A stretch of DNA of 64,000 bases, from contig JAHRHY010000007.1 in assembly GCA_019671135.1 (NCBI GenBank), forward strand, positions 558,001 to 622,000, written 5' to 3'. This document shows positions 1 to 64,000 of this stretch, piece after piece. The position numbers and the translations under genes are program-made. The stretch is from Linnemannia hyalina. Its lineage: Eukaryota > Mortierellomycota > Mortierellomycetes > Mortierellales > Mortierellaceae. Each line of letters begins with the position of its first letter. Position 1 is the first letter of the stretch. The notes under the pieces are model-generated. The model worked only from the letters and a program-made list of their open reading frames with translations, searched no databases and was not told the origin of the DNA.

Positions 1-1870
<1,870 letters not shown>

Positions 1871-2468
1871 AAATCTTTTCTGATTTTTCGGGATACAAAA
1901 ACAAATCGTTCTTTACAGTAAAAATAACAATATAACTTCCTTGTTGTGTTTTTTTTTTTTTTTTGGCAGCTCTTGGTGATATTTGAATGATGTTGTTTGT
2001 TGAGGAGAGAGTGAGTGAGAGCGTGAAAGATGTTAAAGAGGACAATTGGATGAGATGCAGGGATCTACGGTTGACTCAATTGTCTTTGAGACATGCAGGT
2101 TTGTAGGAGCAGGGCAAAGTCAAATTTGCTCAGGTACAGTTCCTGGCGTACCCCTCTTCGCACTTCAATCCAGTTCGAGGAAAGACAAGAAGGTTGCCCC
2201 CTCCCTAATCACTTGTTTTTCCGTGTGCATCCGCCTACCTCACTTTTTTTTTTTTTTTTTCATCTCCCTCTCTGTCTTTGTGCCAATCTTCAATCTTCCT
2301 TACCGCCCGATTGAAACCAGTCATTGTTTCAAGAAGAAGCAAAATTAGAAACGATTCATAAACAACAATCCTTCTCTTCTCCTTCACGTATCGGTATCCA
2401 TACTTCATGTTTAATCTCTATCATTCCCTTTTTTCTTGCCAACTACCATAAATACAGAAAGATCCAAG
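1871..2468. other. Convergent intergenic region
   Basis: This stretch lies between the 3' ends of RPL10 and the next gene on the minus strand. It contains poly-T runs near 1948-1964 and 2244-2260 and no supported gene. Confidence 0.5.
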
Positions 2469-3120
2469 TTACTCGAGTTCCTCGGCATTAAGTGCATCCA
2501 GCTGAGACTTGAGTTCCATGATCTTGAGACCAATCTTGCGTTGAACATCCAGCTTCTGGGCATCGTCCAGGTCTTGGAGGAGGACATTATAAGCGTCCAG
2601 GGTCTCCTGTACGGCCTCGCGGGCGGTTTCTTTGTCGTCGTTGTAGTATACCGATCCGCGTGCCTCCTCAGCGTATTCCAACTAAAATCAATTCCAGACA
2701 CGAAAAAAAAAAAAATGCGGGTTGGGCAAAGAAGGGGTGAGTGTGAGAAAAATATGGGTGATTTTTTTTTTTTTTTTTTTTTTGTCTGCAGAGTTTCGAT
2801 CGAAGGTGTGACAGTACCTCATCGCGGGCGACCATGAAGAGATCCGTGATATTCTGGACACCCTTGTCAACATCCGCACTATTGGCCGCGAACAGGATCC
2901 GTGAGGGAGAAACAAACGTTCTGCTCTGGTACTGTTGGTACTGCTGTGCAATGACTGCGCGGTTGCTGCTGGTGTTGTAAAGCGAGGTGAGAATGGCAGT
3001 GGTTTGTTGCTGGCGTTGGAGCGTCGATGCCATACGATTAATGCTGGTTGCTCCGAGGCGGAAGAGTGGCGCCCTCCTGGGGATGGTGGTCTTGGTGATG
3101 AATCCTCTGACGGCCTGCAT
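2469..3120 (-). CDS. Hypothetical mitochondrial-type small protein
   Basis: The function is not recognised. The two-exon model (3120-2818 and 2681-2469; 136-base intron, GTACTG donor, TTTTAG acceptor, both phase 0) gives 171 residues. The first about 60 residues are rich in Arg, Thr, Ser and Gln with almost no acidic residues, which is typical of a mitochondrial presequence. The C-terminal 100 residues are acidic, helical and full of Ala, Leu, Asp and Glu, with a likely coiled coil (segment YYNDDKETAREAVQETLDAY followed by alternating Asp/Leu and Lys/Leu). It could be a small matrix or inner-membrane assembly factor, but nothing in the sequence names a partner. The intron contains a long poly-T/poly-A tract. 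Confidence 0.75.
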
Positions 3121-3500
3121 TGTTGATGTGTTATGGAATGGGAGATCTGTTTTGAGGATAAAGAGGGGGTGAAAGAGAAAAGAAGCAGAAAAAGGAAATT
3201 ATAAAAATTAGGGTTGCCTTGCCCTGCTGGGCAAATTGATCTTGAGGAGCAATTGACAGATCTACATCGACGTCACATAGAAAACCTGCAAGAAGACTGT
3301 TCCTGACTCAGGAACACCTTGGTTATGCAGCTTCCTCAGATCAGCACTCAATCTTCAATGGTATCATGTTGTTCTTTTTAATCGCAAGCGCGCAAGAAAA
3401 AAAAAGGTGTCTAAACTGCCCTAATGTTCAGGGCGAGGCAAAAACATCTGTGTGCGGAACCTGCCGCCATCCAAACGAAACAAAACAAGGCCTCCTCTGC
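3121..3500. other. Short intergenic region
   Basis: This contains the 5' flank of the mitochondrial-type gene and the 3' flank of the SH3/EH gene, both on the minus strand. No further gene is supported. Confidence 0.5.
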
Positions 3501-5990
3501 CTACTGCATGACAGAGACCCAGAGCTCGTCCGAAACTTCCAGAGGGATCAATCCTGTGCCGAGTCGCTCGTCAATCAGGTACAGCCCCATGCAGAATTGC
3601 GCTTTGTTCAGTCGTCCAGCATTATCAATATCCACCAAATCCCTATGCACATAATGAGAAAGGAAGCGTACAAGTTAGGACTGTGGAAGATAGAAAGAAC
3701 AGCTAAGACCCGAATGCAATTGAAAGCAACCAGCACTCTTAACAACATACCAGATCTGTGCAAGAGTAGGCGAGTCCAGTCGACTTCGCACATAGATCGC
3801 GTGAACCTTGGCGCCTACGATCGTGCAAAAGGTCGAAATAAAAAAAACGTGTTAATTTCAAAAGCCACTTTCATCCAAAAAATGCCTTGATCAGTAACTT
3901 CAACACAACATATTGCTTACCTTCGAGGTACTCGCCCTTGCAGACGAATCGGAAGAGCTCCTCGTAGCGACGTCGGGCATCCCGCGCGATCCCAACCCTT
4001 TCGGCCGCATTAACGTCTGGCAAGCGAGTTGGAGGGATGGCAGCTCCTCGAGCATTCCATGACGTAGTCTTCTTTCCTGTATGGCTGTTGTCATGCCATG
4101 ACAATGCGTCCTTAAGAATGGATGTACTCGATGCAGGGTCGTTCCACGTCTTCACATCATGGCCTGCGACTGCCTTAGCGACCTGATGATCCTGCTGAAT
4201 CTGCGCCGAGATGTCATCCTGGCGCGCTGAGGCGTCGTCTATGGGAGTAGAGAAAGGACGCTGACCGGCATCCCGATGAAGTTTTGACAATGGTGAATTT
4301 TGCAATGTTGCTGCGGGTGCAAAGGCTGAGGGTGAAGTTGGGATAGTGTTGGATCGTGCAGGCAGAGGTGGTGGCCGGAAATCATCCTGAGCAAGTGCAG
4401 CAGGTCTGGCTGCAATAGTTGGTGCAGATTGGCTTGCTGGGAAATAGGATCCTGCCGTTGCTGTTGTCGCCCTGGATCCAACTGAGTTCAACTTGACGCC
4501 GAATGCCGAGCCCAGAGGTCCGCTTTGGTTTTCAACGTCCTGGTGGGCAGGTTGAGCCGCTCCTGCTGCGCCTGTCGTAGCAGATCTTGAGAGACCACCG
4601 AGATTGCTCTTTGCTACTGGTGAGGCGCCAACTGTTGAAATTAATGCTGATCTGGAAGGTAATGGCAATGGTTGGCTATTCCTGTTGATGGCTGGGAGTG
4701 TAGGGAGATCAGACGCACTAGCCCTAGCAGCCACTGGGCTGAATCGCACTGGACCAGCTACACCATTGGATCCTGCGCTACCAGGTGTCGATGGTCCTGT
4801 ATTCCTGGTAGGAAGTTTTGGAGGGGTCGACATGGCCTGACGCTCAGACGCAATTGGCTTTGCACCAGCAGGGGTCGTAGGACCAACGTTCTTCTCGTCT
4901 ACCGGACTGAAGGCTTTTGATGTCCTTGCAGATCGAGGTCTGGAAAACGTCGTCAGCTTGGGAACAGGTACCGCCGCATCCGGAACCTGATAGGTGTGCT
5001 TACGATCCGTGTCTGTTTTTGACGTGGCTGGCGACAATCCTGAATCGACAGAGCTCGCCGTCGAAGTTCTGGGTGGGAGTGCCGGCCTGGGTGCCGCCGA
5101 GGGGGGGCTACGTGCTGCTTGGCTTGACATTGACAGAGCAGCCATGCGATCCCGTGCCGACAATCCCGCTCCAGAAGTCGCAGCCTTTTCCTGAGTCAGG
5201 CTTGCTTCGTGCATAGTGTTGCTTCTCTTGGGAAGTGCTGGCGGTCCTGACATGGCTCTACCGAAATCGGAACCCTGGGTATCCGGAGATGAAGCTCCAC
5301 TGTCCCTAGGAGCTCCGTACATGGATCGCGATCCAAGTCCCGGAAGGCCGACTTTTGTGGCTCCAGCAACAGGTCCAACCCTGTTTGTCGTGTTTGCTAG
5401 AGCATCAATTGGCGGCACTGGTTTAGTTCCTGATGGTTGAGTTTGCCTAGCTGGGAGTTGACGTTTGGATGCCTCGACTACTGGAGTGACGCCGATGGCC
5501 TTGGTTGCTGGAGGAGTCCTAGAGGGGAGCTGTGGTGGGAGTTGTTGTTGGACAGGCGTCTGATTGTAGCAGGTGTCAGTGCCAAGTGTTCCTATGGAAT
5601 CAAACCAGCATAATTGAATTCAAACGACACAGGTCAAGGTAGGGCAAGGCAATTACTTCTACTCGGATGAGTTCCACATAGTTGTCAGGAAACAAGCCTT
5701 CTTCTCCTGTACGCTCTAGTCGTCCATGTAGCCATCCAGCCTCTGACGTTTCCCGGACTATGACAGTTTTTAGATGAAAAAGGACAGGAGGAATCAGGGG
5801 GTCAGTTGTTCAAAAGTCGACAACGGATAAAAAAAGGCGAAAGTTACATCTAGGTTATGCATTTCAAGCAAAGCAGAGCCATTTTTGTTCCTTTACCATC
5901 GGTCAGAATGTCGCCTTCGAGAAAGGTCAGCTCAGATTCCTCGTCGCCATGGCAATCGAAAATGGCCTTTGCCTGAAGTGCCTGGACCAT
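3501..5990 (-). CDS. SH3 and EH domain adaptor protein
   Basis: This is probably a cytoplasmic scaffold for endocytosis or phosphoinositide signalling. Exons are 5990-5897, 5757-5663, 5559-3921, 3814-3751 and 3642-3501, giving about 677 residues with all phases consistent. Residues 1-63 form an SH3 domain: AIFDC at the RT loop, ESELTF, a GWLHGRL core and FPDNYVEL at the end. Residues about 64-580 are low-complexity, rich in Pro, Ser, Ala and Thr, with several PPLPxR or PALPPR-like motifs that could bind SH3 domains. The C-terminus, from about 580, is an EH domain with SPTLAQIWDLVDIDNAGRL, whose WDL and acidic loop are diagnostic of NPF-peptide binding modules. A C-terminal EH domain recalls yeast Irs4/Tax4, but those lack an SH3 domain. 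The exon 2 donor could be six bases later, adding two residues. Confidence 0.88.
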
Positions 5991-6598
5991 GGTTGGCGAA
6001 GCTTGTGTCGTTTCTTGTGCGAAGGAATGTGTGGGCTGATGGAGTGTGAAGTTGATGTCGTGTGGTGGGTGTTTTTAATTTGATGAGGGCTGTGCGAGAG
6101 GGAGAGCTAGAGACAAAAAAAGTTGCCTTTGCGAGAGTGAAGGGTGATAGTGTTGTGTGATGGGGATAGCAAGCAAGGGATGGGTGGGATGGCAGGGCTG
6201 TTGAGAGAGCGAAGGGGAGTAAAGAAGAGGAAAAAAGTCAACAGGTGGTTTATGTACAATGATGGCCGTTGTGTGCTGCAGCCATTGGTTTGGATATGGT
6301 GCACATCTAATAATAATAAAATTCAGGACTTGCATACACTCGCACCGATCCATCCTCCTTCCTCTGTCAATTGCAGTCTAACCTCTAATATTGTTCAGTG
6401 CAAGGTGGACTGAAAGGGAGTCGTTGTTACCTACCTTTTTTCCTTCCATGAAGACCGTGTTTTTATGTCTGATGTTTTTATTGTTAACGATGCAAACAAC
6501 CTTCTTCTCTTTATTTTTGAACACCTGGCAAAGTGAAATGGCCCGTGAAAGGCTAAAGGGGCGGATCATTGCTGCTGGATTGACCCTGCATCCATGTT
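5991..6598. other. Intergenic region between two minus-strand genes
   Basis: This is the promoter region of the SH3/EH gene and the 3' flank of the METTL16-type gene. It is T-rich on the gene strand near the start. No gene is supported. Confidence 0.5.
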
Positions 6599-8807
6599 CT
6601 AGGCATGATGCTCCTTCTGGAACTTGTTGCGAAAGTGCAAGAAGCACGACTCGAACAGATCACGATCCTCGCCCACTGTCCAGGTGAACTCGATTGTATG
6701 CGAATCCTGAGCTGGTGTTGCAGCACACTGGGAAGTACTGGGCGATTGAACCTCTGGAGTAGTAGGCGGGGGAGCCAAAGTGACCCGAATATCAAACTCG
6801 AGGACCACCAGTGCCAACACACTGTCTGTCACCTCCTTTGCCGTTTTGGATCCCGTTTTGTCTCCATCCTTGCTGGCGCTTACTCTAGCGAGAGCTCTAC
6901 GAGCAGCTCGCGACCACGTATTTCTCTCAGCCATGCAATGAAGCATTCGTACTGTCGTTGACTCTGTCTCCGAACCAGTAGTGCCTGAACGATGCTGGAT
7001 CAAAAGCCCATCGAGTATAGCCTCGGTGCTGTGTAGTATGGATTCTACAGAAGATTTCTCGCATTGAAACGAAAGAATCGTTTTTGGCGGCGTCAGCTTG
7101 ACCATCTTGTTCGAAATGTGTTGCATCGATGCCTAGTAAATTATGTCACATTCATTCCCTGTTAGCTTAAGAATGACCACCATTCGGGCGAATAACAAAA
7201 TGACGAAGGGCGGGCAGACATACCCGTGAGGCGTGCGCGTTTCCATGCGACCAGGCAATGGCCCAGCGACTCGTCCGGCCTTGCCGAAATGTGGTCAGTG
7301 TGTAGTTGAGAATCTAGGGTCAAACGAAAAATAAGCTTAGTCTGCGTTGAATCGTCCAGAAAGACATTCGGCCCACTCCATCACAGTCAATGTCAATGAC
7401 AAATTGCTACCTTCTTTTCTTTGAGATATGCAATGACCCTATCGACAGAGCCGCGCTTGCCTAGCATACTCGTGTACCAACTATTAGGAATGAGGGTTGC
7501 TGTTAGTGTTTCCTTTGACGTATTGTGAGCTTGGTGGCATATAGCAAATAATCGCCATGTTTCCTTCGCACACTAACACTTACCGTATCCGCTGACCGTG
7601 GACGATACTCTCAGTCACCATTTGCTTGACAAACTGGGTCTCTCCTCCAGTAGTAATCATCTCGTTAGTGGTACCCTTGCAGACTGCTGATGGCTGACCC
7701 TCTTTGCCCTCGAGACTGTCTTGAATATCTTGCTCGTCCTTGTAGAATGGAGGGTTGCACATGCAAAAATCATATCTATCAAATATAGTAGATCAGAGAC
7801 GCGTCAGATGAAGAGAATATCATGTTTAAAGTATACGCGTATGGTTCAAAGTTAATACCTCTGTTCGGGATCTTTGAACAGGATGGCGGGAAAGGTGTCT
7901 GTTGAGCTGTTCTTGATGATCTTGATGGCATTGTCGAGATGGTTTCTTTTGATGTTGGACTCGGCGAACGATATGGAACGATCGTCGATGTCTATGTGCA
8001 TCCAGGATGGTTGATTGTGAGTTGGTCGCTTGTATTGAGCTCGCTGTGTAGCGATGAGTTGATGCGAACGGATTTCTTTACCTGTTGCCACTATTCTCCA
8101 ATTCTTGTTCCTCGAGCATCCAAGAAGAGGGTAGATACAAGATGCACCCGTGCCACTAGAAAAACGAAGGCAGCGGCAACAAATGTCAGGTGCTGATGAA
8201 TAGAATGGAGTACAGCATATAGTGCAGGTGCGATAGATGTTACATACATGTCGATGCCATGGATCTCTTTGGTGGATTCGTTGTCGAGGAGGTCCTCGAT
8301 CCAGCAGACGTAGTTGAGGCGATTGGGGATCTGTTTCAAAGCGAATAATTAACGTGATTAGTGCCTTTTGATTCCTTTGAGTTTTACAGCAAGCATGAAG
8401 GCGTAGTTGAATTGACTTACAGGTGGACACAGCGAGTCGAGAGGGATATCTAGGTCGATTGAAAAGTCCTTCTTGAGGAGACAGTAAGTCAATTCTCGCA
8501 GGGCGGACGGGTCTTGGAAGTTGATTATCCCTTTTGTCTCTGCGCCAGAGCTCCCTTTCGACGACTTTGAATTCTTCTTTACTGTCACACTACGATAAAC
8601 ACAGGAGGTGGTTCATATTTAGTTCTTGGTTCTGCTCATTCGTTCTTTTTGTATATGTGGAAGTGTGAATGCAAAAGGAAGAGGGAAAAGGACTAACAAG
8701 GGTGCGAGAGAAGGGTAGAGTTGTGCGAGGGCGACAAAGTTGGGTGGGTTGTCGAAGTAGGGGTTGTTGGGGTGCATTCCTGTCTCTGCTAGTTTTCGTT
8801 TTGACAT
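6599..8807 (-). CDS. METTL16: METTL16-type RNA N6-adenosine methyltransferase
   Basis: The product transfers a methyl group from S-adenosylmethionine to adenosine N6 in RNA; family members modify U6 snRNA (human METTL16, fission yeast Mtl16). Nine exons are 8807-8698, 8589-8421, 8330-8248, 8155-8082, 7991-7859, 7775-7584, 7480-7411, 7313-7224 and 7132-6599, giving 484 residues. The N-terminus carries the family signature NNPYFDNPPNFVALAQLYP, followed by RLNYVCWIEDLL. The SAM loop is IGTGASCIYPLLG and the catalytic motif is NPPF at residues 197-200. The helix GRTSRWAIAWS also matches the family. The C-terminal about 170 residues are divergent and may correspond to the vertebrate-conserved RNA-binding region, here shorter. 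All nine phases agree, so the model is strong; U6 as substrate is inferred from the family. Confidence 0.93.
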
Positions 8808-9640
8808 TGTGAATGTAAATGTGAATGTGAAAAAGGGATCAAAGGTTGAATGTGGAGTGTAAAGGAGAAAGAGCATTTCAACTAGCGAAAAAAATAAAAT
8901 AAAAATCAATTGACTTTGGCGAAGGAGACGCGTTGCTGCGTGTGCAATAGAGGCAATAATATTCAACGGCGGATCTTCTTCACCTTCGCCTTCTCTTTGC
9001 TCTGTGCACCCTCACACGAGCCAACCATAGGGACCAAGAGTCTACCTAGTACAAGTACTTAGTTCTCCTCTACTCCTTCAAATCCTAGCCATCACTCTCT
9101 CCTTTGTCTCTAATATTGATTTTGATACGATCCCAGGCACCATCACTGATCACATTATTTGTCTCACGGTGTGAGGCACCGCTGAACAAATGTAAAAAAA
9201 CCGGAGTAAAATAGATTCACTGACAACAGCCTCTCTCTCTTTCTCTCCACTTCCAGCTCGAATGGCCTTGGCTAAGGACAATCGCAATAAGCAAGGCAAT
9301 AGGGAAAGCATAGGAGTATAAAGGATCAAATAAGAGAGCGAGAGAGGCAATTGGCAGTGGAAGAAAGGAGGGAAGATTGGACTGGAGCAGTCCTTAGTTT
9401 TGAGTATGTTACATTGGTCCCTTTTCTTCTCCCTCCCCAACGTTTCCTCCCTTTTAATTTTCTCTTTCTCTCACTTTCGTTCACGCCTTCTCACTCTCTC
9501 TCTCCACCTTTTGTCTCCACTCTCCTGTTCAAACACATTCACTTCTTCTCGCTTCCTGCACCATCCTTCATTCATCTCACATTCGCCTCCATTCCTAACA
9601 ACCGCATCACAAACGCTCTCAGCGCCAAAGTCGACACCCC
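8808..9640. other. Divergent promoter region, METTL16 and Atg22
   Basis: The two genes are transcribed away from each other from this 830-base interval. The Atg22 side is strongly pyrimidine-rich over its last about 220 bases (leader). No gene is supported inside. Confidence 0.5.
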
Positions 9641-11764
9641 ATGCGTGTCTCATTCTCGCCAGCTCCGGTCGAGCCCTCCACCAACAAAAAGGAGATATGG
9701 GCTTGGTACAGCTACGCCTTTGCCAGCGAAGCCTACGTTGTCGTATGTACCCTTCACTTCACTTGTTCCTTTCCACTTTCCACACCATCGCTTTATACAA
9801 CCAAGGCATTCAATTCACTATTCACCCCACTCACGTAACATAGGTCGCCCTCACAAGCTTTATTCCTATCACTCTGGAGACACTCGCATCCCAAGAAGGA
9901 CACCTTTACGGAACAAACGAACCCTGTGTCGCCAAACCCGGTAATGCTACGACAACTGGAGCACTCCAGGAGAGCGAACGGCCGCGGTGTATGATATCCT
10001 TTGGACACATTGAGGTCGATACCGCTTCTTTTGTCATGTACCTCACATCTCTTGCCGTTCTACTCCAGGTATGCAAGAGAGATTTGGCAATGATCACGGG
10101 TTTGTGTGCTCGGACAATTCGGCTCATACTCATTTTTTTTGTATTCAAGGCCTTGACGGTTGTATCAATTAGTTCTATGGCCGACCATGGATCATATCGT
10201 AAGAAACAGCTCGTTGTATTCTCGGCACTCGGATCGGTTGCGACAATGCTTATCGGAGCCATGCCCTACGTCTGGATGGCAGGCGCATTGAGTGTGATCG
10301 CCAACGTCTCCTTTGGTGCAGGAATTGTCTGCTTCAATGCCTACCTGCCTCTGTTGGTCCGCAATATCGAGCAACTACGGCTCAACCGGGAGAGGTTGGC
10401 CAGAATTGAGAGGGAGATTGAGGGAGATACTGAGCAGCGACAGGCGGACAGGAGAAGTGGCGATGATCCCGCTAGTCTGGCACTGGCAGACCGGATAGGT
10501 GTCACAGAGGTGGCTGCAGCGTTGGAGGAAGAGGAAGGAGATAGAAGAGGGTCCGACGAGCCACTGGTAACAGGACAACAAGTAACCGACAATAGCCTTG
10601 AGCAAAAGAGGAAGCTGAGCTCAGAGATTTCAGAGCAACTGAACGAGGAGAAAAGTCAACTCATGGGCCAGATCAGTGCTCGAGGATTCGCGAGTGGGTA
10701 CTTTGGAGGGATTCTTCTGCTTCTTGTCTGTCTCTACATCTCGTACCTCGATAAGTCCTCTATGTGGTCGCTCAAGTTTGGAATCTTTCTCTCGGGTCTG
10801 TGGTGGTGTTTGTTTGCGGGTCTGGCTGGTGTCTGGTTGAAGGAGAGACCGGGGCGAGAGCTGATTCTGAGTGACCGGGATCGGAAACGGGGATCTCTCT
10901 GGGTGGCTTCTCGATATGTTGTCTACTCCTGGAACCGAGTCGGTGGCACCATTGTCCAGGCCCGCAAGCTACCGAATGCATTTGCGTTCTTGATTTCGTG
11001 GTTTTTTCTCTCGGACGGTTACACCAGCATTGCGAATGTCGCGGTCTTATTTGCAAAGACCTCCCTCCGGTTATCCCAGACCTTGCTGATCCTGCTATCG
11101 CTCGTGGTTCCAATTTGTGCGTTGATTGGTACCCTGGCGTTCCCTCGCCTCCAGAAAGCGCTTGGGTATGACCAAAAGCAGATGGTGATGCTCCTGTTGA
11201 TCCTATTGGTCATGGTGCCGGTGTACGGTACTCTGGGGTTGATCTTGCCCTTTTGGCCCAAGCTTTCGTCTGCAAAGGAGCTCTTTGCCCTGGCTTCCTA
11301 CTATGGTTTTCTCATTGGAGCCGTCCAAAGGTAAGAAGTCATTGATTGGCAATTGAAACCTGTTGGATGTGAGAGAGAAAACGAGGGTTTATTAACGACA
11401 ACTACACACTCGCAATAATGGAACAAATAGCTTTTGTAGGTCAATGTTTGCAGACCTGGTACCCAAGGGACGAGAATCCGAGTTTTTCGGTCTGTATGCT
11501 ATCACAGACAAGGGAAGCAGCTGGCTCGGACCATTGGCGATTGCAGCGATCACGGATGCGACACAAGAGATCCGGTATGCGTTTATTTTCCTGTTGGTGT
11601 TGTTGAGTCTCCCGATCCCGATCATCTACTTTGGCGTGGATATGCACCAGGGTCGATTGGATGCCGAGAAGGCGAGCCAAGAATTGTTGCAGAGTCAAGA
11701 AGCACATACCGACCGTGGGAGTACCGACGAGGACGAACGAGAGCGGCTTCTCTCCACCGTTTAG
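9641..11764 (+). CDS. ATG22: Atg22-like vacuolar amino-acid effluxer
   Basis: Atg22 is a polytopic vacuolar-membrane protein of the major facilitator type that exports amino acids released by autophagy. Four exons, 9641-9742, 9844-10068, 10150-11330 and 11440-11764, give 610 residues. The family start is seen in KKEIWAWYSYAFASEAYVVV, and the loop ISSMADHGSYRKKQLVVF corresponds to the conserved segment between the early membrane helices. About ten further hydrophobic segments follow. A long charged loop (about residues 195-300) rich in Glu and Arg separates two membrane halves, as in other Atg22 proteins. The near-terminal motif KGRESEFFGLYAITDKGSSW is highly characteristic. The tail after the last helix is hydrophilic. 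Family assignment is firm; transport of amino acids rests on yeast work. Confidence 0.94.
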
Positions 11765-13296
11765 AAAAAGAGAACGGCAACAACGGCAGTTATTTAAATG
11801 AAAAACAAAGTTTTTTTTTCTTATTTGACCGAAGCGCACGTTCCACATGACCTCACATCGAATGAACGAAGGAAGAGGAAGGCTGGATCGAAAAGAAAGA
11901 TTTCGTGGGGCCCCAGGCTTCCCTTTTATGGGTGTATCTCCGGATGACAAAGCTAGAGTAGAGGAACGACGTATGTTCAAGTTTTTTGTTATCTCGGGAA
12001 GACGGGATGAATGGAATGGGCGGGGAAACAGAAGGTATTTATGCATTTTCTCCTTTCTTTCTCCAACAACCAATTTCGATTGGATTGTTGAGCCAAAAAG
12101 GAAAAACCATAAGGCCTTCAAGGAAGGAGGGCGCAGTGGTCATCATTCATTTTTAGTTGTTGTTGGTTGGTGTGCCGACAGTACTTCTTTCTTGTTGTTT
12201 GTTTACGTTTTGTTCAATTGTTGTTGTTTACGTTGGGTGCAAGGGGTATTCTTGTTTCGAAGGCATGGCCATGGCCATGGGGTGAGAGCATATGGCAGTC
12301 ACAATTGGTGCTTGATAGGTGGGAGCCATATGGTTAGAGCTTGGAAGGAGCTGCATGATCGCATCACCCACAGGTTGGACCTAGTCCCTTCTTTCCTCCC
12401 GCCATACCTGTCCTTCCTTTACAGCACATAGACACGCACACAGCTCACAGACTTTATTCATTTCACACACAATAATTCATCCATACCCCATCCTCTTACT
12501 CTCACTCTCACTCTCACTCTCACCCTCCTACTTTATCGCAGCACTGACAGTGCCGAGTTCCCTGCTCGTTCTTTCTTTCTTTCTCATCCTTTCTGGCCGG
12601 GGTTCCTCTTGATTTCAAATCAACCACAACTACTGACCCAACAACAACAACAACAACAACAGCAGCAACAACAACCATCCGGATCACTTGCTCCACCTCC
12701 TCGACAGATAACTTGCTTGGTTTCCCCCTTTGGTTCACATCCGCCTCCACCTCACCCCACCCATACACCTGTCCTTTTTTTTCGATTTCTTTCGATCGCT
12801 TTCTATCTTCCATATAATATCCTCCTTTTCTTCCTCTTCCTCCTCTTCTTCCTCTCCCTCCCTTCACTCACTGCACTCCCTCTACTCTTTCCCTTTTCAG
12901 CAACGCTTCTTCTTCTTCTTGCACTTGCCCTGTTCTCTTTACCTTTCGTCCTTTTGTTTCCCGTCACACATACACACCCATACTTTGTCCGCCCTGTTTC
13001 CTTCGATAAGCCGTCACTCACACCCACACTCTCGACGCGCCTTATTTTTCTTTCACCCCTTTGACTTTCCCTTCTCTTCTTTTCTTCTTTTTTGTCTTCT
13101 TTCGTCCATCCCCCTTTCTCTTCTTTTGTTGTCCGGATTCATTCTCTCTCTTTCTCTCTCTCTCTCACCCATCCTTACACCTTCATACATTCCACACCAT
13201 CAAACAGCGAGTTTGGACTCTATAACCGCAGCAACTACTCCTACTTCTACACTCTACAACTACACTCTTCAACAAAGTCAACAACCCGCTACCATC
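11765..13296. other. Intergenic region with long pyrimidine-rich leader of CRM1
   Basis: The first part is the 3' flank of the Atg22 gene. From about 12480 the plus strand becomes C/T-rich with simple repeats: CACTCT units at 12499-12530, a CAA tract at 12640-12671, and CT runs at 13146-13168. One plus-strand open frame at 12609-13064 encodes a poly-Gln run then Leu/Phe/Ser-rich text; it looks like leader sequence, not a protein gene. Confidence 0.45.
12640..12671 (+). repeat. CAA/CAG trinucleotide microsatellite
   Basis: About ten CAA or CAG units in tandem, interrupted near the end, in the upstream region of the exportin-1 gene. Confidence 0.85.
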
Positions 13297-16200
13297 ATGG
13301 AGGTACAGACACAACTCATGAAATAAAACGGGACTATCCACACGTCATGGTCAAACACAAAAAAAACAACACGGACGCCTAACCCTTAGATCTTAAATCT
13401 CGACTACCATTCACACATTCTCCTTCTACTAGAGTATTCTCGACTTTAGCCGTGATCTTGATATCGGCCTCTTTGACCGTGTCGTCCAGGCCTTCTTCAG
13501 CGCCGGACCTGATGTAAGTCTCTCTTATACTCTCGATCGATTGCAGCGCAAAAATAAGTGTCTGCCTTGTGACCCACACACACACACACGTCCGGACCCA
13601 AGGGGGCTATCGAGGGGAACCGCACACACTCGAAAAGCCTTGCGTTGACCCTTCGCTTCTACTGCAATAATAATAACAACAACAACAACATACCACGAAA
13701 CGCAAAGCACGAATGAATCTAGAATCCACAGGAGACCGCAAAATGTAATTCACAAACAACAACCGACATACACACACACACTCTATTCGTGGGAGTTTCT
13801 TCAACCGATCTTTCTTTGTTTCTTTCCACGGCCTCATCGAACAACAAAAGTGGCAAGCAACGACACGCACACATACACATGAACACAGCAAAAACAGGAA
13901 ACAATTCCCATACACACACAAAAAAAGTGACCTGAGTCCGCGACCGGACCGCCTCGCCTCCCTCCCCCCGCCTTGCAGTAACAAGCTTTACGGGTCTTAT
14001 TGACGAAACTGAAGAGAGTGTGCATGCATAACAACCACCCGACCTTTGCACTAACCCGATGTCACTATTGCCCCCCCTTTTTTGTTTTGTCTCGTCGTTT
14101 AGCACAAACATGCCCAGGCCATCTTGACCGAGTTCCAGGAGAACCCCGACGCATGGAGACGTGTGGATGCCATTCTGGACAAGTCTACCGATCTCAACTC
14201 CAAGGTAACGATGCGTGAGAGAGACTCGGCTGCGTCAGTCACAACCGAGGCGTTTTTCTTACTTTTTATTGTTCTGGAAGCAAAAGCAACAACAACGGTG
14301 TCTGTGCAAACGTGTTTGCTCTCCTGAATCCTGCATTCTTTACTCACTATGCATCCTTGTTCTACTTTATCTATCGAATCTTCGACACGGAAACCATATT
14401 TAGTTCATCGCCCTCAATGTCCTGGAGAAGCTTGTCCAGACGCGGTGGAAGATGCTTCCCCCAGAGCAGTGCCAAGGTACGCAATGTGATTCCGCAACCA
14501 CAAGGGCCATCATCGGGAAAGCCATATTGGGGACAAGAGACTGGGGGGCAAATGAGTCCAGGACGTGGAGCAGGAAACAGGAGACAGGACATGTGGGGCG
14601 GCATACGTTGTCGCTCAGAATTGAGGCGCATACGTTATCGTTGATCGAAGAAGTGTATAGAGTGAAAGGGAATGATCAATACAAGGAAGTTGTGGCTAAT
14701 CATGTTTTTGGATATTTCTTTTGATGCGAATAGGAATTCGCAACTACACTGTAGGCTTGATCGTCAAGCTGTCATCGGATGAGGCTACTCTTCAGCAACA
14801 AAAGACTCTTCTCGGCAAGCTCAACATGGTCCTCGTCCAGGTACCGTCAACGAAACAATTACATCTGCTCTGAACTTGCACAAAGTGGACTTAGCTTCAG
14901 GACATCATTGGGACCAATCCATGTTCTGACTCGTACTACTCGCTTTTCATACCCTGTTATAGATCTTGAAGCAGGAATGGCCCCACGCCTGGCCCAACTT
15001 CATCCCAGAGATTGTGGTGTCAAGTAAATCCAACTTGTCCTTGTGCGAGAACAACATGGTCATTCTCAAATTGTTGAGGTATGGATTATTTTGCCACCAA
15101 TTTTTTACTGTTTCCATCCTTCTATGTTGACCCCTTTCTTTGCAGTACCGGAATGCATGCTCACTCTTACCCTTCACCTTGAATGGCATATAGTGAGGAG
15201 ATTTTCGACTACTCCGCTGAGCAGATGACCCAAGTCAAGACCAAGAACCTCAAGAACTCGATGTGCCACGAGTTCTCCGAGATTTTCCAGCTCTGCAGTG
15301 AAGTCTTGGAGAAGGCCAACAAGGTCTCTTTGATCAAGGCCACTCTCAACACCCTCCTTCGTTTCCTCAACTGGATCCCCCTCGGCTATATCTTTGAGAC
15401 ATCCATTGTTGAGAACTTGCGCACAAGAGTAAGTGTCATATTTACAGGGAAAAAAAAGAGTTCACGACATGTTGTTGTTTAGCTTTGTTGGTGTTTTTTA
15501 TGCAACATATACCTAATCAACTTTGCTTGCCCTGTTGTATTTACGCTTGATAGTTCTTGGAGGTTCCTCAGTTCCGCAATGTCACTCTCCGCTGCTTGAC
15601 TGAGATCGGAAGTTTGACTGTTGCCGCCGACTACAACGACAAGTTTGTCATCCTTTTCAACATCGTGATGACCTCTGTCGCAAAGACCATCCCCATCGGA
15701 GCTAGTAAGTACCTTGTTGTCATTTTCGTTCAATGGAGTACTGGCGGCAAAGGACGACAAAAGCGACTACTTGCAAACACTTTACTGACTGCCTCGTTCA
15801 TTTTAACACTTTCCTTTTGTAGACATTGCCGAGATGTACGAGAATGCCAACGACGATGAGCAGCAGTATATTCAGAACTTGGCATTGTTCTTGACCGGTT
15901 TCTTGGGAGTCCACTTGAAGGTAACAAAAACCACCTGGATCTCGCACTCTTCTATACTTATACTGGACAGTTTAATTGACTTGCACTTTCTTGCTACTAT
16001 TACAATATACTAGCTTGTCGAGAACCCTCAGAACCGCGAGGTGTTGTTGGTTGCTCACCAGTACTTGCTCAAGATCTCTCAGGTCGAGGAGCGCGAGATC
16101 TTCAAGATTTGCTTGGAGTACTGGGCCAAGTTGGTGGCAGAGCTTTACGAGGAGATCCAGCAGCTCCCCGTCATGGAGTTGCCTTTGTTGAACCTCGGCG

Positions 16201-18718
16201 CCGGTGGAATGATGCAGTCTGCTTCTGGAAACGTCTCTCTCCGTAAGAGCTTCTATACCGAGATTCTCGCCCGTCTCCGTGTTGTTATGATCGAGCGTAT
16301 GGTCAAGCCCGAAGAGGTAAGGCGCAAACCAGTCGGATGATAATGTGGCCTGTTGTTACCTTTTCATTTGCGTTTGAAACTATTCCTAAGATGGCTCTCA
16401 TGTTGTGAAATTTAATAGGTCTTGATTGTGGAGAACGATGAGGGAGAGATTGTTCGCGAGGTCATGAAGGAGAGTGACACCATCACCTTGTACAAGAGCA
16501 TGCGCGAGGTCCTCGTCTACTTGACCCATCTGGACTGCCAGAACACCGAGCAGATTATGTCGGACAAGTTGACCAAGCAGGTCGACGGATCGGAATGGTC
16601 CTGGGGAAACCTCAACCAGCTCTGCTGGGCCATCGGTTCCATCTCTGGTGCCATGAGTAAGTCATTTCCTCCCTTTGGTTGCATTTTGCAGGTGTCTTGA
16701 TATTGTTCACACTGGGGTTCCTCTTCAATCGACTAATGTCCTGCCATGTTTTCCCCATTTTTGTAGACGAGGATGCAGAAAAGAGATTCTTGGTGACCGT
16801 TATCAAGGAGCTTTTGGGACTTTGCGAGATGAAGCGCGGCAAGGACAACAAGGCCGTCGTCGCCTCCAACATCATGTACATTGTCGGACAGTACCCTCGC
16901 TTCTTGAAGGCTCATTGGAAGTTCTTGAAGACTGTGGTGAACAAGCTCTTCGAATTCATGCACGAGACTCATGATGGAGTTCAAGATATGGCTTGCGATA
17001 CTTTCATCAAGATTTCGCAAAAGTGCAGACGCCACTTTGTCTTGCAGCAGTCGCAGGAGGTCATGCCATTCATCGACGAGATCCTCAACACCCTCGACAA
17101 GATCACCAGCGACCTCTCACCCGCCCAAATCCACACCTTCTACGAGGCCATCGGTTACATGATTTCGGCCCAGCCCAACCGTGCCGCCCAGGAGCGTCTG
17201 ATCGCCAAGGCCATGCAGGCTCCCAACCAGTACTGGGACACCATCATGCAACAGGCTAATCAGAGCTTGGAGAACCTCGATAGCCCAGATAACCTGAAGG
17301 TCTTGGCCAGCGTCTTGAAGACCAACGTTGCTGCTTGCGGATCGATCGGACCTGGTTTCTTCTCCCAGCTTGGTCGCATCTATCTCGACCTCTTGGGTGT
17401 CTATAAGGCCGTCAGTCAGTTGATCTCTGAGAGTGTCGTGAAGCAGGGCCCCGTTGCTCTCCGTACCCCCCGTGTCCGTCAGATGCGCACTGTCAAGAAG
17501 GAGGTCTTGCGTTTGATTGAGACCTACGTCAACAAGGCCGATGATCTGACCGAGGTCACCCAGAAAGTCATTCCTGGTGTTCTCGAGGCCGTCTTGGGCG
17601 ACTACCAGCGCAACGTCGAGCCTGCCCGTGACGCAGAGGTCCTTAGTGTCATGAGCACCATTGTCACCAAGCTTGGGGTAAGCATGACGCCCTTTCTTCG
17701 CCACTATGTACTCACTTGTTGCCTCAGGATGCAGCAGTGATTCAGCAGTTTTTGTCAGTTTGATTGGATATGATGCTAACGTTTCTATTGTCTTTCCACT
17801 CTTTGATAGTCGCTGTTGAACGACCGTATCCCCATTATTCTGGAATCAGTGTTCGATGTCACCTTGAACATGATCAACAAGGACTTTTCAGAGTACCCTG
17901 ATCACCGTGTTGGATTCTTCAAGCTTGTCCGCGCCATCTCCCAGAGCTGCTTCCCAGGTAAACACCTCTTTTCTTTCACTCATTCTTGCTATCAATGATT
18001 GTGACCGACAAGATGCTAAAGCTATTATTACTTGCATTTCTATTCTATAGCGCTGATGAAGCTCCCCCCCGCACAGCTCAAGTTAATTATGGACAGTGTT
18101 GTTTGGGCGTTCAAGCACACGATGCGTGATATTGCCGATACTGGATTGAGCATCTGCTTGGATATGATCAACAACTTTACCGCCAGCGACCCCGCCATTG
18201 CCCAGGCCTTCTACCAGGCCTACTTCTTGAACCTCTTGAACGATGTCTTCTATGTCTTGACCGACAACAACCACAAGAGCGGCTTCAAGCTTCAGAGTCA
18301 GGTTCTTGCCCGTATGTTCTACTTGGTTGAGACCGGAGCTGTCCAGGCACCACTGTTCACACCCGCGCAGGCACAGGAGATGAACGATCCCAACCTGACC
18401 AACGCCTCGTTCCTGAGGAACTACATGGTCAACCTCCTCCAAAACGCCTTCCCCCACGTGCAACCAACACAAGTGCGGTCATTCACGATGGCGCTCTTCG
18501 AGACTAACCGAGATCCCAACAAGTTCAAGCTTCATTTGCGTGATTTCTTGATCCAGCTGACCGAGTTTGGTTCTACGGAGACTGAACAGAACGAGTTGTA
18601 CTTGGATGAGCGTGAGGCAGAAGTTGAGGCCAAGCGCAAGAGCGACCGGGAGGCGGCCCTCAGGATCCCCGGTCTTGTCAAGCCCTCGGATTTGCCCACC
18701 ATGGACGAGGACGATTAA
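13297..18718 (+). CDS. CRM1: Exportin-1 (CRM1), nuclear export receptor
   Basis: Exportin-1 carries leucine-rich NES cargoes and RNPs from nucleus to cytoplasm with Ran-GTP. Fourteen coding exons: 13297-13302, 13433-13513, 14103-14204, 14404-14476, 14734-14840, 14963-15078, 15194-15428, 15554-15704, 15823-15920, 16014-16316, 16419-16656, 16767-17677, 17810-17957 and 18051-18718, giving 1078 residues (human about 1071). Family landmarks are [20 protein letters not shown], the CRIME-domain stretch [34 protein letters not shown], and the NES groove [20 protein letters not shown]. The Cys of [11 protein letters not shown] (residue 523) aligns with human Cys528, the leptomycin-B target. The tail is acidic (MDEDD) as in other CRM1 proteins. 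The first coding exon is only Met-Glu; the chosen ATG has a good context (ATCATGG) and splices in frame to the conserved N-terminus. Confidence 0.96.
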
Positions 18719-19978
18719 ATCAATGCCCTGGAAAGGACACGACACAATGGACGACAGCAGCATTGCATGGAAGATACGCCAAACGTCAACAAAGCAAAGA
18801 ATCTTTACAAAAATAATTACCATTGCCGATCTCTTCTCTTGTTCGTTTCTTTTTTTTTCTTTCTTCAGTTTATGTTCATCTATGCCCTTGGGGTATCTTT
18901 TTCAAGCCCACGAAATAACACGCGAACTTTGCGCACCTTCTCTTCACTCTACTATTTTCTTCTTTGCTTTTGTTACAAATAAACGTACATATCTTTTATC
19001 TTTATTTTCATGCCTTGTTGTTCTAATTCATGGTTGGATGGATGTGCAGTATGCCTTTTTGGAGAGTTTACCCTCGTTCTAGTGGATGGTATTGCCGCTG
19101 CAGAACTGCACAATGACAAGAAAAAAAAATGCCCGAATGAGGGACATTTTCTACAGGTCTTCTTTCCTTTCCTTTCCTTTCCTTGTCTTCATCATTCTCG
19201 CGTGTTGCATCCATTTAGGTCAACAATGGTTAGTTTTTAGGAATCATGATCCGCCTCGAGGTTTTTATTTTTTGCCAATTAGCTCAAAGTATCGTTATTC
19301 ATATTCGCGTTTTCTTTATGTATGGTAGCATCGGCGATTAGCTTGACAAACACGCATTCATGACCTAACCACGGATCATTTACCAAGGCAGAAAACCAAG
19401 TCGTGGCGGACCATTTTTTTTTCATGCGACCGCACGCGCTTGAACCAAAGGCCAAGCAACTGGGGTAGTATGTATGCCTCATTTGCCTTCCTCCTTACCT
19501 TATTTCCCTTGACTCATATCTTTACGACGTGTCTGAATTGTGCATATGCTTACCCAGCCAATCGGGGGGGGGAAGAAAAAAAAATGCAACGTTTTGTGAA
19601 AGCGCCATTTCGCAGTTTGCGAATGGTGCAGGGAGGAAGGAAGGGGAGGGAAGGATTTTCTTCGTTTTACAGGATATGCCGAATTATTTTTCCACCCGTT
19701 TTTCTCAGACAGGCAAGATTTATCCGCCTCTATTCTGTGAACAATGGAAAGGTACGTGTGTGTGTGAGAGAGAGAGAGATCTACGATCCAGTCCGACATG
19801 GATATAAAAGCAAGACATGTTCAAATTGATCGTCCGCACATTTTTTTCTTCTTTGTTTTTCTCTCTTCACAAACCTCCTGCCTCGTTCATTCTTACCCAA
19901 CAGCATAAATCAATTGATACTTCTTCTATCTCTGTCTTTCTCCCCCAATCCTCATAAAACAATACCAACAAACAAAAA
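18719..19978. other. Intergenic region between CRM1 and UROD
   Basis: This is the 3' flank of CRM1 (AATAAA at about 18977) and the promoter of the heme gene. Several CTTTT tracts are present near 18850 and 19160. No gene is supported. Confidence 0.5.
19803..19810 (+). promoter_or_regulatory. TATA-like box upstream of UROD
   Basis: TATAAAAG lies about 170 bases upstream of the UROD start, followed by a T/C-rich leader. Its position fits a core promoter with a long leader, but no transcription start is known. Confidence 0.35.
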
Positions 19979-21829
19979 ATGGCTAGCATTAGCATGCCTC
20001 GCCTCTCATTTTCACCACTCCTCCGCGCCCTGACGGCCGTCCTCCTCGTCTCGACCCTGACCTCTGCCCTTGTTGTCCCTCGTGTCGAGCAGCATACCTT
20101 TAGTTCCGTGACCCCATCGTCATCGTCGGTGTCGACGACATGGACTGAGGAGGAGCAAGTGGACCCGACGGGTAGGGCGTTCCCTAGGTTGAAGAACGAT
20201 TTGATCCTGAGGGCTGCGAGGGGCGAGGAGACGGAGAGGGTTCCTGTGTGGGTTATGCGGCAAGCTGGGCGGTACCTTCCTGGTAAGTTTTTTTTTTTTT
20301 TTTTTTTTTTTTCTCTTTTGGTTGGTTTTTAGTGGTTGTGGTTTGTGGTTGTGGAGGTGTTGGGTTTGTTGGGTGGTCGTTTGTTGTTGGTGGCGTGTGG
20401 GAGGAGCGGATGGACCTTGGCGAAAAAAAAAAGAGGAGGAATGAGGAATGTAATGTGGGTCAATAAAAAGTTCGGGCAAGCAAGATCTGCCCCGTTGGGA
20501 AGTGAAAAAAAAAGCGGAAGTAGTGGACGGACAAAGAAAAATGACATCTCGAGTTATTTGTGCGAATGAGCCAAGGGGAATGTGTGTCAAGGAATAACAG
20601 CACAGTACAGTAAACACATATTAACACGCATACACCCTCCCCATTCATTCTTCCCCTGCCTGCAAATAGAGTTCCGCAAGGTCAGGGAAGAACACGAATT
20701 CTTCGAAATCGTCCGGTCCCCTGAACTGGCCACAATAGTAACCCTTCAACCCGTCGACCGCTACAATAACCTCCTCGACGCCGCTATCATCTTTTCCGAC
20801 ATCCTTGTCGTCCCCCAGGCACTCGGTCTTGTGGTAGAGATGCTCCCCGGGAAGGGACCTTCCTTCCCCAACCCATTGGCGTCACCGGAGGATATGAAGA
20901 GGTTGAAGAAGAAGGTGGATGTGCATAGGGAGTTGCAGTATGTGTTTGATGCGATTACGATGACGAGACATGCATTGGAGGGGAGGGTACCGTTGATTGG
21001 GTTCTCTGGTGCTCCCTGGACTCTGATGGTACGTCGTATTACTTTTAACTGCTGCATGTTGTCAATACTGACTTGGCTATTCACGGATTCTCTGCACCTT
21101 ACATCTGGTAACTAAAAAATCGCGTTCCAATCAACGAAAAATGTCTAATAGGCATACATGGTGGAGGGAGGAGGGAGCAAGACGTTCTCAAAGGCCAAGA
21201 CATGGATCTTCCAGCACCCTAAAGAATCCCATGAACTCTTGCAAATAATCACGGACGTCTCCGTCGACTACCTCGTCGCCCAAGTCCACGCCGGAGCGCA
21301 GATGCTCCAAATTTTTGAATCCTGGGCCGGAGAACTTGGCCCCAACGAGTTTGAGAAATTCTCTCTCCCGTACCTCATTCAAATCGCGCGTCGCGTCAAA
21401 GCAGAGTTAGGACCTGAGAAGGCAGTGCCCATGGCGGTGTTCGCAAAGGGCGCCTGGTTCGCGTTACACAAGTTGTCAGATCCTTCTTCTGGGTTTGATG
21501 TGGTCTCATTGGATTGGAGTCATACCCCTGCGGGTGCCAAGGGTGTGAGTCGTGGAAGGGTGACGTTGCAGGGGAACTTGGACCCAACTGTGCTTTTGAG
21601 AGGGGAGGATGCGATTGTTAAAGAAACCGAGAAGATGGTTCGAGGTTTCTTTGGTGGTGCTGATGGTGGAAAGAAATATATTGCGAATTTGGGACATGGG
21701 ATCCTGCCGGATGTGTCAGTGGATGCGATGGAGGTTTTCTTGAAGACTGTTCATCGCGTGGGGCGAGAGGTTGCTGCCGAGGGGTGGAATGAGGCTGAAG
21801 GTGAGGGTGAGGGTGAGGCTGAATTGTAG
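19979..21829 (+). CDS. HEM12: Uroporphyrinogen decarboxylase with hydrophobic N-terminal extension
   Basis: The enzyme removes four acetate carboxyls from uroporphyrinogen III to make coproporphyrinogen III in heme synthesis. Three exons, 19979-20282, 20670-21028 and 21152-21829, give 446 residues against about 365 in most fungi and animals. The core is textbook: [32 protein letters not shown] (with the catalytic Asp), [21 protein letters not shown] and [11 protein letters not shown]. Two differences stand out. Residues 1 to about 58 precede the usual start and contain a hydrophobic run ([20 protein letters not shown]) like a signal peptide or membrane anchor, and no other Met lies before the core. 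The C-terminus ends with a Gly-Glu repeat (GEGEGEAEL). Intron 1 begins with a long poly-T run. Confidence 0.94.
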
Positions 21830-23230
21830 ATGATAGATGGTGGCGACATTTCGTCCTTTGTGTTACCCGTTCATTTTGTCGAGATACAACTCAATTCATC
21901 AAATACATATTAACCACACTTTTTACTATGAACTTGGATCGAGACCTCATCGATGAAGGGCAAGGATGAAACGGAAGGTGGGACCGATTGCTGAAATTGA
22001 AGTAATAATTAGGGTGCTTGGACCTTCTTTTCTTCGCGCTTGTCCTGTGCAAACGTTGGTACTTAAGTATGGCTGGGAACTAACGAGAGTTTCTTATTAT
22101 TAACTTTCGACGGTCATTAGGACGTCGGAGGGCTGGGAACTCGAGGGGGTGCATTATGCGCATCACTTGGGCGTCCATGACAAAGGTTTCGCTCATACAG
22201 CTCTTAGACGCATGATTATGAGACAAAGATGGCGCTGAAACTTCTACATGTCTACTTGCATGTGGGCGTATGGATGCTGCTTGTTGGTTGGACGAGTAAA
22301 GCGAAAAAAGGTGGGGAATCGAGAGCAAAAAGAAGCCACTTTGCAACCTTCGGCCTTTGCCGTAGCAACTTTATGTACTGTACTTACTGCATGTCTATGT
22401 GTATGTGTGCTTTTGCTGGTCAGGGATGGGCTCTTGCAAATTTTGTTGACAAGCACAACCCCCAATTGGCTGACCACAGACAGCCACAGAATGCTGTCTT
22501 CGGTCGAGTTCAAGTGAAGGAAGGAAAGAAGTGGCACATGGGGCAAGAGTGGAAAAAGGAGAACGAGGAAAAGAAGAAAAATGCTCTCAAAATAGGTCGT
22601 TGACTATCAGTGGTCAGGGTGGACGAGCGAGAGATCGAGATGTCCGGTGAGATAGGGACCATTTCCAGGGCGCAATGCAAAGAGACAAGGGATTGTTCTC
22701 GACTCTCTATTCTGTCCAAACACCACCGGTTGCTTGTTTATCATCGCCACTTCTTCTTGCTTTCGTTTATTTTCTCTCTCTTCTCTTTCTCTTCTTTACC
22801 CCTCCCTCTCTCTAGATTGTCTCCTCCTCCTTCTCCTTCCCCTCAACTCCAACGCGGCACCCCGTCTGGCGCAGAGATAGACAGTCAACAAACGCCTTCT
22901 CTTTGCTGCCTTCTAAAGGCAATTTGTACATCCATTCATTCATACTCAACCCAAGTAACAGCCCTTCACCACTTCACCCCCTCACTTGCAAGCGAAAGAC
23001 TCTCGTCCTTTTCACTTCATCTATCAAGCCCATTGGCTTCTTCCCTTGTTTTTCTTCCCTTGTTTTTCTTCCCTTCTCACCTCTTACTTCGCCCTTCCCT
23101 TCTCCTCTACTCCTCTCCTCCTCCTTTGTTCAGCTCCGTCTTTCAACTTAAACACGCATCAGAACACTATCTGCTCTTTTCTTTTCTTTTCTTCCCTCTC
23201 TTTTATACATAATCCACCAAACAACCCATC
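21830..23230. other. Intergenic region upstream of the H+-ATPase
   Basis: This holds the 3' flank of UROD and a long upstream region. The last 500 bases before the ATPase start are strongly C/T-rich on the plus strand, as in other leaders of this window. Short open frames here have no domain and are not supported as genes. Confidence 0.5.
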
Positions 23231-26200
23231 ATGGCGCGAGGATACCTCGAACTCCAAGACGACCCCAAGGAAGAAGAATTCAAAGGCTTCTCCGCCTCCA
23301 CCCCCGCCTCCCCTTCCTCTTCCTCCTCGTCTCCTCCTCGCTCACGCGTCCCCTCCGGCAACAGCAACCGCAGCAACAACAACAATGGCTCGAAGGAACA
23401 TGCAGAAGTCGAGATGGACGACCTGTTGTTGACACCACCCCAGACCGGGCTCACACACGAACAGGCAGCTCAACGGTTGAAGACTTTTGGACCAAATCAG
23501 TTGGTCGAGGTCAAGGTTAACCAGCTGTTGAAGTTTTTGAGCTATTTTGTCGGGCCCATTGCGTTCTTGATTGAGGCTGCTTGTATCGTCTCTGCTATCG
23601 TCAAGGTAAAAGGAGTGTATTTTTTTTTTGCTTTTTCGTTTTTGTTGGTGTTTGAGTTGACCCAGAGTAACACGCACCAAGGAATGAGGGAGTGAGAGAG
23701 GCGGCAAGGCTGGGTTATTTTTAACCCTATTTTTTGGGCGTGCACGTACGTATAAAAAGCACAAGGAAAGGAGCATGCACGACCCTGAGTAACATCTGGA
23801 CTAACGGGACAAACGGGGGGAAAAGGAAAAGTGGCTATGACAAACAGCCTGACACGGGGGACCGTCAAAGAGTGTGGCAGTGGAAAGGGAAAGAGGCGTA
23901 TTGTATGTACGCACTGTGACCGCAGACAACGGCGCACCTTATTTGTCACATGGTCAGGATCGCTGTTGTTGCTGGTATTCTTTTTTGTGGGCAGTACTCA
24001 TGGATGGGTGGATGCACAAGATGCACCAGGACCACAGTTACAGCAACAAATCAAAGACGGCGTCATTGTTGGACGTAATTTATTTTGGTTATCTTTGCGT
24101 TGGTAGTCTCGTCTAGCTTGAGATGGGTCAACTCTTTAACAACACGTACACGTGCACATCCATATGCAAAACCAACAACAAGACAAGATGCTAAAAACAG
24201 CCCTTATCTCAATAATAATAGGACTGGTTCAACTTCTTTACGATTCTCGGCCTCTTGTTCTTGAACGCGGTCATTGGATACTTTGAAGAAGCCAGAGCAG
24301 AGTCCGCGGTCGAAGCCCTCCGCCAAACCCTGGCTCTCAAGACCCGCTGTTGGCGCGAGGGGCAACTTCAGGAAATCGACACCACCCTCTTGGTCCCCGG
24401 AGATATCATTGTCCTCCGCTTGGGGGATATCGTCCCCGCTGATGGTCGTCTTTTGGGCATCGATGCTTCGGGTGCGCGCACGGATGGAGAACTTCTTGTC
24501 GACCAGTCGTCTTTGACGGGTGAATCGTTTGCGGTGTCGAAGAAGAAGGGCGAGGAGGTGTTTTCGTCGACGGTTGTGAAGCAGGGTCAGCAGAGGGCGA
24601 TTGTTACAAAGACTGGAAGTGATACGTATATCGGCAAGGCAGCGCATTTGATTGCCAACACGGCAAGCGAGGGGCATTTCCAGAAGGTCATCAATCGGAT
24701 CGGAAACTTTTTGGTGCTCTTTACTTTGCTCTTGACGATCATCATCATTGTCGTCCAGTATATCACCTACCGTGATGACTCTGTCCGGGGACAGGTTCTG
24801 AACATTCTTGGACCGGTCATGATTTTGGCCATCTCGGCTATCCCCATCGGTCTCCCTTCTGTCATGGCCGTCACTATGGCTGTCGGTGCCCGTGGTCTGG
24901 CTGCCAAGCAGGTCATTGTCAAGCGTCTTGCGGCCGTCGAGGAAATGTCGGCCCTTTCTGTACTTTGCTCCGACAAGACTGGCACCTTGACCCTCAACGA
25001 GTTGACGTTTGATGAACCTTACCTCGCCGAGGGTTACACCCCCCAGGACCTGTTGTTGTACTCTTACCTCGCCTCGGAGTTTGGCGCAAACGATCCTATC
25101 GAGTTGGCTGTCCGTCAGGCCGCCGAGTGGCAGGTTCCTATCCTCCGCAACCGTCCCGCTGGGTCCAGCAAGGTTCCTGGGTATGAAATCAGCAACTTTA
25201 TCCCCTTCAACCCCAGCTCCAAGTACACACAGGCGACTGTTCGGGATATCAGCAACGAAGTCACGTACAAGGTCGCTAAGGGTGCCCCCCAGGTTATCAT
25301 TCAGTTGGTTGGTGGTAGCGATGCGGCTGTTAGGGCGTACACGACGATGGCTCAGCGTGGATTGCGTGCGCTTGGTGTTGCTAGGACGCTTGCGGGAACT
25401 GACAAGTGGACTTTGGTCGGATTGGCGGCCATGTTGGACCCTCCTCGCCCGGATTCGGAGCAGACGATTCAGCGGTGCCAGACGATGGGTATTACGGTCA
25501 AGATGGTGACGGGAGATCAACAGATCATTGCCAAGGAGGTCTCGCGTCGTTTGGGTCTAGGCCGTGTTATCTTGGATGCTTCTCACCTGGCGGACGGGTT
25601 GCTTACGGAGGAACAGCGGTCGGATCGGTTCTACCGTGCTGACGGATTCGCAGAGGTCACACCGGAGCACAAGTTCAGGATTGTCGATGCCCTCCAGCAA
25701 CGCGGACTCCTCGTCGGCATGACGGGTGATGGAGTCAACGACGCCCCCGCGCTCAAGAAGGCTAATGTCGGAATTGCAGTCCATGGATGTACGGATGCTG
25801 CGCGGTCTGCGGCCGATATCGTCCTTTTAGCCCCCGGTCTGTCGACGATTGTTGATGGTATTTTGGCCTCGCGGGCGATCTTCCAGCGGATGCGGTCGTA
25901 TGCGTTGTATCGTATAACGTCGACGGTGCATTTCTTGATGTTCTTCTTTGTGGTCATCTTGGTCTATGACTGGTCTTTGCCTGCCAAGCTATTGATTCTT
26001 ATCTGTGTCCTGAACGATCTTGCCACCCTTGTCATCGCCGTCGACAACGCCCAAGTATGCCTTCTTTCCATTCTTGAATGTGTTTGATCAGTTTATACTG
26101 AGACTTTTAAACCTTTTTCTGATCAACTTGACCAATGTCCCTAACCACTTCATCGCCCTGGCCCCTTTCCATTCAACCAAAAATAGATCTCAAAGTTGCC

Positions 26201-26858
26201 AGACAAGTGGCGAGTCGGCCAACTAATCTTCCTCTCCTGCTTCCTTGGCATCCTCCTCACCGGTCTCTCCTTTGGCCACTTCTTCTACTTTTGGAAAGTC
26301 AAGGGCTACTATCCCTACCCAACCGCAGAAACCGACTCCCCCGTAGTCGACCGGTCCCTTGAATCCATCATGTACCTCCACATCTCCTCCGCTCCCCATT
26401 TCCTTATTTTCTCAACGAGATTGACGGGATACTTTTGGGAGAGCATGCCAAGTATCTGGTTCACGATCGTCATCCTCGGCACCCAGGTCATCGCATTGTT
26501 GATGGTCATCTTTGGATGGCTCACCCCCGCCGTCCCCGCCACCCAGGCCCTCGCAGTCTTTGGTGTCTCCCTCGTCTCCTGTGTGGTCCTGGACGTTATC
26601 AAAGTCCAGGTCTTCAAATTCTGGACCCTAGGCTCCCACTCCCTTTCCTGCGCACCCTGCGGAGGAAGAAGGAAAATGCTTCTGGATCGCAAGCGAGTTG
26701 AAAGGAACCAGAAGCGGGTTTGGAGGAGTATCCATAAAGGCCCAGAGGCAATTGTTGCAAAGACGAGGGTATTGCTGGCGATTGGGAGCGGCGGGAGCAA
26801 GATCCCGCAGTCGATGATGGACGATATTTCTTGGGATCGCCATGGTGGTAGTCTGTAA
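23231..26858 (+). CDS. PMA1: P-type H+-ATPase (type IIIA), plasma-membrane proton pump
   Basis: This pump uses ATP to extrude protons and energise the fungal plasma membrane. Exons 23231-23605, 24222-26054 and 26187-26858 give 959 residues; the first intron is long (616 bases). The variable N-terminus (about 60 residues, Ser/Pro/Asn-rich) is followed by the actuator with LTGES (about residue 223-227), PIGLPSVMAVTM in M4, the phosphorylation site CSDKTGTLT (Asp about 376), KGAPQ in the nucleotide domain, and TGDGVNDAPALKKA at the hinge. In M6, LNDLATLVIAVDNAQ keeps the Asp that in Pma1 and plant AHA2 carries the proton. The C-terminus is rich in Arg/Lys and Ser and ends with DRHGGSL; it shows neither the yeast regulatory tail nor the plant 14-3-3 site, so its regulation may differ. 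Confidence 0.95.
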
Positions 26859-27160
26859 ACCTTCAGGCGAAGGCGATTCCTCCCCCCCCCCTCACTTTTC
26901 TGACATTTCTTTGTCCATTTACTTTGTAAAAAAAAAACATTCCTTTTCTCTCCTTTGTTCATACTACTTTCGTCCTTGTCAAATATCCCTTTTCTATATC
27001 CCTTTCCCCCCACCTTCTTACCCTTCTTCATTTTTACACCTGGATGAGTTCACCTCCAATACTTCAAACCAAAAAAATAAATACACTTCTCCGCAATGTC
27101 CAACACCATTCGGGTTTAAACAACAACATCAAATCAAGAACCGTTTATGAAAGGTCAAAT
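26859..27160. other. Convergent 3' flanks of the H+-ATPase and COG7
   Basis: About 300 bases between two stop codons, T/C-rich with short A runs on the plus strand. Nothing else is seen. Confidence 0.5.
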
Positions 27161-30100
27161 CTATGAAGAAGGAATAGTGATACCCTTGAGACGAGCAACC
27201 CACTTGAAGACAACAATCTCAAGCTCCATCTGGCCAGGGATATCCTCATCCCCAACCGCCAAAACGTACGGCAACACGGGCGCGCCAGGGATAACAATCG
27301 ACACCTGGTGAGGCTCCAACGACGCACCACCGTTCGGCACTGCTCCGGCACCCTGCGAAACCGACACCGGCGACTCTGCCTCTGCAGTAGCGGTAGCATC
27401 AACAGAGCTATCCTGTTCCTGCTGCTCCAGTTGCTGCTGCTGCATCTGCTGCAAAGCCATCAGCAGCCCTGCCTCACTCATCCTCAACGCCTTGATCAAA
27501 GACCGAATACTGGGTGTTGGCTCAATCGCCAAGGAGCCCAAACAAGTATCAACAAAGTACCCCAAGTCCATACTCAACTGGTTGACACCAGCCTCCGAGA
27601 GTCGACTCAAGTAATGCTGCTTTTTGGCGTTGGCCGTCACACCACCAACGGGGGAAGACGACGGGACGGGCGACGATGTGGGACCTCCGAACCGGTTCCT
27701 CTGTTGTTGTTGTTGAGATGCCATGGTGGCAGAAGAAGGTGTTATCGGTGAGGATGTAAACTCGCCGAGATTGGGGTCATAAAGGCGCTCGATAATCGTA
27801 TGCATCGCGGCCCGAGAGAGCGACGTGATCCAGCGATGCATCACCGCTAAATCATCCTCATCCTCCAATGACTCCCCTCCATCGTCATCACCCTCTCCCT
27901 TAGACTTATTGTCGGCCGACCCAACTCCAAGATCCTGATCCGCATCCAGGCTCTTCTCTCCAGATCCATCGCCTCCCTCGGCAAACATAGACTCCTGCTG
28001 GTTCTGGAGCTCCAAGGGTCGATCCGCATATGGTAACGAAAGGATCCCGAACCTCAGACCAGGGTCTCCCTCATACGTTCCAAATGTTAACGGCAACGCT
28101 AACAACTGCCTCAGCAGCTCCTCCATGTAATCACTAGGACTGGACCGGAACTTGATCACATCCGTCCGTGTGCCTCCCATTGTCGACTGATGCACCCTCC
28201 GCGCAACCTTATCGCTGAGTCCACCAGGCTCGTCAACCCCCTCGGTCCAGCAAGGAAGCAACGCCAGATCTGCCAATGGTCGCGACAGAGGAATGTAAAC
28301 AGAATCGAAAATAAACCGCTGACAGAGCTTTGTCAACTGAACTGCGCGTTGGTGACTCTGCAAGAACAGGTGGTAAGGCTTGGGGTCTAATCCAAGATCT
28401 GTCTCTGCCGAAATCTGGTCCTTGGGTGTCGTTTCGTCCTTTAGGCTCGACTTTTTGACAATCTCCAGAATCTCGGAGAGGCGGAAACTGTTCAAGTTGG
28501 ACTGCTGAAGGAGGGCGATCGAGGCGTTGGGTGGTTGGATAGCTGTTGCAGACTTGAGTCCCGACACTGACGATCCTTGGTCGACTGAAAGGTGACCTCC
28601 GTCCTGGTAGTTGCTTTGGTCCATATTAACAAACTCCTCAACGCCCCGAAGCGCCTTCTTGGTCTTGACATCCAGCTGGTCCAACCTCTGACAGAGCTGT
28701 TTACACAAAACCATCAACCGACAGCCCATCTGGAAGAGTCTCTGGTCCTGCTCATGCACATCCTCATCCCAACCATCCGAATCCGTGTCCTCTGCAGAAT
28801 CCGAAAGCTGGTTGTCGTACTTGGAGCCCTGTCGAGAGTGTGACCCGTACTCGTTCTGTTTGGCGGTGGCGACAGCGGTAATTTTGTTTCCATTTGCATC
28901 CACTTGCAGTCCCGACCTCTGGCGGCACTCGGCCAAGATCTCAGAGTAGCGATCCATAATGTCCTTGAAGAACCCAGTGAGTCCATCCAACAGTCCTGGA
29001 GCTCCGAAACCATGAGTCAATCTCATACACCGACCAATCGCTCCTTCGGCCAGGTTGAAGGCAAGGGCGTTGGTATTCGTCATGATCTTGACCAGATGCG
29101 AGCTGCTCTTGGCGATTCCTCTGCTCCTTGTTACAGGGTCCAGGTAAGGTGCCATCGCAGGTACCGATGTCGTCAGCAGCGCCCTCAAATGTGCTCCCTC
29201 TAGCTTGCCATAGTTCCGCTGGTAGCCCATAAAAGGTTCGTAGAGAACATATGCCCACTCGTGAGGATCTTGGAATGACTTGAGATCGATGTTTTTGTCC
29301 TGAATGAACGACGCCCGGTTGCCCTTGCCGTCCCTGGAGCCATCAGGCACGACCAGACTTCCTGCTCTTGACCGGTTCCCGCTGTGCTCCCGCTGGTTTC
29401 CGACGAGGGGTTGAGAAACAATGCGCTCCATCCTAGTGCCAAAGGCCTCAGTTGCCATGAAAGCCGAGATCAGAACAGGAAGTCCCCCCTCATCGCCCTG
29501 AGACTTTGTAACCTGCTGGAGGGCCACCTGCATGTTGGGGTCGATGTGTGAGAAAATGTCGTGGACAAGACCGTGGATGGTGGCCGAGGGGTCCGAAAAG
29601 ATGCTGGTGATCCAAGCAAACTCGTCGTGCAGCATACTGGATGCATCCTTGTAGAAAGTCTGGAGGGAGGCGGTGAAATCCTTCGAGTCGGCGGTGGCGG
29701 TGGTAGGAGTGCCTGGTCTGCCTGACCCGCCTGGTCGGAGACCAAGATTCAGTGCTAGTGTTAACCGCTTCCACTGCTCTAACAGAGGTGCGCGTCGTTG
29801 CGAGATGTAGAAGTCCTGGAACTTTTCCTGACGCCCGATGAGACCGAAGACCTTGATCAGGTCTTGACAGGCAGCGGTATCCTTCTGGTCTAGCGCTTCC
29901 TTGACTTTGCCCATGACCTGCTGCTCCAGTTGATCCTTGAGGGAGAGCAAGAGAGTCATGCGATCGCCTTCGACGTTGGTGTTCTTGTAAACGACAAGTG
30001 ACCGCTCGGCTTCCGAAAGTCTTGTGGCAGCCCTGGTGAAGTCGCCCTTGGCCAAGATATCCTTTGCCTCTGCCTCGAGATTTCTCCAGTTCTCAGCCTC

Positions 30101-30925
30101 GCGAAGAGCAGAATGTGTGGCCTCCATGCGAGTCTTGACCAGATCCAGGTACTTGAGACGATCCAGAGCCTGAACGGTATCGTTAGAGTCGACGGTGTTG
30201 ATGTCTCCTCTGACAAGACGGATGCCCTCCTGAAGCGCTCTTGTCTCCTGGCGCAACTGGTCGAGCTCGTGGGTCAGACGCGGGAGAAGCTTGACCATAT
30301 CCTGAGTTGCGGACGATAGGGCTGCTGAAGTCTGACCAGCGAGTAGGTGCAGTTTTGTGAGGTGTGTAGTCGCGTGTTGGGTCAAGATTGTTGTCTGACT
30401 TTTGGATGTTGTTGATCCTGCTGCTGGTCCTGCAGTTTGCCGACTTGATGGTGGCGTCGCTGAGCTGCTCGAGGAAGTGTCTTCGACTCCGTCCTTCTCA
30501 TCTATAGGGTGAACAAATATATATCTATGATATTAATAACGCGTATTAATGCTTTCAACGACATTGTCGCGCTTCAGGTCCAAGGTCAACTTACCGAGGA
30601 CAGGGTCGAGTGCAGGTGTCTGAAGAAGGTCGAGTGAAGCGTCCAAAGATGCGTCACCATTGTCTCCCGCGACAGATGAGGCGGAAGACCTTACACCCTT
30701 GATGCCGCTGAGGGATGGCGAGACCGGCGTTGATGAGGAGTTGTTTGTTGTAGTGGATGAAGTTGGTTCAGACTGACGAGGAACGGTGGTGAGGATGTTG
30801 TTGATCCATGCTTTGACGTCAAAGTCGGGCGCAGTGAAGGCGGGGTCGACAGCGGGGAGACCTTGGACAGCTTGTGCCCCTGACAACTGTGAGTGGTGGG
30901 TCTGGGGTCTTGCCGGCGCGGGCAT
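27161..30925 (-). CDS. COG7: Conserved oligomeric Golgi complex subunit 7
   Basis: COG7 is a lobe-B subunit of the eight-protein COG tether that guides retrograde vesicles within the Golgi. Exons 30925-30595 and 30501-27161 (93-base intron) give 1223 residues, larger than human COG7 (770) because of long low-complexity inserts. The diagnostic N-terminal motif FDVKAWINNIL follows an about 30-residue leader. A coiled-coil region (about residues 145-330) with DMVKLLPRLTHELDQLRQET and LVRGDINTVDSND matches the family, as does WKRLTLALNLGL further on. Inserts are rich in Ser, Gly, Gln and Asp, including a QQQQ tract and an acidic stretch. The C-terminal part ends with an ELEIVVFKWVARLKGI helix. 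It is divergently transcribed from the SDR gene with 217 bases between starts. Confidence 0.9.
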
Positions 30926-31142
30926 CTTTGTATTGAGTCTGATGAAAAGGATGTGGCAGGAAGGGAGTGGAGGAGGATGAGAAGGGGATGGGCGAGAGAA
31001 GCAAGAAGAGTGGAGTGAACAAAATTAGAGCGTGAGAGCAGGACTGTGTCCTTTTTTGAGTTGAAGTCACGAACGGAACTTGAAGTAGGAGAGCTAAACG
31101 ACAAAGTACATCGTTCCTTACTTCAACAATCCAGCTCACGCC
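30926..31142. promoter_or_regulatory. Bidirectional promoter interval, COG7 and SDR gene
   Basis: Only 217 bases separate two divergent start codons, so both promoters must lie here or overlap the genes. No clear TATA box is visible. Confidence 0.5.
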
Positions 31143-32144
31143 ATGTCAACGACAGCCATTGCACTGGGAGTCGCCATCGCCACTCCCATCCTAATCAAGA
31201 CACTCGCAGGATCAAAAGGACCCACAAGGGCAAAGACCATCCCTCACGCAGACGAACGAGTTGTCATCATCGGAGCCAGCTCAGGAATCGGGTCTGAACT
31301 CGCTCGTATATATGCCGGTCGACACGCGCACGTCGTCATGGTCGCCCGCAGGATGGAACTCCTTCAGCAATTGATTCATGAGCTTTCTTCAACTGCTAGC
31401 TCAATCCATGCTATCCAAGGAGATGTCACCTTGCCCGAGGATGTCCGCAGGATCACGCTCGAGTCCTTAAAGGCTCTCAACGGCAAAGTCGACACACTCA
31501 TCATTTGTGCCGGCATTATCTCCGTCCTGCCCTTTGCTGAACTCGCAGGCATCGACTCTGCGAAAACAACTACATCCGAATCTGACTACAGCCATCTCCT
31601 GCCTACCGACTCTGACAAGGCCCTGGAGGCTTCGATCAGGATCATGAACGTCAACTACCACGCACCTCTCAACCTCGCCAGCCATTTCCTCCCCGCACTT
31701 ACACAGACCAGCGCTGCTGGCAACATCATCGTCGTCTCATCCATGGCAGGTAAGATCGGCGCCCCTACTCGGTCGATCTACTCTGCGAGCAAACATGCCG
31801 CCCAGGGGTTCTTTGACGCTTTGGGCATGGAAGTCGAGCGGACAGGAGTTCATGTCGGGATCGTCTCTCCAGGAACAGTCGCCACCGACCTTCGCCAGTC
31901 CGCTGTGGATCTCCCCACAGCTGAGGCAACATCATCGACAAGTCCAGCAGCTCCAGTCAAAGTGGCGGGAACTAAAAAGGGCGCGATGACGGCCAAGGCG
32001 TGTGCGGAGGGAATTGTTCGAGGATCTGATTTGCGCCAACACGAAGTCATTATGCCGTGGTTCTACCATGTCAGTCTTGTTCTTCAGATTGTGAGCCCTA
32101 GTTTGGTACGATGGCTCGCCAAGAAAAAGTACGGCTACCTGTAG
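31143..32144 (+). CDS. Membrane-anchored short-chain dehydrogenase/reductase
   Basis: This intronless gene encodes 333 residues of a classical SDR. Residues 5-20 are a hydrophobic N-terminal segment, likely a membrane anchor, followed by basic residues. The NAD(P)-binding motif is GASSGIGSE (44-52), and the Arg-Arg near residue 69-70 (VARRMELL) suggests NADPH preference. The catalytic set is Asn at about 169-171 (NVN), Ser200 (VVSS), Tyr213 and Lys217 (YSASK). The usual NNAG motif is ICAG here. The layout resembles DHRS7/11-beta-hydroxysteroid dehydrogenase-like or Tsc10-like enzymes of the ER. The substrate cannot be told from sequence. A 25-residue Ser/Thr/Ala-rich insertion is present near residue 260-275. 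Confidence 0.9.
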   Translation: MSTTAIALGVAIATPILIKTLAGSKGPTRAKTIPHADERVVIIGASSGIGSELARIYAGRHAHVVMVARRMELLQQLIHELSSTASSIHAIQGDVTLPEDVRRITLESLKALNGKVDTLIICAGIISVLPFAELAGIDSAKTTTSESDYSHLLPTDSDKALEASIRIMNVNYHAPLNLASHFLPALTQTSAAGNIIVVSSMAGKIGAPTRSIYSASKHAAQGFFDALGMEVERTGVHVGIVSPGTVATDLRQSAVDLPTAEATSSTSPAAPVKVAGTKKGAMTAKACAEGIVRGSDLRQHEVIMPWFYHVSLVLQIVSPSLVRWLAKKKYGYL

Positions 32145-32404
32145 ATCCTTTTCGTACCTTTTGTTCTGTAACAATAACATACCACCAACATCAACATCTT
32201 AAAGCAAAGAAAGTCGTTAGCCCCTGCTTCGCCCGAGAAGTGTGTGCTGTTCCCGTCTAATTGGTAGAGATCATATTACGAAATTCCAAAAGAAACCATG
32301 ACTGGCAAAAATCAAAAAGGCGGAACTTCTTTCTATTCTTCCAACCTTCACTCTCGCCCTCCTTTTCACTCGTTTATTCATCTCTCAACTCTTGGACACA
32401 AACG

Positions 32405-35078
32405 ATGAATGCAAACCCGCTCAGCGCAAAGCTGACAAAGCTCCTCGCGAGCTCTCTCGATGACCCAAAACTCAGGACTTCCCTCACTGCCCTCTCAGAG
32501 TTCTACACCGTCAATGCTGTCAACTCGCGACACAACCTCAGGGGCGATATCGAACGACGAGGCACCGAAGTCAACTACCAGTTCCTCCAGGAGCTGGAGA
32601 AAGTCAACATCGTAAAGCACACTCATTTTTATTCTTCTCATTCGACTTGCCAGAAAGGAGGTTTTCAAAGAGGCGGGAGGTCATCATCTCACGCGACTGT
32701 TTAACTCATCATCTAACCCTTCAATCACTTTGGCCATGGACGTTGTAGCAATTCCTGGAACTGGAGGCCGAGATGAACGAAATGAACTCGCTTTGTCAGG
32801 AGATGCAGGACCGCCTGAACTTGGCGAATGACAAGACCGTCACCTTGCTCGAGCAGACTGACGCTCTTCGGGAACAGAGGTACGACTCGCTCTTTCAAAG
32901 AAGAGGTTACCAAACTTATTTGTGCCGTGAAGAGCGCACGAACGACTGACCTCAAGTCCTTCTGTTCTTTCGACTGAACTATAGCAACATTTGTGCGGTG
33001 CGGCAGACTATCTTGGAGGCGTTTCTGGACCGATTTACATTGTCAGAGTCAGAGATTACGATCTTGTGCTCGACTGCTATGGATGTCACGCCTGCCTTCT
33101 TTGACGCGCTGGAGCACCTCGAAAACATTCACGCCGACTGCAACGCGCTTTTGATCACAGAGCACCAGCGAGCAGGGTATGTTCATTCGTGAGAGCGTCA
33201 CCGGTATTTCCATTGAGCAACCACCATGACTACTTTGAACCGCCTTGCATAACCTCTACATTATTTGTCGTTGAATTATCTAAACAGATTGGAGATCATG
33301 GACTCGATGAGAACGTATCGTAGTATTTCATACGAAAAGCTGTTCAGGTGGATGCAAAATGAATGCAGGACAATGAGCCGACCAGACGGGATGATGGAAG
33401 TTCGGGAGGTTACCAAGAAGGCGATCCAAGCACTCAAGCAGGATGATCAATTCTTCAGATTGATTCTGGAGGAATTAGTCCATGTGCGACGCAACGCTAT
33501 CCTTAGATCATTCATCGATGCCTTGACGAGAGGAGGACCTGGCGGCACACCACGACCGATCGAACTGCATGCTCACGACCCCCTGCGATACATTGGAGAC
33601 ATGTTGGCATGGATCCATCAGACTGTGGCGAGTGAACGTGAGTTTTTGGAGAGCGTTCTGAGCAGCGAGCGAAAGAAGCGGGATCGTGGACATGTTGAGA
33701 TCAAGTTGCCCAAGGCCAGCCCATTGCGGCTTGTCGAGAGCGATGCTACAGATGCAGAGATTGTTGACTCGCTTCTGGACAAGAACCTCGAAGGAACCGC
33801 ACGACCACTCAAGGTGAGTTTCAGGACAATTTGGACCCCTGGAGGAAAGTCGTGATACAGGGCATACGTTTGACGCCAATCGCATTTTTAATTTAATAGT
33901 CGCGAGTGGAGCAGGTGCTGGTTTCTCAGGCAAACGCCATCACAGCATTCAAGATCTCCAACCTCATCAAGTTCTACTCTTCGACAATCGAGAAGGCCCT
34001 CGGAACAGAGGCAACCCTTTCGAAAACGTTGCACGAAATCTCGGACGCGTCGATGCAAGTGTTCTTTGACGCGATCGGAAAACAATCAGCAGATCTCTTA
34101 CGTCGACCCGACTCTCCAGGAACAGATCTCGGACCACCTCCAGCCATGAAGGAAACTGTGCTTCAACTCAAGGAGATCATGAAATCTTTCGACACGTCCT
34201 TTGTCCAGGTCGATGAGGGTAACAAGGACTTTGCACCCATCCTGAGTGCCGTGATTGATCCTCTTTTCCAGATGTGTGAGATTGGCGCCGCCCACTTGAG
34301 TGCCTTCAACAGAGCCATCTACATGATGAACTGTCTTCACTATGTCCAGGTAGGATTCTCGTGTCGTTGGATGTGCAGCTAGCTTGTTGAGCGCTATGTC
34401 TGGCGTCCTTTTCTGACCATCTTTTTCTGTCTTAAATTTATTATATTATAGTCGGCGCTCGTATACCCATTCACAAAGCACAAGGTGGAAGACCTTGAGA
34501 AGCAAGTTCAGGACTATGTCGACACGGTTGTCGATGAGCAGGTTAGTAGCAGCACCAATTACTCTTGGCTAGAACATGTTGGTGGGCCAAGGTCTTCTAT
34601 CTAACTTTGCACCTCTTTCTCTTTGTTATATAGCATATTGTGTTGTTGAAGCAGTCTGGCATTGCACCAATAATACAGGCCATGGAAACCAAGGATGAGA
34701 AGGTAAGGCATTCGACTGTCGTCGATTACAATGGTTGATCCCGTGCTCAATACCAATTGAACTAACACGAACTTTGCTTATGAAAATACATAGACGCCAT
34801 TATCGTCGGTACCAGGCATGGATGCAATGTCAATCTCGGCAATCTTATCGCGTCTGGACCACTTTTTGGGATCGGTGACCTTGGATCTGTCGTCGTGGCT
34901 GTCCAAGATTGTGTCGTCGAGGCTGGCCAAAACGATTAGTACACAGAACGTGAGGATGTTTGTGGATGCATACCGGCGCCTGTGCCAGGCCGTTGAGGAC
35001 CCTAAGAACCAGTACGAGTTCCCAGCTACAATCCTAGTGCGCACCGCAGACGACGTAGAGGATCTCCTAGTCGACTAG
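32405..35078 (+). CDS. COG6: Conserved oligomeric Golgi complex subunit 6
   Basis: COG6 is another lobe-B subunit of the COG tether. Eight exons, 32405-32611, 32749-32879, 32985-33176, 33288-33813, 33900-34349, 34452-34541, 34634-34702 and 34794-35078, give 649 residues, close to human COG6 (657). The strongest match is the central block: YEKLFRWMQNECRTMSRPD, FIDALTRGGPGGTPRPIELH and HDPLRYIGDMLAWIHQTVAS, nearly identical to animals. The N-terminal 150 residues form coiled coils for complex assembly. It starts 261 bases after the SDR stop and ends 335 bases before RPC31, all on the plus strand. All introns are short (about 75-140 bases) with GTRNGN donors. Confidence 0.95.
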
Positions 35079-35413
35079 ATTCTAAAGCGGCAAAAAAAAT
35101 TAGATGTAAAAAATGTGCCTTGTCATTTCCTGTGGCTGAGCGAGTTTTATGTTTTGGTTCATTTTTTGTGTCTCTTGCTGGGCAAAAGGCATTGGGCTTG
35201 TTCTTCCATTGTTCTGCCTACTCTGTTCTTTCACGACTGTTCACTTCTCTCGCATCGGGATTTTGCATTCAACTCTCAGCAACCCTCATCAAGGACGAAC
35301 GACACGAACGAGTTTGTTTTCTCAGGATACAAGCAAGGGGATCTCATCAGACCACCACCAACATCACAAAGCCCTTTTCTCTCTTTCCCTTCTCTACATA
35401 ACATATCAATAAA
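35079..35413. other. COG6 to RPC31 intergenic region
   Basis: T-rich 3' flank of COG6 and leader of RPC31. No further gene is supported. Confidence 0.5.
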
Positions 35414-36703
35414 ATGTCTCGCGGCGGTGGACGTGGAGGCGGACGCGGAGGCGGACGTGGCGGTGGACGCGGCGGAGGAGTGCCAGGTATTCAGACCTTC
35501 GGGCCTGACGCTATCCAAGCAACCTTCAAGAACCCTGGCGAAACGTACCCTGTAAGCAGCTTCCTCTTTGAATGGCTGTGGAGATAACAAGGCCTCTTGT
35601 TGACACTGGATCATTTCCTTGGATCAGGATAACAAGGAAGGAAGATCATGGCTGACAGTTATCACGTTTGTTGTTGAAACGGAATAGGATATCATCTTGC
35701 CAGTTGCAAGGCCACCCACAGACGAGGAAGGAGAGATGTACATTGCCATGAAAAAGCTGCAGGAGACGTTATATTCGAGCCCATACTACCTCACAGAACC
35801 CAGGAAGCCCGGTGGTAAGGACATCAGGAAACTTGTGGACACTTTTTTTTTGTCATTTCTGACGGCATTGGGAACGTACGATTGAACGTGGAGAGGATCA
35901 GATATAGAAGTAGTGATTAATGGATGTCTTTGTTCTTTTATTGTAGCCATTACGAGGTACACGGATCGGTACCATCAGGACCATGCAGCAAAGAGACCCA
36001 AGCTGGACACTATCAAGTCAAGTAAGCATTCAACGTGGGCGCGAGAGGAAAGCGTTCTTTGGGCGAGGCTGAAGAGTCATAGCGGATACGTTTTGGATCT
36101 GACTGCGGCGGAAATTTATTGTTGGCACTAACATACATTCTCCATCCCTCTTCCTTGTGGCACCGATAGACAAGTCTTTTTTCCCTGATGAACTCCACTC
36201 GATTCTGGATCCCAAGACTATCACCAGTACGTGGAATGGACTACTTAGTGTTTTCGGGACATGAACAGGACTTGCTGGAGGCTGAGCAGTGCTGTACCAT
36301 GCCAACACTTTGTGAATACTGACATCTTCGCACTTTGCTTACTACATCCGTTCTAGAAAAAAGAACGGTCAACCAAAAGTACGATATTAGCAAGATCGAC
36401 GAGAACGAGGACGATGGCGAGGCAGAGATCGACCCCGAGACTGGCTTGCCCAAGAAGACTGTAAGTCGCCTTGCTGTATGTTGCTTTGAACGTGCCTGTG
36501 TGTGTGTGTTCGTTATCCTCTTTGCTGACGCGATTTCTTTTCTTATCCTTACGACTTGATAGGGCGATGGCGAGGATGGACTGGAAGAGGAAGAGTACGA
36601 GGACGAGGAAGACGAAGACGACAACGATTATGGCGAGAGCCATTTTGATAACGGAGAAGGAGACGACGATGATGGTGACGATGGTGATGGCGGTGATTAC
36701 TAG
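35414..36703 (+). CDS. RPC31: RNA polymerase III subunit RPC31/RPC7
   Basis: This is a subunit of the RPC82/34/31 subcomplex that Pol III needs for promoter opening and initiation. Six exons, 35414-35551, 35688-35814, 35947-36021, 36170-36226, 36357-36460 and 36563-36703, give 213 residues, like other family members (about 220-250). The family signature is seen in YPDIILPVARPPTDEEGEMY, the weak block PYYLTEP followed by YTDRYHQD, and the strongly acidic C-terminus where DNDYGESHFDNGEGDDDD parallels the animal NDYINSYFEDGDD. The N-terminus is a run of RGGG repeats (residues 3-22), not known to me in the yeast or human subunit. The donor of exon 2 could be three bases earlier; the frame stays the same. 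Confidence 0.88.
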
Positions 36704-36956
36704 TGCGGAGGGTAGCATTTCTTTGACGACGCATAATACAACATTTTCTCTTTTTGCATATCACACAACACCACCTACTGGAGTTCTGGACGCGCACAAG
36801 TAATGATCCGCTAAAAAAAAATTGCCACCAAAATATTTCCGCTTCCTTTACTACTGTGTGACTGGTTCGCACACCTTTCCACACTTCGGGTCCTCGTCCA
36901 CGAGTTTCCGCTGCTGATCAACCTTTTCAACTTTTCCTCTCACACCCTTTGAAGAA

Positions 36957-40799
<3,843 letters not shown>

Positions 40800-41325
40800 T
40801 TCATCTTTTTACATTTAAAAACCTGTGTCTCACAGATGATTTTTGAACGAAAGGGCTGAATTAGGTTAGTGTATGATGTTAAGTTAACTTTCAGTTGTCA
40901 GTGTGTATGATGGGCTGTTACTGCGAATGTCCACGGTGCATTGATTTGACTGGGTGAAGATAAGATTGAGATGAGAGCACCACGAAAATTGTCACGAAAC
41001 CAATTGAAAAAATTGGTGGCAACTTTAATCTTGGGCTTGAGAGCAGTAGACGATGCAGGGGAGGAAAATCTTTTGTCTTTCGTAGGTCTGGACAAATGGA
41101 ATATTTTGTTGTACATAATGATGTGTTTCTCAGATATGCACATCCGAGTTCCTTTATCCTTTACGCTGGTGTAAAGGCTTCTCGAGAAAAAAGGGTTCAG
41201 CTTGAGCATCAAAAGGACCAGAAGGATAGATAGGTTACTCCTTCCTTTTCATCGTTTTTTATTCACTCAGGATCTTGTGTGTTGGCTTTTAATCGAGTGA
41301 GATTCAACTGAATCCAGGCAGACAT
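40800..41325. other. 3' flank of AlaRS and left flank of the foldback element
   Basis: No gene is seen. The last about 100 bases (about 41222-41320) resemble a segment inside the spacer of the inverted repeat (about 43497-43594). Confidence 0.5.
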
Positions 41326-42872
41326 CAACGACGACCAGCGATATTTAGAAGGAAACCACCAAACAAATTAAAAGCACAAGCACCACACCAAAATGGCATT
41401 TCGAGTGAAAATATAAAAATGAATGAATGAATGAAAACGAGCGCGTTCGTTTGTCTCTGTCCGAACTGAGTTCCTTGCTCAAGACGAGTCGTCGCTATTC
41501 GGCATTGTCAACAAAACAATTGACAGCCGTACATTTCCACTCAACGTTCGACTAGGACACTATTAATTCCCGGTCATCCTTTCCTTTTCCATTGTGGCTA
41601 GCCGTTGCATACCCCTGACACTACCGAACAAGGCCAGGTCGTTGCTCCTCAGCGCCCACCATGATGTGGTTCAGATGTAATCCCTTGACCAACAATAGGA
41701 ATATTTTCAGCGATTGGAGGACATCATTTCAAGATGGTCGCACATTCTCAAGTTCAGAGAACAAAAAATAAGGCGAACGAAAACATAAACCGATATCCTG
41801 CTGTAGCGCCATGTCATTGAAAACTCGCCACCTACAGTAGTGCTGTCAACGAAAACAATAACAGCATCATATGACCATGTATCGATAACACCAACAACGT
41901 CTGGTGCAGTAAAGCAGTAGTAGACAGATTTCTTTAAACTCCATCCGCACCTTCAACATAAGCTCCTGCAATAACCCCGACAAGAACAACAAGCCAAGCC
42001 AAATATGAATGTTAATGTATGTCTTTATTGTTCGTACTACGCTAATGGCTAAGCTAGTAGACCCGCCGTTAGTCAATGCCACTCCTCCGTCCCCTGGAAG
42101 AGAGAGAGAGAGAGAGAGGGCATCGTCCAGGGCACACCACGAGGAGGTCGCGGGTCAAGGTAGTGCCCCAACAAAAACAGCTCCTCCAAGCGCTTCCAAA
42201 AGGGGGTTGGCTTGAAGGAATTAGAAAAACAAACCCGGGCTTAGAATTCCGCCGAAGGCGTCCTTCCTTCGCCCTCAACGACGACGACAGTTTGGCGAGG
42301 GGTACCGAACACACGGACTGAAGGGCATTCCAGCGGCCGCGTGGGCCCGGGTCCTCTTTTTTCTCCACGGCCCCAGAGCAGAGCACACGTAGTCTCTGCC
42401 TGGAACCGCCGCACGTTGGTGTTAGTACTCCTGTTTTTCGTGTTTGTCCTCTTGTTGATTGTCGAGTTGTTGTCGGGTTGTCGAGTTGTTGTCGGGTTGT
42501 CGAGTTGTTGTCGGTTTGTTGTTGCTTGTCGGTTGTGTCGATGGTGGTTGTTGTCGGTTGTTGTTGCTTGTCGGGTTGTTGTCGGGTTGTCGGTTTGTTG
42601 TTGCTTGTCGTGTTTTTGTCGATGGTGGTTGTTGAGGGTGTCGATGGTGTCGGTGTTGTCGGTGGTGGTTGTCGGTGGTGGTTGTCGATGGTGGTTGTCG
42701 ATGGTGTCGATGGTGTCGGTGGTGTCGATGGTGTCGATGGTGTCGGTGGTGTCGGTGGGTTGATAAGAAGAAAAGAAAGAAAAAAAGAAGGAAGAGGAGA
42801 GAGGGAAGCATTGTGTACCCACTCAGTCCTTCTTTCTCTGTTCTCTGCCAAGCCACCGGTGACCTCATGTCC

Positions 42873-42904
<32 letters not shown>

Positions 42905-43153
42905 GTCCAATCATCCAAAGGGAAAAGAAGGCGGTGGAAAGGAGAGGAAAAACTGGTTGGTCGAGAGAGAGCACGCACAAGCTTTTTTTTTCGGAAAAAC
43001 GCCGAGACCCCCCTTGGGATAATGGAGTCATTATGCAAACGTATGCCTGCTGCATGAGAACATATCCACTGAGTCCTTTCCCTCCATCGCCACCATCACG
43101 AGGTTTTCTTAGGCTGTTTTTGCTTGTTAGCTTCGCCTGGGTTCGGCTGAATC
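41326..43153 (+). repeat. Left arm of the inverted repeat
   Basis: Runs from the outer CAACGACGACC motif to an inner GGGTTCGGCTGAATC motif. The same sequence appears reverse-complemented in the right arm. Its minisatellite spans about 42430-42760 and its CT run about 42877-42903. Confidence 0.85.
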
Positions 43154-43571
43154 GTATCTTTCTTCCGAGCCTTCGCCTTTCGCCATCGAATAATGTTCGA
43201 GTAATGGAAATAGTCTAAGAGAAAACGCAAGTATGTGTTGCCAGAAAGGAACGGGATAAGTATAAGGGGATGAAGGATGGCGATCGACGCATCAAAGTGA
43301 AATGCGAGACAAGATGGAAAAAAGAAAAGTACGAACTGTCATTCCCTCATCTATCAGCACTGCCCGATTCCCTTCGATACCTTATCTCTTATAATCTTTT
43401 TCGTGTCCCTATTCCTCACATGCTCAGCTATGACATCATGCTTGTTTGTTTGATGGTCGTAATGGAGAGGTGGGTTGGGTTGGTCGACAGATTGGGGGGA
43501 TAGGTATGTTACTCCCTCTTCCATTGTTTTCCTTCTCTCAAGGTCTTGTGGGTTGGCCTTCAATCGAAAGA

Positions 43572-43818
43572 GATTCATCCGAACCCAGGCAAGCTAACAA
43601 GCAAAAACAGCCTAAGAAAACCTCGTGATGGTGGCGATGGAGGGAAAGGACTCAGTGGATATGTTCTCATGCAACAGGCATACGTTTGCATAATGACTCC
43701 ATTATCCCAAGGGGGGCCTCGGCGTTTTTTCGAAAAAAAAGCATGTGCGTGCTCTCTCTCGACCAACCAGTTTTTCCTCTCCTTTCCACCGCCTTCTTTT
43801 CCCTTTGGATGATTGGAC

Positions 43819-43868
<50 letters not shown>

Positions 43869-45372
43869 GGACATGAAGTCATCGATGGCTTGGCAGAGAA
43901 CAGAGGAAGAAGGACTGAGTGGGTACACAATGCTTCCCTCTCTCCCTCTTCCTTCTTTTTTTCTTTCTTTTCTTCTTATCGACCCACCGCCATCGACACC
44001 ACCGACACCACCGACATCACCGACACCATCGACACCATCGACAACCACCACCGACAACACCGACACCATCGACACCCTCAACAACCACCATCGACAACCA
44101 CCACCGACAACCACCACCAACAACCACCAACAACCACCATCGACAAAAACACGACAAGCAACAACAAACCGACAACCCGACAACAAACCGACAAGCAACA
44201 ACAAACCGACAACAACTCGACAACCCGACAACAACTCGACAATCAACAAGAGGACAAACACGACAAACAGGAGTACTAACACCAACGTGCGGCGGTTCCA
44301 GGCAGAGACTACGTGTGCTCTGCTCTGGGGCCGTGGAGAAAAAAGAGGACCCGGGCCCACGCGGCCGCTGGAATGCCCTTCAGTCCGTGTGTTCGGTACC
44401 CCTCGCCAAACTGTCGTCGTCGTTGAGGGCGAAGGAAGGACGCCTTCGGCGGAATTCTAAGCCCGGGTTTGTTTTTCTAATTCCTTCAAGCCAACCCCCT
44501 TTTGGAGGCGCTTGGAGGAGCTGTTTTTGTTGGGGCACTACCTTGACCCGCGACCTCCTCGTGGTGTGCCCTGGACGATGCCCTCTCTCTCTCTCTCTCT
44601 TCCAGGGGACGGAGGAGTGGCATTGACTAACGGCGGGTCTACTAGCTTAGCCATTAGCGTAGTACGAACAATAAAGACATACATTAACATTCATATTTGG
44701 CTTGGCTTGTTGTTCTTGTCGGGGTTATTGGAGGAGCTTATGTTGAAGGTGCGGATGGAGTTTAAAGAAATCTGTCTACTACTGCTTTACTGCACCAGAC
44801 GTTGTTGGTGTTATCGATACATGGTCATATGGTTCTGTTATTGTTTTCGTTGACAGCACTACTGTAGGTGGCGAGTTTTTCAATGACATGGCGCTACAGC
44901 AGGATATCGGTCTATGTTTTCGTTCGCCTTATTTTTTGTTCTCTGAACTTGAGAATGTGCGACCATCTTGAAATGATGTCCATCAATCGCTGAAAGTCTT
45001 CCTATTGCTGGTCAAGGGATTACATCTGAACCACATCATGGTGGGCGCTGAGGAGCAACGACCTGGCCTTGTTCGGTAGTGTCAGGGGTATGCGACGGCT
45101 AGCCACAATGGAAAAGGAAAGGATGACCGGGAATTAATGGTGTCCTAGTCGAACGTTGAGTGGAAATGTACGGCTGTCAATTGTTTTGTTGACAATGTCG
45201 AATGGCGACGACTCGTCTTGAGCCAGGAACTCAGTTCGGACAGAGACAAACGAACGCGCTCATTTTCATTCCTTCATTCATTTTTATATTTTCACTCGAA
45301 ATGTCATTTTGGTGGTGCTTGTGCTTTTAATTTGTTTGGTGGTTTCCTTCTAAATATCGCTGATCGTCGTTG
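43572..45372 (-). repeat. Right arm of the inverted repeat
   Basis: Mirror copy of the left arm, beginning GATTCATCCGAACCCAGG and ending CGATCGTCGTTG-like sequence. The GA run at about 43819-43867 is nearly twice as long as its partner in the left arm, and the minisatellite (about 43979-44275) is somewhat shorter. Confidence 0.85.
43819..43867 (+). repeat. (GA)n microsatellite in the right arm
   Basis: An almost uninterrupted GA dinucleotide run; the matching position in the left arm is a shorter CT run. Confidence 0.9.
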
Positions 45373-46577
45373 TAATAGTAACCGTCCCACTTTTCCCATC
45401 TTTCGTATCCATCATTGTGTTCATAAACCCTTTCCATTTCAGCCATTTCGATTTGAAGAAAAATGACCTCAAGCATGCGCTGATGTTACTGGCCATTCAC
45501 CGACGGATGTTCGACTTCTTCATCCTCCAACAGCGTTGACACACTGTTTCCAAAAAGTCACCAGCCCACTCATTTTTGAACATCATGTTGTAACTACGAT
45601 GTTGATGACTAAAAGAACCTGAGCGATATCGAGGTATGGATTGTAGTTTGACCTATTGCGGTATCAAGATAACATAATAATGTCATTTTTGCGCGGATGC
45701 TCTTGACCCATCTTTGGTTCAGAAAAAGAGTTGTTCGTTTGGGATAAAAAATGCATCTGTGAAGGTGACTTTGGCCATGCTGGATTTTCACGTTCTTTTC
45801 TATGCACTGAAGAGTTTTCGCTCATGTTGATGAATCTTGAATGCGCCCAGGTACATTGTGGTAATGTCAGGAAAGTTGTAAAGCCGGTTCTGCTAATGAA
45901 AAAAGCTGTTCTTGTGGATCGCCAAAGTATCATTGTACATGTTCGCGATAAGAAAAAAAAATGGTGAATGTGTCTGTAGGTTAAAAACACCTTGTACTCC
46001 AGAAATACGAAACATAAACATGGAGCACATAGATCAACCCCTTGGTTCAATGCCCACACGCTCATTCATACACCTATAAACCTAAGAATTTATTTTTTAG
46101 GATAGCTGGCAAACAGCAAAGACAGAAAACTGATTGTGGAAGAACGAGCGCCAAGAAGAGTCAGTGGAATAGGTAGAGAAAGAATAGCGAGACTGAGTAA
46201 ATATGATAGTGACTATAAGAGAATAGAGTATCAAAAACATATGTGTGCTTTGGACATGAAGTCTTGAATATGGCATAGATGCTGATGTCGCCTTGGAGGG
46301 ATTACGGTATCCTATGGATTTTTGTTTTGTGTGTCTCAATGATATGACATATATGTGGAGCCGTTGTTTTTTTGATTTGTATGTATAGTGTATAGGTTAT
46401 GTGCGTGTTGTTGGCTCTCTGACGGAGTGCTCTGTGAAAAATGGAGCGTGCCTGAGATCAGTGAGAAAGAAGAGATGGTTTGTTTATTCTGCTATGACTA
46501 CGGCTTTATACATGGGGCCGGAGCCGAACTATCTCGCTCCTTAATAATCCATAGACGCTGAATATGCGACACTCTGT
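45373..46577. other. Right flank of the foldback element and 3' flank of the T-box gene
   Basis: This stretch holds no supported gene. It is AT-rich with short open frames on both strands. The T-box stop codon lies at its right end. Confidence 0.5.
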
Positions 46578-49079
46578 TCACTGTTGTTGGTCTATGGCCA
46601 GAAAGGCTGTCATCTCGGACTCAGCCTCAGTACCTACAGACAATTGATGCAAAAGAATAAAGTACACCGTATGTCAGAAAAAGAACTCACAAGAGAGATG
46701 GTCGTTAAAAATATCATGAAAGCATTCATAGCCAGAGTATTTACCATAGCGTTCTCGGACAAAGGCCTTGAGGCATTCGTTTTCAAAGAGGATACGATCC
46801 AAGTGCACTTGCTGTTCTGCTTCAACAGTCCCAGTGATGCTGCCATTATAGAGATCGCCATCAGAACCGTTTTGCCCGTTGTAGTCGTCGTCATAGTGGG
46901 CCTGATCGTCCCAGTTAGGCACTGAAGAAATGTGTGGTGAGAGGGGAATGGTCATTGTAGGGGTGTGGTTGGCGTCGCTGAGGTGTGCATGGCCTCGATC
47001 CTGTCTGGTGTTGGAAGCTTTCTCGAAAAAAAGGGGTTGAGAGAATGCATTCTTCTGCTGCTCGCCCCTCCAGCTGTTGTACTGGCTACCGCTGCCACCA
47101 CTGGGAGTCCACTGAGACTGGTGCTGTGGCTCTCGCTGTCGATACTGCTGCTGCTGCTTTGCTCCATGGAAATGCGCCAATTGCGCGAAGCTGCTGCCGG
47201 AAGTGTTGTGCGCTGAGAAGAACTGCTGACCCATCGAAAAGACGCCTTTGGGGGTAAAGTGTGAGTGGGGCCGGAGGCTGTCGATCTCGTCTCCGTGCTG
47301 TGAGACTTGACGATGCTGGGCGTAGTGCTGTTGTGTCGTTCGTTTCGAAACCTTGGCGACTTGCTTAGCGTCCTTGCCGAGAGATATAGTGACGAGTGCA
47401 CTATTGTCCTTGCCCAGTCGGCAGGTGGGACGGGCGTCGTTTTTGAGTATTCCTGTCATAGCGACATCAACCGAACCCATTGCTTCCAAATCGCTCACAT
47501 CTGCATTTATGTCCACCTCCTCCTCCTCGTAGAGGTCATAATCGAGATCTGTGACGTCTTCACAGTCACTGCCAGTATCCTTTGGTCGCGAAGTCGGACG
47601 GGCGCGCTTGCTGAGTCTCGAGTTGGGGTTAACCAGAGAGGAGTGCTTCTGCAATTCTTGAAGGCGATGGAATCCTCTAGCGGGGATCTTTCCGACGGTT
47701 TCACGGAAGGCTCTGGCGTGAGGGTTGAACGACTTTTTCAAGTCATTCACGTTCTCGTTTTCGTATCTTGTTACTGCCATGTAAGTTGCCAGGTCGAATG
47801 TGTAGGCGGTCGTGCTGAGGATTTCGTTGGAGTCCTTTGCCAGCTCTGTCAATACGACCTTGGGGCGGTACTTGTGGAATGATTCCATGTGAAACACGTT
47901 GGTGTCATTATAGCTGTCTCCGAGGGGCTGAGAGTGTGACCTTCCAGGACCGTCGTTGCTGTTGGTTGCGCTAGTAGAGTCGACCTTGCGTTTGGAGGAG
48001 CTGGTAGAGATAGAATTGAACTTGAGAGCTTTCTTGGCGACTGTCGGCTGAGACTTGGCCTTGTTGGCGAGTTTAGCCTTGGCGAACGAGATCGGGTTGG
48101 CCATCCAATGGCTGCCGAGCTTGAGTTGGTCTGGGTGTGTGTACGTCTCGCCCTTGTGGTCTGATGCGGCGGTGGCGATGGCGGTAGAGAAATCGTCGAT
48201 GTTTTTGGGAGACCTGACTGCCTTCCATGCGCCATTGCTGAACCGGAATCGGTTTGGAGCGAGCATCTCAAATTCGAGGCAGAATGAATAATACGCATCG
48301 GGATTGAGGTTGAAGACGTTGAAGCGGAGGCTAGGGAAGAGGCAGCGTCCAGACGTTGTTATGATCATCTCATTTTGGTGCTCATCGAATTGTGCCCACA
48401 AGTCCGAATCCAAGAGCAACACCTTTGGCTGAGGCCCATCGTGACGAGTGCCGCTGCTGTTCAAAAGCGCAAGAGCGGCTGAGGTTCTGCGGGTCGACAA
48501 TGCGAGGCAATCAGACGGTGATGTGCGACTGGGCGATGACAACGGTGACATAGGGCCATATTGCTCTCCACGTCTCCGCTTTGATGGTCGACCGCTGCTA
48601 TTATCCTGGAGCGACTGCGAAGAGAACTGAGCTGACCGAACCTCAGCCTCTGTTGGTTCCCTCTGCTCGAATGGTCGGATCTGTGAGGGAGCAGGCTTGC
48701 CCAGATGCATGCTGCGGTACCACGGTCTATTCTTATGAAAAAGACGAAGATAGAAGATATATTAGATACACCGTACAACACCCCCCCGAGAAAGAACATT
48801 TATAATCACAGAAACAAATGAAACTTTGGATACCTACTCGCTGTGTCGGTTGTCTGATCGAACATTAGTTCGCAGATTGCTTGATGGACCTTGGCGGCGG
48901 TCAAAGAGAGTAACCTTTGGCTCATTCTCCTTGTTAGCGTATTCCCTTCCAGTGGACATCGTGGTGGGTTGCGCGCTGGAAGAGGAAATGGAGGAGTGGG
49001 AAGCGACAACATGGTTGTCCCGAGGTGGTTGTTGGTGGTTATGGCGATGACCCCGGTGGTGGTGATACTGTGGGAGCAT
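46578..49079 (-). CDS. T-box domain transcription factor
   Basis: This is a sequence-specific DNA-binding regulator of the T-box (Brachyury/TBX) superfamily. Three exons, 49079-48838, 48726-46745 and 46633-46578, give 759 residues with consistent phases. The N-terminus (1-180) is low-complexity with a basic SKRRRGEQ patch, a possible nuclear signal. The T-box (about 184-425) shows LLDSDLWAQFDEHQNEMIIT, GRCLFPSLRFNVFNLNPDAY, HPDQLKLGSHWM, ISFAKAKLANK, the signature SFHKYRPKVVL, and AVTRYENENVNDLKKSFNPH followed by ARAFRE. These match the animal order LW, EMIIT, GRRMFP, GxQWM, VSFxKLKLTN, HKYQPR and TAYQN...NPFAKGFR. A 55-residue Ser/Lys-rich insertion splits the fold before the HKYRPKV strand. 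The C-terminus is rich in Gln, Ser and His. Targets are unknown. T-box genes are rare in fungi, known only from basal lineages. Confidence 0.92.
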
Positions 49080-51483
49080 TGCTTTTGTGTTTGTTGGTAG
49101 AGGAGTGAATGCGTGCGTTGTAAAAAGAAGGACGGTGTCTTGTGAGGGTGAAGAAGGGGTAGTGTAGCTATGCAATTCAGCAGTTATTGTGAAGAAGAAG
49201 GGCGAGATAATGTTAGAGTGAGAATGAGAAACAGGGTAAAAAAGACGAGAGGTGAAGTAAAGGGTGAGCAAAAGAAAGAGGGACGTGGACTGTAAGGCGA
49301 CAGAGTTTACATAAACAGCGACCGCCTGTTTTCCTTCGTAACATGCAAACCAGACGAAAATTATATATAATTGCGAGGAAAGGAGGGGGGAGTCAAAACA
49401 AAGAACTCACACACAATTGTAGTGTAGACATACAAAGGGAATAAAAGGTATGAAGGAAAGGGAGGAAGTGGGTAGGCCGGCGCAAGCTGAGCATGAGTAA
49501 AGGAGGGGGATTGTCAGGATTTGACTTTACTTGCAAGAGGTAGGGTATGGCGTGTTTAGTCGGAGTGGAGAAAGGAAAAAGGGCTGTTCTTGGTACCTGC
49601 TCGTATTTCGACTTGCAAACAATAATGAGCTCAGCGTCGACGAAGAAAGAAAGTCTTGAGTGAGGAGGGACTCGAAGGTACTATGTGCCAATACAGAGAT
49701 AAAGAGGGGTGTATGAGTGTATAGGTGGGAGAGGGGAGAGGTGAGTAGCAGTAGGAGCTGGGTGAAAGGACCAGAAGAGAGAGGGAAGTTGTATGTGTGT
49801 GTGTTTGAGTGTTGTGAGGGAGGGAAGTGGGTGTGGTAGTGGGGTACTGGGTTGCAGAGCAAGAGAGCAAGCAATAGCAGGAAAGAGGTGTATGTTTGGG
49901 TGAGAGCGAGAATAAAAGAGTAAGAGGGAGGTGGTTGGAGAAGTGAGTGAGAGTGGAGGTAGGGAAGGAAAGCAAAGCGAATGGAGTTGAAGTGAGGAGG
50001 AAGAGGAGGAAGAGGAGAAGAAAGGAAAGAAGTGAGGAGGAAGAAGAGAAGGTTTTCGTCTAGCCGCCTTGCGACCGATAGACAAAAAGGCAGAAGCACA
50101 CAGGGCTACATCATATTTTTTTTCTTCACTCTGAGAGTATGAACCCTTATTCCTCACTTACAACACATACACATGCACATACATATACACACCCCTGTCC
50201 ATAGTTGGGATCGATCCTTCCGTTCCTACTTCATCGACAGCCACAGTAAAATATTAGTTCCTGAGACGAATAACCTACACTGACGCAGAAACATCACCAA
50301 TTAATCAAACACTGCTCTCTCGACCATGTCCTTGTCTTTGTATTTCCTCACTTGTTAGCCTTTGTTTGGGATGTATGGATTACTACAGTCGTGGTTGTTG
50401 CATACCCGCCTTTCTCTTGTATGTTCAAATGGTCTCTATTTCTCTACGTCTACATATCTACATATGACCATATCTGCTTTTGTTTGTGTCTGTGTCACTG
50501 AGAAAAGAGGCATTGATAGCGCACAGGGAGGGGATGCTAGAATGTATATTCCACTCAATACACAGAACCTTTCATTTTTTGTTTATGCTCCTTTCTTTCT
50601 TATTTTTCTTGTCCATGGTTGTGAAAGAGGGAGGTAGTGTCCTTGGCCCAGAGAGAAAAAGAGGCAAAGAGTGAGAGAAGGGGAGAGTAGGTGGACGAAC
50701 GGTAAGGCGAAAAAGGCCATCTGCTTTGAGAGGTAGCTGGCGAGCAATTCTCCCATTCGAGAACCTTTTTTTTTATCCGTCTAGAACTGTTTCCTTCCAG
50801 CGCTTTTTTTTGAGTGCGTTTGCTTGCAGTGTCTTCTTTACTCATGTCTGTACATTTGTACATGTGCTTGTGATGTCAGAAAACAAGTCCGGCAGGCGGT
50901 TAGGAAAAAAAGAGGGGTGAGTTTGCTGTACCCTTGGATGTCTTTTGGTTGGTTTTGGTCGCGTGTGTTAGCAAATGGTCCGATTGGATGGGAGGGTTGA
51001 TTTCCGAGACCGAGGGAAATGGATAAGGGCGAAGAGTACGAATCGGAAACTGCAAAAGATAAAAAAGGAAAGCGACACTAAGTTTTAATTCAGTCCTTGC
51101 TATTCAATCATACTTTTCATGTTCACATACGCGCGCTTTAGCGCGTAAACAAACAACACATACGAACACAAACACAAACACAAACACAAACACATTTTTT
51201 TTACATAGGCTAAGAGAACGGCTCTGCATCAGACGAGTCGCATTGTTTTTCTTCTCTATGCAAGACTGTTTATGCCTCTCGAGCACTCCGCAGATAACGC
51301 ATCGCATGCATTTTTCGTCATCTCGGTTCTGCGTTAAGAGTTTGCTTTTTTGGTGGGTTGTAAAGAGAAGTGGTGGTTACCCATGTTTTATTGTTATAGA
51401 GATAATAGTTCGAGGTGCTCAGCGGGCTTAAGATGTCCTTGCTTGAGGTGGAGGGTATGACTAGGTCGCCATAAGTAGTCCAC
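49080..51483. other. Gene-free region upstream of the T-box gene
   Basis: From about 49080 to 50150 the minus strand is pyrimidine-rich (plus strand GA-rich), as in the leaders of other genes here, so it is probably the T-box promoter and leader. The rest, 50150-51483, has short frames only and an ACAAAC hexamer repeat. No gene is supported, though a long regulatory region is plausible for a T-box gene. Confidence 0.5.
51163..51194 (+). repeat. ACAAAC hexanucleotide repeat
   Basis: About five tandem ACAAAC units, in non-coding sequence. Confidence 0.85.
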
Positions 51484-52626
51484 TTAGTCGTCATCTTCAT
51501 CGCCATCATCCAGACCTGGAACGGATAGCCGCATTGTCTCATCCTTATTGACTAGCTTGCGATACTCCCAGAAGAGTGCCCATCTCAGTAGTTCTTGTTG
51601 TTGCTGCAGGTGAACCTGTTGGATCTGTTGTTGTAGCAACTGATACTGCTTTTGCTGGAGCTGATGAGGCTGGGCGAACTTATGCTGGTCCTGGCGGCAC
51701 TGCTTCTTGAACTCCTGTACGCGCAAGGGAACTTGTTGTTCGAAAACCTGTATCAGATCCATGAGCTCCTGCTCCTGTTGTCTCATGAGCTGTTGGTATT
51801 GGAGGATCGAATGCTGTTGCCGAAATGGAAGGAGAGAAAAGAAGGGGAGGAGACAGGAAGGCGAAGATAAATTAGGGCGAGGGTGGAAAGTGAAAAGAAC
51901 TGAACGAGGTACAAGAAATATGAATGATTTCCTTTTCTTTTGGTACCGAGGCTTTTTTGTTGTCTTTTGGTTTCTGTTTTTGTTGAGTGAATAAAGAAAT
52001 GAAAAGAAAAGAAGGAAAGAAAATGATATTAACAGGCGAATACGAAGACGACAAGGACAATGAAGTAGGTCAAGAAGAGTGAGGGAAGACGCAAGGTCAG
52101 AAGGGGATTATGCGTGGGAATAGAACAAGATAAGAAGAGACAAAAAAGAAAGGGTAGTGAAGGACGGAGGTACTAGAATGGGGAAGGGTGTGACGATTGA
52201 GAAAGGAGAGAACTGGGAAACGAAAAGGGTATTTTCTTGCTTTTTTCGCGTTTTGATTGTTATGAAAGGATGTAATGGGGGAAAATAAGTAGAAGGGAAG
52301 GAGGGGGGAGGAGAGAGAGGAGAGAAAGGAAAGAAGAGGAAGGGAGAATTGGCCAAAAGAAAAAGGTGGTATGGGTGAACGAGGAATGAAAAGTTGATAG
52401 AGGATGTGAGTGAGGATGATGAAAAGTTGAAAGAGAAATGAAGTGGAAGTATTATGAGGAGATATGAGAGGGAGAACTGGCTATTGTTAGTTGCTGGTAT
52501 TTTGAGCGCTGTTGTTGGGTCAAGGATATGTTGTGGCAATAACGAAGAGAAGAAGAAAAAAGAAAAGAGAGAGCGGATGGCCTTCCATATTATTACTGCT
52601 CGACCTCCTTCCATGTCGTCCACCAT
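51484..52626 (-). CDS. Tentative small Gln-rich protein with acidic tail
   Basis: The 3' exon (51813-51484) is supported: it is preceded on the gene strand by a CCTAAT branch-like motif, a long pyrimidine tract and CAACAG acceptor, and encodes 109 residues that are helical and Gln-rich (QQQIQQVHLQQQQELLRW) with a GLDDGDEDDD tail. A possible first exon, 52626-52597, encodes MVDDMEGGRA and ends in GTAATA in the right phase, giving 119 residues across a 783-base intron, long for this genome. The exon could instead belong to another upstream exon, or translation could start at the internal Met (51786). No domain is recognised; a coiled coil is likely. Confidence 0.35.
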
Positions 52627-54042
52627 CTTTTTTTTTGTGGCCGTCATAGACAGTGAGGTATGTTTTGCTACGGTCGCTTGTTTATTTGTCTGCATTTACT
52701 TGCGAACATGTGTTCTATGTTTGTCTATCTGAGGAGTAAGAAGCTTCGATGATGCTCGAAGAAGGGAGCTCTGGAAATGTTCTCTATTGTACATAAAATC
52801 CTTACTTGAGGTATCACCTTCGTTCGTTTGTCCTGGTTGGGACCAAAGGAGGTAGAACCTTAGGGAAAAGGAAAAATGAAATTGAAAGAGTAAAGAGGAC
52901 GCAGGGAAGAGTAAGCGACCAAGCGGATAGGCGAAAAGAGGATCATATACTTGAGAGAGGGCAAGCAGAGAACTTCGGCAACTTTTATTTCTTTTCCTGC
53001 TTTTCATGCTTGGTTTGTTTTATTATCTTTCCGATGTGTTTGTGTTGCCAGCATACGGAGACAAGAAAGAGAGACTGAAGGAAGTGAACATAGGCTGGTA
53101 GCGAAAGGGAGAGGATCTCCGTGGTGGTTGTTCGCGTTTTTTGTTTAGCCGAGTTATATATGGCATTCACTTGCCTGCCTGTGGAAACCGAGGGCTACCA
53201 TATAAGCAAACGAGACAAAAAGACAAAGGCGCAAGCAGTATTATACATAAAGCACTGTCTAGAGGATATTTGAGTGAGTACTACGCAAGAAATGCTACGA
53301 ATGGTGGTATACTTTTTTGTTTTTGTTTCTTATGTTTGTTTTCATGTTCTCTGTCACGACAACGCGACCACCAAAGTGGTTTCCGTGTGCATTCATGGTC
53401 ATAGAGATGTGTTAGGGTTACAACCATAATATCGATTCAGCATGCTTAGTACTCAGAACACATACACATTGTACGTAATTGATGAGTGGCGATCAAATGG
53501 CAAGGAGGGGACAGTCGTCTATTAGAAATGGAGAGACCTTTTTTTTGACGCGTACGTCTGTCCTAATAGATCATGAAAATAAAATAAAAAAAGACACCCC
53601 ACTTTTTCGGTGATGCGCGCACAGATCTCGAAAGTGCTGATTGTGTCGATCGTCTACACAGCTTCTCCTTTTCGTTGTGAGTATTCTCATCGTCATCTTA
53701 CTTGCACATTTTCTACCTGATAGATATTTGCTTTGACATTCTCTGGTGGCGATGCCTGTATTGGGGCTGAGCGAAAGGCGGGCTGACGAATCCATGTAGT
53801 CGGGTTCGCACCAATAAATCAACTGATTCGGTAGTGACTTATCTGGGTCATTTCAGTTCCTTTTAACTTAGGCACAGCCCTCACACGCGCTGGTGCTTTT
53901 TGAAGGAAGTAAAAAAGAGAGAGCTCAACAGCATCCACAACGCCTTGCGTTCAAGGATACAAAGATGGGCGGTGAGGGCGTCATAGACATTGGACCTTGT
54001 CAGCCGCAAAAACAAAGGACAACTCTAGACCAAAAGATAATT
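52627..54042. other. Intergenic region left of tRNA-Gly
   Basis: Purine-rich on the plus strand between about 52100 and 53000, with small open frames that show no domain. A GGGTTCGCACC string near 53805 recalls a B box but has no tRNA around it. No gene is supported. Confidence 0.45.
54032..54035 (-). terminator. Pol III terminator of tRNA-Gly
   Basis: Four T residues on the minus strand lie about 8 bases past the tRNA 3' end, the expected Pol III stop signal. Confidence 0.65.
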
Positions 54043-54112
54043 GCGTGGTCCGGGAATCGAACCCGGGTCTACCGCGTGGCAGGCGGTAATTATACCACTA
54101 AACCAACCACGC
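54043..54112 (-). tRNA. tRNA-Gly(GCC)
   Basis: The minus strand folds into a complete cloverleaf without an intron. The acceptor stem is GCGTGGT with ACCACGC, the D arm is GTTTAGTGGTATAATT, the anticodon stem ACCGC/GCGGT holds loop CTGCCAC with anticodon GCC, and the T arm is CCGGGTTCGATTCCCGG. The only difference from the common eukaryotic tRNA-Gly(GCC) is in stem pairs that stay complementary. It reads the GGC and GGT glycine codons. The T arm contains the B box; the D arm the A box, so it is an ordinary Pol III gene. Confidence 0.97.
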
Positions 54113-54215
54113 TTGTACTGCTTGATGATCTGTCAAAAATGATTAACTTTTCTTCTAGTGTCACCAACTATAGCAGCAGCAGCGATCAAGAAAAGCGGTG
54201 ACGTAGCCCGAGCAG

Positions 54216-54425
54216 TATATTAGTCCGCCTGGGACGAGCGGACAGCAAAGGTATCTTCTACTTGCTGTACTTTGCCTCCGCTTCCCAGACGCCTAGTCCC
54301 CTGCATCCCCTCATTCGGGATCTGGCAGGTGGCGTCCGGATAGCTACGGTTGATAGGAAGGTCCCTGGCGCTGAGTATCCGCACTTAGTCGATGCAGGCC
54401 AGGGAGCACACCCCCCCCCCTGAGC
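54216..54425. other. GC-richer block with nested hairpins (possible structured RNA)
   Basis: Between the tRNA and the gag-like gene is a block without open frames that can form several helices. At 54229-54288, CTGGGA..GCGG and ACAGCAA pair with TTGCTGT and CCGCTTCCCAG. A second pairing, CGGATA with TATCCG, brackets about 40 bases near 54335-54385. A GGAAGGTCC string in the block recalls the P4 region of RNase P RNA but no partner was found. It may be a non-coding RNA gene, a SINE-like sequence or chance. Confidence 0.3.
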
Positions 54426-55126
54426 TCATTATGAGTCTATCGCTGGATCATACCCAAGGTGGTGCTTACTCGCCCCTAGGCTAGCGATTCTTTCAGATCT
54501 GTCGTGAATTGCCACCCCTCTATTCACCACTTCCCTTTTTCTCCTTTTCCACTATCTCTTTTTCTTCGTTTCTTCTTTTTTCTTCGTTTTTGCTCTCTTT
54601 GTTTGCACTTTCCCTTCCACCCGCAAACGCGACTTCTACCTCTTTCGTACCTCCGTCTACACCCTTTTTCTTTGTTGACTACAACTATCGCCGCCCCGCT
54701 TGCTCTTGACACCCAGTAACACAAGAGACTATCGCCCCGAGTCACCTTTATTTCTTTCTTTTCTCTTCTTTCCTGTTCTTTTCCTTTGACAAAGACTCTC
54801 TTTGCCAAAGGCCCTCCCTCTGCTGTTGATGGCCCCTTCCTATTTTCTTTCGTTGTTCATCAAGACTTAACCCTACACCAGTTAGTAGTAGCTCCCCCGA
54901 GCCATTTCTTTTTTCCATCTTCGTTCTATTCTCTTTTATTCAGTGCCCCCACAAGTAGTAGTCTAGTCAGATAGTATAAAAGGACACCTAGAATGGATGA
55001 TTGAACAGTATCTTCCCCCCATTGTCAATCATACCCTTCTAGGCAAGTTCCTCTTGTGGTGATTTAGAGTGGCTTAGCTTCTGGTGGCCATCTCGCTATT
55101 TTACGCGCTTGCCTGCGAGTGTCTGG

Positions 55127-55257
55127 AAAAGCACCTTTCTTCCACGATACGAGCAGGTAGGCACTATGCCCTTTGACCATTGGTAGCAATAGTAGTTTCT
55201 AGCCTTTGGAGAATAGTTATTGACATAAAACGCCTTTCTTCTACGATACGAGCAGGT
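55127..55257 (+). repeat. Direct repeat pair, about 31 bases, 100 bases apart
   Basis: CCTTTCTT(C/T)TACGATACGAGCAGGT-type sequence occurs at about 55127-55158 and 55227-55257 with one or two differences and an identical core CGATACGAGCAGGT. Confidence 0.85.
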
Positions 55258-55305
55258 CTTGAGAGTTACTGTCTTTATTCGCGATATTGAGAGGGAACAC
55301 ATACC

Positions 55306-55329
55306 CACACACACACACACACACACACA
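55306..55329 (+). repeat. (AC)n microsatellite
   Basis: About twelve AC dinucleotides in tandem in non-coding DNA. Confidence 0.9.
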
Positions 55330-55800
55330 TATATACATACATCCTTTGAAGCGCGAATAAATGGAGATGTAGAGTGTCCGTAATGCGTAGTTATCTCAGC
55401 CCTCTTTTCACCTCTTTTCGACTGGTGAGCGTGGCTTCTTTGCTGAGCAGGGACCAGACTACATCTTTCGTGCTAGTATTCGCAGCGCTTTACATTATTG
55501 TCGTCTCATTCTAATACCACCTCCAACAAGGGCAACAAAGATTCTTTGACAAAAATCATTATTTCTTTGCTGCTACCGCAAGCACAGCCACAAATCCATT
55601 CATCCACCGGATCTGCATTCCGAGCAGAAAATAAAAATATGCAAGGCGTTACAAAAATGTCTTTATGCCCTCGCCCTTTGCGTAGACTTTGCCCTCCCCC
55701 CCCTCCTCCATTGTTTTTTTCTTTTTCTTTCCTCTTTCCTTCCTCTCTTCCTGCTCCCTCTCTCTATTACCAACCATCCATTCAACCCTTCTAAGAAACC

Positions 55801-56364
55801 ATGGTCTACCACCACTCCCAAGACCCTCACCACGACATCGAGGTGAACGCGACCCCCCCCCTCCTCCTACCCACCACACCCACCAACGACACCAAGACCC
55901 ACGACAACCGCATCAACAAACCCACCACCTCCATAACCGGCACCAGTTGCGGTCACACTTGCTGCCATGCCCACACCCACAACATCGAACGAAACCTCAC
56001 CACGCCCTCTTACTACTATTCAGAATACCTCAACCCCACCGACTGGCTCGTCATGTTCGAAGAAGTCGCCCGCGCCAATAATTGGTCCCCGCGTGCAAAA
56101 CTCGACATCCTCCCTATCTTTCTCCAAGAGGGGTACACGCCTCGGACCTGGTTCCGTCAGAACCGATACCAGTGGGAGAGTGTTGCTAGTGGTGGGGGTG
56201 CGGATGCAGAGGAAAGAGGGTTTGAGGTGTTTAGGGAGGCGTTTTTGAAGCAGTTTAGAGATTGTAAGGGTCGTGTGGTGTGGTGTTCTAGCATGGGGTT
56301 GTTGTTGATTGCGTTGGTGTTTTTGGTGGTTGTGTCGCTTGTTGTGCTCCTTATTTTTAAGTAG
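55801..56364 (+). CDS. Gag-like domain protein with C-terminal membrane segment
   Basis: This intronless gene encodes 187 residues. Residues about 73-150 resemble the capsid-like helical domain of Ty3/gypsy-type retrotransposon Gag proteins: YLNPTDWLVMFEEVARANNW, then KLDILPIFLQEGYTPRTWF and a final FREAFLKQFRD. This follows the family order W..xFE..A..N.W, K...LP.FL.G.A..WF and F...FL..F. The N-terminus is a Thr/His-rich segment with a Cys/His cluster (CGHTCCHAHTH), and the C-terminus (about 165-187) is a hydrophobic tail segment, SMGLLLIALVFLVVVSLVVL, with only a Lys after it. No protease, reverse transcriptase, integrase or LTR lies nearby. It thus looks like a captured gag domain turned into a tail-anchored protein. 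The start has a good context (AACCATGG). The host role is unknown. Confidence 0.75.
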   Translation: MVYHHSQDPHHDIEVNATPPLLLPTTPTNDTKTHDNRINKPTTSITGTSCGHTCCHAHTHNIERNLTTPSYYYSEYLNPTDWLVMFEEVARANNWSPRAKLDILPIFLQEGYTPRTWFRQNRYQWESVASGGGADAEERGFEVFREAFLKQFRDCKGRVVWCSSMGLLLIALVFLVVVSLVVLLIFK

Positions 56365-56801
56365 ACAGGAAGTTACTTGTAGGGGAGGGGTTGGAGGAGG
56401 AGTGGGGAAGGAGGGCAAACGGCTCATTCTTGATACATCGTCTTCACACTACATCAAATAAATAAAAAAAGGGGAGCAAGCAGTAAACAAAAATATGGTC
56501 AAGGAAGTAGTCTGAATGTGGGAGAATTTCAGCCCACCCACCAGTTAAATATATATTTATGGCGAAGGTATTTAAGCCCCGTGGAAGTTGAGAATGAAGA
56601 GGTGCTGCATTAGTGCTGGGTGCCAGGAGTCAACAATGAGGTAACTACACGTGATTTTTACGGACTGTCTTTTACAAAGAATGAGTGGGGTGGGCCATGA
56701 CCATTGACACCTCTTTTCATTTGACGCACGAGAGCACAAGGACCAAGCACTACCAGCTATTTTATTTACACAACCAGAGAGGGGTTTCCAGGATCGGTGG
56801 T
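56365..56801. other. Convergent intergenic region
   Basis: Between the gag-like stop and the kinase stop; AT-rich, no gene supported. Confidence 0.5.
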
Positions 56802-59596
56802 CTAAGAGATGGGCGCAACACGCCCATCATTAATTATCGCACTGCCACTGCCATTTTTACTCCCGACACCATTAGCAGCAGCAGCAGACCGACGATCGCG
56901 AACCTCCTTGACGATCTTACACCCCGTCACATCAGTCTCCTCTGGTACAACCCTCGATCCAACCCTCTGACTACTAGGGTGCACCACCGGCGCTATCACG
57001 GCGTCCTGGAATTCACTCTCGTCCAGCACCTGCTCTGGCGGCCTGGCCACAGGGTGACAGTTATCACTGTGCTGGAACCAGTCACTGTCCAATACATGAA
57101 TCGCCTGCCATCGTTTCCTGGTATCGGGTTCCAGGAGGTGCTCAATGACATCCGAGATATGGTTAGGCCATGCAAGGGTGATGTGCGAGACCTGTTCCAA
57201 GGAGGTGAGGTTGACGTAGTGAGGTGTATGTTGGAGTTGATGTGGTTGAATGTAAGATCCCTGGTCTGACTGTGATTGATGGTGTGGTTGCGCGACTGGG
57301 AACTCTCCTGAAGTGTGAAGGTCGCCGACGCTGAGGTACCGGTCCCGACGGTAGAGAAATCCGTCCCAGATGGGGTCGCCGTCAGAGGCCTCGTGCCATG
57401 TGTATCGTCCTAGCCTCATGCACATGTAAATAACGCCGCATGCCCACATATCGACCTTGCTGAATATGTGTCATCCGATTATCGTGAATAAAAAGAAGTG
57501 CACAGAGTCGTCGCGGTACAGAAAACGAATGAGAAAACGAAAAATGTGAAACGGATTAGTTTGGATCAAAAAATGGGGCCGAAGGACATGGGTGGGAGAA
57601 ATGTCGAAGGAGGGTTGAAAAAGGCGCTAAAGAACAAAGGAAAAAGAAAAAATCTTACCGAGCATCAAAAGTCTCGCTGGTAAATTCCTCGGGTGCGATA
57701 AAGGGGCCACTCCCCCGGATCGAAGTCGACGATCGGACCTTCTTCTCCCAGGGCATCCGAAAGACTTCACTGTTGCCGAAATCGGCAATCTTGAGGCACC
57801 CATCCGACGTCAACAGCAGGTTCTCAGGCTTCAGATCCCGATGCACCACGCCCATCGAATGCAAAAAGGCCACGCCGTTGATGAGCTGCGAAAAGAAACA
57901 GCTCGATTCAGACTCACCCAGGGTGTTGGCCGACGCAATTAGACTGTGCATGTCGCCTCCTGCACAATACTCCATGACCTCGCTGTAGGTGTCTCCATGA
58001 AGTTGGAGAAGGTCCATCGTCTGGATGACATTGGTGTGCTTCAATGACGAGGCAATACAGAACTCGCTCGTCAGTCGGCGCATGTACATCTTTTGGGTCT
58101 CTCCATGAGCGTATTTGAACTCCTAAGTAGTTTCGGGACCCATGCAAGTAGTAAACGGAATAAAGAAAAATCAAAAGAAAGACTGGTTAGTTAGTGTCTA
58201 GTCGGTGTGGAGGAGCACAGAGGATAGTTGAACCTGCATACATGCTTGTGCGCTTTTCAGATAGACACGCTTGCTGTCTGACCGCACATAATCAAGGGTC
58301 AACAAAAAAAAAGCCAAGGAGAAACCGGAGATGAGAAAATAGTTCGGTAAAAAAAAAGTTACCTTGATGGCAAAAATGTGTTCTTCCCCGGTTTCAATGT
58401 TTCGCTTGACACTGATTCTGACAGTACCGAACGCGCCTGTTGCCAACAAGAAAGATAGATAGAGAGAGAGAGGCGATTAGTTCAATTAAACGTGCGTTTG
58501 TCATATGCCGAACGACGACGCACCCGCAGTCATTTTTTTTATCGTTAGCGCACGTTCAGACTGTTAGGATGACCCAAAGTTGGAACTCGGAATCGGATGT
58601 CCTCATATCATCTCTCCGCGATGAGGCAACTGCCGCAATCGAATGCGCGGTATTACCTTTGCCGATGATCTGCTGGAGTTCTCCGTACGTTTGTGAAAAG
58701 TCCGTCTTGACAGAGTGTCTCCTCCGAAGGCTGCTTGCAGGGCTTCCTGTAGGGTCAGTCTCGAGATCCTGATACTTTTCGTTAAGTAGTGATAGAGGAT
58801 GCTCAAACACCTCGGGCTTGAGTTGGTGTTGACTGTGCTGTTGCTGTTGATGCGGATGGTTGAGCGAGGGATCATCCCTATCCCGTCTTCCGTCCAGTAA
58901 CTCCCGTAGCCGTCGCACCTGGTTGGCAAGGAATTGTTGGCGTTTCGGGGCCGAGAGATGATGCCGGTGACCGCCATTGGGCAGTCGTTCGTAGCGGACC
59001 TTCTCAATCACAGAACCGGCAGAGGAGGGAGCAGTATCGGATGAGGCAATCGACCAGCTGGAGGGGGACGCCGAAGAGGGGCCAACAGGGCCATAAAAGT
59101 CAGCAGAGGACGGGATGTCGGTCATCAATTGGGACCGATGACCACTCCTGAGACGAGTGGAAGAGGATCGCAAGGGTTGGGGCGGTGGCCTGCGCTGTCG
59201 CGGTTCCAGGTCAGGCTGGTATGAGGGTTGAGGTAGCCGCGGGGATGATGTCAGGTCTGGGGTAGTGGCGGTTGCCTTATTGGATCCGTGGGCGATCTGT
59301 TCCAGCGGGAGGATGGGGTGCGATTGGGAGGACGTTATTGAGGAGGGCGCATTGGCAGTAAGGAAGGTAGCTGACTGCGGTGGTTGAGGGGACCAGGACC
59401 TTGACGCTATGGGTGTTACCTCTGGGTTACGTTCCAGTCCAGGTTGTTGCGGCGATTGCTCCTGTTCTTGGTGGTGGTGAGGTATTGGGTTGTTGCTGTT
59501 GCTGTTGTTTGGGAAGGCGGATAGTCCCGATGTGTTTAAGGTGAGCTTGTCTATTTGAGGCAGGCTGTTAGTGCTGCTGGAGTGTGTAGAATCCAT
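56802..59596 (-). CDS. Ser/Thr protein kinase, Hal4/Sat4-Npr1-like
   Basis: Fungal kinases of this group regulate plasma-membrane transporters and ion homeostasis. Four exons, 59596-58657, 58436-58363, 58122-57659 and 57459-56802, give 711 residues. The first 305 residues are low-complexity (Ser, Pro, Gln, with QQQQHSQHQ). The kinase domain then starts with GKGAFGTV (about 312-319), Lys338 in FAIK, Glu358 of helix C, HRDLKPENLLL (Asp about 434), DFG at about 452 in KIADFGNSEV, and GSGPFIAPEE. The domain is split by the last intron just before KVDMWACGVIYMCM. The insertion after GRYTWHEASDGDPIWDGFLY and the Ser/His/Gln-rich C-terminus are typical of fungal Hal4/Npr1-type kinases. Closest family was judged by layout only; another transporter kinase subfamily is possible. 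Confidence 0.88.
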
Positions 59597-60427
59597 ATTT
59601 GGGTTTTTTTTGTAATCCAGGATCCTGGCTGAGGCAAAGTTAAGTGTGCGGGAAAGAAACAACGAGCGGGAGAGAGGGGAGAAGGTAAGGAAGGGGAAAA
59701 AGTGCTCAAAAACGACCACAAAGGGCAGAACTAGGGGTCAATGGTTGTGGGGGTGGATACAATCGACTGTGAGTAGCGAATTGAAGCGAATGATGGTTTT
59801 TTACTGCACGCAAAGGTGAGGAAAAGAGTGGACAGTTGCGGGTATTGGTTGGCACGAGTTGGAAGCAGGAGTGCAGGTGAAGAAGAAGAGCTGTCGTGTA
59901 TGTGAAGGAAAGGAGGAGTGTGTGTGTGTGAAAACAAGACAAGTTTAGTGAGGAAGTGAGGAAGTGAGTAAGTGAGGAATGAATCAAAGGAGTGAGGATG
60001 GATGCAAATGAAGGGATATGGAATGGAGTTCTTTTGTTTTAGAAGATGGAAGTGAATGAAGAAAAGGAGAGGAGAGAGTTGAAGAGGTGGGAAAAAAAAG
60101 AAAAAAAAGGAGAGGCGGAAGGTAGAAAAATGGAAGGCGCACGGAAAATAAAAGGAGACATTGACAGACGATAGGACAGGACAGGACAGGACGGGACTGG
60201 ACATGCAGAGTGACAGAGAGAGAGAGAGAGACACAGAGGCAGGGCATGGACAGGACATACACAACACAGAAAGAATATGTAATTTGTCAATAATGGACCC
60301 TCCCTCTCCAATCGAAAGAATGCGGCGGCACTTATTGTCAAATGAAATCATGCGGCGATCGACAAACGTCAACTGACATTGTCCGAAATATGTATTTCTC
60401 TTCTTGACCTCCTTCGCCCACACCTTT

Positions 60428-60471
<44 letters not shown>

Positions 60472-60623
60472 TCCTTCTTTCTTTCCTTCTTTACATTCTG
60501 TTTTTCTTCACATCCACTACACTCGCTCATTGAACATACACTATTCATATACATTCACTCACACTCACCCCCACATCCACACTCACCCCCACACCCACAC
60601 TCACCCCACTCATCGCAACAACG
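59597..60623. other. Divergent promoter region, kinase and ERCC6
   Basis: About 1 kb separates two divergent start codons. The kinase side is pyrimidine-rich on its own strand. A (CTTT)n run (60425-60492) and CA/CCC-rich leader precede the ERCC6 start. No gene is supported. Confidence 0.5.
60425..60492 (+). repeat. (CTTT)n tetranucleotide microsatellite
   Basis: About sixteen CTTT units, slightly interrupted, in the leader of the ERCC6 gene. Confidence 0.9.
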
Positions 60624-63600
60624 ATGGAGGAAAACAGCTACTCGGACACAATTGACGACATGGACCAGACAGAGGGCTTGCAGTCGCCCGCAGAGGAAGA
60701 AGACTTTGTTGCAGAAAACCTCGACTCATTGCTCGGTGTCGGCGTCGTGGACCAAGACACCCTTGAACGAGGCATCATTGCCAAGGTAATAGCTTCGTTC
60801 ATATTCCAAAACAAGTGATATATCAGTTATCGTCATTTTCGATTTATTAAACAGGAACATTTCTATCACCCGCACAACTTTCTAGGCGAGCAAGGCGTTA
60901 GATGCAAAGGAGAATGAGCTGGACAAGAAGCGGTTAGAAAAGACATTGAGAAATGCAAAGTAAGCAAGGAAACTCATTCAAAACAGCATATTTTGGGTAT
61001 GACACCTCTACGGTCAGAGTATAATTGACGGTTGGGTTGACACTCTTTCCTCTCGTTGTGTGAAATAGCAAAATCCGGTTGGAGATGCGGAAACTGGAGA
61101 ATAGCCGCAAGAAACTGGATCGAGGATCGTTTGCAATGGCAAACCTTGAAGAAAAACTCACTGAGCTGGTAATTTAGCAACAGAGGTGTGTTAACTCATG
61201 GCGTTCATTCAAGTTTGTACCACAAGCTAACTACTACTGATTTATATAGAATGAAGAGTTGATACAGGCAGAAAGGGACGGACAGGATATCTCGGACAGG
61301 ATCAGAGAACGCAAAACAGGGAAGCCGACTTCCACACCATCGTCATCCTCAAAAACAACTGCAGAAAAAGAGGCCGGCGAGACAGAGCGCGAGTACCTTA
61401 TCAGGACAGGAAAGATTACACCTTTCGCGGCCATGTCTGGATTCGAGCGCCCCAAGCATGAAGGCTCATTCATCACATCCTCAACGACCAACAACGACTC
61501 GCCAGATTCTCATGTCCATCTGAAAAGACCTTCATGGAGTCTTGTCGGGAAGACACTCCAAGAGAGGATTCAACAGGAAGCGATCAACAAGGCCTCAGCG
61601 CCAGCAGAGCGGTCCAGCATGCGGAAAGCACGGAGCCGTATCGCGTCCACAGCCAACAAGGACAACCAGGACGAGGATGATTACAAGGAGGAGGAGGAGG
61701 AAGAGGAGGAAGAGGAAGTGGTGTCTGATGGTAGCGACCCTGACTTTGTAGACAAGGACGGACCCGACAGCGAAGTCGAGGCAAAGGATGACAAGGACTA
61801 CACTGATTCTCGTGAGATCTCAGAGGACGATGACTTTAAGCCAGAGGAGGAGCTGTTGGAAAAAAAAACAACGTTCAATAAGAGAGCCAAAGGTGGAGCA
61901 GCGTACAATTTCTTGTGCGAGGACGACGGAGACGAAATGCACTATCAGAAGCGACTCGCAGAGTGGGCCAAGAAGCGGCGACATCTCCGCTGGCGCGTTC
62001 AACACGTAAGTTGCTCTCACGTTGACGATTGGGACGCGTTGTTCTGATCAACCGTGCAAGACCATTATTAACATCATGGTTTATGGCTCTGATTCACAAT
62101 AGCCGGACGCGTCAATGGAGACAGATCTGAAAGAGGGCTGGGAGAACCCTGAGCAAAGGCTGGATCCTGAACTAGAGATTTACAACCCGCATCCAAATAT
62201 ACCCGATGCAGCATTGGAGGGCGGATTCCGGATCCCAGGCGACATCTTTTCTAATCTGTTCGACTACCAAAAGACGTGTACTCAATGGCTGTGGGAACTG
62301 CATTGTCAAGGCGCGGGTGGCATCATTGGCGACGAAATGGTGAATTCATATTGTCCTTGCATTTATTTAGTGCATGTTGGTACAGCTTGGCGTGTCTAGC
62401 GTGATTTTCTAACTTGCGGAGCAAATTCTATTTTCGATTTTGACAGGGTCTGGGAAAAACGATTCAAATTATCGCGTTCATTGCAGGACTTCACTACAGC
62501 GGGAAACTCGACGCGCCGGTCGTCATCGTCTGTCCCGCGACAATTTTGAAGCAGTGGGTCAAAGAGTTTCACCGGTGGTGGCCTCCGATGCGTGTTGCGA
62601 TCTTGCATTCGAGCGGGAGTGGTATGAATGGCAGCAAGAGTGAAGGCTCGCGCGACGACGACGACGACGACTCTTTCTCCGAGGACTACAACGGCACAGG
62701 GAAACGACAAAAGACCAAGAAACGCTTTGGTGACAGCAAACGTCGAGGTATGGCTGTGGGTAACGAGAGAACTGTGGCAGACACTTTGGTGGAACGGATC
62801 GGCGCCAAGGGCCATGTTATTGTCACGACCTATGCTGGTTTGCGGATCCATTCGACCCGTTTGTTGCGCCAGAGCTGGTCGTACATTGTCTTGGACGAGG
62901 GTCACAACATTCGCAACCCTGATGCAGATATCACTCTGAGATGCAAGCAGTTCAAGACGCCACATCGGATCATTCTCTCAGGAACGCCCATCCAGAACAA
63001 CCTGAATGAGCTGTGGTCACTCTTTGACTTTGTTTTTCCAGGACGGTTGGGTACTCTACCAGTCTTCCAGTCACAGTTTGCGATCCCGATCAATCTCGGA
63101 GGTTACGCGAACGCGAGCAATATTCAAGTTCAGACGGCATACAAGTGCGCGGTTGTTCTGCGGGACCTGATCAACCCGTATCTGTTGCGGAGGATGAAGG
63201 TCGATGTCGCATCGGATATGCCGAAAAAGTCTGAGCAGGTCTTGTTCTGTAAGCTGACACCGCCTCAGCGCCAGGCATATGAACATTTCTTAAAGTCGGA
63301 CGAGCACAATTCGATCATGGACGGGAAGCGACATGCCTTGTTTGGGATTGACGTCGTCCGCAAGATCTGTAACCATGCAGACATTCTCGGTCGGGAACAA
63401 CATCAGCATGATGAGGACTATGGCGATTACACCAAGAGCGGCAAGATGGTCGTGGTGAAAACGCTGTTGGAGATGTGGCAGAAGGGCAAGCACCGCGTGT
63501 TGTTGTTCTCGCAGACCCGGACCATGCTCGATATTCTGGAAAAGTTTATCAAGCGCGAGGGGTACAGCTACAGGCGCATGGATGGCACGACTCCGATTCA

Positions 63601-64000
63601 GCACCGCATGGGACTTGTTGACGAGTTCAATGCGCGAGACGACATTTATGTGTTCTTGTTGACGACCAAGGTGGGCGGATTGGGTGTGAACCTGACGGGA
63701 GCAGATCGAGTGATCATCTTTGATCCGGATTGGAACCCGTCGACGGATGTACAGGCGAGAGAGCGAGCGTGGAGACTGGGTCAGACGCGGTCGGTGACCA
63801 TCTATCGACTCATGACTTCGGGAACTGTGGAGGAGAAGATCTATCATCGTCAGATCTTTAAGCAGTTCCTGACCAACAAGATTTTGAAGGATCCAAAGCA
63901 GCGGCGGTTCTTCAAGAGTCATGATATGGCGGATTTGTTTACGCTTGAGGATGAGAACGCCGTCGGTACTGAGACTGGAGGCATCTTTGCTGGATCGGAG
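60624..64000 (+). CDS. RAD26: ERCC6/RAD26-type Snf2 DNA repair ATPase (3' truncated)
   Basis: CSB/Rad26 couples DNA repair to stalled RNA polymerase II. Exons 60624-60785, 60886-60959, 61069-61168, 61250-62005, 62103-62339 and 62447-64000 (running off the window) give 961 residues so far. The N-terminus has a coiled-coil part ([14 protein letters not shown]) and a long acidic stretch. The Snf2 motor begins with [18 protein letters not shown]; Walker A (DEMGLGKT) is split by the intron before GLGKT (Gly about 444), and DEGH lies at about 593-596. Helicase C-terminal motifs follow: [48 protein letters not shown] and [15 protein letters not shown]. The [12 protein letters not shown] and [14 protein letters not shown] layout fits the Rad26/ERCC6 subgroup. 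The stop codon is not in the window. Confidence 0.92.

Follow-up and report, generated by a model that had tools for sequence, protein, structure and literature searches.

A duplicated T-box gene of the fungus Linnemannia hyalina and exchanges at predicted DNA-contacting residues

T-box genes are best known as regulators of animal embryonic development. A 2013 PNAS paper reportedly found that the binding preference of Capsaspora Brachyury resembles that of animals. In our paper searches we recognised no literature on fungal T-box function or on the residue exchanges, which may be visible in figures of that 2013 paper, and found no work on T-box function in arbuscular mycorrhizal fungi. A study of the human Brachyury complex describes base or minor-groove contacts by Arg69, Phe213 and Phe217, and contacts of Thr196 and Ala197 with thymine methyl groups (PMC11828899). 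Three further papers name a T-box gene in Spizellomyces, citing a 2011 paper (PMC3626178), place T-box genes in several early-branching fungi (PMC10256749), and list T-box genes with those whose expression goes up when the ichthyosporean Creolimax is in its amoeboid stage (PMC4739763).

The stretch analyzed here (the window) covers 64,000 nt, positions 558001-622000 of contig C48, in the 51.5-Mb genome of the soil fungus L. hyalina, whose published HGAP4 assembly of PacBio reads totals 51.56 Mb (PMC8444964). It contains a T-box gene, copy A, of a subfamily that we call TbxB. This gene is of an already known kind, a fungal T-box, and in its fungal branch the alignment shows exchanges at two of the residues with which the animal protein contacts DNA. 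TbxB shares with human and Xenopus Brachyury (TBXT) the predicted fold, Arg69, Thr196 and Phe217, but has His for Phe213, Arg for Ala197, Cys for Arg70 and Glu for Gln199, and a long insert. The signature GRC-x-FP, LKK, NPHAKGF is common to TbxB, Spizellomyces P0148 and Rhizophagus P0139/P0140, whereas the latter two keep AVTHYQ where TbxB has AVTRYE. Rhizophagus also shares the C-terminal motif described below, unlike the chytrid rows. Other Mortierellaceae T-box proteins (UniProt 'T-box domain-containing protein'; tbx19, P0004) have the domain, the C-terminal motif and the NPH helix in common with TbxB. Compared with them, TbxB is shorter, lacks SWYQQF (present in 5 of the 7 other rows compared) and TTILES (6 of 7), and carries Arg401, Glu403 and Thr205 at positions that are His, Gln and Lys in most of them.

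At a probability of about 0.85, we favor an explanation in which TbxB is a T-box factor that would bind DNA much as Brachyury does, with vertical descent, paralogy to a longer gene, TbxA, and inverted copying. The analysis shows the domain, its predicted fold, the phylogeny, the residue exchanges and the duplication; DNA binding, altered specificity, partner recruitment and gene conversion are what we infer beyond this. What makes the gene interesting is the exchange of contact residues across fungi, together with a second round of exchanges in the duplicated TbxB subfamily. In the rows compared, fungal and animal proteins have different amino acids at sites of base contact in Brachyury, which bears on whether the T-box code is fixed or changeable outside animals. 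The same T-box genes occur in arbuscular mycorrhizal fungi.

Gene structure and the inverted duplication

The sequence-only reading had described a series of T-box motifs and an intact three-exon gene of 759 residues. All of the motifs are present in a single minus-strand frame, and the model was reproduced with its splice signals (Table 1). A 777-residue model, with the donor 54 nt further downstream, was rejected; relatives join RERYG to xEAE, and the 759-residue donor is therefore favored. The Pfam search and the first search for relatives used the 777-residue version, whose T-box (exon 2) is identical. Translation may start at the upstream ATG (49079) or at an internal MSTGREY, both being possible: the upstream ATG region is like the start of P0011, and the internal site is like the starts of P0003, P0019 and P0027. 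Neighbors in the window are ordinary, namely COG7 (27161-30532, minus strand), a short-chain dehydrogenase (31098-32144, plus), COG6 (33253-33855, plus), alanyl-tRNA synthetase exons (38415-40799, plus) and a protein kinase exon (57655-58122, minus).

Table 1. Features of the T-box locus (window positions unless a contig is given)
Feature	Position	Strand	Remarks
Exon 1, copy A	48838..49079	-	start codon at 49079; later part like P0003, P0011, P0019, P0027
Intron 1	48727..48837	-	111 nt, GTAGGT..ATAG
Exon 2	46745..48726	-	contains entire T-box domain
Intron 2	46634..46744	-	111 nt, GTAAAT..GTAG; junction of RERYG to xEAE common to relatives
Exon 3	46578..46633	-	stop codon at 3' end
T-box domain	47700..48416	-	residues 185-423; insert of ~57 residues (~305-361)
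C-terminal motif, exon-2 part	46745..46784	-	residues 729-742; continues in exon 3 to residue 759
9-kb inverted duplication unit with copy A	43572..52532	-	partner C48:533627-542573, outside window
Foldback-type palindrome beside gene	41326..45372	.	arms 41326-43153 and 43572-45372, 93% alike; spacer ~0.4 kb
Copy B	C48:537063-539564	opposite to A	intact by same model

The genome holds three T-box domains above the Pfam cut-off: copy A, copy B on the same contig, and TbxA on contig C9, annotated tbx19 (P0004). Neither copy B nor the C9 gene figured in the sequence-only reading. Copies A and B differ by 35 mismatches and no gaps over 2502 bp, and each retains an intact reading frame, splice sites and C-terminal motif; intron 1 of copy B reads GTAAGT..ATAG. 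P0001 (KI688_011366), whose cluster has 2 member sequences, matches copy B letter for letter wherever the two copies differ.

The two 8.97-kb units are inverted, lie 59 kb apart and are 98.84% identical over 8966 columns. Each ends in a palindrome with arms of ~1.8 kb, the other one lying at C48:540769-544787. This palindrome belongs to a dispersed repeat, which recurs three times on contig C18 as copies of ~2.6 kb (83-86%) and has shorter matches elsewhere. Mismatches between the units number 79 in 5502 columns at window positions 47001-52500 and 0 in 3000 columns at 44001-47000; the last 432 columns, inside the palindrome, have 1 mismatch and 3 gap columns. We take the tract of zero difference near the palindrome as a sign that the sequence was recently converted or copied a second time, and an artefact of assembly polishing is a possible source. 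In the favored explanation, TbxB would have been copied again within the 9-kb inverted unit next to the foldback-type palindrome, and conversion or renewed copying would have followed. The inverted duplication could let the 54-kb segment between the copies invert.

Copy A might instead be a young, functionally idle duplicate produced by palindrome-driven rearrangement, with TbxA, and perhaps copy B, as the working gene. We regard this as unlikely, though well short of negligible. The unit is a recent inverted duplication adjoining a dispersed repeat, and the changes between copies (21 in 1770 nonsynonymous sites and 10 in 507 synonymous sites; dN 0.012, dS 0.020) give no sign of purifying selection distinguishable from neutrality (p 0.19). 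Within the T-box, with 6 nonsynonymous changes and 1 synonymous, there is likewise no departure from neutral (p 1.0). Because the A/B changes do not differ significantly from neutral, a need for copy A cannot be shown from this pair alone. At some sites where copy B and relatives agree, copy A alone is changed, as with Lys370 for Arg. Among 17 differing residues comparable with relatives, 9 were read as derived in A (for example C154, F260, V329, K370 and L436), 6 as derived in B and 2 as ambiguous. Against idleness stand the gap-free alignment and intact features of both copies, as well as the persistence of the subfamily: in M. hygrophila, separate contigs carry at least two TbxB sequences (P0002 and P0080), which are 91.8% alike over 255 residues and each resemble A or B at 84-86%, and the matches listed include one TbxB from Mortierella sp. 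GBA39. TbxB copies are more alike within species than between them, which fits repeated duplication or conversion.

Comparisons between species give mixed indications of constraint on TbxB. Relative to GBA39, the T-box keeps 108/120 and 57/62 residues and the N-terminal part 98/131. For P0002, the second part of the T-box keeps 57/62 and the first part, as far as present, 29/34, with 241/296 in the linker; for P0027, the values are 105/120 in the T-box and 128/144 in the N-terminal part. The T-box appears better kept than the rest only sometimes. The long stem of TbxB (0.53) hinted at a general acceleration, which we do not claim: of the 9 outgroups used in relative-rate tests against TbxA, only Gamsiella (p 0.043) and L. 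exigua P0011 (p 0.0002) gave a significant result.

Relatives and descent

A first search for relatives returned 18 proteins (15 named Mortierellaceae, 2 unnamed and 1 insect). Searching with a profile headed by a Rhizophagus-like metagenome sequence extended the set to Glomeromycotina, Endogonales (Jimgerdemannia), Basidiobolus, chytrids and Neocallimastigales. None of the 52 matches listed from this profile belongs to Dikarya or Mucorales, which is not proof of absence. The alignment took in 15 of the 18 first matches, 24 hand-picked from 120 listed of 1025, and 35 of the 52; another 7 of the 52 served for the C-terminal motif alone. Counting the window protein and human Brachyury, the alignment comprised 68 proteins in 69 rows (Chromosphaera with two domains). 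The tree was built from 65 rows, leaving out M. hygrophila P0027 and P0080, Acipenser TBX15 and L. gamsii P0024.

In the tree, the fungal rows, plus one unnamed row, were separated from animals and Chromosphaera (100/94). Mortierellaceae (27 rows), Glomeromycotina and Basidiobolus each formed one clade, and the order of the fungal groups was weakly supported (85/26, 87/71). The fungal rows fell outside the animal rows, Brachyury included, in a grouping with a single Brachyury row and the root set on animals. Because fungal rows are separated from animals and fungal groups each form one clade, the tree fits vertical descent from an opisthokont ancestor. TbxB would descend from an opisthokont T-box in this way, and would have originated within Mortierellaceae as a paralogue of TbxA, the longer gene.

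Several fungal proteins are annotated with animal names (tbx19, tbx21, tbx4), as might be expected had the gene been transferred horizontally from an animal into fungi. Such a transfer is very improbable, given that the tree places the fungal rows apart from its 11 animal rows, that Mortierellaceae, Glomeromycotina and Basidiobolus are each one clade, and that Chromosphaera has Cys70 and LKK as in fungi with Phe213 as in animals. One caveat to the animal-fungal separation is the metagenome row meta_ena172, which groups among the animals on a long branch.

Two protein records have unusual architectures. P0026 (Nk52), which we take to be from the ichthyosporean Chromosphaera perkinsii, has two T-box domains in one protein, at about residues 48-250 and 337-528. 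The gene model of P0165 (Irineochytrium annulatum) joins PF01151, an elongase family, to a T-box, and possibly represents two genes merged by annotation.

T-box fold and contact residues

The T-box identity put forward in the sequence-only reading, which proposed a Pfam check, is supported by a full-length match above the curated cut-off (144.4 bits against 26; profile positions 3-182 of 182). The predicted structure of the window protein has the T-box fold, with the insert of ~57 residues, whose bounds were set by eye, modelled at low confidence; a prediction from only 6 sequences (pLDDT 40.6) was set aside. The alignment also places the family residues in the window protein, namely Arg208 (Brachyury Arg69) and the C-terminal helix N415-F421 with N-P-x-A-[KR] and the Phe217 equivalent. 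An immunoglobulin-like DNA-binding domain of the p53, NFAT or Ndt80 type in place of a T-box is very unlikely beside the 144-bit match, and the absence of Ndt80 and p53 from the comparison matches listed by itself shows nothing. The folded domain (residues ~180-425) most likely binds DNA like Brachyury: Arg208 would contact a guanine, and the C-terminal helix, which bears Phe421 (Phe217 in Brachyury), would enter the minor groove.

Contact residues were compared over all 69 rows. Of these, 12 are animal, 2 are from Chromosphaera and 2 are unnamed metagenome rows; the other 53 were taken as fungal, including two without an organism name (JGI_meta P0028 and meta_lgn160 P0160). Counting rows with a letter at the site, several of the fungal ones being close kin and hence not independent events, we found Arg at the Arg69 position in 51/51 fungal and 12/12 animal rows, and Thr at the Thr196 position in 51/52 and 12/12. 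Phe217 is similarly retained (47/52 fungal, 12/12 animal). The Phe213 position has His in 52/52 fungal rows and Phe in 12/12 animal rows. At the Ala197 position, animals have Ala (11/12) or Ser (1/12), fungal rows outside TbxB have His (46/47; Gln in 1), and TbxB rows have Arg (5/5). Cys occupies the Arg70 position in 48/51 fungal rows. Gln199 is kept in 63/63 rows outside TbxB and is Glu in 5/5 TbxB rows. Alignment error is unlikely, because the C-terminal exchanges sit in an ungapped block.

Of the two aromatic residues expected of the Brachyury class, the window protein keeps Phe217 (as Phe421) and has His417 at the Phe213 position. Because it has this His417, together with Arg401 for Ala197 and Glu403 for Gln199, the specificity of TbxB is probably altered, as judged from the residues exchanged.

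A T-box from an ENA metagenome (P0172, the meta_ena172 of the tree) pairs animal-like Arg70 and Ala197 with a fungal-like His at the Phe213 position.

The C-terminal motif

The window protein ends in EN-x-x-L-K-x-F-V-R-E-R-Y-G followed by a short acidic-alanine tail. The consensus, with small variants, is EN-x-x-L-[KR]-x-F-[IV]-R-x-R-Y-G plus such a tail, and it forms the C-terminal end of 32 of the 75 distinct proteins examined: 19 from Mortierellaceae, 12 from Glomeromycotina or Glomeromycotina-like, and Jimgerdemannia (Endogonales). There were no matches among the chytrid, Neocallimastigales, Basidiobolus, Chromosphaera and animal rows examined, and no Pfam match at the motif in the window protein or five relatives tested. 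From its conservation and position, we would guess that the motif is a protein-binding element; linkers and motif would then recruit other proteins.

A broader scenario is possible, if somewhat doubtful. The T-box interface may have been recoded early in fungi, with His at both the Ala197 and Phe213 positions giving a target that differs from the animal AGGTGTGA element or is looser, and recoded again in TbxB (Arg401, Glu403). In the line comprising Mortierellaceae, Endogonales and arbuscular mycorrhizal fungi, the RERYG module, lacking a Pfam match, would also recruit a fungus-specific partner. Separately, autoregulation through the T half-site was considered and not supported: the window has a single AGGTGTGA, at 2804, whereas chance alone predicts 2.8.

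Eleven Mortierellaceae rows gave no match to the motif; 8 are marked partial, the exceptions being L. zychae P0020 and P0153 and L. gamsii P0024. The motif was also not found in Cetraspora P0175, a partial record. By eye, Paraglomus and Gryganskiella carry degenerate or cut forms of it.
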